Positions 1-64,000 of a DNA stretch of 64,000 nucleotides are shown one piece after another; the stretch's first letter is position 1; every line of letters starts with the position of its first letter. The position numbers and the translations under genes were made by a program. Location of the stretch: positions 43,670,277 through 43,734,276 of the forward strand of contig NC_065543.1 of the NCBI RefSeq assembly GCF_932294415.1, read 5' to 3'. Source of the stretch: Quercus robur (Eukaryota > Streptophyta > Magnoliopsida > Fagales > Fagaceae). Below the pieces are notes generated by a model. That model made no database searches. It saw only the letters and a list, made by a program, of their open reading frames with translations, and was not told the origin of the DNA.

Positions 1-1009
1 CATAAATTCTAAGGCAATGGTATTCTTATAGTGTGTTTTTTATATCCACTTTCATGTTTTAAAATGTAGTCATTTTTTAAATATGAATATTTTGTATCAA
101 TTATAGATATTGATATAAAATAGTTGATGTAAACAAGTGCAAGATAATATTTTCTTTTTTCAAAAACATGCAGTTACAATATTTTTGAAGAAATAAGTTT
201 TTCAATATTAAAATTGACAAAATATTACTTAAAATCGATTATGTCACAAAAATATTAAGCGAATTAACTATTATTAATTGAAAAAAAAAATGTTTTTAGC
301 AATACCTCAATACAAAATTTTAATTAATAATTAAATAATATTATTTAATTGATATTTAAAATATAATATATAAAATCTCACTCAAATATGTGGTCTTAGG
401 TTTTGAATTGAATCTAGCCTGCCTTAACTGAGTGTGTAGTTTATTTATTAGTTAGTTTATTTTATTTTATGTGGGTAGAATTTGAATCACATTTTTATTT
501 GATAACAACTAACAAGAGACTTAATTAATATATCTAAGCTCTTAATATGTCATTCATTTTCCTAAAACTTTTTTTTTCCCCTCAAGAAACTCAAGTAATT
601 CATTGCTAATCTGGTTTTTTTTTTTTAACTTTTTATTTGCCACAAATTGGGCAAAGTCGGCGACAGGGTAAAATTTATTTGATATTCCACATGTCATATA
701 TTGATTGCGCAAGCCGTCAAGCCGTTTGGTTTTTGATCAGCTTGCTTGGCTCGCAAGAATCCACTTTTCATTCGGAGTACTTTGAATTTCCTTACTATAT
801 TTGCTCTCCGCCAACTTTTTATCCTCTAAATCTCAAATCAAACCCATTAATCTTCTTCAAGAATTCCTCTGAAACCCCAACTCTTGGTTTAAAGAAAAAA
901 GCCAAAACTTTCCTCCTAAACAAACAACGTTCTCTTCAAAAAGAACCCAGTTCTTGATTTGCAACCCCAGTATTGATCTCTCTGTCTCTCACACTCTGAG
1001 CAATTAAGG
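1..1009. other. AT-rich region upstream of the first phosphatase gene
   Basis: No gene is recognised here. The first 600 bases are very AT-rich. From about 690 to 1009 the sequence becomes pyrimidine-rich and resembles the stretch just before the second phosphatase gene: both share a motif reading 'agcttggct(c)gcaagaatcca' in part. It is therefore probably promoter plus 5' untranslated leader of the gene starting at 1010. A 106-codon open frame at 637-957 has no recognisable domain and looks like a chance frame in the leader. Confidence 0.5.
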
Positions 1010-2143
1010 ATGAAGCGTCGACTACGTTCATCTTCTAAGGCCGATGAGGGTCTTGTCTCGTGTCTCAGTGCCACATTCTGTGGTGAAAACTTCAAAAGAT
1101 GTAAACTTGGGCATCCCAATCACATAGAGCAACCGTTCTTGGATGATGATGATGTTGTTGATCAAGTTGCTCTGTTGCGTGACTGGAAAACCAATGATTT
1201 GTTGCGTAAGAAAAAGCTTATTCTTGTTCTAGATTTGGACCAGACTTTACTCGAGGCGAGAGCAATCAAAAAGTTAACTTCCGAAGAGAATTATTTGCTT
1301 GGTCAAGATTGCACATCAAGATCTGGTGGCAAAGGTAGTCTCTTTAAGTTTGAAGTGGAACCCCTATTGTTGGTGAAACTGAGACCCTTTGTTAGGGAGT
1401 TTCTGAAAGTGGCTAATAACATGTTTGAGATGTACATATACACTCGGGCTTGCCGAGTCTATGCCTTGAAGGTTGCTCATTTGCTAGACCCAGATGGGGA
1501 TTACTTTCTTTCTAGAATAATCACAAGGGATGAAAGGCCTGGTTGTGATAAAAAGTGCCTTGATGAGGTGTTGGGGCACGAAAATGTGGTTCTCATAGTT
1601 GATGATAACAGAAACATGTGGCCTAAGCATCAAGCAAATTTGATAAACATTCAGAAATATGAGTATTTTGCTTCAAGTTATTGGAGAGCAAGGGATGACA
1701 GATATAAGTCTCTGGCAGAGAAGAAGATTGATGAAAGTGAGACTAATGGGCCGCTTGCGAGAATTCTTGATGTTCTTCAAAGAATTCACGAACTGTTTTT
1801 TCATCCAAAGCTTGAAGTTGATCTTGCTCATAGAGATGCAAGGTTAGCACTCAAACTGATTCGACTTAAGGTGCTAGGTGGGTGTGTTTTATTTTTCGGT
1901 GAATTGATTTCGGGGCCACCGGAGGAATCACATATCTGGGGCATGGCAGAGGAGTTAGGAGCAATGTGCACTGTGGAACTCGGTCCAGCAGTGACACATG
2001 TAGTGACAGTGGACATTGAAACAGAGGAGGCTCAGTGGGCAGAGCAGAAAAAGAAGTTCTTGGTTCACCCAACTTGGATACGAGCAGCTTATCATTCATT
2101 TCAAAGGGAACCAGAAGGCAATTTCCCAGTTGATGCATTCTGA
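1010..2143 (+). CDS. FCP1/CPL4-like RNA polymerase II CTD phosphatase, copy 1
   Basis: Single-exon gene of 377 residues. It has an FCP1-type HAD phosphatase domain (about residues 60-260) and a C-terminal BRCT domain (about 283-365). The catalytic DxDxT motif is D75-L-D77-Q-T79. YIYTRA lies at 142-147 and the second acidic motif, VDD, at D198-D199. W356 is the conserved BRCT tryptophan. Proteins of this FCP1-BRCT type (plant CPL4 and relatives) remove phosphate from the C-terminal repeats of RNA polymerase II in the nucleus. All catalytic residues are present, so activity is likely, but substrate choice is inference. The start is the first ATG of the frame, followed by a basic N-terminus. The absence of introns suggests an origin by retroposition within the family. 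A paralogue of equal length lies at 8260-9393. Confidence 0.88.
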   Translation: MKRRLRSSSKADEGLVSCLSATFCGENFKRCKLGHPNHIEQPFLDDDDVVDQVALLRDWKTNDLLRKKKLILVLDLDQTLLEARAIKKLTSEENYLLGQDCTSRSGGKGSLFKFEVEPLLLVKLRPFVREFLKVANNMFEMYIYTRACRVYALKVAHLLDPDGDYFLSRIITRDERPGCDKKCLDEVLGHENVVLIVDDNRNMWPKHQANLINIQKYEYFASSYWRARDDRYKSLAEKKIDESETNGPLARILDVLQRIHELFFHPKLEVDLAHRDARLALKLIRLKVLGGCVLFFGELISGPPEESHIWGMAEELGAMCTVELGPAVTHVVTVDIETEEAQWAEQKKKFLVHPTWIRAAYHSFQREPEGNFPVDAF

Positions 2144-3340
2144 TTTGAATTCTTTAAAGACTTATTCTAGTTGTTGCTATTTTTTGTTAATATAAAAACT
2201 ATGTTTTTGTTCCTTAATTTTGAATTAAAATACATTCATTAATTTTAGGGACCATTGTTTTTTGTCTGTGATATGACATTCTTGCTATGTAAATAATTGA
2301 CAGATTTGAAAGGAAACATGTATGAAAGTATGTCCCATTGAGAGGACAATTTTCCTCTTTCTAGCCAATCTTAACATTCCATGCTTTATCACCAAGACTG
2401 CTCTAATTTTGCAATATTGCACACGTTCTCTAATTTTGCAATTTAAATTTGTAAATAAGAATTTAAAATGAATAAAATTTCATAAATTCTAGTTGATATA
2501 TAAATTATAATGGTCTTGGTTCAGTAAATGTCAAAAACTATAATGGTCTATCTCCTCCCCCCCCCCCCCCCCCCCCCCCCACAAAAAAAAAGAAAAAGAA
2601 AAAAAAGAAGCAGCCGAAGGTTAAAACTGGCTAACAGAAATAGCAAAAATGAGAAAAGGATTTAGTGAAATTTACGTAATTATTTTAAATTATGTTCTAA
2701 CCAAAGGCTAATAAGCGCCAAAACAAAGCAGAAGGGAACAAAGTAGAGGAGAGGAATAGCTGTTGAAGAGGCTTGATAGAGGGATACACCAGAGATGAAG
2801 CCAAACATATTCCTTTGTTTGTAAGGGATAATCCTCTTACAGACTGAAGATCATGCATTGCTTCATTTCAATTGTCAAGCCTCTTCTAGAGCTGGTTCTT
2901 TCCTCCGCAATGATGTTGCAAGATAAAATTAAGCATTATTTACAATTCCTTAAAGAACACCTATCCATTATAAACCAAAAGATTTAATTTTCCAAGTAGT
3001 CATCCACAAAATGCTTTAGAATTTTTCTTTTTATTTTTATTTATTTTTAGATCAAAATGCTTTAAATTTTATGAATACATTGCATTAGTAACTCAACTCA
3101 CATAGACACGAGTTCAGAGGCAATGGACGTCATTTCAACAAAAGTTTGGCTAAATTCAACTAAAATCACTCTGCATCAACCTCTAATTTGTTCCTTTAAT
3201 TTTTAATAATATTAAAAAAAATATATTAAAAGCAATGAATTGAATTAAGAGTAATGAAGAAATAGAAAAGTGTTTCTAAATTAAAGTAGATGAATTATTA
3301 AAGGCAAAGTACATGTAAAGTAAAAATCATCTAAGATATC
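2144..3340. other. 3' flank shared with copy 2, then AT-rich DNA
   Basis: About 2144-2990 aligns by eye with 9394-10215 downstream of the second phosphatase gene. The best conserved part is 2715-2960. The duplication therefore covered gene plus 3' flank. The remainder up to 3340 is AT-rich with nothing recognised. The last five bases (atatc) are the target-site duplication of the LTR element that follows. Confidence 0.6.
2557..2580. repeat. poly(C) tract
   Basis: A run of 24 C residues is followed by an A-rich stretch. It is a homopolymer inside the duplicated 3' flank and is absent from the matching place in copy 2. Its length is prone to sequencing error. Confidence 0.8.
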
Positions 3341-3983
3341 TGTAAGGACACGATTTGCAACGAACCACAACAGTGTTGGGTTCGCACGTAAAAAGGCCCA
3401 GACAATATCATTTGTAGAGAGTGGGTTTGAAAGGCTAGACTTTGGTTACCCGGCGGTGGGTTTTTTTGTGGTGTTCATACATGTTTAAGGTGTTTTCACC
3501 CCTAGAGTCTTTCTCCTGGAGGTGGGTTGGGAGGCCCTCACTTTTGGCCATTTTTCCCAGCCCCCTTTCCAGATTACTTACTTTTTCTTTTATACTAGAC
3601 TGCGTTCGCTTTCCTTCGTCCACGTGTAGGGTCGACCTTTCCAAGACTGATACTTGTCCCGTCAGTCCAAACCCAAAGTCGTTGGGGGTGGTTGATAAAG
3701 CCGAAGAATACGGCTCTGTTAGGTGCAGAGTATTGTATGGGAAGGCTAGTAAGGGCAGCCTTTCCTAGATATTTTAGATTCTCTTCCAGGTTTGTTCCTA
3801 TACCGTTTTCGCCCTTCTTCTCGATGGAACTTTGGGTCAGCCGAGGACTGTACTGTCCTCGGCTGCATCTCCGGGCCATTTTGTGCTTTATATTATTGAG
3901 TTTGGGCCATAGTCTTCTTTGGCTTGGGCCTTCGGACTCCCCATGAGTAAGTGGGCCCGGCCCATAAATTATTGGACCTCACA
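3341..3983 (-). repeat. LTR of element 1, left copy (3' LTR in element orientation)
   Basis: Direct repeat partner of 6310-6952, bounded by TG and CA. It contains a near-perfect inverted repeat, gccgaggac...gtcctcggc, at 3840-3863. The same hairpin recurs in related form in the other LTRs of this window. Confidence 0.9.
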
Positions 3984-5780
3984 ACAGCCCCTCAAAACCC
4001 TGCTGTCCGACCTCTTGGTTGGAGAGGGGGGTTTTGGTAATACCGAGCCTTTATTATGGCTCATTTAATTCAGCCTTTCACTGACGTTGGCAATTCTCCA
4101 CCTGCCCAGGAGATGTATCGGTCTACGAGATGTTCCTCTTAATTTATTCACGATACGCTCATGCCGTTTGGTTATCCAAAGCGTGTCTTTAATAGTTTCC
4201 CTTCACGAGACCTCTCAGATTTAATGGTTACTAATGGTGTGGGGGAGCGGAACGGGCATATTCTTGTTTGCAGATTTCCTTGGAGATCTGAACACATTAA
4301 GTACCCTCCTCTTCGTCCCTCATATAAAGAGAAAAGACAAGAGTTGTTTCTCTCATACCTGAATCCCTTAGATTCCTCCCAGAGTTTACTTTTACCCTCT
4401 GGTTATACCTTAACCTGTAATACGTTCACCATAGTAATAAGCAATGAAGAAGCCATTCCCCTCCCAAAAACACCATGTTCTAATAAAGCTCGAAATGACT
4501 CGGTCAGGGCAAGGATAGTGGAGACTCAAGATTTGTCTCACCTTCCTTTCAGCCAAAATCCGAAGCAGGGACTCGTCACGTCTCACTTTCGGCGTGACTG
4601 AGTCAAGGACACCCATTATCAGCACCACCCGCTCTCTCATGAGCATATCTAACATGGCACCAGTGTGTTAGAAGTCAGGACTGGGGCAGGGACTAAGTGC
4701 CCCTGCTTCTTTCTCTCTTCGTTCACTGGTGCCTCCCTTTGCCTCTCTTTCTTCTTCTTTCCACCACCAGATCCATCCTGGTGCTTTTCCTTCTCCCTCT
4801 TTTGCTCATTTTTCTTTCTTTTCATCTCTTCCCTCTTCTTCTCCTCCTTCTTTTCATTCATCTCCTCCATCTTCCTCATTCATCTCCTCCATCTTTTTCT
4901 AAAGAAGGTCCTTCTCTCAATATGGGCGATACTGAGGCAGAGTTTGGAGGGACTTCGGAGACGAGTTTAAAAGACACCTGACCGTTTACTTATCTGTATT
5001 GCTAATGTTTTTTTTTTTTTTTTACTGTTTCGGCAGTTCACCTTTTGTATAGGCTTGTTTAAGCCCCTCTTTGTACGTTGTAATACATCTTTATATTAAT
5101 AAAAATTGTTATCATTTTACTTCGCATGCTCTATCTCTATGTTTCCGAAATGATAACGCAATGCATAGACATACAATCTTGTAAATTCTTTTTGTTTTTA
5201 AACTGTGACCGACGTCTAGGACCGAAGTTCCGGTTAATAAAAAGATCTTGCCCTGTGTTTATAAAAATAGTCCTGCTCAATAATATTGAATCGAACAAAA
5301 TGATACTTAGGGCTGAAACTCCCTTTAGGCTGGAAAAGAAAGGACATTATGATGAGCTTACCGAATCGGCCGGGTACAATACCGCCGACCTTAGAGTACA
5401 ATACTTGGGTCCTTAACCCCTTATCAAAGAGAAGGGCGTTTTTACGAATTTGCAAGTGCTGTTCGGCACAATAATATAGCATTTGAATCAATGACAACTA
5501 GGGCAACAATACTTGCTAAGAAAAAGATGTCCACATAACCTTAATAGAATTGTTTGGCACAACAATGCCGACCTGCGAAGAACGATACTTAACCCAAAAC
5601 TAGCCGAGATGAGAATTGGGTGCTCAATGCGGTGTAGGAAGTAACCATCCGAAGACATATCACCTGCAAAATGAACAGCCCCCTTAGGCTACTGAATAGT
5701 GGGGCGTTTCGCCATCTTCCTAACACTCTTATGGGCCTTAACCTTTTTCAGTATTTGAGCCGAGAACTTTCCCCATCCAA

Positions 5781-6100
5781 GTAGTTGGTTTCCTCGTAGG
5801 CTTGAGTCCGAGGACCATGCAATGCCTTGGTTCTGTCCAAAACCCAGTTTTGTCATCCAAGTAGTTGGTTTCCCCATAGGCTTGAGTCCGAGGACCTCGC
5901 AATGCCTTGGTTCTGTCCAAAACCCAATTTTGTCATCCAAGTAGTTGGTTTCCCCATAGGCTTGAGTCCGAGGACCTCGCAATGTCTTAGTTCTGTCCAA
6001 AACCTAGTTTAGTCGTCCAAGTAGTTGGTTTCCCCATAGGCTTGAGTCTGAGGACCTCGCAATGCCTTGGTTCTGTCCAAAACCTAGTTTTCGGCATGGG
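5781..6100. repeat. 80-bp tandem array inside element 1, four units
   Basis: Units begin at 5781, 5861, 5941 and 6021, exactly 80 bases apart. Each carries the core 'gagtccgaggac' followed by 'ttctgtccaaaac'. The same unit occurs in 78-81-bp form in element 2 at 55507-55830 and 57100-58070. Because 80 is not a multiple of three, no long open frame crosses the array. Confidence 0.9.
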
Positions 6101-6309
6101 AGCTTGGCTTTAAGGGAATTAGATCCTCGGCCAAGCCCCTAAAGCCATCTAAGTGATCAACGCTAGCAAGCGTAGCCCCTAGCCAAGAACCATAGCCCCT
6201 AGTGGAACTTTACACAAGAACCCTATAATCAACAGTTAGAAATGGCAAAGGGACTCTCTCGACCCACTGCCTATGCCAACACACAAGCCTTCCCACAGAC
6301 GGCGCCAAT

Positions 6310-6952
6310 TGTAAGGACACGATTTGCAACGAACCACAACAGTGTTGGGTTCGCACGTAAAAAGGCCCAGACAATATCATTTGTAGAGAGTGGGTTTGAA
6401 AGGCTAAGCCTTGGTTACCCGGCGGTGGGTTTTTTTGTGGTGTTCATACATGTTTAAGGTGTTTTCACCCCTGGAGTCTTTCTCCTGGAGGTGGGTTGGG
6501 AGACCCTCACTTTTGGCCATTTTTCCCAGCCCCCTTTCTAGATTACTTACTTTTTCTTTTATACTAGCCTGCGTTCGCTTTCCTTCGTCCACGTGTAGGG
6601 TCGACCTTTCCAAGACTGATACTTATCCCGTCAGTCCAAACCCAAAGTCGTTGGGGGTGGTTGATAAAGCCGAAGAATACGGCTCTGTTAGGTGCAGAGT
6701 ATTGTATGGGAAGGGTAGTAAGGGCAGCCTTTCCTAGATATTTTAGATTCTCTTCCAGGTTTGTTCCTATACCGTTTTTGCCCCTCTTCTCGGTGGAACT
6801 TTGGGTCAGCCGAGGACTGTACTGTCCTCGGCTGCATCTCCGGGCCATTTTGTGCTTTATATTATTGAGCTTGGGCCATAGTCTTCTTTGGCTTGGGCCT
6901 TCGGACTCCCCATGAGTAAGTGGGCCTGGCCCATAAATTATTGGGCCTCACA
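6310..6952 (-). repeat. LTR of element 1, right copy (5' LTR in element orientation)
   Basis: Partner of 3341-3983, adjoining the primer-binding site on its left. It ends CCTCACA on the plus strand and is followed by the atatc target duplication. Confidence 0.9.
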
Positions 6953-8259
<1,307 letters not shown>

Positions 8260-9393
8260 ATGAAGCTTCGACTACGTCTACGTGTACCTTCTAAGCCCGA
8301 AAACGGTCTTGTCCGCGAACACTTGGGAACTGATTCTGATTCTGATTCACACCAACAAAACATCAAAAGACGCAAACTTAATGAATATCGTAACGATGTT
8401 ATCAAATTGGAACGTGACTGGAAAACCCATCATTTGCTTCGTAATAAAAAGCCTATTCTGGTTCTTGATTTGGACCTCACATTGATGGAGTCAACAGCAA
8501 TTGAAAAGTTAAGTTCGGAAGAGAAATATTTGCTTGAGGAGGCTGAAGTTGTTGAACAAGGTGGTGGCAAAGGTACACTCTTTGCGTACGAAGACAAAAA
8601 GTTCCCACTGTTGGTGAAACTGAGACCCTTTGTTAAGCAGTTTCTGAAAGCGGCTAATGACATGTTTGAGATGTACATTTACACTAAAGCAAACCGAATC
8701 TATGCCCTGAGGGTTGCTCGTTTGCTAGACCCAGATGGGGATTACTTTGCTTCTAGGATAATCACGAGGGATGATGAAAGACCTGGTTGTGAGAAAAAGA
8801 GCCTTGATGAGGTGATGGGGCATGAAAATATGGTTCTTATAGTTGATGACAACAGAGACATGTGGCCAAAGCATCAAGAAAATCTGATAAACATTCATGC
8901 ATATCGGTACTTCTCTTCAAAGAGTGAAAAGGATGACAACTATAAGTCTTTTGCAGAGAGGAAGATTGATGAAAGTGAGACTAATGGGATGCTCGCCAGA
9001 ATTCTTGAAGGTCTTCAAAGAGTTCACAGACAGTTTTTTCATCCAGAGCTTGAAGTTAATCTTGCTCATGGAGATGCGAGGTTAATACTTAAAATGATTC
9101 GACTTAAGGTGCTAGCTGGGTGTGTTTTATTTTTCAGCACAAGTTGGTTTATGGGGAATCCACCGGAGGAAGTGCCTTTCTGGATTATGGCAAAGGAGTT
9201 AGGAGCAATGTGCAGCTTGGAACTTGGTACAGCAGTAACACATATGGTGATAGTGGACATGGAAACAAAGGAGACTAAGTGGGCAGAGCAGAAAAAGAAG
9301 TTCTTGGTTAATCCAGGTTGGATAGAAGCTTCATATCATTCATGTCGAAGGGAACCAGATGATAATTTCGCAGTTCATGAGGCATTCTTGTGA
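8260..9393 (+). CDS. FCP1/CPL4-like RNA polymerase II CTD phosphatase, copy 2
   Basis: Single-exon gene of 377 residues, a close tandem paralogue of 1010-2143 (about three-quarters identical by eye). The FCP1-type catalytic motif is D70-L-D72-L-T74, where copy 1 has Gln instead of the second Leu; the variable position of DxDxT tolerates this. YIYTKA is at 139-144, VDD at D196-D197, and a BRCT domain at about 280-362 has its tryptophan at W354. All catalytic residues are kept, so both copies look functional. The N-terminus has an acidic Asp-Ser repeat (about 24-30) not found in copy 1. The long CT run in the leader (8148-8190) is unlike copy 1 and could alter expression, though that is inference. 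Conserved flank extends to about 10215. Confidence 0.88.
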   Translation: MKLRLRLRVPSKPENGLVREHLGTDSDSDSHQQNIKRRKLNEYRNDVIKLERDWKTHHLLRNKKPILVLDLDLTLMESTAIEKLSSEEKYLLEEAEVVEQGGGKGTLFAYEDKKFPLLVKLRPFVKQFLKAANDMFEMYIYTKANRIYALRVARLLDPDGDYFASRIITRDDERPGCEKKSLDEVMGHENMVLIVDDNRDMWPKHQENLINIHAYRYFSSKSEKDDNYKSFAERKIDESETNGMLARILEGLQRVHRQFFHPELEVNLAHGDARLILKMIRLKVLAGCVLFFSTSWFMGNPPEEVPFWIMAKELGAMCSLELGTAVTHMVIVDMETKETKWAEQKKKFLVNPGWIEASYHSCRREPDDNFAVHEAFL

Positions 9394-10397
9394 TATGTAT
9401 TCTTAGAAGCTATTTTTCTGCTATTTTTCCCGTTGAATTAAAATGCATGAAATGTGTCCTTTATTCATTTTAAGTTAATGAACATTTTTTCTTTGAAATA
9501 ACATTCTTTCCAAGTACAAGATTGACAAATTTGCAAGGAAACATTTATGAAGTGTGTCCCATTGTGAGGACACTTTTTCCCTTTGTAGCCAATCTAACAT
9601 GCCCCTGCTCTAATTTGCAGTTTATAATTGTAATTAGAAGTTCAAAACATGTATGAAAGTTTCATAAGTTCGAGTTGATTTATAACCCAAGCTGCTATTT
9701 GATAGTCTTGGTTTGGAAATGTAAACAATAATGATAAATGATCTATCACAAGAAAAAGCAAGACCATATATTCCCAGATGTTAAAAATGGCTTACAAAAA
9801 GAGCAAAAAAATAGAAGGATTTAGTGAAATTTACCAATATATAATCGTTTTAAAAAATGTTCAAACCAGAGATAATAAGCGGCAAAACAAGGCAAAAGGG
9901 AACAAGCAGAGAAGAAGAGCAGCTATTGAAGAGGCTTGATAGTGATACACCAGAAATGAAGCCAGACATACTCCTTCGTTAGTAAGGGATAATCCCTCTT
10001 ACAGACTGAAAATCATGTATGGCTTCATTTCATTTATCAAGCGTCTTCTAGGGCTGGTTCTAACCTCCTATATTTTTGCAAAAATTATGGATGTACATGC
10101 ACCATCGATGAGCAAAATGTTCAAAAGCATTAATAGTCCATAACGATGTTGCAAGATAACATTAAGCATTAGTCCCGTTCCTAATGAAAACATTTACCCT
10201 AAACCAAAAGATTTGGATCCTTACATGAAGCAACAACTCTGATGGAAGAAACAATTATAATTTGAGCGATTCAAATTTTATGTAGGTTCAGAAAGCGCTC
10301 AAGCTCTCATCATTTTGGGATTCACTCATCAGCTATGAAGATCTTTGTCTCTCCTAATTGGATTAGTCAACATAATTTACAGCTGATTATAGTTTCA
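9394..10397. other. 3' flank of copy 2, homologous to the flank of copy 1
   Basis: Aligns by eye with 2144-2990. About 77 extra bases around 10069-10145 are absent from copy 1. No open frame is supported. The best conserved block is 9885-10060. Beyond 10215 nothing is recognised. Confidence 0.55.
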
Positions 10398-11824
10398 TCA
10401 TTTGATTTCCAGGTGGTGCATGATATATAACCTTAAAGCACGGCAACCATTTTCTGCCAACCCAATCAAGTTGATTCCCACTAGATCAAAGCTGTAGATT
10501 GCATTCAGGTGAAAAATTGCTGGTGACACCAATGACAGTGCAATGTCAATGCTTTCACCTGCACAACATTTAGTCAAAAAAAATTTCTTCCTTTCTTATT
10601 TCCCCTTAATAAAGTAAAACTGGACAATATAATGGTAACCAAAACAGGCATTACATAAAACCAAAACAGCAAACAAACTAGAACTTGTAACATTTAATCA
10701 GAATTAATACTATTCTATTTAATTTCATTACCTGGATTGCAGCACCTAAATGAAAATAAGAGGCACACTTGGAATTACCAAATTGCATGAGATACTTTCA
10801 GGTTTCATGGAATGATGCTGTTTAAATTGTATCAACACTTATGCTGATTACTGATTTTTTTTCATTTAATCTGTCTTCTCTTCACTTTTAAATTGTTTAG
10901 TTTCTTAAGTGCTTAAATACCACCTTAATTTTTTTTCAAATTTTTTGAAAGATTATAGAAATGTGATACTCTTTGCTCTGTTTAAGACGTTCTTACAAAT
11001 GCAATAGAATAGATTGAAGCGCTAAGAATGACAGAAAGGAATTATTTGTGCTTAAATAGGTATATAGATGGATATTTAAATAGATACATACTAAAATCAC
11101 TTCAATTTAAACTTCCAAAGCCTGATCTCCCTTTTCTTAAGATCAGGCCAAACTGAAGCAGTTCTCAGATAAAGATTTGCTGAGGACATGAACCAATAGC
11201 CACAACTGAATAGAGAAGACTGCAGTATGATTTAAATAATTGAGTGGTGTTCCTATTTTGTTAAGTAAATTTTGTGTTGTTTCATCCCAGAGTTAAATGC
11301 CAAAGACAACGCAATAACACAACATCAAACTACTGATGAAATTCCAGATGATGCAATAAAAGTGACAAATATTATTGGCTGTTTTAGTAGTAAGAAGCGT
11401 GGCACAGATTAAATGATATAATGCAATCAAGTATTTATGGTTCTTCAGCAAGTTACAGCTTAACATCGAGGATCTGTACTAATCAATTTAACTGAGACTT
11501 CAAGCCCATGAATTCTGACAGAAAATCCGTTTATGTACGATTCCATTTATCTTTTTTGAAAGCACTACTTACCCCAAGAGAATAAAGTAGCAAGACCAAG
11601 AGCTTCTTGAGGCCTCAAAGCTAAAATAAAAATACCTTTCCAGCATGCAAGGAAAGTATATACATCCTAAGAAAAAAGGAAACTGCAACCAAAAAGACAA
11701 TCTTTTAAAAATTTATAAATTGACTAATCTGGTTTAAGAACTGCTAGTTCAGTATGTATGGGGAAAGTGCAAACACATTTTTGAGAGCATACACACCATC
11801 GCGGGTGAAACTACAAGGAGCCAT
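10398..11824 (-). CDS. Unrecognised small protein, three predicted exons
   Basis: I do not recognise this product. Three minus-strand segments, 11795-11824, 11573-11666 and 10398-10558, join with GT and AG borders into an exact 95-codon frame (94 residues plus stop). The junction after residue 41 splits a glycine codon, and the phases agree, giving ...LFSWGESIDIALSLV.... The middle exon ends at a strong GTAAGT donor, and the last exon follows a CAG acceptor. The first exon is short and its donor (GTGTGT) is weaker, so the true 5' end may lie elsewhere. The protein is hydrophobic in its centre (about residues 23-70) and may have one or two membrane segments. It could also be a remnant of a larger gene. 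Only the last two exons are reasonably supported. Confidence 0.35.
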
Positions 11825-12934
11825 ATCCTGAATCTTAGTAATACATGCATTTGGTATGGTTAGTAAGTACTTTCTTGTATCATCATTTTGTGAGGTTAGT
11901 ATCCTTCTGTACAACTTTTGACGTTTATGGCTGATTAACTACATAGCTGACACAAGCTTTACTCTGTTAATCTTCAGATATTAGACGATGCATGAAAATT
12001 AGAGATAATTGTAGTGCTTCATATGGTAGAAGGGGATTTCGTTTCTGCAAATCCCATGTTATGCCTTGGTTAACACCATAAACTCATGCTCAGGAAAGAA
12101 CTTCTATGACCATGGAGCCACTGAAAAGTTTAACCAAATATCTTCAACCTTCAGTAATTCAATCTTGTGAGGACTGACACGAACCTAAAAGGCTAAAAAA
12201 ATTTCCAATCTCTGTTATAAAAGAAATTCATCCTAGGATCTGGATTTCTCCAGGTACCACTCAGTACCTTGAAGCCATATTCACCACCATGCAATGTGGC
12301 GGGCACTTTTTAACATGGTGACATGTCCATTGTGTTATGGCGACTGTGTATTGGATGGTATCAGGAGGAGGCCAATCAACTAATCAAATTATTGTGGATA
12401 CAGTTGTGTAGTCAATAATTTGATGTACTTCAAACAATACTTTACACTGACAAGTGCTTCTAACCATCCATGATGACAGAGTTGGCTAGTTCAATATGCT
12501 CACCTAGTAATGAGAAATATATATTGTATTCACATGTAATGGAAACAAGGCCTTCAATAAATACCCAAATTGATTCAGATTTGTCGCATAAATATGAGGA
12601 AAAAGAAAAATACTTTTTAGCCATTAGCAAAACTACATGTACAATCGGTAGTAGTAATAGGGGCCAGCACCAGGCTTCCTACTACTTTTTAGCCATTAGC
12701 AAAACTACACAAGTTTAAAAAATGTTAGGATCGATTTTCGATTCCCAAACCCTACTATTAGTCCTATTAATCAACTCTGAATAAAGAGACTGGCCATCCT
12801 ATCTGCATTCATTATTTTGTTTTACTTCTTAGTAGGATAGCTATAGAATCTTGACCCATCACACATATCATGTCAACTAAGCACAATTAATTAGGATTAA
12901 ATTGCATTTACCATAAAAAAGATTACGATGACAA
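11825..12934. other. Intergenic, no gene seen
   Basis: AT-rich sequence between the two minus-strand genes, presumably the 3' untranslated region and downstream DNA of the gene ending at 12935. A short direct repeat, 'actactttttagccattag' in part, occurs near 12609 and 12684. An 82-codon plus-strand frame at 12470-12718 shows nothing familiar. Confidence 0.5.
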
Positions 12935-15371
12935 TCATGCATCATTCTCCTCAGGGGGCATTATCACAATCTGACGAAGCTTCCGCAGATTTTGATAAAT
13001 CTCTGTCAAAAGTTTTGTTCCTTCACTCTCTTTTCCAAGTTTCTGAGCAGCATTCTCTATGAATCCACCATCCGCTTTAAGGGCCTTCACCCTGTTACTA
13101 AGAAGAGATAATTCTCTTGTTAGGGTAGATTTCCTTTGCTTTCCTGCAAAATCAGAAAGACTAACTGATCATCTGATGGTGAAATTGTAAATGCAAAATA
13201 TTATTACAGACATACCCTTGTTGCATGTATATGGATTTTTGAATGCTACCTATCCAATCATCAATACGCTTATAACATGCTCATATTGTATGTATATCGA
13301 TTTTTCTGTATGTTACCTGTCTTATCATTTGTATGCTCAATTCCATCACTGCCAGACTGTGACAAATGAATTCTTTCTGATGACAAGTGCTTTATCCTGT
13401 CTGGTTTTTTTAACCGTCCCAGAGAATTGGTTCTCTCCGCTTTAAAATCTTTCAATACTGCATTTAGGGTACCCCCTCCATTTGCCTCCTGAGTTGACAA
13501 GGCTAGATAATTATTGTGCCTATTTTCTCCATTAATATCCCCTTCATTGACACCAACATTAAAGCTGTCACTTTCAGATTTTGCACCATCAGGTGAGTAA
13601 GATGTATCCTCTCGGTAATCCTCAGCAGCCTCAATTTCACTTCGCCTGAAATCATCTTCACTTAAACATCCATATTTTTGTCTATATGCCTCAAGTTCGG
13701 CCTCTAAAATCCTGATCTCTTCCTCTCTCTTGGTAAGCAACTCATTTGTTAATCCTAGGGCTTCTTCTTCATACTCTGCCTGCTCCTCCATCATTCTCTG
13801 ATACTGCAAGGCTTCCATCTGAACAGCTGCCTTTTCTGCTTGTAACCGGGTAATCATGGCCATTGCATTGTTAGCTGCAACAGCTGAAGCATTTCTTTCT
13901 TCATCCAGTTCCATGTACAAAGCCACCAGTGATTTGCGATCCAAGTGAACCTGTTTCGTCAAATAATGCAAAATGGAATCACTTTCAGCTTCATTTGGCA
14001 GTTTCCCCTCAACAGACTCCGAAGCAAATGCTAATTTTGAAAGTGACGATTTCCTTGTAATCTTAGGAGCCCACCTAGGACTATTAATAGGTGAATCTGT
14101 TAGCGAGATCCCAAAAAACTTGTTCCCTCTATCAAAGTTAGGAGTCTTTGAGGCATCATCATTCAAATCCACAGTTTCTGTCAATAATGGCACCGTAGCA
14201 GCTTTGACATCTTCCCTAACTGGAACTACAAAATCCAGACACTAAATCAATGAGATGGATACAAAAAAATTTTGGATTTTTTATTTTAGGGGGAAAATAA
14301 TGAAAACTTCAAAGGCAAAGCAAGAAAGTACAGATGACAGACTAGAGATACAAGACTTTCAAGCAATGCAAGAAGCATTGCAGACAGTAAAGAAAAAAGG
14401 AGTATAATCGAGCCAAAGCAAATCAAAAGCAACTGAGAATAATTACAATATCAGTAAACAATTCCTAAATGATTGAACTATAACTGGCATATTGTTCTGG
14501 GTTATATCTAATTACCTAAAATTTCTCGCAGACTAAAAATTACTCCAAAGCATGAAGAGTTCTGTTTTTAGAAATCAGTTTATGAGTTCATTAAGAAAAA
14601 TAACAAACATTTAGATCCAAACTCACATAGAATATCAGAATTAGTTGCACTAAGGCCATCCTCATCCTCCGAAGCTGAGTCATTGCCAGACATAAATTTG
14701 AGTTCTTTGTATCGGATGTGAGGCAAATCCAAATTGCGAGATTCCTCATTTCTCAATGTCACAAACGATGCTCGAGGTGAAGGAGCAGGAGCTTGTGAAT
14801 ATGCACCAGCACCTTTTCCTTTTGAATACGATGATTTCTCCTTCAATGGCTCACCACAACAAGAGCAACGATTAATGCTATTCTTCTCAACCTCCAAAGT
14901 ATCATCCTCCTTTACTGCAGGCAAATTGAGATGAATTGGGTTAATATCCTCAACAAAGCCCTCAAGATCCTTATGCAAAATCCCAACTAGAGACTTATAC
15001 GTATCGCGATCAGATTGCTGCCCAGTTGCAAATGAAAAAAGGCACCCTTCACACATCTTTCTTATATCAGACAGTCTGTTGTGGTCGTGGCAATATGCCA
15101 AATATGAAAGCTCCTTCTTGTGACCTTCACATATTGAATCGTTGTAGTATGAATCAGGTTTTCTATTCACAAGCAGATGATCGATTCTCGTGCAAAGCAA
15201 GCAAGGCATTGGCAATTCAAAGTGCTTGGCGAATTCATTTGCAACAAATACAAGAAATCCATAAATGAATAGCAGAACTATTAACACCCATTCGAGCACA
15301 GCACAGACCACGAAGTGTGGGAATTTTCCCAGCTCTTGTTCGACAAAACGTGTAAATGACCGCTTCGCCAT
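12935..15371 (-). CDS. GTD-binding (DUF593, zein-binding) myosin-binding-like membrane protein
   Basis: Three exons (14627-15371, 13317-14225, 12935-13143) join with consistent phases into 620 residues. A single transmembrane segment (about 19-44) is followed by the family signature CLLCTRIDH (57-65) and a Cys-rich stretch (about 83-112). The coiled-coil GTD-binding domain spans about 333-434 and is rich in Glu, Leu and Arg. A second helical region lies at the C-terminus. Plant proteins of this family (FLOURY1 and MyoB types) are anchored in endomembranes and bind class XI myosins or storage proteins as tethers. I chose the ATG giving MAKRSF at 15371 rather than the ATG five codons upstream, because the family usually starts just before a basic segment and the membrane span. 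The next gene, at 17541, is on the same strand. Confidence 0.87.
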
Positions 15372-17540
15372 TGGATCCAAACACACAGAAATGAAATTAT
15401 ACTGACAATAATGTTTATCTTTTCTTTCTTTCTTTCTTTTTTAATCTATATTGTTGAAATTGAAATGGGTCTAAAATGAAATGAAATCAAGTGCCTACAG
15501 GTTGGTGAGATGAAAGATCATGACCTTGGAGGGATGAACCGAACCGAGATCATGACCTTTTTTGTTTGTGAGATTTTATGTCTGAGGAAGGAGATTTTGA
15601 TGTTTCAAAGCAAAGATTTCTAAATTTGGGTGGTGCATTTCATTGGTCTATAAATAGACAAAGTTATCAAGGTTGTTAGGCAGATCATGTAGCTGAAATA
15701 ACGGTCTATCATGCACTTTCCAACCAACCAAATAACAGTCAATCCACATTATTTCATGGAAACTTTTTGCATGTCCCGTTGCCCACATATCTGGCACTTG
15801 AATCTGGGGCCAGTAGATATTTGGTGGGAAAGGTGGGTTAGATGTGAGAGTTATATAGATTAATGTGTTTCCATAAGTTGACAAGCTTATGTGTTTTAGT
15901 TATATCTCAACTAATAAATTTTCTTGTCATCAAAAAATCTTATCTAAATCAAAAACTAATTTGATATTTTGACCTGAGTTATTTTTAGGTACAATTATCT
16001 TTTTATCTGATTTATATTAAATCCTACCTATACTAAAAAGTAAAAACCAATTGATATCTTTGACCTGAGTTATTTTTAGGTATAATTATCTTTTTATATA
16101 AAATTTTTATTAGAAATTAAAAGTCCAGGACTGTAATAGACTGTACGCCAAGTCCTTGCATGGAGTCTCATAACTTAAAAAAAAAAAAAAAAAAAACAAA
16201 CAAAGAGGAAGAAGAGAAGCATAAATGATGGTAAGTATGCTCTAGAGATAATTGACATTATATTTTAACTAAAAGGAGCAGAGACAAACTTCTCATTTCT
16301 CAAAGAGGAGATAAGTATATTAAATAAAGTGTTGATAACGTTAGGCAGAAATTCATTACTTTAGAACCATTGTTAATAAAACATTTTAGGAAAATTTTAA
16401 CATCACTTTCATTGAAAATATAAAAAGCAGTAAAAAAAATAACAATTATTTTTTTCTTTTCCCATAAAAAAAGAAGTTTCTAAAAATATTTTTTACATTC
16501 ATAAACTTTTCTCTATTAAATATTATAAAGGTGACTTTTGTTAAGTATACCTTAAGACTATACTGACAACTTTTATCCCAAGGGCATGATTCTGATACAA
16601 ATGGAATTTTAAAACCTTTACTGACAGAAACAGAGTTGTTCACTAGACTTTTCTATTCCCAGCTTAGCTTCCAATCTTAACATTGCTCCACCATGTCAAC
16701 TGCCTAACTCCAAGAAGTAAAATGCAAGAAATCTTCTTCTGGTCCAAACTTGACTCCACAGTCTCCATCACAATCAATTCACAATTTTAATTTAATTTGC
16801 CTTACATCCAGAGTCCAGAACAACCCTCCCAAGAGAGAGAGATAACGCCCATGAGGCTTATTAAGTAGCTCAACCGAACAAATAACAGACGAGTAGTTAA
16901 CTAGCCAGTTCAGCATCCACACCACTGAAACCTGGTTTAAAAAACCATGGAAGGGCAACCTATACATAACAGTCACTCTCATTTCTGGTTTCTTGACAGC
17001 TAATTTTTTTTTTTGGCAAATCATCCAGCCAAAAGACTGAACTATTCTTACATGATTCATACATTCTACTCATCACATGAAAGTTAGAAATTTAAAACAC
17101 AGCTTTCACAAATCATATCGGCTAAAATTAATAATGGGATACAGAAACACCGGTGAATACAGGTATTCCTAACAATTAAAGATAATCTTGTAATTAATAA
17201 AAGATAGCAAGGCTAGCAATGGCTAAAGCTCATCGAGCGTCAAACAAGTGTAGGAGTATTTTTTGAGCCAAAGTAATTCTGATAAATAAATTTAATGACC
17301 ATTACATATAAGAGATTAAAATAATACTTAAGATCAAAATTTTAATCAAACAAGAGAGTAACAGAGTCTTTGATGTCTATTAAAATAATTTAAGACTGGC
17401 TTCTGCAGCCACTATGCAACCCATCTCTTGCGTGGTTGGGACATAACTTAGCTGAATAACTGTAAAGGAGATCCTAAAAGAAGATAACCACAAAGGAAAT
17501 CCGAAAAGAATATACTTGGATATCATCAGTAGAATAAGAC
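15372..17540. other. Intergenic: promoter of the GTD-binding gene and 3' side of NOL9
   Basis: A TATTTATAG motif on the minus strand (about 15649-15657) lies some 280 bases before the start codon at 15371 and is a reasonable TATA box. A direct duplication of about 45 bases ('gacctgagttatttttagg') is seen near 15970 and 16060, 90 bases apart. A poly(A) run occurs at 16176-16196. The 93-codon minus-strand frame at 16779-17060 has no recognisable domain. Nothing else is seen. Confidence 0.5.
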
Positions 17541-20500
17541 CTAGCTTGTAGAGAAAACATTTGCAGACATGTAAGGCGAAACGCATCCCTGGACCTGAAA
17601 AGAAGTCAATTGTTCAAATAAGAACTACAGCAGTAATCAAAATTTAAGGATCTAATTGTCATGACAAGAATAAAATGAGTAAAAGGAGTCCTTGAATGCT
17701 TTTAAATAAAATGTGAATGAATAAGGTAGTAAGCACAGCAAGTTGGTCATTCCTATATCATGTAATGCTTATGAGCTAATTGAGGCACAGATGGCCCATT
17801 TATGGTTTAGAGAATAGTAAGGCACGTTCTGTGTTATGGTTTTAAAGAACAGAGCGCAGACTATTGCAATAAGAAAGGTCAGATAGCTTATGATTTGACA
17901 AATGATATGGCAAAAGGGATCATGTATACAATTGAATAGTTGAGATTTAAAGCTTTATCAAGTTGAGCTTGCATACAAACATCCTATGCACCCACATTTC
18001 CTTTAGCAATGATGCTGAGAAATTCAGCAAAATACACCTCCCTTTTCATTTTTGCCCCAATGAATTTCCCGTGCAGTAACCAGCATGTGGCAGTCTGTCC
18101 TAAACTACTCATCCTCATATGCATACCTCATAACATCCCAGCAACAGATTCATCAACACATGCAACAAGCATATTAGGGTAACTAGTACACTTAAAAATG
18201 AACAAGCATCTTTTGATCCTAAAAGACCACTTTGCAGCAGGAAAAATGCAAAAGAAAATTAAAAATTACCCAAAAAATGCATGCAGACAGAAATCAAGCA
18301 GGATATGGTACAGAAAGTTGAGCACGTAAATGATTAGCAGAAAAAACATGTTTTCTTTTCCAGGACAAGATATGACAGAGGAGGGTGGTATGTTACCTGC
18401 AATAAGCCAGTAGGAATTTGGATAAATCCCTGCAGAAAGAGATCGACTTTTTCCAGAGTGCTCTGAGGGACAGGTGTGATTACATATAGCAAACCTTTAA
18501 AAGTGTCAATGCCTCTCACTATCCCTGGTACAAAATGGAATTAAGTTCGTGGGATTGTCAGAGTCATCAAATTTAAGGATTACAATGAATATGGAAATGG
18601 AAACATAATATGATAATGGATATAAAATGGTTCATGGAAACAATTCCAAGAGGAAAAAAAATTGGAAGTACAAACTGCTATCTTAAATAAATACTGAAAC
18701 ATTGCCATCTTTTGAAAGCAATGAAACATTTATCACTCCCTCAAAACTTGTTAAAGCTCACAAGTAAAAACCTTTTTCAATCAGAATATCGTTTATATTG
18801 CAATTAATATTTCCAATGTGACTCTAAGGATGAAAAGGCATGGAATGCTTTGCAGGAAATTGATGATTGGATATAGTTCTAAAAAAGTGTTATTGTTAGA
18901 TGATATGCAACCAAGAACAATAAGATGATGACCATGAAGGATAAAAATCTCCTTGAATTTATCTTCCAAAGAGGGGTAGGTATAGCATTTGCAATATCAT
19001 ATATGAAATTGAGAGAGAGAAGTAATCTCATAGGAGGAGCTTTTGGCATGCTAGGATAGTAAATACACCATCTAGTATGCTAAAACATTAAAATTTCCAT
19101 TAACATTTTTGTAAGTGGAAATTAGAAATATCTCTTATGATTTTATGTAATTAATTTATAATAAGAACATGCAATCATCAGACAAGAAACAATTTATAGA
19201 ATATACTTTAGTACTACAACTTGACCACAAATCTGCAGCCATCTATTACGAAAAATGATTCTAGCTTATTTTATGTTATAAAACTTTACCCTCCATCTCC
19301 CCAAACAAACTAGCATTACAATGGAAAAAATCATGACTGATTACAAATACTGGCCAGAGCTATGCAGCTGAGAGAAAGTAAATAATGATCGATTTAGCAA
19401 GGTGACACAATAAAGTAAAAGTGACCCACCAAGGCCAACACTCAAAGGTAAATTTTCAGAGCCTTCAGAGCTAACTGCCAAGCCAACGAGAGTTGCATTC
19501 AAACTGTAGAATACCTCGGAACTTGGGACCTAGCATTAAAAAATTGAAACATTTTAAAGAACTTGAAACAATTTAACAAATAAATGTATACATTCCTGTG
19601 ACATGGATCAAAAAAAAAAAAGTTAATAGCAATATTTTACCAAATTCTAATGACATGATCTATTTTTCTCTGAATTCTGCCTTAATATATCCAAGGCTAC
19701 ACTGAATAGGAAGGAAATATTACAATAAAAGTGGTATGCACTGAAAAATAAATTTTAAAAACAACGCTGCAGCAATTCAATCAACATCTTGAACTGACCT
19801 CACAATGAAGATGCCTGATCTTGACGCTTGATACTGGAACTTCATAAGCAGGGTGCGAAGCTAATGCATGCGCAAGTTCTTTGATTGTGGTAATATTCAG
19901 GTTACTAGGAAAGCACTGCCTGAAATATGCCATTATACGAAATTCCCGCAAAGAACGTGCATCCTTTTGCACAAGCACCCTGGAAAACAAAGTGAAGATA
20001 AAATGTAAAGAAGAAAAGCCACAACTCTAACAAAAATCCATGTCTTGTAGCAATAAATATGCCACTCATCAAGGCAACAGATTGTATAGTATCCTACCGC
20101 AATTACTTTTAGGTTTTTTTTTTTTTTGGATAAGTAAGAAAGATGTATATTCAAAAAGCTTCATTATGCAAAAAAGGCACAAAGCAAAGCAAAGATTACA
20201 AAAAAGAGAAAAGTAAAAGAACAAACTAATGTGATCAGTAGAACACACTTTTCTATTATGGATAGGTTACATTGAAAGACTCCAGAAGAGAAGAACAAGA
20301 TCATAATTTCAATGATCCTCATGTATGAAGAATGAAAACCAACATAAGACAAAGTGATATATATTTGATAACGCAAAGGAATCAAGATTTACAACTATGT
20401 AGAAAATAAATTGCATTCACAATGTAATAAACCAGGAGACAGCTAAGAACTTACGATCTATTGTAAGAATCCTGACGAGCTGAATTGATCTCAATTAGAT

Positions 20501-23500
20501 TAACCATCTCCTTATCCTCATCTAACCAGAATGCCCCAGCTGGTAGATTCTTACTCTCAGCGGATATGTTTATTTTAACTACATGGGTGGGAGCAATGTA
20601 TTTCAACATATCCACCAATATGTCATAACCAACACCTGTCACATGAGCAAATTTGGAGAAAATGGTGTTGTTACAGAAACAAATCAAATAATATTCATGT
20701 AAATACATCGGTACCCAGTAAAGAAGTAATACAATATTGGAATTTGGAGAAAATTTTATCACATTGCAAATCAGAAGAAAAAAAGAGAGGCAATTAACCA
20801 TTTAAATAAGGCTACCTTTCACCCAGCCAGGAGTATTTATGACAAGAGGCAATTCAGTCTTAGTAGGGTTTTTACTCTTGTTCGACAAGCAATACTCCGT
20901 TTGATAGTAATCACATAGGGAAAATATAGCATTCAAATACACTGTTGGATCCCTTTTTGAAGACACATCACCGAAGAAGAAGCATCTGAGAGGAAATGAA
21001 AATAGTACGTCAACACATGTATTTTCTTCAATGGAATCTAGCATATACATGGAAATGCCTACTTGCAACATAAGGCGGAATTGAAAGAGAGGGGCGGAAG
21101 AGAGAAATAGTTGAACAGTTAATCGATAGCATGTGATAGTAAACCCTTGGAGACTAATTACATTTTGGGAAGAAAAAAAAAAACTGTATGAGCTCGCATC
21201 TAACAAACGGTGCTCATGTAATAGGTCACAAGTAATGTTTGATCTACATTCATAAAGTAGCAAAATCCCATCTTAAATTCTACAGACCAAAAAAGTTTCA
21301 AACTTTGTACTGATTGTGGGAATCCAAACAACAATTTATACACTTCTCCATAATATTAGGAACCTCCATTTAGAGTTTCCAATTCCCCTGCAATTAAAGT
21401 TATTTACCAAAACCAAACTCTAAGCTTATAGTGCCCACTTTTCTTCTTCTTCTTTTTTTTTTCTTTTTTTTTTTTATAAGAAGCTTATAGTGCCCACTTT
21501 GAAACACTTGATCCTCAAAATTCCCTCATACAGCATTTACCAAATCAGGGAATCAGGGATAAACCATATCAATCTTCACATTATCACACTTTTGTCATGG
21601 TTCATCACTCAGCTGGCTTTCACATATTATATCAATAGCAAAGAGAAAAAAAAGATATATATATATATATTGATAAGTTACAAAGAAAAATATTTTTATA
21701 AGAAAAAAAAGTAATTACAATGCATATAACAGGTATAATGTTATAACTTATGTGAATGTTATCATAACAATGGCAATGGATTAATCAAGGGTTATGGCCA
21801 GAAAGGCCTATTGACAGGACCATGAAAAAGCCATCATTACAATGCCCTTCAGAAACTAGACAACAAGCAACCGTTTAACCTACTTCTCATTAAAGACAAT
21901 ACTTTCCAGTCAGTATCATTTAGCCCAATAACTCCTATTCATTGCAGATTTTCAACTCTATACCATAACACATGGTTACATAATTGATCCACTAGCAACA
22001 GTGCCAGTTTTTAATATTTAAGAATGAGGTTAATAATGAGGAGGACAAGGTTCAACAGTTCATACCTCTCTGGAGTCTTCAGACATGGGATTGTCAAATC
22101 TAATTCAATGAAACAAAAGAGAAATCTGGATAAATAATTATAAAAATTACAAAGAACAAACAATAATACTCCAGTGAAATTATAGTAACACAATGAATTG
22201 ACAAGATTGTTAACTAACTTATAACCATAAATATTTACCTGGAGTTAATTGGTCAACTATTGTGAGGGATAGAAAACCAGGAGGTGTAAACTCAGGTTGA
22301 CCAACATCTGTATCCAAATAAGCTACTTTCTTATACCTATAAACAGACGTAAATTGAATATTTTAGGTGGTAAAAACTAAAAGTAAGAAAATGAAAATAT
22401 CAGTCAAAGAAAGGCAGCATGAAGCTCACAAAACTATTTCCCAAACCCTCATCCCTTCACAAACAAATGAAAAAGGAAAACAAAACATCAATATCAAAGA
22501 TTATAAACCTGGTTCGGTACTTCAACTGGGAGAAATAACAACTGGGATATATTTCAAATTTCAACACAGGCTATGTAGACGATACATCTTCAATTTATCC
22601 ACACAGGTCTACTAATGAGGATCATATTCCGAATTAAAACAATATAATCAAATGGAAAATATTAAAGGTACTACCAATTTTACTACAAACAGCTTACAAC
22701 ATGACATAACAATGAATGTGATTGGTGCCACATTAACAAAATAAATAAATTTCTTAATTACCTTTTTATTTTGTGTTTAGAAGTTGACACTTTAGTCTGT
22801 AATGCTTATGTAGAAAAAATTTAATACCGCGACATCACTCATAGTCAAATATATGCGAGGAAATCTTGCAATAAAAAAAATCACTGAATTCAATAAAGCA
22901 ATGCAACAATGAAACATCAGACTTATCATGTAGTACATGGATGGCTTTTCACAATATCACATACAAATCCAATATAATAAAATAACAAATGAAGATCAAG
23001 GTAACTGTTTCTACCAGATATTAAATCTAATTGACAAAAACCCTTTTTGGGGGTAAGAAATTAACAAAAACATATTAAATAAGAATAGTAAAATTTCAGT
23101 GCAGCTTTTCATTGATGACATACAAATATTCCCAGGCATAAAAGTTGTGAAATTGAAAGCATACCCATGAAAGAAAAAGGAAACAAAGAAACAAATTTTC
23201 ACTAACAAGTACATACTAAATAGACATACAAATATTCCCAGGCATAAAAGTTGTGAAATTGAAAGCACACCCATTAAAGAAAAAGAAAAAAATAAACAAT
23301 TTTCACTAGCAAATACATGCTAAATAGACATACAAATATTCCCAGGCATAAAAGTTGTGAAATTCAAAGCATACCAATGAAAGAAAAGGGAAAAAAGAAA
23401 CAATTTTCACTAGCAAATACACACTTAAATAGTCATACAAATATTACCAGGCATAAAAGTTGTGAAATTGAGAGCATACCCATGAAAGAAAAAGGCAAAA

Positions 23501-23817
23501 AGAAACAAATTTTAGTAGCAAATACATACTTAAAGGTTCACTAACATAGTATCCATACAAATTCAAAGATAGTTATATATATATATATATATATATATAT
23601 TAAGAGAGAGAGAGAGAATGAGAATGGACCTTTGGAGAAGGATGTTGAGGAGGTAGCGAGAGAAGGTGGTTTTGCCAGAGTTTTTGGCGCCGCAGACAAG
23701 AGCAATGGGAGGCGGCGAAGTGATAGAATCGTAAGCAATGGAGTCTGCGGCATCGGACCATTCCTCTGGTATGTAGATGTTCTCTGATGGGGTTTCGGGT
23801 TCTATAAGCGAAGCCAT
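17541..23817 (-). CDS. NOL9: Polynucleotide 5'-hydroxyl-kinase, GRC3/NOL9 type
   Basis: Nine exons were placed by eye: 23630-23817, 22239-22336, 22066-22099, 20816-20985, 20455-20635, 19799-19979, 19430-19529, 18397-18524 and 17541-17594. All have GT-AG borders and the phases join into exactly 378 codons (377 residues plus stop). The Walker A loop is GAKNSGKTT (43-51, K49). The segment YLDTDVGQPEFTPPG (69-83) carries D71 and D73 of the CLP1/GRC3 kinase fold, and INTPGWVKG follows near 160. In yeast and animals this enzyme phosphorylates RNA 5' ends during ribosomal RNA (ITS2) processing in the nucleolus. The plant protein is shorter than human NOL9 because it lacks the N-terminal extension, as in other plants. 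An ATG ten codons upstream (23847) is an alternative start. Exon 1 ends at a weak GTCCAT donor. Confidence 0.9.
20112..20400 (-). repeat. Possible retroposed segment in NOL9 intron
   Basis: A T-run at 20114-20128 on the plus strand is followed by 'ggataagtaagaaa' and a stretch unlike the rest of the intron. A poly(A) tail on the minus strand is the mark of a LINE or SINE 3' end. No coding or pol III motif was recognised. Confidence 0.25.
23110..23545. repeat. About 105-bp tandem repeat, four units, in NOL9 intron 1
   Basis: The core 'cccaggcataaaagttgtga' starts at 23131, 23237 and 23341, with a one-base variant at 23446, so the spacing is 104-106 bases. It lies wholly within the first intron, about 100 bases from exon 1. 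An (AT)n-(GA)n microsatellite at 23574-23617 follows directly before the donor site. Confidence 0.88.
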
Positions 23818-23847
23818 CAACTTCAACTTCAAAAGTTCAAAGTTCAA

Positions 23848-24616
23848 ACTCTTTCACTGTGTTCTCTTTCTGTTTCTGTTTTTTTTTTTTGTTTGTTTTT
23901 GTTTCTATAAGCTTGGCGACAATATAATATGTGTGAATTGTTGTTGCTGTTGTTTTTATGGTGGTGGAACATGCGTGAATGAGTGAAGAGGGGCACGTTG
24001 AGTATGTGAACAAATCAATTGGAGAATTTATTTTTTTGAGAAACAATCAATTGGAGATTGATTGCTTTTAGTTCAGTTTTTAAAGTTTTATTATGATTCT
24101 TAAAAAAAATAAATAAATAAAAGTTTTATATAGTTATATAAATTGTTTGAAATTGAATCTAAACAATATCAAAATGAAACTCATAGATGTCTTAACCTAA
24201 TGTTTTTTTTTCTTCGTTCTAATAATTCCATAATTGGATTTGAACCTTAATGTCTTTGTAAAGTTTCGACTTATGATGTTCGCTTTTAATAATTATATTC
24301 GTTATCATTAAATTAAAATACTAATTAGTTTTTAGTTTAAGCGAAGATTAATCTCCAATCTTTTATTGACCTTAACGTCTTTATTGAAAATGCCAAAAAG
24401 AACCAGTTGAGCTATTGGCTCTTAGGATCTTTAATTTAATGGTTAAATTAATCATTTTGGAGCAAACTCTATAGGTTTAAATTCTATTATATTTATAAAA
24501 AATATTAATATCATCACTAACAAAAAAAAAAAAAAATAGAAAACGAATATTTAATGTTTATGAAGTCTCATCTCATTACATATTCGAATACTAGTATCAA
24601 ATTTCTTAAAACCTTA
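23848..24616. other. Promoter side of NOL9 and AT-rich intergenic DNA
   Basis: Immediately upstream (minus strand) of NOL9 the sequence is pyrimidine/purine biased with a T-run. Farther out it is AT-rich, and no gene or repeat is recognised. Confidence 0.45.
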
Positions 24617-25764
24617 GCATTAGCATTGGAAAATGCTAATGCTATATCTAAGGGAAATTTAGCATTTGTAACCTTAAAATCATCTACATCAGGAAATGGC
24701 AAAGGCAAGTATTGTAAAATTTTTGCAATACTTGCTACAGTGCAATTCTAAAGATAGAATTGCACTGTAGCGGTATTGTATAAAAAAAAAACAATATTTT
24801 ATCTCTACTCTCTTTCCTCTGTCTCTCATCTCTCTCATTTTGTCTGTGCCCTTCTCTCTCTCTCGTCTCTGCTCTTCGTCTTCTCTCTCGTTTCAGCTCT
24901 CTCATCTCTCTCATTTTTTTGAATGGATTTGGTCCGATGGCTCCAGTGATGTTTTTTTTTTTAATGGATTTGCTCCGGTGGCTCCGGTGATGATGTTTTT
25001 TGAATGGGTTTGCTCTCTCATCTCTGCTCTCCATCTTGTCTCTCGTCTCTGCTCTCTCATCTCTCTCATTTTTTTGAATGGATTTGCTCCGATGGCTTCG
25101 GTGATGATTTTATTGGATGGGTTTGCTCCGATGGCTCCGGTGATGATGTTTTTTTGAATAGGTTTGAATGGGTTTGCTCCGGTAATGATTTTATTTGAAT
25201 GGGTTTCAATGGGTTTGCTCCGGTGATGATTTTTTTGAATGGGTTTGCTCCGGTTTTTGATCGGTGGCCTGGGTTTCAAATCGGCGGTGTGGATTGGTTG
25301 ATCGGCGGCGTGGATCGGTGGCCTGGCCTGGGTTTTTGATCGGTGGTCCGGTTTTTGAATGGGTTTGTGTTTGTGTGTGTGGCTTGGCTTTGTTGCTGGG
25401 TTGTGTTTGTGCGTGGCTTTGTTGCTGGGTTCTGTTTGTGTGTGGCTTTGTTGCTGGTTTGATGTTTGTGTTTGTGTGTGTGTGGGTGTGGTGATGGGTT
25501 TGGATATGTTGATCGTTGTATAATGGGTGTGTGTTGTGTGTTGAACCGGTGCTGGGAGAGAGGAACAAAAATGGCTGTTGAAAAGCCCAGGAAAATGAGC
25601 TGAACGATGGGGAAGAAATAATAAAAAATGGGTTAAAAAATAATATTTTAATAAAAATAGAGTTTTGGGATGTGGAGGAATTGTAAAATGGTATGGTATA
25701 TTGATAAAGTGGTGTTTTAGAATGGTAAAATAGAATAGCATTGAAATTTCCCAATGCAAATGGC
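24617..25764. mobile_element. Non-autonomous TIR DNA transposon (Mutator- or hAT-like) with minisatellite interior
   Basis: The two ends are imperfect inverted repeats of about 28 bases. The left end starts gcattagcattgg, and the right end read in reverse starts gccatttgcattgg. Both flanks begin AAAACC next to the borders, possibly the decayed remains of a target duplication. The 1.15-kb interior contains a strong hairpin (24726-24778) and many diverged repeats of 'gaatgggtttgctccggtgg' type (about 24925-25350), then TG-rich sequence. No transposase is visible. Long frames here (such as 282 codons on the minus strand) are low-complexity His-Thr-Pro polymers and not genes. Confidence 0.5.
24726..24778. 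repeat. Hairpin-forming palindrome
   Basis: Arms 24726-24750 and 24755-24778 pair almost perfectly around the four-base loop aaga. The inner 15 bases of each arm, from tacagtgcaattcta, pair without mismatch. It lies near the left end of the TIR element. Confidence 0.9.
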
Positions 25765-26434
25765 AAAACCAAGTTTGAACTAAAAATAAAGATGTTCAAT
25801 AAAATAATATTACTCATTGTAGACATGGAAATAAGATAAATTGAACAACAATAATATCAAAGTCTTAGCTAACTCAGGCTAATCTGTCAAAAATCCATAA
25901 CTTACCAAAAATGTTTAAATCTTAGACTTGGTTGCTATTGTTATTTTAAAATTTTTTTAACGTAACATTTCAAAACCTACAAAATGGAAATTGATTGAAG
26001 ATGACTTGTTATACCCACCCATTTGACGCCTTATTAGAGAGCACAATTTGGATATAATGGGATAACATTTTTATGTGAATGAAAATGTTATGTAAATTTA
26101 AAATGTAGATAAAGGGAAAATAAATAAATTATTAGCTCTATATGTCAAGAGCCTTGTAGCACATATTTCATATTTTGACGTTTCTAATGGAGACATACAT
26201 GATTCAAATATCTCCTGCCCATTGTAATTATCAAATTTATCAACCAAAAAAAAAAAAAAAATTATAGAACTTGTCAACTTGCACTACATATCCTATTTGG
26301 ACATGTGCCTTTTTAGCCTAGCCTCTTTTTTAATCTCTCTCTCAATTGCACATTAAGTGGAACTCCTAACAATCAAGCTATGGGTTTTGACTCTCAATTT
26401 TATTTGAGGGTAAAAAAATAAGCTTAATAAATAT

Positions 26435-27207
26435 TGTGAGGATAAATAGGGCGAGTAACTGAGTTGGGCCGTGGGCCGTGCCCAATAACACATAGAAACT
26501 TGAGGATGGTCTCAAGGTTTATTAAGTTTTGGGATCAACGAATTGAGGACAAGGAAAGATAATAACGAACTGGTGGTAAGTTCTCGAGGAGTTGAGCTTC
26601 CTCGAGAAAGCTTATGGAAGGTTGGAACCCAGCCACCTCGGGAATGCTGTACAAAAGGTAATCAGTCTTTTGAGAATAGGTTTCAAGGAAGGTAGCCAAC
26701 AACAAAGGAAGAAATATCTGGGAAGAAAGCTACTACCACTACATTAAATACTTTGTACTTAACCAACTGGCCACATTTATGAGGAAATGACACCTAAACA
26801 GTAATATCTCAGTTTACAGCTATTCATAAAACTTTCAGGAGGCTTTAGATGGGACAAGCATCCAAGAGATCATCTATAAGGTCAACAAGTGGAAGGTTGG
26901 GATGAAGGATGGAAGGACCATATAAGGGAAAGGCCCCATAAAAAATGGTCATGTAATCTGTGAAGGAAGAAAAAAAGAAGAACACATTGTATGGGAATAA
27001 GCTTGATTTAATATAAGAACATCTCATCCTCGGACTTGACCGAGGAGCTCTATTTTCATTAATTTGTCTTACTGTCTTGAATCCAGTCAACTATGATCTA
27101 CTCTTTTTATAAGACTGTACCCTGAATTAACCCATTCTCTTACAAATATATTGTTTTGGGTATGTTGGGCCATCATCCATTGTTCTTGGTGGGTTGAGGT
27201 CCTTACA
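26435..27207 (+). mobile_element. Solo LTR, Gypsy-type, related termini to elements 1 and 2
   Basis: A 773-bp sequence begins TGTGAGG and ends CCTTACA, the same ends as the LTRs at 3341 and 53467 read on their own strand. It is flanked by a perfect 5-bp duplication, aatat (26430-26434 and 27208-27212). No interior or second LTR is present, so it is the product of recombination between LTRs. It contains a cctcgg...ccgagg inverted repeat like its relatives. Confidence 0.75.
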
Positions 27208-27212
27208 AATAT

Positions 27213-28617
27213 CATAAATGAGACAAAATCCAAACAATCCATATATTTTTATAAATTCTTTCAAAATAAACAAGTAAATTTACACCATATTTGATATATT
27301 ACACTAAAGCTTCATTGGAGACTGAAGATTGAAGAAGAGTATTTGGAGGTAGAGGACCATATTGAGAAAATTTGTGGACACAATTCTTGTGCCATGACTT
27401 TTGCCATAACCCTACGTGGCTGATTGTGAATAATGGATAAAAGGTGGTGAGTGCACTCAATAGGCACTCAAGTGATAGTTTGACAACCACCACAGCCGTA
27501 AAAATAGGGTCATCAAAAGATCATTTCTTGTGTTGTCATGGAGAAAAAAATATTTTTAAAAAAATAAGAAATAAATTTGGAGATAAGGGAAATGAATCTG
27601 TCCCCTTTTGAAGTTTCCAACTACATGCAATAAATTTTCTACTCTTCCCTTGTGTTGTGTATACGAAGCAGTTGATACGGCTTGTGATTATCGTGCATCT
27701 AGGTGCGTCTCCCTTATTCATTATGATCACAGGTGAAAACTGCATACAGAACAGCCATTTTTTGTTGTCCCAAAATAGTCATATTGATATTACTAATGCA
27801 ATGTTGGTCTCTTTCAGATATACTCACTGCCAGGGAACCTATGGGCTCCTCCTTAATATGAAAACTGAAAATCAGTTCCATCAAGCCAAATTTTAGGAGG
27901 AACCTACTAGAATCGGTGAACCCAAATTAATGCATTTGGCACCAACAAATTGACTGCTGGACTTACCAAAACTTCCAGCTATTTCATGTTTTCAAGTTTT
28001 CCAGAAGACTTTGTGGTTTAAAATTGCAAAATTAAACCACAGGTACATATACGAGATCACCCTCTTTATTTGTGGCTATGCATGCAGCATATAGATTATG
28101 ATTTTTTCCAAGCACAATATTCTCCAAGTCAATTAAAAGTTGAAACTCATTCTTCTATTCAATCCATCATACTATGCTGAAATCGTTATTTAGTATGAAA
28201 AATGCTTTGGACTTGATTTATTTCTAGCAGTCAACTTTTTATCTCTCTCTCTAGCAAGCTTCCTGTTTTCTACAATAACTATCTTATATTGATAGTTCAA
28301 TGTAAACTCATAATTTCAAACCCCACCCCCCCCAAAAAAAAAAAACTTTCAAAAACTATTGGTTTCCCTCTATTTCAATAACTTGTAGTAATCAAAGTTT
28401 AGGTTATGCAGTTTTTTATTGGTGTTGTGTGATGGTTTATTTTTATCGTTTGCTATTCATGTTTTTCCACTCTAATTATAATTTGTTCTGTAGTCCACTC
28501 TAATCAGAATTTTTTCTGTAGTTATTTTCTTATCTTCTGTTGTCTTTTCTGCTCATCAAACCATATGTGTCATACTGTTCTGTTTTAAATAAATTAACAT
28601 TTTGTTTTCCTATTTAG
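27213..28617. other. Upstream region of UGT copy A
   Basis: From about 27780 this region aligns by eye with sequence upstream of UGT copy B, in two parts: 32880-33046 and 39384-39830. The two parts are separated by the Copia element. It belongs to the duplicated UGT unit. No gene is recognised at 27300-27780. Confidence 0.5.
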
Positions 28618-28683
28618 GTTGCTGATAATTTCCTTCTTGATGCCACTAGCATTCTAGAATCCTTAATCTATTGTTCTCAGGCG
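28618..28683 (+). pseudogene. MOS14: MOS14/transportin-SR exon remnant (N-terminal)
   Basis: A 66-base segment flanked by an AG acceptor and a GTAAG donor translates to VADNFLLDATSILESLIYCSQA. This matches the second exon of plant MOS14 (an importin-beta family nuclear import receptor for SR splicing factors), where the segment reads much like VADNLL.DA...LE.LI.CSQ. The first exon and most later exons are not seen nearby, so it is a gene fragment. UGT copy A begins 270 bases downstream. Confidence 0.7.
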
Positions 28684-28952
28684 GTAAGAAATCTTAATCT
28701 TTTTTTCTAGATTCAAGCACTTTGGATCAGTCTTTGTTCATTAATTTGAGCTTGTAGTAACTAGGTCATTTACATGCGGGAGAAACATATACTGAGGTTT
28801 TATGTTTTTAGTAGTGGTAGCATGTGGGAAACAATTGTTATCTACAAGTAGCATTTTCAAAACTGATAAGAAACTGTAAATTTAATCACTTAACCATAAT
28901 ATGATTGAAATCTAGTTAACCAGCTGATGTGTATTTTTGTTTTGCAGCAATT

Positions 28953-30326
28953 ATGAGTGACAAAACCTTTCACATAGTTATGTACCCATGGTTTGCCATG
29001 GGCCATCTAACCTCGTTCCTCCACATGTCCAACAAACTTGCAGAGAGAGGCCACAGAATCTCTTTCTTCTTGCCAAACAAAACTCAAGCTAAGCTAGAGT
29101 CTTTTAATCTTCACAAAGACCTCATTTCTTTCATCCCAATCATTGTTCCACATGTAGATGGCCTCCCTCCTGGTGCTGAAACAACCGCAGATGTTCCTTT
29201 CCCTTTGCTTTCTCTCCTAATGACTGCTATGGACCTTACAGCACCCTCCATTGAAGCTTCTCTTTGTGAACTCAAACCCCATTTTGTATTCTATGATTTC
29301 ACTCACTGGCTACCAGCATTGGCACACCGGCTAGGCATTAAGTCGATACATTATTGCAGCATTAGCCCGGCGTCTATAGGGTTTTTGCTAAGCCCAGAAA
29401 GAAAACTCAATGAAAAATCATTAACAGCAGCTGATTATAAGGAACCTCCACCATGTTTCCCACCTTCATCGATCAAGTTACTTCCATTTGAAACTCGGCA
29501 CCTATCATTTTCAGCAGTGAAGCAATTTGGCTCAGACATATCATTCACAGAACGCCAAATTATGTCTTTCAACAATTCTGATGCGATTAGTTTCAGAGCT
29601 TGCATGGAGATGGAAGGGCCTTACTGTGACTATGTTGAAGAACAATTTAAAAAACCCGTTATTCTTACAGGGCCAGTAGTGCCTAAGCCACCAACTATAG
29701 AATTAGAGGAGAAATGGACAAAGTGGTTGGATAGCTTCAAGGCCAGAACTGTGATATTCTGTGCATTTGGAAGTGAATGCATTTTAAAGAAAGATCAGTT
29801 TCAAGAACTGATTTTGGGTTTTGAGCTAACAGGCTTGCCTTTTTTGGCTGCACTAAAACCACCAATTGAGGCTGAAGTAATTGAATCTGCATTGCCAGAA
29901 GGGTTTGTAAAGAGAGTAAAAGGAAGAGGGGTTGTTCATGGGGATTGGGTTCAGCAGCAGTTGATACTGAGCCATCCTTCTGTAGGTTGCTTTGTGACAC
30001 ATTGTGGATCTGGTTCTTTATCAGAGGCACTGGTGACTGAGTGCCAATTGGTGCTGTTACCGCACGCTGGGGATCAAATTATCAATGCAAGGCTGATGGG
30101 TGGAGATCTAAAAGTGGGAGTTGAAGTTGAGAAAGGTGAGGAAGATGGGCTATTTACTAGGGAAGGTGTGTGCAAGGCAGTGAAAGCTGTAATGGATGAT
30201 GACAGTGAAGTGGGGAAAGAGGTGAGAGCTAACCATGCTAAATGGAGAGAGTTCTTGTCCAGCAAAGGGCTTGAAAACTCCTACATTGATAACTTTGTTC
30301 AAAAGCTGTACACTCTGCTCAAATGA
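28953..30326 (+). CDS. UDP-glycosyltransferase, UGT79-like, copy A
   Basis: Single coding exon of 457 residues, the usual family length. The N-terminal acceptor domain carries catalytic H18 (PWFAMGHL) and its likely partner D115 (FVFYDF). The 44-residue plant PSPG donor-binding box spans 332-375, from W332 to the closing D-Q pair. Within the box, position 22 is Ser and 23 Gly where the textbook motif has Trp-Asn; related UGT79/UGT91 enzymes also differ here. UGT79 members commonly add a second sugar to a flavonoid or anthocyanin glycoside in the cytosol, and the actual acceptor cannot be told from sequence. I chose the ATG of MSDKTF rather than the one eight codons earlier, because a perfect pyrimidine-tttgcag acceptor lies between them, suggesting a 5'-leader intron. 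Same strand as copies B and C. Confidence 0.88.
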   Translation: MSDKTFHIVMYPWFAMGHLTSFLHMSNKLAERGHRISFFLPNKTQAKLESFNLHKDLISFIPIIVPHVDGLPPGAETTADVPFPLLSLLMTAMDLTAPSIEASLCELKPHFVFYDFTHWLPALAHRLGIKSIHYCSISPASIGFLLSPERKLNEKSLTAADYKEPPPCFPPSSIKLLPFETRHLSFSAVKQFGSDISFTERQIMSFNNSDAISFRACMEMEGPYCDYVEEQFKKPVILTGPVVPKPPTIELEEKWTKWLDSFKARTVIFCAFGSECILKKDQFQELILGFELTGLPFLAALKPPIEAEVIESALPEGFVKRVKGRGVVHGDWVQQQLILSHPSVGCFVTHCGSGSLSEALVTECQLVLLPHAGDQIINARLMGGDLKVGVEVEKGEEDGLFTREGVCKAVKAVMDDDSEVGKEVRANHAKWREFLSSKGLENSYIDNFVQKLYTLLK

Positions 30327-30355
30327 TTTCATGGTATTTATATTTTGGAAGTTAG

Positions 30356-30356
30356 C

Positions 30357-30402
<46 letters not shown>
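30356..30402. repeat. (TA)n microsatellite in the 3' region of UGT copy A
   Basis: TA repeat interrupted once by 'ca', starting about 30 bases after the stop codon. Copies B and C have only short TA runs at the same place. Confidence 0.9.
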
Positions 30403-30899
30403 AGAAGCCCGGATATTTCATCATGACTGTTCTTAAGCCAATATTTGCTAAGTCGTCTTGTTAAAACTCATTTAGTTTGGTTTAAACAAACATGTAAGGC
30501 ATGAATGCATAATTTTGAATTTGAGTGATGAGGGTGTGAAGGTAAAGATTAAATATATTGTATTGGGACTTCCAATAATGGTTATCTTTGAAGGATTAAT
30601 TTCAAAAACATCTTACAACAGCATGAACAAAGGGTTTCGACTAGCAGGTTGGATTTATGTTTGTGCTGAAAGTTGAGAGCTCTTTGTGAGTATTGCAGTT
30701 CTTAATAATATTTTTTTGTAGGTTGATCCAAACTCATGGATAGGAACTTACGCTTGAAAAATAGCTTGCAAAGGGAGGGTGTATAAGAACTTATATACAC
30801 ATGGTTAAGCATGCACTTAAGACATGTGAGACACTTGGATCGTAACATAAGTTATGTGCTTACAGCGGAATACAATTTGTGTCTAACCAAGCACTTGAA

Positions 30900-31165
30900 T
30901 TGGGCCATTCCTTCTTGTTCATTAATTTTTTTAGAATGTGGTAATTTGAGGCAAATTGAGTCCATTTACATGTCTGAGAAACCTATACTGGAATTTTATG
31001 TTTTTAGTAGTGGTAGCCTAAGAATCAGATAATTGATCTCTTGCATCAAAAATAACTTTTTGGGTTCCCATACCACTTTAAAAAATCGTTAATCATTATC
31101 TGGGTACTGCATATTTTTATGAAACAAGCAAGTGATAGAAATCTTGTGATATTATAAAGCCAAGA
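30900..31165 (+). repeat. Second copy of the UGT upstream region, without a UGT gene
   Basis: This stretch aligns by eye with the DNA directly upstream of UGT copies A (28735-28810) and B (39935-39975 and 40345-40440). Shared pieces include 'ttttatgtttttagtagtgg' and 'cataccactttaaaaaa'. No coding sequence follows. The next recognisable element is a MOS14 exon remnant. Confidence 0.6.
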
Positions 31166-31175
31166 GGATATTATT

Positions 31176-31283
31176 ATGCTTAATTGGCTTGCAAGTGGTA
31201 TTGTGAATTGGTTTAAAGATGAGATGAAATCTCATCCAGAATACATACCAGGATTCTTGGAGCTACTTACAGTTTTGCCTGAG
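31176..31283 (+). pseudogene. MOS14: MOS14/transportin-SR exon remnant (second piece)
   Basis: The frame reads W..SGIVNWFKDEMKSHPEY followed by IPGFLELLTVLPE and a GT donor. This closely matches plant MOS14 roughly 90 residues beyond the first remnant. The acceptor side is not clean and intervening exons are missing, so this is a broken fragment of a host gene. UGT copy A lies between the two pieces in the same orientation. Confidence 0.75.
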
Positions 31284-31441
31284 GTATATATTAAAATCAT
31301 GCGTGTTGATAATTTATATTTGTGATATATTCAGCATTTTTTACGAAGTAGAAAGACAGAAATGTTCTCTACTTAAGAACTAGTCATAAACCCATGCGCT
31401 GCGTGAAAATTAATAATTATTTTGTAATTGTAATATAATTT

Positions 31442-31704
31442 AGGGTAAATCACAAATTACACTTCTAAAGTTTTGGGGTGATTAAATTTTATACCCTGAA
31501 ATTTCAAATTTTAGATTTTACCTCCTAAAGTTTAGGATGTTTGGATTTTACATCTCCAAATCTGAAAAATCCAAACACTCCTAAAATTTAGGGAGTAAAA
31601 TCCAAACATAACCAAATCTCAGGGGGTAAAATCCAAATTCTTAAACTTCAAGGTGTAAAATCCAATCACTCCCAAACTTTAGGGGTGTAATTTGCAATTT
31701 ATCC
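31442..31704. mobile_element. Foldback MITE with 8-bp target duplication
   Basis: The 263-bp element has long inverted ends: the left reads agggtaaatcacaaattacac, in reverse close to the right ggataaattgcaaattacac. It is flanked by a perfect tataattt duplication (31434-31441 and 31705-31712), which points to the hAT superfamily. The interior repeats 'gtaaaatccaaa' several times in both orientations. Confidence 0.75.
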
Positions 31705-31744
31705 TATAATTTATAATTTTTTTCTCCTTAAAAATAAAACAATT

Positions 31745-32540
31745 TCTATTGGGTGTAATTAGGTCTACTTCGGTCCAATTACGTCTACTTTAGTCCACTT
31801 CGGTCTAGTTTGGTCCACTCAATCAATTTCAGTCCCCTCCCCTCCATTTTGGGCTAATTGGGTCTTAAATTGATTCTTTTTGTAGATTGACTTTTCAAGT
31901 TTAGCTCAAAAATTCATTTTTTTCCTTAATTTTTGGGTTGAAAAATATGAAATTTTATTATATTTGGGTTAAACTCTTTAGTTTTGAGTTAAAAAAAATT
32001 AGATATCGTAAATCAGAAACATGAGCCCTAAAAATGCAATAAAAATGATACATATTTAAAAGTTCTATTCTTTCTACTTCGGTCCATTCTGACCTCTTCA
32101 CTCCACTTTGGTTTTTTTTTTTTAATATAATTTGTCCACTTTGGTTCTATTTGGTCTTATTGGGTTCATTAGGTCCACATTGGTCCTATTCTAACCACTT
32201 TAGTCCTATTCTGTCCATTTTGTCCACTTTGGTTCTGTTCGGTCCACATTAGTCCTATTCAGTCAATTTTGTATGCTTCGGTCCTATTTAGTCGACGTTG
32301 GTCCTATTTGATCTACTATGGTCCTATTCGGTCTTATTTGTTCCTATTTGGTCCATTATGTCCACTTTAGTCCTAATATGTCCATTCGTTCTTATTCGGT
32401 CCATGCCAGTCCTATTTGGTCCACCTTGTTCCCATAGGGTCCTATTCTGTCCATTCAGTCCACTTCATTCCATTTGTGGCCACTTCGGTCCATTCGGACC
32501 TCTTTGGTCCATTTTGGTCCATTTCAGTCCATTTTTGTGC
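31745..32540. repeat. Degenerate 'ggtccattt / ggtcctatt' minisatellite
   Basis: About 800 bases of loosely repeated 10-12-base units such as 'ttcggtccattt' and 'ttggtcctatt', with no fixed register. It lies within the Helitron. A shorter tract of the same type is at 7080-7205. Confidence 0.85.
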
Positions 32541-32649
32541 ACTTACATGGAAGGAAAAGACATGTTTAGGTTAAGAGTACCTATTCTAAATCCAAATTTA
32601 TTAAAAATATATATAGATCTCAAACTCACAATATCTAAAATCTTAAGTA

Positions 32650-32890
32650 TAATATTTATTGTTGCTACAAGGGAGAGATCTTTAAACCTTAAGCCTCCTT
32701 GAGTTTTTGGCTTGCACAAATCTAGCCACTTCATCCAATGAATTTTGCGATTTTCCCCACGTTGTTCCCAAAAGAACTTGCAGATCAAGCCTTCGATCTC
32801 ATTACAAAGTGAAATAGGCAATTTGAAACAAGTCATGGTGTATGTGGGGAGAGCCTGCGCTACTGCTAAATGTAACTGCTCTAATAATGC
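32650..32890 (-). mobile_element. Fragment of an L1-type LINE reverse transcriptase ORF
   Basis: The minus strand reads VAQALPTYTMTCFKLPISL and then segments such as IHWMKWLDLCKPKTQGG. This is the conserved stretch downstream of the RT core in plant L1-like ORF2 proteins. It is truncated on both sides and unrelated in sequence to the intact LINE at 43597-49924 except for family motifs. Confidence 0.75.
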
Positions 32891-33046
32891 ACTTATTGGT
32901 ATCTTTTAGATACATACTGTCATTGCCGTGACCCCATGGCCATGGACTAATTTTTTATATGAAAATTTAAGTCAGTACTTAGAATGGGTGAATTCAAATT
33001 AATTAATACATTTTACACTAAATAACGTGTTGCAAGACTTACCTAC

Positions 33047-33851
33047 TGTTGGGGGAAAATCCCAATCCCCTCTATGTCTATGTGTGAATTAAAATATATA
33101 TAACTACCAAGGAATAGCAATATTATGGAAACAAAAAAATTCCAACAAACACCACATAAACACAACCACACAAGAACACCAAATCTTACGTGGAAAACCC
33201 TCCGGTGTAGAGGGAAAAACCACGAGGCAGCTCCGAAAAAATCCACTATGAAATAAAGATTACAACTATCAAGTTTATGCTAAACTTAAGTTCACAATAA
33301 ATTGGATATACAACAAATAAATCTCAAGGATTAAATACAATCTCACCACAAAGTCAATAGCAAAATCTTCCTATGAATACTCCAACTCTCCATGGTTGTA
33401 GCAATCAAAAGCTCCATTAGAACTCCACCAATTTATCTTCCTTGTGTGTAACTTGAGCAAAGAAAAATGTCTCCTTTTTCTTTTTCACTCTCTCACACTC
33501 TCACTGTGTTTCTCTCTATCTCTTCACACGGACTGCACCTCAAATGGTTAAACTCTCTCCTTTTGTGTTTCTTGCTCACTTTGGAACTCACCACAAATAG
33601 CCGAATATGGCTCTCTCTTTCAGCTCTCTGCTTGCTTGTTTCTTTTCTTTTTCTTCCTTCAGCGTGTTAGACACGCCTGCTCAGCTTTGCATCACTTCTC
33701 ATTAAGAGAAGTCAGACCTTCCCATGCATGCTCGGCTTTGCATTAAACCAAAAAATTGACTTTGTGGAGCTTGAGAAGACAAGCTCATAAATGAGCTTTA
33801 ACAAGAGTGGCAAGCAAGTGGGTTGGACCCACATGGTGCTTGCACCCAACA
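33047..33851 (-). repeat. Copia LTR, left copy
   Basis: Begins TGTTGGGGG and ends CCCAACA, partner of the repeat at 37961-39383. No exact 5-bp target duplication is left; the flanks (acctac and accac) only resemble each other. Confidence 0.88.
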
Positions 33852-36800
33852 ATCTCCCCCTCCAGCCCACTATAGAGGAGATCTTCAACCCAACACTTCA
33901 GTTAGAATTCACGCCAGCTAACCCGACACAAAGCTTTAGCTTCTCTCTAGACACAACCTTAATTAACATTTCAGCTGGATTTTCATCTGTGTGAATCTTC
34001 TGTAATTCAAATGACTGTTGTTCAACAACTAGTCTCAATCACTTGTATCTCACTTCAATGTGCTTCGAGCGTGAATGGTACATAGAATTCTTGCTCAAGT
34101 CTATAGCACTCTGACTATCACAATTAACTACATACCCATCTTGCTTCAAACCCAATTCTTGGAAAAACCATTTCAACCAAAGCATCTCTTTACCTGCTTC
34201 ATTAGCTGCAATATACTCGGTTTCAGTTGTAGATAAGGCAGCACACTTCTGCAATCTTGACTGCCATGATACAGCTCCCCCTGCAAAAGTAAATAAATAC
34301 CCCAATGTAGATTTCCTACCATCAAGGTCACCTGTCCAATTTGCATCTACATAACCCTCTAAAATTGGTTTAAATCACCAAAAGTCAAGCACAATTTAGA
34401 GCTACCTCTCAAGTACCTGAAAATCCACTTCATTGCTTCCTAGTGATCTTTACCAGGATTAACCATGAACTTGCTGACAACACCAACTGCATGAGCAATA
34501 TCTAGTTGTGTGTAAACCATAGCATACATCAAACTCCCAACTGTTGAGGAATAAATAGTTGATACTATGTCTTTTTTCTCTTTCTTGGATGAAGAACAAG
34601 ATTTCTTTCTTAGCTTGAAATGAGCACCAAGAGGCGTACTAACTGGCTTGGCATGCTTCATATTGAACCTTTCAAGAACTCGCTTAATATACTTCTCTTG
34701 TGTTAACCATAGCTTCTTAGCTTTCCTGTCACGAAGAATTTGCATACCCAAAATTTGCCTTGTAGGACCCAAGTCTTTTATATCAAATGACTTGAACAAG
34801 TCCTTTAAATTTCCAATCACACCTGCATCTTGTCTTACTATCAACATATCATCTACATATAGCAGAAGAATAACAAATTTACCATTAGGAAATTTTCTAA
34901 CATACACACAATGATCTGCATTTGTCCTTGTGTACCCGTGACCCACCATGAATGAGTCAAAATTCTTGTACCACTGTCTTAGAGCTTGCTTCAAACCATA
35001 TAAACTCTTCTTTAACTTGCAAACCATGTGTTCTTTCCTATTCACTTTGAATCCCTCTGGTTGATCCATGTAGATTTCTTCTTTCAAATCACCATGAAGA
35101 AAAGCAGTCTTCACATCAAGTTGCTCAAGCTCAAGATCCAAGCTAGCTACTAATCCCAAAACTACCCGAATGGAACTCATCTTGACTACTGGAGAGAATA
35201 TCTCATTATAGTCAATCCCTTGTTTCTAACCGAAACCCTTAACCACCAATCAAGCTTTATACTTCACTAACTTGTCATCATATTTCTTTAGCTTGAACAC
35301 CCATTTGTTTCTCAGTACCTTCTTGCCTTTAGGAAGTTCCACCAAGTCATAAGTCTTATTCTTATTCAAAGAATTCATCTCTTCATGCATAGCCTTCAAC
35401 CAACTTTGCTTATCCTTATGTGACTGTACTTCCTGAAAACTTTCTGGCTCTCTCTCTTCAGTAATCATAGTATACTCAAAAGTGGGGTATCTAGTAGATG
35501 GACGATGCTCTCTAGTAGACCTTCTCACCTGAGGTTCTACTATCTCTAGTGGAGGAGGCTACTCCCCCTGCTCAACACTATTTGTATTTGTCACATCATC
35601 ACCATCAACACCTGCTGGCTCATCAGCATCAAATTCAGTTGGTTCATCACCATAATTCTCATCTTGTACCTCTTCCCTATTTGTGACATTATTTGAGGAG
35701 GGAAGTAGGTGTAAGATCAGGAACACCTCCAACTGTAGCTTTAGGCTTTTCAATTTTCTCAAAGTCTGCCAAGTTTTCATTCTCATGAAAAACTACATCT
35801 CGACTTTTAATCATCTTCTTTTCTTTTGGATCCCATAGCTTGTAGCCAAATTCTGCATCTCCATATCTAACAAATATACAAGAAGTGGATTTGCTATCAA
35901 GTTTTGATCTTTGTTCCTTAGGCACATGTACAAATGCTTTGCACCCAAATTCCTTCAAGTGAGAGTAATAAACATCTTTTCATGTCCATACTCTTTCTGG
36001 AATATCAAAACCCAAAGGAACTGATGGAGATCTATTAATTAGGTAGCATGCAGTCACAACAGCTTCACCCCAGAATGACTTAGGAAGATTAGCCATTCTC
36101 AACATACATCTAATCTTCTTAATAATAATGCAGTTCATCCTTTCTGCCATACCATTTTGTTGTGAGGTACTAAGAACTATCTTCTCATGTCTAATGCCTT
36201 TCTCGAAGCAATAACTCTTGAATTCATTAGATGTGTATTCACCTCCATTATCACTATGGAGATACTTCAAAGGCTTCACTTTCTCTCTTTCCACCATGGT
36301 ATGAAATTTCTTGAAGTGCTAAAAAATTTGGTCTTTAGTTTTCAAAACATAAACCCACACCTTTCGTGAAGCATCATCAATAAATGTAACAAAATATTTA
36401 TTGCCACCTAAAGTCTCAACATCAATGGGACCACATACATCAGAATAAATAAGATCTAATACATTGGGTTTTCTAGTAGAGGGTATATTAAATGAAACTC
36501 TATGTTGTTTACCAAATAAACAAAAGTCACAAGGATTTAGTGACATACTTTTGGCAAAGGGAATGAGAGACTTCTTTGCCAAAATCTGCAACCCTTTTTC
36601 ACTCATGTGAGCCAACCGCCTATGCCACAAGTTAGGCGAAGAATCCTCCTAAGCTGCACTAACAACATTCTTGCACAACTTTACTTGTGTCTTGTAAAGT
36701 GTACAACAAATTTTCCCTCTAGCAAACACTAATGCTCTTGTCATATGGTTAGGACCTCATCTTCCAACACTAACAGCAACAGTGTTCTCATCATCCGCCT

Positions 36801-37208
36801 TTTTCTTATTTTTATCCTCATTCTGTTTGTTCTTCCAAGCCTTGCAATTTCTTTTTATGTGACCTTCTTTATCACAGTAAAAACACTTGAATTTTCCTTT
36901 TGACTCTAATCGACTTCTGGATTTACCTCGCCCTTTAGAACTTCTACTCTTACTTCTCCCCCTGTTCTCTGTGACAAGAGCATGTGCAATATCCTTACCC
37001 ATATCCTTTCTTCTAGTTTCTTCATTTAGCAAACTATCTTTAACCATGACAAATTGTAACACACCATTCAAAGTAGAATTACTAAATGACACTACCAAAG
37101 TCTTCCAACTATCAGGTAAGAAACTCAAAAGTAATAAAACTTGCAACTCATCATCTATTACTAGCTTTATTGTAACCATTTGATTAACCAAGTCTTGAAA
37201 CTCACTAA

Positions 37209-37539
37209 GAGGGCGTTTGGATAGGGCGTTTGCGTCTCAGCGTCTGAGTTTTCCCTTTTTTTTTCATGCCTTTTTGAGCTTTTTGAGTGCTACGGTTACT
37301 GTTCATGTACTGTTCAACGAACAGTAACCGCAAATTTTGACTTTTCCAATTTGTTTCAGCCAATCACAGCACATCGTGTACTATTCACGGACCCACAAAT
37401 TTCACTTTTCAGCAACTTTTTCATTAAAAATGGGTCCCACGATACTATTCACACATTTAAAAATTATTTTGCTACAGTATTTTTCATTTTTCAGTTTCAG
37501 TTTTCAGCTTTTAGTTTTCAGCTGTATCCAAACGGACCC
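37209..37539. mobile_element. Tourist-like (PIF/Harbinger) MITE, copy 1, inside Copia gag
   Basis: 331 bp, ends GAGGGCGTTTGGATA and, in reverse, GGGTCCGTTTGGATA, flanked by TAA on both sides (37206-37208, 37540-37542). Removing it restores the flanking sequence as one short uninterrupted target site. It contains several 'tactgttca' palindromic pieces. Related copies are at 59147-59465 and 63340-63649. Confidence 0.82.
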
Positions 37540-38558
37540 TAAGGTGCTCGGCAATGGACTTACCTTCTTTAAGCTTCAAATTCACAAGCTTTCTAGCAAT
37601 AAAAGCTTTATTTTGAGCTGTCTTTCTTTCATAAAGACTCCTTAATTTTTCCCAAAGAGCCTCTACATTTTTTTCCTAAGACACATGGTGAAAAACACTA
37701 ACATCGATGCATTGTCTAATACACCCGATAGTTTTTTCTATTTAATTTCTCTCAATCTCTATCTGACATATCACTAGGCTTGACACTATCACCCTCAATA
37801 GGGTCATGTAAATCCTTGCAATAAAGGACATCCTCCATCATCGACCTCCAAATCGAATAACTTGATGCCGAGAGTTTAACCATAGTATTCATAGTCATAT
37901 TCTCCATTTAATCCAACACAAGAGAGTCAAACCTAAGCAACCAAAAGCTCTAATACCACTTGTTGGGGAAAACTCCCAATCCCCTCTATGTCTATGTATG
38001 AATTAAAATATATAACTACCAAGCAATAGCAATATTATGGAAACAAAAAAATTCCAACAAGCACCACATAAACACAACCACATAAGAACACCAAATCTTA
38101 CGTGAAAAATCCTTCGGTATAGAGAGAAAAACCACAAGGCAGTTCCGAAAAAATCCACTATAAAATAAAGATTACAACTATCAAGTTTATACTAAACTTG
38201 AGTCTACAATAAATTGGATATAATCTTAGGGAGTAAATACAATATTACCACAAAACCAGTAACAAAATCTTCCTATGAATACTCCAACTCTCCATAGATA
38301 TAGTAATCAAATACTCCACGAGAACTCCATCAATTTATCTTCCTTATGTATAACTTGAGAAAAGAAAAATGTTTCACTCTTTCACACTCTCACTGTGTCT
38401 CTCCTTTTGTGTTTCTTGCTCACTCTGAAACTCACCACAAATGGCCGAATATGGCCCTCTAATTCAGCTCTTTGCTCAAGGCCGAATGGCCTTTGCTTGT
38501 TTCTTTTCTTTTTCTTGCTTCAGCGTGTCCTGCTCAGCTTTGCATCACTTTTCATTAA

Positions 38559-39236
38559 GGCTGTGTTTGGTTGCCGTAAAACGTTTTCCGGAAAATACAT
38601 ATTTTCCGGAAATGCTAATTTCTGGAAAAGGAAAATATTTCTGTGTGTTTGGTTGCATTTCAAAAAATTTTCCGGAAAATATTTTCTAGTGTTTGGAAAA
38701 GAAGAAAGGAAAACACAAATCCAGACAGAAGCCACAACCCAAAAAACACAAATCCAGCAAACACGATCGCGATCTCGTGAAGGCGAGATCGCGATCAACG
38801 TCGCGATCTCGCGACGGCGCGATCTCGCGTTCGTGAGATCGCGATCGACGCTTCACAAGATCGCGCCGTCGATCGCGATCTCGATCCGACGCGATCTCAC
38901 GAAGGCGAGATTGCAATCGACGCTTCGCGAGATCGCGATCTCGCGAAGCGTCGATCGCCGTCGTCGGACTGGTCTTATCCTCTCGCGCGCGCGGACTGGA
39001 GCTCGGACTGGTCTTCTCCTCTCGCGCGCGCGCGCTCTCTCTCTCTCTCTCTCTCTCTTTCTGGAAATCCTTTGAAGTGAAAATAGAAGTGGTAATTGAT
39101 TTCCGTGGTCAAAGGCCTTTTTTTTCGGTCAACGGATTTCAATTTCCGGAAAATAGAATTTTCCAGACCGACCAAACACACCTATTTTCCAGAAAATCAT
39201 TTCCGAAATCACTTTGAAGTCGATTCAAACGCAGCC
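38559..39236. mobile_element. Tourist-like MITE, GC-rich interior, inside the Copia LTR
   Basis: 678 bp, left end ggctgtgtttggttgcc, right end in reverse ggctgcgtttgaatcga, flanked by TAA on each side (38556-38558, 39237-39239). The ends repeat 'ttttccggaaaat'. The centre (38763-38970) is exceptionally CpG-rich and palindromic. Frames across it (226 codons) are Arg-Ser rich by composition only. Confidence 0.8.
38763..38970. repeat. CpG-dense palindromic GATC repeats
   Basis: About 200 bases made of overlapping 'cgcgatctcgcga' and 'gcgatcgacgc' type units in both orientations, in a region otherwise poor in CpG. It forms the core of the MITE at 38559-39236. A (CT)n run follows at 39031-39060. 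Confidence 0.88.
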
Positions 39237-39383
39237 TAAGAAAAGTCATACCTTTCCATCATGCTCAGCTTTGCATTCAACCAAAAAATTGACTTTGTGA
39301 GGTTGAAAAGACAAGCTCATAAATGAGCCTTGACAAGAGTGGCAAGCAAGTGGGCTGGACCCACACGGTGCTTGCACCCAACA

Positions 39384-40463
39384 ACCACAAAGTACTTGTT
39401 TTCAAATTTCCAGAAGACTCTGATTTTACATTGCAAAATCACAGGTCATATAAGGGATCTCCCTCTTCATCTGTGGCTATGCACATCAGTTCAGTTGTTA
39501 ACTGAACATAAAAGGTTTTCAATCTATGATGACAGTATATCAAATATGAATTCTTCCAAGCAAATATTCTCGAAATCAATGGAAACTTGAAGCTCATTCT
39601 TCTACACTATATATGCTGAAATCGCTAGTTATTTGGTATGAAAAATGCTTTGGACTTGATTTATTTCTAGTAGTAAACTTTTTATTCATCTCTCTCTCTT
39701 CTCTCTCTCTCTATAAAGCTTCCTGTTTTTCTACTAGAACTACCTCCTTCTTGTTAATGATATTCAAGGCCCTTTCAAAGTTCAGGTTGTACAGTTCTTT
39801 ATTGGTTCCTGTGTGCTAGTTCCATAATTCATTTGCATTGGATGCTATTACATGTTTTTTACTCTAATTAGAATTTTTTTTTTTATGTAGTTAATTTCTT
39901 GTTTTGTGGCTTTTCTGCTCATCAAGCCGTATATATGCAGGAGAAACATATGCTGGAATTTTATGTTTCTAGCAATGATAGCCTAAAAAACAGGATATAT
40001 TACTCTTTATTGAATAAAAATCCAGTCCTAATTTGATACTTTATGGATTACTAATCACAACTTATGAATTCTTTTTTTCCCTTTATAAAGTAATTACCAA
40101 AATTGAAAATAGAAAAAAAAAAATTCACACATGTTATATGGTAGTTGGTAGAACATATGGTGTAAGGATCATCTTCATTTAAAATTGATTCATTTCTTGA
40201 TTTAGATTAAATATTACAAATATAAATATGCATCTAGCAACATTATATATTTAAAATTTTAAATAACATGACACTGTGAAGACTCTTAGATTAGAACACT
40301 AATGAGATAACATGACTTTTATTCCTTCTTATTGGTCCCCCATGCTAAAAGTATCTTTTTGGTAATCATACCACTTTAAAAAACGGTTCAATTGTTATCT
40401 GGATGCCGCATTTTTTAATAAAGAAATCAAGTGATAGAAGTGTATTTTTGTTTTGCAGCAAAT
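39384..40463. other. Upstream region of UGT copy B
   Basis: Homologous by eye to 28000-28950 upstream of copy A, but without the MOS14 exon: copy B jumps from 'gctcatcaagcc' to 'gcaggagaaac'. It ends with a conserved 'tgtatttttgttttgcag', a likely splice acceptor of a leader intron. Confidence 0.6.
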
Positions 40464-41837
40464 ATGAGTGACAAAACCTTTCACATAGTCATGTACCCAT
40501 GGTTTGCCATGGGCCATTTAACCTCATTCCTTCACATCTCCAACAAACTTGCTGAGAGAGGCCACAGAATCTCTTTCTTCTTGCCAAAAAAACCTCAAGC
40601 TAAGCTAGAGCCTCTCAATCTTCACAAAGACCTCATTTCTTTCATCCCAATAATTGTTCCACATGTTGATGGACTCCAACCTGGTGCTGAAACAACAGCA
40701 GATGTTCCTTTCCCATTGCAGTTTCTCCTCTGGAATGCAATAGACCTTACTGCACCCTCCATTGAAGCTTCGCTTTGTAACCTCAAACCCCATTTTGTGT
40801 TCTATGATTTTGCTCACTGGTTACCCGCGTTGGCATGTCGGCTAGGCATTAAGTCGGTACAATATTGCAGCATTAGCCCGGCATCTGTAGGGTTTTTGAT
40901 AAGCCCTGAAAGAAAACTCGATGAAAAACCATTAACAGCAGCTGATTATATGGAACCTCCCCCAAGTTTCCCACCTTCATCGATCAAGTTACGCCCATTT
41001 GAAGCTCGACATCTAACCTTTGCAGGGGTGAAACAAAATGGCCAAGACATATCATTCCTGGAACGCCAACTGATCTCTTTCAATGATTCTGATGCGATTA
41101 GTTTCAAAACTTGCATGGAGATGGAAGGGCCTTACTGTGACTATGTTGAAAAACAATTCAAAAAACCTGTTATTCTTGCAGGGCCAGTGGTGCCTAAGCC
41201 ACCAACAACAGCATTAGAAGAGAAATGGGCAAAGTGGTTGGATAGCTTCAAGGCCAAAACTGTGATATTCTGTGCATTTGGAAGTGAATGCATTTTAAAG
41301 AAAGATCAGTTTCAAGAACTGGTTTTGGGTTTTGAGCTAACAGGCTTGCCTTTTTTGGCTGCACTAAAACCACCAATGGAGGCCAAAACAATTGAATCTG
41401 CATTTCCAGAAGGGTTTGAAGAGAGGGTAAAAGGAAGAGGGGTTGTTCATGGGGATTGGGTTCAGCAGCAGTTGATACTGAGGCATCCTTCTGTGGGGTG
41501 CTTTGTGACACATTGTGGGTCTGGTTCTTTATCTGAGGCCATGGTGACTGAGTGCCAATTGGTGCTGGTACCACACATTGGGGATCAAATTATCAATGCA
41601 AGGCTGATGGGTGGAGATCTAAAAGTGGGAGTTGAAGTTGAGAAAGGTGAGGAAGATGGGCTGTTTACTAGTGAAGGTGTATGCAATGCAGTGAAGGCTG
41701 TAATGGATTATGATAGTGAAGTGGGGAACGAGGTGAGAGCCAACCATGCTAAATGGAGAGAGTTCTTATCCAGCAAAGGGCTTGAAAACTCCTACATTGA
41801 TAACTTTGTTCAACAGCTGCACTCTCTGCTCAAATGA
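40464..41837 (+). CDS. UDP-glycosyltransferase, UGT79-like, copy B
   Basis: 457 residues in one exon, close to 90% identical to copy A by eye. Catalytic H18 and D115 are kept. The PSPG box is complete at 44 residues (332-375), again with Ser-Gly where Trp-Asn is canonical. Differences from A cluster in the acceptor half (for example residues 186-210), which in this superfamily decides the acceptor, so altered specificity is possible but unproven. The start is the ATG of MSDKTF, eleven codons inside the longest frame and just after the putative splice acceptor. The 5' region was split by the Copia element at 33047-39383, whose nearer edge is 1.1 kb upstream of the ATG, so regulation may differ from copy A. 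Confidence 0.88.
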   Translation: MSDKTFHIVMYPWFAMGHLTSFLHISNKLAERGHRISFFLPKKPQAKLEPLNLHKDLISFIPIIVPHVDGLQPGAETTADVPFPLQFLLWNAIDLTAPSIEASLCNLKPHFVFYDFAHWLPALACRLGIKSVQYCSISPASVGFLISPERKLDEKPLTAADYMEPPPSFPPSSIKLRPFEARHLTFAGVKQNGQDISFLERQLISFNDSDAISFKTCMEMEGPYCDYVEKQFKKPVILAGPVVPKPPTTALEEKWAKWLDSFKAKTVIFCAFGSECILKKDQFQELVLGFELTGLPFLAALKPPMEAKTIESAFPEGFEERVKGRGVVHGDWVQQQLILRHPSVGCFVTHCGSGSLSEAMVTECQLVLVPHIGDQIINARLMGGDLKVGVEVEKGEEDGLFTSEGVCNAVKAVMDYDSEVGNEVRANHAKWREFLSSKGLENSYIDNFVQQLHSLLK

Positions 41838-43584
41838 TTTTATGATGATCATGTTTTGGAAGTTAGCTATATATATATTTTCATCATGACTACTGTTCTC
41901 ATGAATCACACCAATATTTGCTAACTAATGGTCTTGATTGAAGTTATTTAGTTTGGTTTAAAGAAGCATATATGTTAGGCATGAATGCATGATTTTTATT
42001 TTGAGTGATGAAGATGGGAAGGTAAAGATGAAATATATTGTATTAAAGCTTTTAATAATGATTATCTTTGAAGGATTGATTTTGATTTGTACAATTTAGA
42101 TAATAATTAAATCTATAGATTATGTTCCATATGGAAATGTTCTTTGCATTTTATGCACCTTTTAAGTTCACAAGAATGAGATAACATCTACATGAGAATC
42201 TTCTTACAAAGAAAGGTCAAATTTCAAAGTTTTCAATATATTTTACATCATGGCATTTCATTTACAAGATTGAAATCCTTTTCATTACAAGATGATCTAT
42301 AAAACAATATTCACACCACCACCGAAACACCCCCCCGGGCGGGGGTTACAAGATGAAAGAAAAAAGAAAAGTGAAGATCTACTTTGGAAAGCAATTGACA
42401 AAGGCAATGAATTTGCAAAATATGCACTTGGAGCCTGCCTTGGAAAATAGCGGGCAATCCTCTCCCCCCTCCCCCCCCCCCCAACCCAAATTTTTTTTTT
42501 ATTATAAATTATTATTATATATTAGGTATTAATTTTAGTAATTTTGTTCTATAAAATTACACTTAGTCCCCCTTATCAATAGCATTAATTCTTTTAAGTG
42601 GTGGACTAAAATTATTATTAAATACTATATATAGGTATTAATTTTAGTAATTTTGTTCTATAAAATTACATTTTACCTCTTAACAATATCATTAATTCTT
42701 TTAAGAGTAAAGCTATAGCTACAAACTTTTCTAAAATATTTTTACAAACTTTTGAGGTAGCAAACTCTTATTGGTTTGCATTTAAGTCCATCACTTACAT
42801 AACTTTTTTACATAAAAATAGTCACTAACCACATCAATAATTTATAAAAATGTTTGTAACTCTAATGTTTTCCTCATTTTAATGGCCATAAAAAATATAT
42901 AGATCTAAAATCTAAAACTAAATAAACAACCCCAAAAAATTAGCCCAGCAACAAAAATTACCAATAGAAAAAATAAATAAAGCCCAATCAACCAATTTCA
43001 CTAAAAACAAACAAACAATCCGGCCCTTTAAAAAAATTTAAACAAAATAATTTTGTCATTGCCCAGCAATACCCATCAAATACACTTAAAAAAAATAAAA
43101 ATAAAAACCCTCAGTGACTAAATAGCATAGTAAGATGCTAGTCACCGTACACAATCAACAGTAAAGCCACCTACCTAATTCCAATTCCTAGCTTTGTTCC
43201 TACTTGGAGTTGCTGTATTTTGTAAAACAAAATCAAAGAAATGATATATAAAATACGTGATTGAGATAGTAACATGAGAAAATGCGCCTTCAATGTTCAT
43301 AAGGTGGATCATGTTTCAACAAATGTTAACTGGCTTTCAAATCTATATACTTGAACCAACAATCATTTCTTATGACTTTGGGGTTTTTTTTTCTTTCTTA
43401 TGACTTTGGGATTTCTTTTGGTTGTTGAGATTTTTGTTACTGTTTGTTGTTGTTGTGATTTTGGAATTTTGTTGCTGTTATGATTTTGGGTTGAGAGGAT
43501 AAAGTCGCAGAACTAAAAGAGAAAGAAAAATAGGGAGAAAAGGGTGGTGGGTTCTAATTAGAACAAAAAATCACATTTTTACCT
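41838..43584. other. 3' flank of UGT copy B and dispersed repeat
   Basis: The first 300 bases match the 3' flanks of copies A and C. A poly(C)-rich stretch occurs at 42459-42482. About 42480-43200 aligns with 51540-52105 and is listed separately. The last 380 bases are T-rich with 'gttgttgttgtga' runs and no gene. Confidence 0.5.
42490..43200 (+). repeat. Dispersed repeat family, copy 1
   Basis: Shares long stretches with 51540-52105, including 'aattttgttctataaaatta' and 'ttgtaactctaatgttttcc'. Its left part contains an internal duplication ('ttttagtaattttgttcta' near 42533 and 42640). Probably a non-autonomous DNA element, since the other copy ends in sequence like 'ggctccatccctg'. Confidence 0.6.
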
Positions 43585-43636
43585 TACTTTGGACTTTTTT
43601 TTTTTTTTTTTTTTTTGGTTAATGGGGAATATTGCA

Positions 43637-46600
43637 TTAACTAGCCATAAAAGGCGAAGTGTTGGCTACAAGCCTTAAGGAGTACATTCCAAGAGCATCA
43701 GAATTTAAAATATTACAAAGATCTTCCGAATTAGGAATGTCCAAAACAACAAAATTCCCATCAAGGTTGCAGCCACCTTTAGCAAGCAAGTCCGCACATC
43801 TATTCGCTTCCCGAAAGACATGGTTGACCCTCACTTGCTGGAACTGGCGAAGGAGGAATCTGCAATCATTAAGCAGCGAAGAGAAGGAGTTATTGCAAGT
43901 TTTGGAAGAAAGAAGCAAGTTAACCACAATTTGAGCATCCAACTCCACAAAAAGCTTAGAGATGCCAAGTTGGGAAGCAAGTAGCAGCCCATCCTTCAGC
44001 GCCCAGAATTCAGCAACAATACTGGAAGCAAAACCGATCTGCCTCATGTACCCTTTAACCCAATTCCCTTGATAATCACGTATTAGACCTCCCCCACCAG
44101 CCTTGCCCGGATTTCCAAGTGCAGCACCATCCGAATTCAGCTTAAACCAGCCAATCGGTGGACTGAGCCAACGCACCTGAACAGCAGTATAGTGTTTGGA
44201 CTTTTGGGATTTGCTAACACAGTAGAAATATTCTGTCACAGCTTGGATACAAGACAAATACAGCTTTGGATTGGCTGGACAGTTATTAAAAACAGCTCTA
44301 TTTCTATGTTTCCATAGCCACCAGACAGCAAAAGGAAAAATGAAACACCAGGGAAGGCCTTTAGCTTGGATGTTTTTGCTGCACAAGCAGTTCAATCTAA
44401 GCCAACTCAGCAAATCAACAGTAAGGAAATCAGTAAACACCTGAGGCACCCCAATGGAAAGCCAAAATTTCCTAGCAAAAGTGCAATCTCTGAGTACATG
44501 TAATATCGACTCCTCTTGCACATTACATAAGGGGCAGAAAACAGAGCAGTCAACACCCCTGTGTTTAATCACCTGCCTAGTGGGTAAGCTAGCATGGTTG
44601 CACAGCCACAGAAAGTGCCTAATTTTAGGCAGAGTATCCACACCCCAAACCCAGCCGCCAGAAAAAGGAAGAGGATTTGGATGATCAGCAGAAGCTAACC
44701 GGTAGGCAGAGTCCATACTGAATTCACCATCCGCTGAAAATTTCCACATTAAAGTATCCTCCCTTTCACCGAAAGATTGAATAGGAATGGCTTGAATTTT
44801 ATCAATTACCACCTTAGGAAAAACAAAAGAAGTTTTCCCAAGGTTCCACTGCCCATTAAGATGAATATCCGAAATAGTAAATGACTCCTCATGTTGGGAA
44901 AGAGGCCCCTCAATTAAATTTCTCATAGTGTTACCCTTCACCCAGTTACTGTCCCAAAAACTTAGTTTCGACTTGTTCCCCACATTCCAACAAATACCTT
45001 GTTTAAATATAGGAAACCCCATTTTAATTGCAGCCCAATTAGAAGAGCAAGGCAGCTTCTCCGGATTCAAAGAAACCTGACGCTGCTGGGAGCAATATTT
45101 GTTCAATAAGACTTTTGCCCACAAGGCATCTTGGTCGTAATAGAGTCTCCAATTGAGCTTAGCAAGTAAGGCAATGTTTTTAGCCCTTGCTGCCTGGATG
45201 CCGAGCCCCCCTTCCTCCTTGGGCCTAATTATTTTGCTCCAGCCAACCAGGTGGAGCCTTCTCTTCTCTGCAGAAGAACCCCACAAGAAGTCTCTGTTGA
45301 CTTTATCAAGTTTTTCACAAATATGACTCGGCAAAGCAGCCCCCTGCATTACATAATTAGGGATAGCAGCCATGACAGATTTGACAAGAACCGTTCTACC
45401 AGCGAAAGATAGGAATTTAGTTTTCCACCCGGAAAGCTTAGAGATAACCCTTTCCACAACAAAATTGTATCTATTCCGGGCTGCACCTTTGTGGTTTAGG
45501 GGAAAGCCTAAGTATTTTCCAATATTTGTAGTTTCAGCAATATCAAGAATATCACAGATATCCTCTCTAATGTTTGGGGAGACATTGGGCGAGAAATAAA
45601 TGCGGGACTTATCAGCACTAACCAGCTGCCCGGATTCCTTGCAAAAGGTATTCAGTACCTTCTTAATGGATTCAGCACCTTCCTTATCCGCTTTGGCAAA
45701 AAGCATAAGGTCATCGGCAAAGAAAAGGTGTGAAACACCCACATTATGCCTAGAGGCTTTCAATGGTGTCCAATTTTCCAACCTACAACTTTCATTGATG
45801 AGATATCCAAGATACTCCATGCAAAGGATGAAAAGGCATGGAGAGAGGGGATCGCCTTGACGAATCCCTCTAGTGGGCTTGAAGGTGCTAGATTTTCCTC
45901 CATTAATGAGAATAGAAATGGTCGTGGTTGACACACAACTCATAATCAACTTAATCAACTCATGAGGAAAACAAAAAGCTTGGAGGACTTTACGGATGAA
46001 TGACCACTCAAGACGGTCATAAGCCTTCACAAGATCCACTTTAATGGCCATGAAGCCCACTCTACCCTTCTTTTTATCTAAGGAGTGAATAAGCTCTTGT
46101 GCAACAACAACATTGTCCAACCCCCTTCTCCCCGGAACAAAGGCAGTCTGATTTGGTGAAATAAGTTTATCCAAAAAGGGTCTAATGCGGCCAACAATGA
46201 TTTTTGTAACCACCTTATAGATGGTGTTGCATAGACTAATCGGTCTAAAATTACCCAGACTTTCCGGGCTGGTGCACTTAGGTATGAGTGAGATCAAGGT
46301 TTCATTAAGAAAATCAGGCATCACCCTAGACTCAAAAATGTTAGAAACTTCTAAACATACAGAGTTTTTAACGTCATTCCAAAAATATTGGAAAAACCCT
46401 GCATGAAGTCCGTCAGGTCCAGGAGCCTTAAAAGGTTTTAAAGCCCAAAGGCCATGTCTAATCTCATCCTCCAAAACAGGGCCGGCCAGTATGGATCTCT
46501 CATCCTCGGATAGAAAGCTGCAACTAGAAAATAGGGCCACTGGATCAGCGGAAGAGAAAAGAAACTCCGTACAGAAAATCTCCTTAAAACCCGAAAGAAT

Positions 46601-47827
46601 GTATTCTTTAACTTCTTCTTCATCAGTAATCCAATCCCCAACAGAATTTTTTAACATTCTAATCTTGTTCCTATGCCTCCTGACCAGTGTGGAAACATGA
46701 AAAAATGAGGTGTTGGAATCACCATACGCAGCCCAATTAAGACGAGATTTTAAGGCCCAGAATTCTTCCTCTTGTTGCATTATTGATTTATAATCATCGA
46801 TGAGACTTTTTTCTAGTTGAATCAGGAAATGACTAGGGCCATTGGAAAGGGCTTTTTGGACCCCATTTATCCTGGCTAAAACCCTTTTCTTCCGGGCAAA
46901 AATATTCCCAAAAACCAATCTATTCCACTGCTTGGCATTAACCACAAAGCTTTTAATAGCTGAATGGAGGTCAAGCCCAGGCTCCCAAGTATTCCTAACC
47001 ACATTAGGAAAATCAGGATGGTGCATCCACATGGTATGAAACCTAAAAGGTTTATCAGTAGCCATAGGAGGAGGCCTAGATAACTCAAGAAGAACAGGGC
47101 AGTGATCGGAAAAAACCCTGGGCAAATGGGTCACCGTAGCTTCGGGATACAGAATTCTCCAAGCAGGATTCGCAAAGCATCTATCAATGCGTTCTAAAAT
47201 AAGATCCGAAATTTGCCGACAATTAGACCAGGTGTATTTTGGTCCAGAAAAACCAAGGTCCAGGAAGTTACAATCATCCAGACAGGATTTAAATTCTAAT
47301 GCTCTATTAAGATTGATTTGCCTACCCCCCAGTTTATCATTCCCACACAGAATTTCATTAAAATCACCAAGAAGCAACCATGGAAGATTATGTAATAGAG
47401 CAACTTGGGATAAATTAGCCCATAAAATTTTTCTTTCAGCAAGGCGGGGACTCGCATAAACAGCAGAAATAAGCCAAGAAAATTCAGAATTGCATACCTT
47501 AATAGTAGCATGTATCTCTTGTTCTGTGGCAGCCAGGACAAACACCTCCACCTCCTCTTTCTTCCAGAGCAGCCAAAGTCCTCCCGCATATCCAATGGTA
47601 TCAGTGACAAAGAATCCATCGAAAGGGAGACCCTCAATAATCTTGGTAGCTCTATCACCACCCACTCTTGTTTCAGTGATAATCATAATGGCCGGAAAGT
47701 GATTGACTGCCATTTCAAAAACCCTTCTCGTGAAGTCCCCATTCAGGGCACCCCTACAATTCCACAAAAGAATATTCATTTTGGAACTCTTGATATTCGG
47801 CACTTCCATAGAATTAGTCCCCATCAT
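43637..47827 (-). CDS. LINE ORF2: endonuclease, reverse transcriptase, RNase H
   Basis: 1396 residues from an ATG at 47827. Domains in order: APE-type endonuclease (about 17-245, starting MNILLWNCRG, with LLGDFNEIL and SDHCPVLLEL), reverse transcriptase (about 470-770, active site FADD near 704), a zf-RVT cysteine motif (about 1060-1150) and a C-terminal RNase H (about 1228-1355, beginning KLNSDGAALGNPG). It nicks DNA and copies element RNA at the target. The frame is open upstream to 48418, but those 197 codons overlap ORF1 and do not resemble an endonuclease. The chosen ATG overlaps the end of ORF1 in ATGATGGGGACTAA, a layout suited to termination-reinitiation. No disabling change was seen. 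Confidence 0.9.
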   Translation of the reverse strand: MMGTNSMEVPNIKSSKMNILLWNCRGALNGDFTRRVFEMAVNHFPAIMIITETRVGGDRATKIIEGLPFDGFFVTDTIGYAGGLWLLWKKEEVEVFVLAATEQEIHATIKVCNSEFSWLISAVYASPRLAERKILWANLSQVALLHNLPWLLLGDFNEILCGNDKLGGRQINLNRALEFKSCLDDCNFLDLGFSGPKYTWSNCRQISDLILERIDRCFANPAWRILYPEATVTHLPRVFSDHCPVLLELSRPPPMATDKPFRFHTMWMHHPDFPNVVRNTWEPGLDLHSAIKSFVVNAKQWNRLVFGNIFARKKRVLARINGVQKALSNGPSHFLIQLEKSLIDDYKSIMQQEEEFWALKSRLNWAAYGDSNTSFFHVSTLVRRHRNKIRMLKNSVGDWITDEEEVKEYILSGFKEIFCTEFLFSSADPVALFSSCSFLSEDERSILAGPVLEDEIRHGLWALKPFKAPGPDGLHAGFFQYFWNDVKNSVCLEVSNIFESRVMPDFLNETLISLIPKCTSPESLGNFRPISLCNTIYKVVTKIIVGRIRPFLDKLISPNQTAFVPGRRGLDNVVVAQELIHSLDKKKGRVGFMAIKVDLVKAYDRLEWSFIRKVLQAFCFPHELIKLIMSCVSTTTISILINGGKSSTFKPTRGIRQGDPLSPCLFILCMEYLGYLINESCRLENWTPLKASRHNVGVSHLFFADDLMLFAKADKEGAESIKKVLNTFCKESGQLVSADKSRIYFSPNVSPNIREDICDILDIAETTNIGKYLGFPLNHKGAARNRYNFVVERVISKLSGWKTKFLSFAGRTVLVKSVMAAIPNYVMQGAALPSHICEKLDKVNRDFLWGSSAEKRRLHLVGWSKIIRPKEEGGLGIQAARAKNIALLAKLNWRLYYDQDALWAKVLLNKYCSQQRQVSLNPEKLPCSSNWAAIKMGFPIFKQGICWNVGNKSKLSFWDSNWVKGNTMRNLIEGPLSQHEESFTISDIHLNGQWNLGKTSFVFPKVVIDKIQAIPIQSFGEREDTLMWKFSADGEFSMDSAYRLASADHPNPLPFSGGWVWGVDTLPKIRHFLWLCNHASLPTRQVIKHRGVDCSVFCPLCNVQEESILHVLRDCTFARKFWLSIGVPQVFTDFLTVDLLSWLRLNCLCSKNIQAKGLPWCFIFPFAVWWLWKHRNRAVFNNCPANPKLYLSCIQAVTEYFYCVSKSQKSKHYTAVQVRWLSPPIGWFKLNSDGAALGNPGKAGGGGLIRDYQGNWVKGYMRQIGFASSIVAEFWALKDGLLLASQLGISKLFVELDAQIVVNLLLSSKTCNNSFSSLLNDCRFLLRQFQQVRVNHVFREANRCADLLAKGGCNLDGNFVVLDIPNSEDLCNILNSDALGMYSLRLVANTSPFMAS

Positions 47828-49901
47828 TGCTGATGCAATCATGCTCCATCCCAGACTCCTTAGAAGATCCTTGGACGCTGCCCAATCCGGCTTCCATACC
47901 ACCAGATAGTTCAATATCCCCTGAATCTCTTCTTTGCAACAAACCAGAAGATCGCAAGTCTTGACCGGGTTGAGAATCTGGAACAACTTCATCGTAGGCA
48001 TATTCCCCAGATGCGTTGATACCGATCCCCTGAAATCTATCGCCTTCCTCTCTTGGACAAGCCATCCCGATTCGTCCAAGTGTGGCACTACTAATGGCCG
48101 CCTGAGCATGTTCAACTCCTGCACTTCCCTTTCTGAGATCAACGGCGTGTCGGTTATGAACTTCCACCATTGATTTGGGGTTCTGTCCCAAGCAGGATGA
48201 TCCAGGGGAAGACTCCCTGTTCTGACGCTGCTCGGAGTGATTGGGAAGATGTGCTTCCAGGCTATCGCTAGCTCCTCTTCGAACTGACCCAATGATTCCG
48301 TTGGGGCTGCACGGATTTGAGCGATCAGCTCCTCTGGAATGGCTATTAACTTGCTCCTGTACCAGATTGCCCACCCCACCGTGGGAAGAGATAGGAGGGT
48401 TGGGAAAGGAAAATCCATGGCTACACGGTTCGGAAGTGAGAGCAGGAGGTTTAATGCACGAATCCGGTTCGGGGTTGGCTCTCTTCAAGGTTTTGGCGCT
48501 ACTGGAGTTTGGACTCTTCTTCTCACGGTTTGCTTTAGAGAGTTTGGCTTTCTTACTTCTGAGATTAGTTGCTTGGGAAGAAGGGTTACCCAGGTCATGA
48601 GTGAAAGGCTTTTGAAAAGCCATCTGATTACCAAAATGGCAATCTCCCTGCACAGCTTGCGTGTGAATCTCGCCAGTCTTGCGTGATGTGAGCGCTGCCT
48701 CAGAGCTCTCAGACGCACCAACGGCTCTCTTCACGTGGCCAGACTGAAATTGAAAAGTCACTTCAGTATTGGGAGTTGGCATAGGGCTTGAATTTACCTC
48801 CTTGCCCTTACTTTCCTTGGGAGCAGCACTATTTTGCTGGTGAGGTGACTTGGCCCCACGATTTCGTCCCATTCTAACTGAATTCTTCCTTCTAGTAACT
48901 ATCATCCAATCCCCAAAATTGGATACAGATTGGATACTTGGTTCCGAATGACCATCACGTTCCTTTTGCTGCACTTGTTGCTTTTCTGAAGAACCTTCAT
49001 TTTGCTGCACTTGCTGCTTCTCTGAAGGACCTTCCTCCCTATTCCTCTCCATTGGTCTTACACGATATCCACAGCATTCTTGCTTGTGCCCAAGCCTCCC
49101 ACAACAAAAACACAGAGCAGATATACCCTCATACATCACCTTTTGCCTTAGCCTTCCCATTCTGACCAAATTAACTAAAGGCTTGGACAAGTCAATTTGG
49201 ACACACAGACGAGCAAAACTTGCTCTTGAACCCGACGCAGTGTAGGAGTCAATCCGCAAGACCGGTCCAATGGCTGAGCCAATCTCTCTAAGCACCAAGG
49301 GGTCATAAAACTCAATAGGGAGCTCAGGAAATCTAATCCAAACAGCCACTGAAGAGAAGGAAGCTTCAGAAGCTTTGAAATAAGGTTCCCATGGCTTAAT
49401 TGCTAGAAAGTGCTCCCCAACAAACCAGGGGCCACCTTGAAGCACCTTGTCATAGTCAGACTTTTCACTAAACTTGATCAGAAAAAAATCCTTTCCAAGA
49501 TCAACACAAACCATCTGTGCAACAGGCTTCCATAAGGTATTGATTTTGAAAGTGAGGTAACTATATCCCACAGTTTTTCCATACACTTTCACTATCAATG
49601 CCTTATTCCAAGGAGCTCTAATCCTGGCCTTAGTTTCTTTAGTAAGTTTCACATCCACCATACCTTCCACTAGTTCATCCAGTTCAGTGTCTGAATCCGC
49701 CTCATCCCCAGCCTCTTCCTCTTTGTCAAAGCAAAATGCTTGTGCATAGGCACCAGGAATGTCTCCCACCAGCCTATCTTTGTAACTGACCTGAGACCGA
49801 TTTGGCTCTACAACTTTCTCTTTGTCTTTCCTTACACTCTTCTCAAGCTCTGCATCTTCCTCACTAGAACGTTGGTTAGCTTGCTGAAACTCAGGCTCCA
49901 T
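47814..49901 (-). CDS. LINE ORF1: DUF4283 and zinc-knuckle RNA-binding protein
   Basis: 695 residues. An acidic, basic-tailed N-terminus (about 1-80) is followed by a DUF4283 domain (about 85-235) and a CCHC zinc knuckle, CFCCGRLGHKQECC (about 277-290). The C-terminal half is long, polar and apparently disordered. In plant L1-like elements this protein coats the element RNA. It ends 14 bases into ORF2. The start is the only ATG near the 5' end and lies about 23 bases from the target duplication. Confidence 0.88.
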   Translation of the reverse strand: MEPEFQQANQRSSEEDAELEKSVRKDKEKVVEPNRSQVSYKDRLVGDIPGAYAQAFCFDKEEEAGDEADSDTELDELVEGMVDVKLTKETKARIRAPWNKALIVKVYGKTVGYSYLTFKINTLWKPVAQMVCVDLGKDFFLIKFSEKSDYDKVLQGGPWFVGEHFLAIKPWEPYFKASEASFSSVAVWIRFPELPIEFYDPLVLREIGSAIGPVLRIDSYTASGSRASFARLCVQIDLSKPLVNLVRMGRLRQKVMYEGISALCFCCGRLGHKQECCGYRVRPMERNREEGPSEKQQVQQNEGSSEKQQVQQKERDGHSEPSIQSVSNFGDWMIVTRRKNSVRMGRNRGAKSPHQQNSAAPKESKGKEVNSSPMPTPNTEVTFQFQSGHVKRAVGASESSEAALTSRKTGEIHTQAVQGDCHFGNQMAFQKPFTHDLGNPSSQATNLRSKKAKLSKANREKKSPNSSSAKTLKRANPEPDSCIKPPALTSEPCSHGFSFPNPPISSHGGVGNLVQEQVNSHSRGADRSNPCSPNGIIGSVRRGASDSLEAHLPNHSEQRQNRESSPGSSCLGQNPKSMVEVHNRHAVDLRKGSAGVEHAQAAISSATLGRIGMACPREEGDRFQGIGINASGEYAYDEVVPDSQPGQDLRSSGLLQRRDSGDIELSGGMEAGLGSVQGSSKESGMEHDCISNDGD

Positions 49902-49979
49902 GTCTCACTCAGTCGGCTTTTTTATACTTTGGACTTATTTATGCTCTAGAATGTGAGATCCGCAAAATGCATTGTAGGA

Positions 49980-50325
49980 TGTGTTTGGTTTGACGTAATT
50001 TTTGGAAAATACTTTTAGCATTTGTGGGTGTTTGGGGCGACTGAAAATGTTGGTAATTAAACTGGAAATCAATTTTTGGTTGACTATAAAATAATGGAAC
50101 TTATGGTAGAAATTTGTTTACACTTTTGTATTCCGTAAATCATTTTCCACCTCAACCATCCCCCCCCCCCCCCCACCACTAATGTCCCCGATCTCTAGTT
50201 GCCATTGTCGATAGTTTTCGGTCTCCGTCACCGCCAATTTTATATAGTATTTTTCGAAATGCAACTAAACACCTGAAAATATTTTTTTTATGGTTGAAAA
50301 ACATTTTCCATCAAACCAAAAACAT
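49980..50325. mobile_element. Possible Tourist-like MITE remnant
   Basis: The left side 'gtgtttggtttgacg' and the right side 'catcaaaccaaaaacatt' are roughly inverted, and both inner flanks contain 'ggaaaat'-like pieces similar to the MITE at 38559. No clear target duplication was found. A poly(C) run lies at 50160-50174. Confidence 0.4.
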
Positions 50326-50838
50326 TAAAGGGTCATACAAGCACCTAAAGTTTCTCCAAAATGCATTTTGCGCCTAGCTAGAAATCTGTGAGAATGCATT
50401 AATTAAGCTGGTGCAAAAACTAAGGTTTACTTATACCAATTTGAGAACTGGTACAAGAAATTTCATGTTATGGTCAAAATTGTGTGGATTGAATTGGATT
50501 GGATTGTATAACTAGGTGTTCTATATGCATGTCTTGAGTCTCACATCAAATATTGGGCAAATTGGGTTATATAAACAATTATGAGGAACTCCAATTATAA
50601 CTTGAGTAGCTCTTTTGGGAAGTGGTTGGTATATAAACATGGTTGAATGAAAGACTATGCAAGGAAAAAGGGCATTACAGTCAGTCAAAAAAAAAGAAAA
50701 AAAAGAAGGGCATTACAGTAGCCACACAAGTGACACGGGCACCATGTTCGCAGGAATCATCACAAGACCATTTATTGTGGCTTGATTTCTCTCAAGCATT
50801 AAGTGCGTCTCTAGACATTGTCCAAACAAGTTAAACTA

Positions 50839-50999
50839 TAGTGGGTTCCAGTTAATTTAACTGGTAAAATTTTTGTTGAATAAGAAATTTTGGGTTCAAT
50901 TCTCGCTTACATAAAAAATCAATTGGTGTCTTGATCTAATGATAAAGAGCTATTATCAGGAGCATACGCCATAGGTTGAAACTCTCTTAAAAAAAAAAA
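50839..50999 (+). mobile_element. tRNA-derived SINE (Au-like)
   Basis: About 160 bp with pol III-type boxes (A box near 50852, 'agttaatttaactgg'; B box near 50894, 'gggttcaattctc'), then 'tggtgtcttgatctaatga' and 'ccataggttgaaactctc' and an A-tail. It is flanked by a 10-bp duplication with one mismatch: agttaaacta (50829-50838) and agttgaacta (50999-51008). The layout and motifs are those of the widespread plant Au-type SINEs. Confidence 0.78.
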
Positions 51000-51539
51000 G
51001 TTGAACTACCCGTTTGGTTTTTTTTTTTTTTTTTTTTGACAAAGTTTAGCTACAAAATTAGATATTATTTACTATATTTTGAAAATAAACATTATTATAT
51101 ATTTTAAAAATCTAATCATTGAATTGCATGTTTTTTACGCTCTTAATACACATGTCAAATTTTGTGTTAATCAGATATTATTTACCATATTATATATAAG
51201 TTTATATTTTATGCATAATTTTAAGCTACAAAAACTTGCAATTTAAACAACTTATTAATGATATAGTTATTGATCTTTAATTTTCTAGAAATTTTGCAAT
51301 CATAGAGGATATAAAAAGAAGATATAATCCAATGGTAGATTTATCAAAATTCATCTTCAATAAAAAGATATTGAATAAGATTGTAGCCTAAAGTTACAAC
51401 CAATTTTGTAGCTAAAATTTATTCATTTTAAAATTTATTATTGATTAAATGGTTATGTTTAAATAATTTTATCAAATTAAGCTCTCCACTAAAGTTATAA
51501 CTAATCTATTCTATCTATAAGATGATTTTCCTCATGAAC

Positions 51540-52105
51540 GGAGCCATGGTTTGACTTGGGGGCAATGGCTCCCCCCAAATTTAAAAAAGATATATATTCT
51601 TATATATGTGGGTACCAATTTTAGCAATTTTGTTTTATAAAATTACACTTTTGACTTCTTAATAATATCGTTGATTCTTTTGAGAGTATTGTTATAGTCA
51701 CAATTTTTTTTACAATATTTTTACAAACTGTTAAGATAGCAAATTCTTATTGGTCTGCGTTTAGGCCTACCACTTACATTATTTTTTACTTACCAATAAT
51801 CACTCATCACATCTACAATTTGAAAAAAAGTTTGTAACTCTAGCATTTTCCTCATTTCAAAGACCAAATCTAAAATAAAATAGACAAGCCAAAAAAAAAT
51901 TAGTCCAACAACAAAATTATCAATAGTAAAACTAAACAAAATTAAGCCTAGTCAACTAATTTTACCCAAAACAAACAATTTGACCCTTTAAACAACCAGC
52001 AACTAAGTAGGAGCAGAGACAGAAGCCGAAGTCACTATACACAACTAGCAACAAAGCCGCCCCCCAACTCTAAGTTCTGGCTCCATCCCTGATTTCCTTC
52101 TTTGA
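51540..52105 (+). mobile_element. Dispersed repeat family, copy 2, possible TIR element
   Basis: The ends 'ggagccatgg' (left) and 'ggctccatcc' (right) are inverted relative to each other, resembling the common plant 'ggcggagccag' transposon end. The interior aligns with 42490-43200. No coding capacity. Confidence 0.5.
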
Positions 52106-53466
52106 ACTGGATTTTTATGTGGTTCATAAATACCCCTAGACCCTACGTTTAATAGCAAAATATACACACAATTGAATATTTCTTGATTGTCTTAAAAGCT
52201 TAAAGAAATAAGAAAATAGTGATTTTTTTTTTTTTGGACAAGTTAATAAATAGTGAATTGTTTACTCATATAATTATGATGTTAACATTCCCTCACCGTC
52301 TCACATGTGGAAGTACTAGACGGCTAGACTCCCTTACCTAAACTTAAACACTCGTGAATATTTTCTAATGCCAAATTATCAATAGTCTTAAAAGATTAAG
52401 TTGTTAGAAAATTATGAATTTAATCATTTTATTATAATCCTAAAATTTGATGTTATAGATACGTGAAATGCTAAACTATGAAAACCTTGTTTAATTAGCA
52501 TGTGATGTTGGCTTTATTTGAGTTTTTGTGCGCTTTGTATATGATTTTAGGTACAACGAGATTTAGAAGAACTACCTTCTCAAGCTTTTAGTCCATTGCG
52601 TGATTCCTTAAGATGAGTGAGTATCTTTTTTATACCTTTGACCATGGAAGAGGCTTGGATAAATATCATATTTTCTAATTACTACTACGTATACTAAATT
52701 ACTAATTACGTTGCCAGATAAATATGAATAAATGGTCAATATATTGGGTGGGTTTTAAGCGAAAACCAAAACCCTCCTCATATAATTATAAGGTGGGTTT
52801 TTCACTTTACTTTTTGGAAGAGAATATTTTCCTTGATATACTTTGTTTAAAAAAAAAAAATTTAATTATGTAATTGCACAAGGGTATATATATAGAAAAA
52901 GAATGAGATTTTTAAAAACTAGAGTATACAATAGTTAAAGATAAAAATAAGATGGCATGATAATTAAGCTAAAATAAACAGATCTACAATATAACTTTGC
53001 TAAAAGAATAGAAATTTATGTAAGTTGTACGTGATATCTATCTAACATTTAAAAACCTTAATTTTCATTTGTAAGTAGAATTATGACTTTGAAAAAAGAT
53101 TATCATGTGCAGAAACCCCTCACAGATAAATATAATATAATGAATACGTTATTTTAATGTGAATTTTTTTTTTTTTTTTTTTTTGGGCAATCGAGTACCA
53201 GTTAGCATTTATCTGAATTAATTGTTATTTTTCAAAATGACCTCAAATACTATACGAATATGCATGTTTGCAAACATATGCGTAAATGTGCATATGTCAA
53301 ATATAAATTTTGCCTCCCGTCAAGTCAAATCTTAACTTTGCCACTAATCACATCCATTTAAAATGGATTTATTTTATGATTCTAATTAAAATGTTACAAA
53401 TTTTAAAAAGTGTCCAATGACACGTTGTAAACACAAAGTGTCTGTTTGGCTAGGGTTTATAAGCTC

Positions 53467-54077
53467 TGTAAGGACACGATTTGCGTTGGACCACAGTAGG
53501 GTTGGGTTCGCACGTAAATGGACCCGTACAATATCATTTGTAGAGAGTGGGATCGAAAGGCTAAGTCATGTTTACTCGGCTGTGGTTTTGTTAAGTTGTT
53601 CATGCATGATCTAGAGGTGTTCACCCCTTTTTGGTCCTTTTCTTTCCGGGAGGATCCCCCTCTTTAGGTTGCAAATTTTCCTTTTATATTAGCATGCATT
53701 CAATTTCCTTCGTCCACGTGTAGGGTCGAACTTTCCTAGCCTGACACTTGTCCCATCAGTTTAAGACCTGAGTTGTTGGGAGTGGTTGAGTAGGCTAAAG
53801 AGACACGACTCTGTGAGAGGCAAAGCTCCGTCTAGGGCAGGTAGTTTGGGCAGCCTGTCCTAGATATTTTATATTTCTTACAAGATTATCCCTATGCCGC
53901 TTTTACCCCTTTCCTTAGTGTAGCTCTGGGCTAGCCGAGGGCTGTACCTTCCTCGGCGGTTTCTATGGCCCATTGGTGCTTTGTGTTTATTGGGCTGGGA
54001 CTACTATCCTCTTCGGCCTGGGCCTTAAGTATTCCTGTGAATAGGTGGATCTGGCCCATCTGTTGTCGGGCCCCACA
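53467..54077 (-). repeat. LTR of element 2, left copy (3' LTR in element orientation)
   Basis: 611 bases, TG...CA bounded, essentially identical to 58309-58919. It contains the inverted repeat gccgagggc...cctcggc near 53935-53960. Confidence 0.92.
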
Positions 54078-55506
54078 ATAGCCCCTCAAAACCCTGCTAT
54101 CCAACTCCTCGGTTGGAAAGGTGGGTTTTGATAATACCGAGACTTTATTGCGGCTCATTAAGTTCGGCCCTTGATCAACGTCGGCGACTTTTCACCTCCC
54201 CAAGGAATGCGCCGGTCTACGAGATATTTCCCTTGACTTACGCGTGATGCGTTTATTCCGTTTGGTTAGCCGTAGTGCGCTTTTAATGTCTTCCTTTTAC
54301 GAGGCCTCTTAACTCTAGCGGTTACGGATAGCTTGGAGAAACGAAACGGTTTTGCATTTACTAGCAGATTTCTTAGAGGATCGGAGCGTGTCACGTACCC
54401 TCGTCTTTTTCCCCTGTATAAAGAGAGAAGACAAGAAGGTGATTCTCTCATATGCGAATCCCTTAGACTTTTCTCAGAATCCACCTCTTCCCTCTGGTTA
54501 TTCCTCATTCGATAACACGTCCCCCATAGTGATCAACCATGAATGAATCCCTCCTTTCCCAGAAACACCATACCTTAACGAAACTTGAGATGGCTCGGTT
54601 GGGGCAAGGGTGGTGGAGACTCAAGGTTTGTCTCCCCATTCTTTTAGCCAAAATCCGAAGCAGGGACTCGTCATACCCCATTTTTGGTGTGACTGAGTCG
54701 AAAACCTCCCTTGTCATCTCCATCCGCTCTCTCATGAGCATACCTAATATGGCTCCCATTCTCCCTCTTTTGCTCCTTTTACTTTCTTTTCATTGCTTCC
54801 CTCTTCTTCTCCTCCTTCCCGCTCATGTCCTCCATCTTCTTTTTCCCTTGCTTTTTTCAGCAACAAGAGCTTGCTGAAGTGCTTCCATGTGTTCCAATTC
54901 TTCTTCCTTGTCCTTCATTATTTTTGTATAAGGTTCTTCTCCTGATATGAGCAGTACTGAGGCAGAGATTTCAGAGAGACTTTGAAGGCGAATTCAGAAG
55001 ACACTTGGTGGTTTACTTATTTATGTTACGGTTGTTGTTACTGTTTTAGCAGTTTATTTTTTTTGTATAGGCTTGTTTAAGCCCTTCCTTGTATGTTGTA
55101 ACAATTTTTCATATTAATAAAAGTGATTGTTATTCTATTTCGTATGTCTTGTTTATATACTTTAACAAATGTGAATGCGCTGCTCGGCATAATAGTATAG
55201 CATTTCAATTAATAATAAATAAGGCCAAAGTAATCGTTGATAAAAAGATGCCACGATGACTTTAACAAAATTATTATTCAACGTAGCAATCCGTCCAGTG
55301 TGGAATGAGACTTATCTTAAAATTAGCCGTGATGGGTATTAAATGCTCTGATTAGATGTAAGAAGTAGCTATCCGAGAACGTGTTACCCACCGGATGAAT
55401 GGCCTCTTTAGGTTGACGATCATTAGGTTGTTCTGCCATCTCCATGACACGCGAGCCTTAACATTTTCCAGTATTTAAGCCGAGGAGTTTCTTCATTTGG
55501 GCAGTT

Positions 55507-55830
55507 GATTTCCCAAGCAACCTGAGTCCGAGGACTTTGCAAAACCTGGGTTCTGTCCAGGACTTATGCGTTTTATCCTATGAACTTGATTTTTCCTTTT
55601 AGTTTGAGTCCGAGGACCATGCAAGCCTTAGGTTCTGTCCGAGACCAATGTTTGCATTAGTACGTGGTTTTCCCTTTTAGCTTGAGTCCGAGGACCATGC
55701 AAGCCTTAGGTTCTGTCCGAGACCAATGTTTGCATTAGTACGTGGTTTTCCCTTTTAGCTTGAGTCCGGGGACCATGCAAGCCTTAGGTTCTGTCCAAGA
55801 CTAATGTCTGCACTAGTACTTGGTTTCCCC
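55507..55830. repeat. First tandem array of element 2, 78-81-bp units
   Basis: Unit marks at 55507, 55588, 55666, 55744 and 55822 (spacing 81, 78, 78, 78). Each unit contains 'gagtccgaggac' and 'ggttctgtcc'. All three minus-strand frames are closed within a unit, so it is not coding. Confidence 0.88.
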
Positions 55831-57033
55831 TATCTTTGAGCATTTCCCGAGGTGCCCAACAGTGATTGTCCTCGGCCATGGCCGCTGCTCGGCGTCGGCC
55901 AAAGTACCTGGGCCCTTAAACAAAGCGGCCCCGGGGCCACGAATCCACCTAGCCCATGAATTAAGAGATATTTCTTCAACTTCTGGCCACGTGGTACCCT
56001 TTGATGTCACGATGACCGAAGTGCGCCTTTACGAGGTTCTTTAATCTTGTGGTTGCAGTTGATGTTGGAAGTTGAGCCAAGACTGTTTTGTCTATAGCGT
56101 TTCTCGGGACGCCACATGAGTTGACTGCCATCACCTTGTCTTTTCCAATAAATGGGAAGCAGAGAAAGTTGCTTTATATACGCACAAATCCTTCAGATTT
56201 TCTCCCACATCACAGCTTCCATATCCGGAGTTCTCCCTTCTTGGCATAACATGTTGAAAGTGAGGGTTGGGAAGAAAGAAGTGTCTCCGCCGCAGAAGCG
56301 CCGTGTCTTCATGAGGCTTATAACAGTAAGGTATGGGCACAGGAAGCATAAGTTCAGGAGAGTATTCCATCTCCACCGAGGGAGAATGGCGTCTCTCCCT
56401 CTTTTAGCCAAAATCCGAAGCAGGCTCTGTTCATGCCAGCACTTTGGTATGGCAGAAGAAGGGTTTTCCTCCATCAGCGCCTCTGCTTTGCGGCAGGTGT
56501 ATATTTAGAGAAAGCCCCATCACCTTCAACTCCCTGCACCTTTTCTTCAACGGTGTCAGGTTCAAGTTGGGTCTTTTTGGCTGCCTGAGTTATGGGCATG
56601 TAAGGGTGCGGGGGAAGAATAAGGTCTCGGAGCTGTAGCCAACCTTTCCTCCGACATACCTCCTCGGCTTTCTCCAGCTTTCTTGTATTTTCTTTTCTTG
56701 CTTATGTAGTAAGCTTTGACGTGGGCTGATTCCAGCTTTTCATTTGTACATTGTACTATTTCTTTATCGTAATAAAAATGGAAATTGATTTACATGTTTT
56801 AAACGTTGATCTAATGGGCAACACAACTCTGTGAACGAATGTGCTCTATGTATGTGTTGCTTAGAGAGTATTTGTGATAAAGCTACTTTGAAGCATAATC
56901 TAATCAAATCTCATCTGTCATCACTATCAGGTATTATACCGATAATTTGTAATAAATCAAAGTTACGAAACTAACCGGGATATCAGTTGGACATTCTGTG
57001 ATAAGCGCGTGAATGTCGTCCAAGGCTGATGAT

Positions 57034-58281
57034 TTATAAACAATCTATCCGAGCAGTCGACTGGGAGTTAGGGAGCTCCGATGGCGCTTTTGTGTACTTG
57101 GTTTCCCCAGAGGCTTGGGTCCGAGGACCATGCAAGGCCTTGGTTCTGTCCAAAACTTGTATTCTCCTTTTTAAGTAGTTGGTTTCCCCAGAGGCTTGGG
57201 TCCGAGGACCATGCAAGGCCTTGGTTCTGTCCAAAACTTGTATGATTCTTTTTAAGTAGTTGGTTTCCCCAGAGGCTTGAGTCCGAGGACCATGCAAGGC
57301 CTTGGTTCTGTCCAAAACTTGTATGATTCTTTTTAAGTAATTGGTTTCCCCAGAGGCTTGAGTCCGAGGACCATGCAAGGCCTTGGTTCTGTCCAAAACT
57401 TGTATGATTCTTTTTAAGTAGTTGGTTTCCCCAGAGGCTTGAGTCCGAGGACCATGCAAGGCCTTGGTTCTGTCCAAAACTTGTATGATTCTTTTTAAGT
57501 AGTTGGTTTCCCCAGAGGCTTGAGTCCGAGGACCATGCAAGGCCTTGGTTCTGTCCAAAACTTGTATTCTCCTTTTTAAGTAGTTGGTTTCCCCAGAGGC
57601 TTGGGTCCGAGGACCATGCAAGGCCTTGGTTCTGTCCAAAACTTGTATTCTCCTTTTTAAGTAGTTGGTTTCCCCAGAGGCTTGGGTCCGAGGACCATGC
57701 AAGGCCTTGGTTCTGTCCAAAACTTGTATTCTCCTTTTTAAGTAGTTGGTTTCCCCAGAGGCTTGGGTCCGAGGACCATGCAAGGCCTTGGTTCTGTCCA
57801 AAACTTGTATGATTCTTTTTAAGTAGTTGGTTTCCCCAGAGGCTTGGGTCCGAGGACCATGCAAGGCCTTGGTTCTGTCCAAAACTTGTATGATTCTTTT
57901 TAAGTAGTTGGTTTCCCCAGAGGCTTGAGTCCGATGACCATGCAAGGCCTTGGTTCTGTCCAAAACTTGTATGATTCCTTTTAAGTAGTTGGTTTCCCCA
58001 GAGGCTTGAGTCCGAGGACCATGCAAGGCCTTGGTTCTGTCCAAAACTTGTATGCTTCTTTTTATTTGCTTGTTTTCTGAAGGTTTAGCTCCTCGAATAA
58101 GGTGGGGGGAGCTGGCCTGGTGTTTGAAGCCCCTAGGCTTGTCCATGTCGTTGACAACGTGGAACGTAGCCCCTAGTAAGAGCTTATGTTGGAATATCAG
58201 CAATATGTCGCCGGTGATATAGGCACCTTCATAGCCCCTTGTTCGACAGAAGCTCAACTTCGCCACCGCTCGAGCTAACAT
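57034..58281 (-). other. 415-codon open frame of element 2 spanning the second array
   Basis: Starts 28 bases after the right LTR, just past the primer-binding site, where gag begins in complete relatives. About 70 N-terminal residues of unknown type are followed by twelve copies of a 27-residue repeat with core DRTKALHGPRTQASGETNY. No zinc knuckle or capsid motif is visible. Because the unit is 81 bases, one open unit keeps the whole array open, so the frame alone does not prove it is translated. Confidence 0.4.
57090..58070. repeat. Second tandem array of element 2, twelve exact 81-bp units
   Basis: The mark 'ggtttcccc' recurs at 57100, 57181, 57262, 57343, 57424, 57505, 57586, 57667, 57748, 57829, 57910 and 57991, always 81 bases apart. 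Two subtypes alternate in blocks, ending in 'attctccttttta' or 'atgattcttttta', which shows block amplification. Confidence 0.96.
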
Positions 58282-58308
58282 GCAAGCCTCCCCACAGACG
58301 GCGCCAAT

Positions 58309-58919
58309 TGTAAGGACACGATTTGCGTTGGACCACAGTAGGGTTGGGTTCGCACGTAAATGGACCCGTACAATATCATTTGTAGAAAGTGGGATCGAAA
58401 GGCTAAGTCATGTTTACTCGGCTGTGGTTTTGTTAAGTTGTTCATGCATGATCTAGAGGTGTTCACCCCTTTTTGGTCCTTTTCTTTCCGGGAGGATCCC
58501 CCTCTTTAGGTTGCAAATTTTCCTTTTATATTAGCATGCATTCAATTTCCTTCGTCCACGTGTAGGGTCGAACTTTCCTAGCCTGACACTTGTCCCATCA
58601 GTTTAAGACCTGAGTTGTTGGGAGTGGTTGAGTAGGCTAAAGAGACACGACTCTGTGAGAGGCAAAGCTCCGTCTAGGGCAGGTAGTTTGGGCAGCCTGT
58701 CCTAGATATTTTATATTTCTTACAAGATTATCCCTATGCCGCTTTTACCCCTTTCCTTAGTGTAGCTCTGGGCTAGCCGAGGGCTGTACCTTCCTCGGCG
58801 GTTTCTATGGCCCATTGGTGCTTTGTGTTTATTGGGCTGGGACTACTATCCTCTTCGGCCTGGGCCTTAAGTATTCCTGTGAATAGGTGGATCTGGCCCA
58901 TCTGTTGTCGGGCCCCACA
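58309..58919 (-). repeat. LTR of element 2, right copy (5' LTR in element orientation)
   Basis: Partner of 53467-54077, adjoining the primer-binding site at its left edge and the agctc target duplication at its right edge. Confidence 0.92.
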
Positions 58920-59146
58920 AGCTCCGTTTTTAATTTTTAGTTTTTATATACAATTTTTTAAAACCTTAATTCAAAAGTACAAGTAAATTTGAACACATTT
59001 CAGCAAAAAACTAAATAAATTGTTCCCTAACGGACACAAAATCTCAAGTTTGAAAATCAAACAATCGAAAATGTTTCACAAATATGGATAAATGAGTACA
59101 TTTCTCTATTTTTTATTCTTTTGCAAAAGAATGATCCCATGACTTA

Positions 59147-59465
59147 GGGTCCGTTTGGATACAGTTGAAAACTGAAACTGAAAACTGAAAAACACTGCAG
59201 CGAAATAATTTTTAAATGTGTGAATAGTATCGTGGGACCCATTTTTAATGAAAAAGTTGCTGAAAAGTGAAATTTGTGGGTCCGTGAACAGTACACGATG
59301 TGTTGTGATTGGTCCAAAAATATTTGAAAAGTCAAAGTTTGCGGCTACTGTTCATTGAACAATGCATGAACAGTAGCCGCACCCCTCAAAACGCTCAAAA
59401 ACGCGTGAAAAAAAGAAAAAACGTAAACGCAGACGCAGACTTTTCATCCCAATCCAAACGCAACC
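59147..59465. mobile_element. Tourist-like MITE, copy 2
   Basis: 319 bp, ends GGGTCCGTTTGGATAC and, in reverse, GGTTGCGTTTGGATTG, with TTA on both sides (59144-59146, 59466-59468). Same family as 37209-37539, in opposite orientation. Confidence 0.85.
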
Positions 59466-59501
59466 TTAGTCTACTTAAAAAATTCTTCATTCCACAATTT
59501 A

Positions 59502-60297
59502 TGTAGACAAAGTCTTGATTCGAACATGAAATCTTCTCTACATTGTTTGGAAGATGGATTGAACAATCTTCATAATGAATCTCTGGCTTTTAACTTGAGA
59601 GAGATTTGTTGTTCTTCAAGTTCTTTGAATGTTTTTCGAGTTTTAGAAAGATTCTTTGTATTTGAAGGCTTTTGGGAGGAAGTTTTTTAGGGTTTTAGAG
59701 GCTTGATTTATAGAGGGTTTTTTGAAGTTTCTAGAGGTTTTTGAACTTGATTTTTCTGGAGGTTTTTGAACTTGATTCTAATGAACTTCAAGTTTTAGAA
59801 GAAAGATTCAAATGAATTTTTTTTTAATGTCTTTCAAGTGCTCTTGAGGTAGAATTTATCCAAATTTAATTTCAATGTATAGAAAAAATTGATGTAGAAT
59901 GAAAGGGGTGTCGTCTATTTATAGTGGTTTCTTAAGACGAGTTCCACTTTAAATTGATCTCTTTGAGGTTATATAGTATATTTTGATTGGCCCAAAATCA
60001 AAGAGTCCACTAAGACTTGTTAATATTTATCTCTATTTTTATTCATTTTAATAAAGATAATTATCCACAATTTTGATTAAAAAAATTTAATTATCATGGG
60101 GCCCAAATGACTCATGGTAAATTTTAATTTACCAATGTAATGTCATCTTGGATGATACATGTCAACACTTAATTTATTTAATTTTCCTTCTCAAAAAAAA
60201 ATTATATTTAATTTAATGACACATAGATTTGAAATTTGTTATTAAATTTTGTGTCGTGTGATTTTATAATTGGGTGAATAAATTTTTGCCTCCTACA
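59502..60297. mobile_element. Possible solo LTR
   Basis: Begins TGTAG and ends CTACA. It contains a TATA-like 'gtctatttatag' (about 59914) and the short direct repeat 'ggtttttgaacttgatt' twice (59735-59780). This composition is like a plant LTR, but no target duplication is seen, so the borders are uncertain. Confidence 0.3.
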
Positions 60298-60542
60298 CGT
60301 CATTTAGAATTTTAAATGTCACAACACTATATAGGAGGCTCTCATACCATAACAATAGAGGATACTTTATTACTTCTTCTTGGTCCACGCATCAAAAAAT
60401 ATCTTTTGGGTGACAATATCACAATACCGCTCTAAAAATCCGCTCATTTGTTATTTGGTTGTTGCATATTTTAAGAAAGGAATCAAGGGATAGAATTCTA
60501 TATAGTTGACTCATGCTCGTGTATTTTTGTTTTGCAGCAAAT
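60298..60542. other. Proximal upstream region of UGT copy C
   Basis: From about 60330 it aligns with the last 200 bases before copy B, including 'tgtatttttgttttgcag'. Homology with A and B breaks off to the left near the possible solo LTR. Confidence 0.5.
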
Positions 60543-61913
60543 ATGAGTGACAAAACCTTTCACGTAGTTATGTACCCATGGTTTGCCATGGGCCATCTAA
60601 TTCCATTCCTCCAAATCTCCAACAATCTTGCTGAGAGAGGCCACAAAATCTCTTTTTTCCTGCCAACCAAAGCTCAAGCTAAACTAGAACCTCTCAATCT
60701 TCACAAAGACCTCATTTCTTTCATCCCAATCAGTGTTCCACATGTAGATGGCCTCCCTCCTGGTGCTGAAACAACCGCTGATGTTCCTCTCCCAATGCAT
60801 CCCCTCCTCATGACTGCTATGGACCTTACTGCACCCTTCATTGAAGCTTCTCTTCGTGACCTCAAACCCCATTTTGTATTCTATGATTTCACTCACTGGT
60901 TACCAGCACTGGCACGCCGGCTAGGCATTAAGTCGGTACTTCATTGCATCATTAGCCCGGCAACTGTAGGGTTTTTGCTAAGTCCAGAAAGACAAAATGA
61001 AGAACCCCTTACAGCTGCTGGTTATAAGGAACCTCCACCAAGTTTCCCACCTTCATCGATCAAGTTAACTCCTTTTGAAAATCGACATTTAACCTTTGGA
61101 GGGGTGAAACAATATGGCCGAGGCATAACATTCATGGAACGCCAATTGATATCTTTCAATGAATCTGATGCGATTAGTTTCAAAAGTTGCACAGAGATGG
61201 AAGGGCCTTACTGTGACTATGTTGCAGAACAATTCAAAAAACCTGTTATTCTTGCAGGGCCAACAGTGCCTAAGCCACCAACTATAGCATTAGAAGAGAA
61301 ATGGGCAAAATGGTTGGATAGCTTCAAGGCCAAAACTGTGATATTCTGTGCATTTGGAACCGAATGCATTTTAAAGAAGGATCAGTTTCAAGAACTGGTT
61401 TTGGGTTTTGAGCTAACAGGCTTGCCTTTTTTGGCTGCGCTTAAAAAACCAATGCAGGCTGAAACAATTGACTCTGCATTGCCAGAAGGGTTTGAAGAGA
61501 GAGTAAAAGGAAGAGGGGTTGTTCATGGGGATTGGGTTCAGCAGCAATTAATACTGAGGCATCCTTCTGTAGGGTGCTTTGTGACACATTGTGGGTCTGG
61601 TTCTTTATCAGAGGCCATGGTGTCTGAGTGCCAATTGGTGCTGCTACCACACGCTGGGGATCAAATTATCAATGCAAGGCTGATGAGTGAAGATCTAAAA
61701 GTGGGAGTTGAAGTTGAGAAAGGTGAGGAAGATGGGCTATTTACTAGGGAAGGTGTGTGCAAGGCAGTGAAAGCTGTAATGGATGATGATAGTGAAGTGG
61801 GAAAAGAGGTGAGAGCCAACCATGCTAAATGGAGAGAGTTCTTGTCCAGCAAAGGTCTTGAAAACTCCTACATTGATAACTTTGTTCAAAAGCTGCACCA
61901 TCTGCTCAAATGA
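60543..61913 (+). CDS. UDP-glycosyltransferase, UGT79-like, copy C
   Basis: 456 residues in one exon, close to 90% identical to copies A and B by eye; one residue is missing near position 151 relative to them. H18 and the Asp of FVFYDF (115) are kept and the PSPG box is complete. It also carries the Ser-Gly variant in the box. Start at the ATG of MSDKTF, ten codons inside the longest frame, after the conserved acceptor-like tract. Residues 183-205 differ from both other copies, again in the acceptor side. The 3' flank is homologous to those of A and B for about 250 bases. Function as for copy A; the acceptor is unknown. Confidence 0.88.
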   Translation: MSDKTFHVVMYPWFAMGHLIPFLQISNNLAERGHKISFFLPTKAQAKLEPLNLHKDLISFIPISVPHVDGLPPGAETTADVPLPMHPLLMTAMDLTAPFIEASLRDLKPHFVFYDFTHWLPALARRLGIKSVLHCIISPATVGFLLSPERQNEEPLTAAGYKEPPPSFPPSSIKLTPFENRHLTFGGVKQYGRGITFMERQLISFNESDAISFKSCTEMEGPYCDYVAEQFKKPVILAGPTVPKPPTIALEEKWAKWLDSFKAKTVIFCAFGTECILKKDQFQELVLGFELTGLPFLAALKKPMQAETIDSALPEGFEERVKGRGVVHGDWVQQQLILRHPSVGCFVTHCGSGSLSEAMVSECQLVLLPHAGDQIINARLMSEDLKVGVEVEKGEEDGLFTREGVCKAVKAVMDDDSEVGKEVRANHAKWREFLSSKGLENSYIDNFVQKLHHLLK

Positions 61914-62232
61914 TTTTATGGTATTTTTATTTTGGAAGTTAGCTATATATATGTAAGATGAATGGCTATTTCATCATGACTGGTCTTAAGCCAATTTCTG
62001 CCAAGTGATCTTGTTTGAAGTTATTTAGTTTGGTTTAAATCAACATGCAAGACATATGAATGTATGATTTTAAATTTGAGTGACGAAGCTGTGAAGGTAA
62101 AGATGACTTGTATTGTATTGCGGCTTCTAATAATGATTATCATTGAAGGATTAATTGCAATTTGTACCATTTAGATAATAATTTAATCTAAAAATTATGC
62201 ACTGGATTGAATGTGTGATAAATGTTGTTGTA
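61914..62232. other. 3' flank of UGT copy C
   Basis: Homologous to 30327-30620 and 41838-42120. It is probably a 3' untranslated region plus the end of the duplicated unit. Nothing else is seen. Confidence 0.5.
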
Positions 62233-62703
62233 TCTACGCTACTAATTAATTAGAACATTATTCCATGTTTGGGTTTCTTATTTTGCTTACCAAAATACTC
62301 TCAAATTCATATGTTTAAAAAGTTTAAATAATAAGGTTAGATATATAAAAATACTAATTTAAACTCCTAAATTTTAGATACTTATCCATATCCCTTAAAA
62401 TTAGGCACTTCCATCTCTCCTTATTCCTTCTAAACCAATTCAGTTTTTAAAATCAAACATAAATAAATGCCTCTCTTCCTCAATTTAAATTTTTTTTTTT
62501 TAATCTCTTTCTTTATTCTCTCAGAGGAAGGAGTAGTCTTTTCCTACAAGGTAATTCTTTTAGTGCTTTTTAAAAAAAAAAATCATTTTATTGCTCATAT
62601 GATTTTGATTGTTCTATATGATTTTTAGTTGCTTCTTTCTCTTTGATTGTTCTATATCATTTTATTGCTCATCACACGTGCGAAGCGCGTGTTGTGAGGC
62701 TAG
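62233..62703 (+). mobile_element. Short non-autonomous Helitron
   Basis: 471 bp, starts TCTACGCTACTAATT after an A and ends CTAG before a T. The hairpin acacgtgc-gaa-gcgcgtgt lies seven bases before the CTAG. No target duplication, as expected. No coding sequence. Confidence 0.55.
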
Positions 62704-62704
62704 T

Positions 62705-63038
62705 TTTATATATGCACTAGCTTTTTAAGCTAACAATAATTCTATATTATTACATTTCATTTGCAAAATTTATAGTCCCTACACATTTAGTTGCAAGATA
62801 CTCTACAAAACATGCAAGGAGAACCAAATAGATGAGATATTAGATCTCTCATATTGCTACAAAAATGAGATATCTTAAACAGAAGACATAGTACAAAAAT
62901 GCTTGGAAAACAACTTTCACCATTCTTTGACTTGTTGGAAAGAAAATATATTGAGGAGACTCTAATTGAGTAGTTAATATAACATATATGGACCACTTGG
63001 CTTAAAAGATTTAAGTCCATGAGTTTGAGCCCAATTAT
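62705..63038. other. AT-rich intergenic DNA
   Basis: No gene or repeat recognised. The last eight bases (ccaattat) form the target duplication of the next element. Confidence 0.5.
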
Positions 63039-63889
63039 TAGGCCTGTTCATGGGTCGGGTCGAGTTAGTTTTGGACCCAACCCAGACTCAACCCGCCACC
63101 GTCAAGTGGAGGGCAGAGGAACTCGACCACCAGAATCAATCGATCGAGTCAGTTTTGGGTGAGGGTGAGCGTCGGTTGGTTCGATCGCTTGTCGAGATCT
63201 ACAAAAACGTCGCCAGAATATGCAAAAACATCACTGAAATCTGCAAAAATGTTGCTAGAATCTACATTTTTTCTCTAAAAATTGCTGGGATTTAGCTGGA
63301 TCTAGCTAAATCCCACTAGATTTGGTCAAGATCTTACTAGGGGTTTGTTTGGATTGAACTTATTTTGTTGAAACTGAAAACTGAAAACACTGTAGCAAAA
63401 TAATTTTTAAATGTGTGAATAGTACTTTAGGACCCATTTTTAATGAAAAAATTGCTGAAAAGTGATATTTGTGGGTCCCGTATACTGTTCACGGGACCCA
63501 CAAGACTGATAAAAGTGACGAAAAAGTAGGAAAAGTGCGGCTACTGTTCATGAACAGTAGCCGTTGTCCTCTGCTGCAGCTAACAAAAAAAAAAAGAGAA
63601 AACGCAACATAAAACGCAGACGTGAGATTCATTGCTATCCAAACGTTCACTATCTAGTCAAGATCTTGCCGAATCTGGCTTGATTTGGCCGGATTTTTTA
63701 TATAGCTCCGATCGGGTTCGTGTTGCTCAGGTTTTGGAGAAGCAAACTTGCCACTCGATCTGTCGGCATCAATTCTTGGAATCGAAAATCCGTCACCAAC
63801 CGATTGGATCTTTGGTTTGGGCTAAAATCGGGTTGACGTCGGGTGGGTTGGTCAGTTTTTCAAGCTCCGATCGAGTTTGGACACCCCTA
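63039..63889. mobile_element. hAT-like non-autonomous element carrying a nested MITE
   Basis: The ends are inverted in outline: left taggcctgttcatggg, right in reverse taggggtgtccaaact. Flanks ccaattat (63031-63038) and ctaattat (63890-63897) are an 8-bp duplication with one mismatch. The interior is unusually CG-rich ('ccgatcgggttcg') and is interrupted by the MITE at 63340-63649. No transposase is visible. Confidence 0.6.
63340..63649. mobile_element. Tourist-like MITE, copy 3, nested
   Basis: 310 bp of the family at 37209 and 59147, with CTA on both sides (63337-63339, 63650-63652). It lies inside the hAT-like element and is therefore younger than it. Confidence 0.75.
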
Positions 63890-64000
63890 CTAATTATGTT
63901 ATATTAATCACTACCTCTTGTTATTTTTGTTCAATGTAGAACTTTGCTCTCACACATGTATACCCAACATGACTATAATTACATCTGACCTCTAATACAA

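Follow-up and report, generated by a model that had tools for sequence, protein, structure and literature searches.

A recently inserted LTR retrotransposon with two putative antisense modules and internal arrays that may seed satellite DNA

Introduction

LARD-type elements are non-autonomous elements of more than 4 kb that lack gag-pol, retain a conserved interior and are moved in trans. For the Retand lineage, one study (PMC11963269) describes antisense coding regions in the portion adjoining the 3' LTR; it finds tandem arrays in roughly half of the elements that were active recently, as well as some defective clusters, with 10 of 63 lacking at least one typical domain. Antisense ORFs are known in Grande (gene23), RIRE2 and Retand, and that of Grande has its own promoter, according to another report (PMC7264820). 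For the Ogre-derived satellites of Lathyrus sativus, a further study (PMC7004042) states that short arrays inside LTR elements occasionally expand, in one case up to 174 kb, that the arrays of two satellites often reside in non-autonomous elements without pol, and that the long arrays, as inferred from reads, are mainly found in primary constrictions; dispersed arrays of such kind are regarded there as a natural experiment on the sites of satellite emergence.

Here, we analyze an element at positions 53467-58919 of a 64,000-nucleotide stretch of Quercus robur DNA (the window), in which these known principles occur in a combination that looks new. An earlier note had considered its family undescribed. 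The kind is not, because Retand/Tat elements with internal arrays and antisense ORFs are already on record in PMC11963269 and PMC7004042; a description of this very element was not found in the literature searched (one library).

Results

The element is an intact, recent copy of an LTR retrotransposon. It reads on the minus strand, with the 5' LTR, in its own direction, at 58309..58919 and the 3' LTR at 53467..54077. Both LTRs are 611 bp long, differ at a single base (LTR position 79) and are bordered on their outer flanks by the target-site duplication (TSD) AGCTC. Two nucleotides from the 5' LTR lies a primer-site-like sequence (58298..58306; ACGGCGCCA, or TGGCGCCGT on the minus strand), which we take to be of the tRNA-Asp type, followed by a leader (58067..58297, minus strand) that extends to array 2. 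At the other end, a stretch read directly from the sequence adjoins the 3' LTR (54078..54101, minus strand) and presumably serves as the polypurine tract, a function we assign from its position and from general knowledge. Paired LTRs, TG...CA ends, a TSD, a primer binding site and a polypurine tract are all present. The primer-site motif recurs next to the LTR at 12 further loci that were read as well as in the two elements of the window, and its occurrences in the window and in loci L033-L058 all come from the element's own family. The earlier description of a young LTR element, with LTRs one base apart, a perfect 5-bp duplication and a primer-site-like sequence, is thus borne out by near-identical LTRs, intact ends and the TSD. 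The minus-strand reading, and with it the antisense orientation of the modules that follows from it, had been overlooked.

The element is overlapped by sixteen ORFs with a length of 60 aa or more. A Pfam scan that covered 13 of these, one of them also in a shorter form, detected no gag or pol domain, in agreement with the earlier statement that gag-pol is missing; the three ORFs outside the scan (53417-53614 and 54333-54515 on the plus strand, 58275-58466 on the minus strand) are 60-65 aa long. The 12 non-array ORFs yielded just two matches, both below the cut-off (E 0.067 and E 0.22). Tandem arrays and antisense ORFs, a feature of Retand/Tat, are present, whereas the TRP28 (PF04195) antisense ORF of these elements is absent, as neither module's antisense ORF had any Pfam match; because TRP28 is lacking there, we file the element as Retand-like rather than as a Retand/Tat member. 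Overall, the analysis suggests that it is probably of the Ty3/Gypsy Tat/Retand type, itself without RT. With no gag/pol domain in 13 of the 16 ORFs and with repeated mobilization, it also shows the hallmarks of a non-autonomous (LARD-like) element. A PF04195 search, in which 150 of 4148 candidates were scored and one TRP28 locus was compared, revealed no autonomous partner; this locus, one of the 150 listed, was unrelated, sharing only 18-21-base matches with the element, and the comparison returned no coding relative with an identical interior.

As the earlier note had proposed, the interior consists of a module and an array, twice. Module 1 (54078..55500, plus strand) contains a TATA-like box at ~54417, an ORF at 54539-54877 (112 aa), a core at 54648-54664 and an AATAAA at ~55116; in module 2 (55991..57085, plus strand; 40 of 1764 search candidates scored), the same parts are located at ~56175, 56152-56508 (118 aa), 56408-56424 and ~56771. 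By sequence comparison, the two modules are old, diverged homologs. Their local alignment over ~640 nt reached a score of 66, compared to a maximum of 23.5 in 200 dinucleotide shuffles. In this test, module 2 included the linker that joins it to array 1 (55836..55990, plus strand), which is present in the two-module copies compared and absent from copy L052. The core is the sole long exact match that they share, and a common reading frame runs through it. Since modules 1 and 2 diverge far more than module 1 does between the two element families, the doubling must be old. The 17-nt core occurs exactly at 4553, 54648 and 56408, and these 3 matches at up to 3 mismatches contrast with 0.20 expected; 0 of 100 shuffles had 3 matches. 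The earlier note had used it as a marker at 4556, 54649 and 56408; all three sites hold, the last to the base, whereas the first two start at 4553 and 54648.

A TATA-like box lies 230-234 nt ahead of the core in all 20 modules inspected, and an AATAAA beyond it in 19 of the 20, most of these modules being close relatives of one another; the boxes of modules 1 and 2 fall into different columns of their mutual alignment. The codons of module 1 were constrained in five of five comparisons (P 0.000-0.028, 500 permutations each), all of which include one common sequence that itself has an in-frame stop. Purifying selection was seen only for module 1, with little sign of it in module 2.

Array 1 (55500..55835, plus strand) comprises 4 units of 78-82 bp (period 78, 3.1 copies over 55590-55831) and array 2 (57086..58066, plus strand) 12 units of 81 bp (period 81 over 57094-58064). 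The array pattern had 0 matches in both viral_contigs and genome_contigs; the core pattern matched 2 contigs in viral_contigs, which we take as chance. A 415-aa array ORF gave nine Pfam matches, three of them barely above curated cut-offs (best E 2.2e-07), which are taken as artefacts of repeat composition. We rejected this ORF as a genuine protein because of the spacing in array 1 and in the relative described below (80 bp) and because the matched families are unrelated.

The family is multicopy in the 786-Mb genome, which excludes the single-copy status that the earlier note had named as a sign of an assembly artefact in the second module. Among 40 scored LTR matches, 12 were complete insertions, each with a matched TSD (12/12), in line with the earlier claim that the family keeps moving without coding capacity; besides the element at 53467-58919, the nine insertions that were read over their full length each had a 5-bp TSD (9/9). 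Two modules were found in 11 of the 12 complete insertions, one in the remaining copy (L052) and three in none. The window also harbors a diverged relative (3341..6952, minus strand; LTR 72.7% identical, 442/608 aligned), which has the module once, as previously noted, an LTR pair agreeing at 628/643 positions and the TSD ATATC. The units of its array (5774-6091; period 80, 4 copies) are closer to those of array 2 (mean identity 78.7%) than to those of array 1 (66.3%); the left flank is array 1-like (106/166 vs 52/122 for array 2) and the right flank array 2-like (117/208 vs 77/187 for array 1). In L052, unit spacing is 82, 78, 78 and then 81 eight times. Array 1 thus runs into array-2-type units in both copies, and these junctions look like the product of module 2 loss by recombination between the arrays.

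One family member (C5:4981532-5137261), on a contig of 89.2 Mb and ~5 Mb away from one of its ends, spans 155.7 kb. Its LTRs differ at 2/613 positions, TATGA lies outside both of them, and the internal parts at its two sides complement each other as the halves of a single element. Six of six interior samples of 1.5 kb consisted purely of 81-bp units on a single strand, identical in type to those of array 2, implying an array of ~151 kb, of which about a tenth (~15 kb) was read. Among the 173 units read, 95 are identical, and a seven-unit run occurs three times at one end; the samples contain 48 unit variants, differing by sample, and no N. A long homogeneous array that is built of an internal unit and bordered by parts of the element, as read over this tenth, characterizes a retrotransposon-derived satellite, and the copy is apparently a new satellite caught forming. 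Another copy, with its own TSD, spans 19.3 kb and looks like an intermediate in array expansion. Array states within the family hence include 6 to 20 units, the 19-kb copy and the ~151-kb copy, with TSDs matching each insertion. LTR divergence could therefore serve to date the birth of a satellite, whose chromosomal setting could also be set against that of copies with short arrays.

Discussion

Taken as a whole, the locus probably represents a Tat/Retand-like element that is non-autonomous, contains two putative antisense units and has arrays that seed satellite DNA. It would be mobilized by the enzymes of another element, acting on its LTR ends, primer site and polypurine tract. Its interior holds two anciently duplicated modules, each followed by a tandem array, and the TATA-like box, short ORF and usual poly(A) signal suggest that each module probably forms a small unit of antisense transcription. 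Exchange between arrays 1 and 2, as indicated by the junctions, would remove module 2, while array 2 may expand in chromosomal DNA after insertion, to ~151 kb in one copy. This expansion most likely involves unequal exchange or other DNA-level amplification, since an RNA intermediate of ~151 kb is implausible. Possible antisense units kept without gag-pol offer a clean case for studying the function of antisense ORFs in plant retroelements.

It is conceivable, although we lean against it, that the modules are not genes and that the core and its surroundings act in cis for the genomic RNA, in packaging, dimerization, splicing or strand transfer, with the ORFs and TATA-like boxes arising by chance. 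The core, the only long exact match that the modules share, ranks among the parts of module 1 best kept from one family to the other (27/30), and 'TCTTTTAG' ahead of it could be read as a 3' splice site; moreover, the modules lack Pfam matches, module 2 shows little protein constraint and the frame of the 3341 copy has a stop. However, such a role sits poorly with the codon constraint of module 1, the frame shared by both modules through the core and the steady distance of the antisense TATA-like box and AATAAA. Carrying the transcription-unit reading further, the element could be a mobile, satellite-founding parasite. Its sole cargo would be two diverged antisense mini-genes that, through proteins or antisense RNA, help it to exploit an autonomous element, and its arrays would give rise to new satellites time and again, but we consider this unlikely.

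The earlier note had envisaged a family growing by module duplication, with modules added over time, one-module copies being older and two-module copies derived. The homology of modules 1 and 2 shows that duplication did happen once, and the family is unrooted, with no outgroup. Yet both one-module copies examined combine arrays 1 and 2 at the junction, which led us to reject this history for them, and the prevalence of two modules, the lack of three-module copies among the complete insertions and the age of the doubling all speak against the claim, leaving continued growth a very remote prospect. Based on the 11/12 count, the array junctions and the old module divergence, two modules are the usual state, and one-module copies look like deletions. 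It is also improbable that the 155.7-kb copy is an assembly artefact or a pre-existing satellite flanked by two elements by chance. Although long near-identical arrays are difficult to assemble and the tenth that was read stems from the assembly, the common TSD and the near-identical LTRs are as expected of one insertion. The complementary element halves, the uneven distribution of variants among samples without any N and the intermediate-like 19.3-kb copy also favor an array that expanded within one element.

Like LARD-type elements as generally understood, the element exceeds 4 kb, has no detectable gag-pol and a conserved interior, and would be mobilized in trans; unlike them, it has LTRs of only 611 bp, and antisense modules with their arrays make up its interior. 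It shares antisense regions near the 3' LTR, tandem arrays and a defective state with Retand-lineage elements as portrayed in PMC11963269, but differs in having no gag-pol domain found, short antisense ORFs (112 and 118 aa) without TRP28 and a doubled module and array. As in Grande, RIRE2 and Retand, an antisense unit adjoins the 3' LTR, a likeness of layout, whereas two diverged units and the lack of gag-pol set it apart from the elements covered in PMC7264820. Finally, it resembles the Ogre-derived satellites of Lathyrus sativus in its short internal arrays, their occasional expansion and hosts without pol; in contrast to what PMC7004042 describes, the expanded array is here contained in one assembled insertion, bracketed by both LTRs and a TSD.

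Results

The window element at 53467-58919 is bounded by LTRs of 611 bp each and carries the target-site duplication (TSD) AGCTC. Since the LTRs differ at a single position (1/611), its insertion is recent; assuming 1.3e-8 substitutions per site per year, this would place it about 60,000 years ago, or earlier if trees evolve more slowly. A primer site adjoins the right-hand LTR on the minus strand and a polypurine tract the left-hand LTR, so that the element reads from right to left. In its own direction, the order is LTR, primer site, leader, array 2 (57086..58066), module 2 (core at 56408-56424), linker (55836..55990), array 1 (55500..55835), module 1 (core at 54648-54664), polypurine tract and LTR. 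The module ORFs, TATA-like boxes and AATAAA signals lie on the plus strand, antisense to the element. Sixteen ORFs of at least 60 aa overlap it, and no gag or pol domain was detected in the 13 of them that were scanned.

The surrounding window contains three mutually similar long ORFs (28920, 40422 and 60510, plus strand; 467-471 aa), which we take to resemble plant glycosyltransferases; the element lies about 1.6 kb upstream of the third. Two long minus-strand ORFs at 48484 and 49904 (1615 and 696 aa) may belong to a LINE, and a minus-strand stretch at 35225 resembles a Copia-like reverse transcriptase fragment.

The genome searched comprises 785,749,727 bases in 42 contigs. The best 40 of 2522 LTR candidates that were scored sort into 24 LTRs from 12 complete insertions, 12 solo LTRs, all with matching TSDs, and four others, one located in a truncated copy, one adjoining module 1 and partnerless among the matches, and two unsorted. 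As the 12 complete insertions come from the best-scoring matches, they under-represent old or diverged copies. Nine copies with two modules were read over their full length (the window element, L033, L038, L044, L047, L048, L049, L050 and L051), as was L052, which has module 1 only. The copy on contig C5 was read at both ends, including all its modules, and a 19.3-kb copy on contig C37 was sampled, one 401-bp sample containing module 2 (76% identity). A module 2 search, with the best 40 of 1764 candidates scored, was also made. Four loci (L042, L044, L049 and L051) form a subfamily in which the end of module 2, beyond position 810 of 1095, has given way to a largely or wholly dissimilar stretch of about 335-355 bp. 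In a truncated copy (L035, around 2810), module 2 abuts sequence whose long ORF resembles a LINE reverse transcriptase; the junction is either a nested insertion or a chimaera. The 18-nt core pattern also has two exact matches in viral contigs (L031 and L032; viral_contigs), taken as chance.

An alignment of module 1 with module 2 spans about 640 nt and has a local score of 66, compared with a maximum of 23.5 in 200 shuffles. Their homology is well supported as far as the core and weakly supported past it: the stretch preceding the core scores 44.5 by itself (highest shuffle 22.5), and the stretch following it 22.0, a value reached by 1/200 shuffles. The unit spacing of L052 is 82, 78 and 78, followed by eight of 81, and its array, judged by this sequence pattern, is array 1 passing into array 2. 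In the diverged one-module relative at 3341-6952, the units share on average 78.7% identity with array 2 of the window element and 66.3% with its array 1. The left flank of its array agrees at 106/166 with the array 1 flank versus 52/122 with the array 2 flank, and its right flank at 117/208 with the array 2 flank versus 77/187 with the array 1 flank. Both arrays are what a crossover between array 1 and array 2 would be predicted to leave. For the relative, the remaining caveat is that a single array may have been homogenised by array-2-type units. Some array-1 units resemble array 2 (in L047, as seen in a unit tree, and in L048), so that arrays may also swap units without the module loss that a crossover would entail.

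A TATA-like box lies 230-234 nt upstream of the core in 20/20 modules (11 module 1, 9 module 2) and an AATAAA within 700 nt after it in 19/20, although these represent only about three independent cases, since most modules are close relatives. The boxes of the two modules occupy different columns in their alignment. The first 75 codons of module 1 keep their frame without gaps between the two element families, that of the window element and that of the relative, though the copy at 3341 has an in-frame stop. Amino-acid changes in module 1 fall below the expectation from 500 permutations in 5/5 comparisons (P 0.000 to 0.028), all involving the 3341 sequence; among close copies with synonymous changes, whole-frame ratios run from about 0.4 to 1.1. 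For module 2, P 0.032 is reached in 1/8 comparisons with the window copy, and the three other comparisons with L050 gave no sign of constraint. Given these permutation and frame results, module 1 may be coding, and a coding role of module 2 is unproven.

The LTRs of the C5 copy, at 4981532 and 5136649, differ at 2/613 positions, with TATGA outside each. Inward of one lie the leader and array 2, and inward of the other module 1, array 1, linker, module 2 and array 2. Six interior samples of 1501 bases, spaced 13 to 34 kb apart, contain array only, with 81-bp spacing on one strand and no N. The array extends from about 4982376 to about 5133741 and, if uninterrupted, comprises about 151 kb or 1,870 units, of which about 15 kb was read. 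Among the units read, 95/173 are identical, and there are 48 variants. Near one array end, a distinguishable run of seven units occurs three times, once with one unit changed, which fits a recent block duplication. In the C37 copy (19,324 bp; TSD GTAAC; two differences between its LTRs), units of 81 and 65 bp occur together in the four 401-bp samples. Units of 65 bp, 16 bp shorter, are interleaved with 81-bp units in array 2 of L050 and in L059-L062, forming a higher-order pattern.

Discussion

The many matches to PF04195 in the genome (best 150 of 4148 candidates scored) make Retand-like helpers plausible, pointing to a putative abundant family of this kind. Among the 150, TRP28 (PF04195) ORFs are often about 330-380 aa long. 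The single PF04195 locus read showed no relation to the window element.

The principles at work are already known. Recently active Retand elements all have antisense coding regions, and about half have arrays (PMC11963269); the family of the window element shares with them internal arrays and antisense ORFs. Arrays of Ogre elements expand, chiefly at primary constrictions, with up to 174 kb reached in one satellite; elements without pol carry arrays as well (PMC7004042). An array that expands into a satellite is common to Ogre and, probably, the C5 copy. For Grande, an antisense promoter is described (PMC7264820). Within the literature searched, what is new is this element family itself, the pairing of its antisense modules in the absence of gag-pol, and a single assembled insertion with its own satellite inside.
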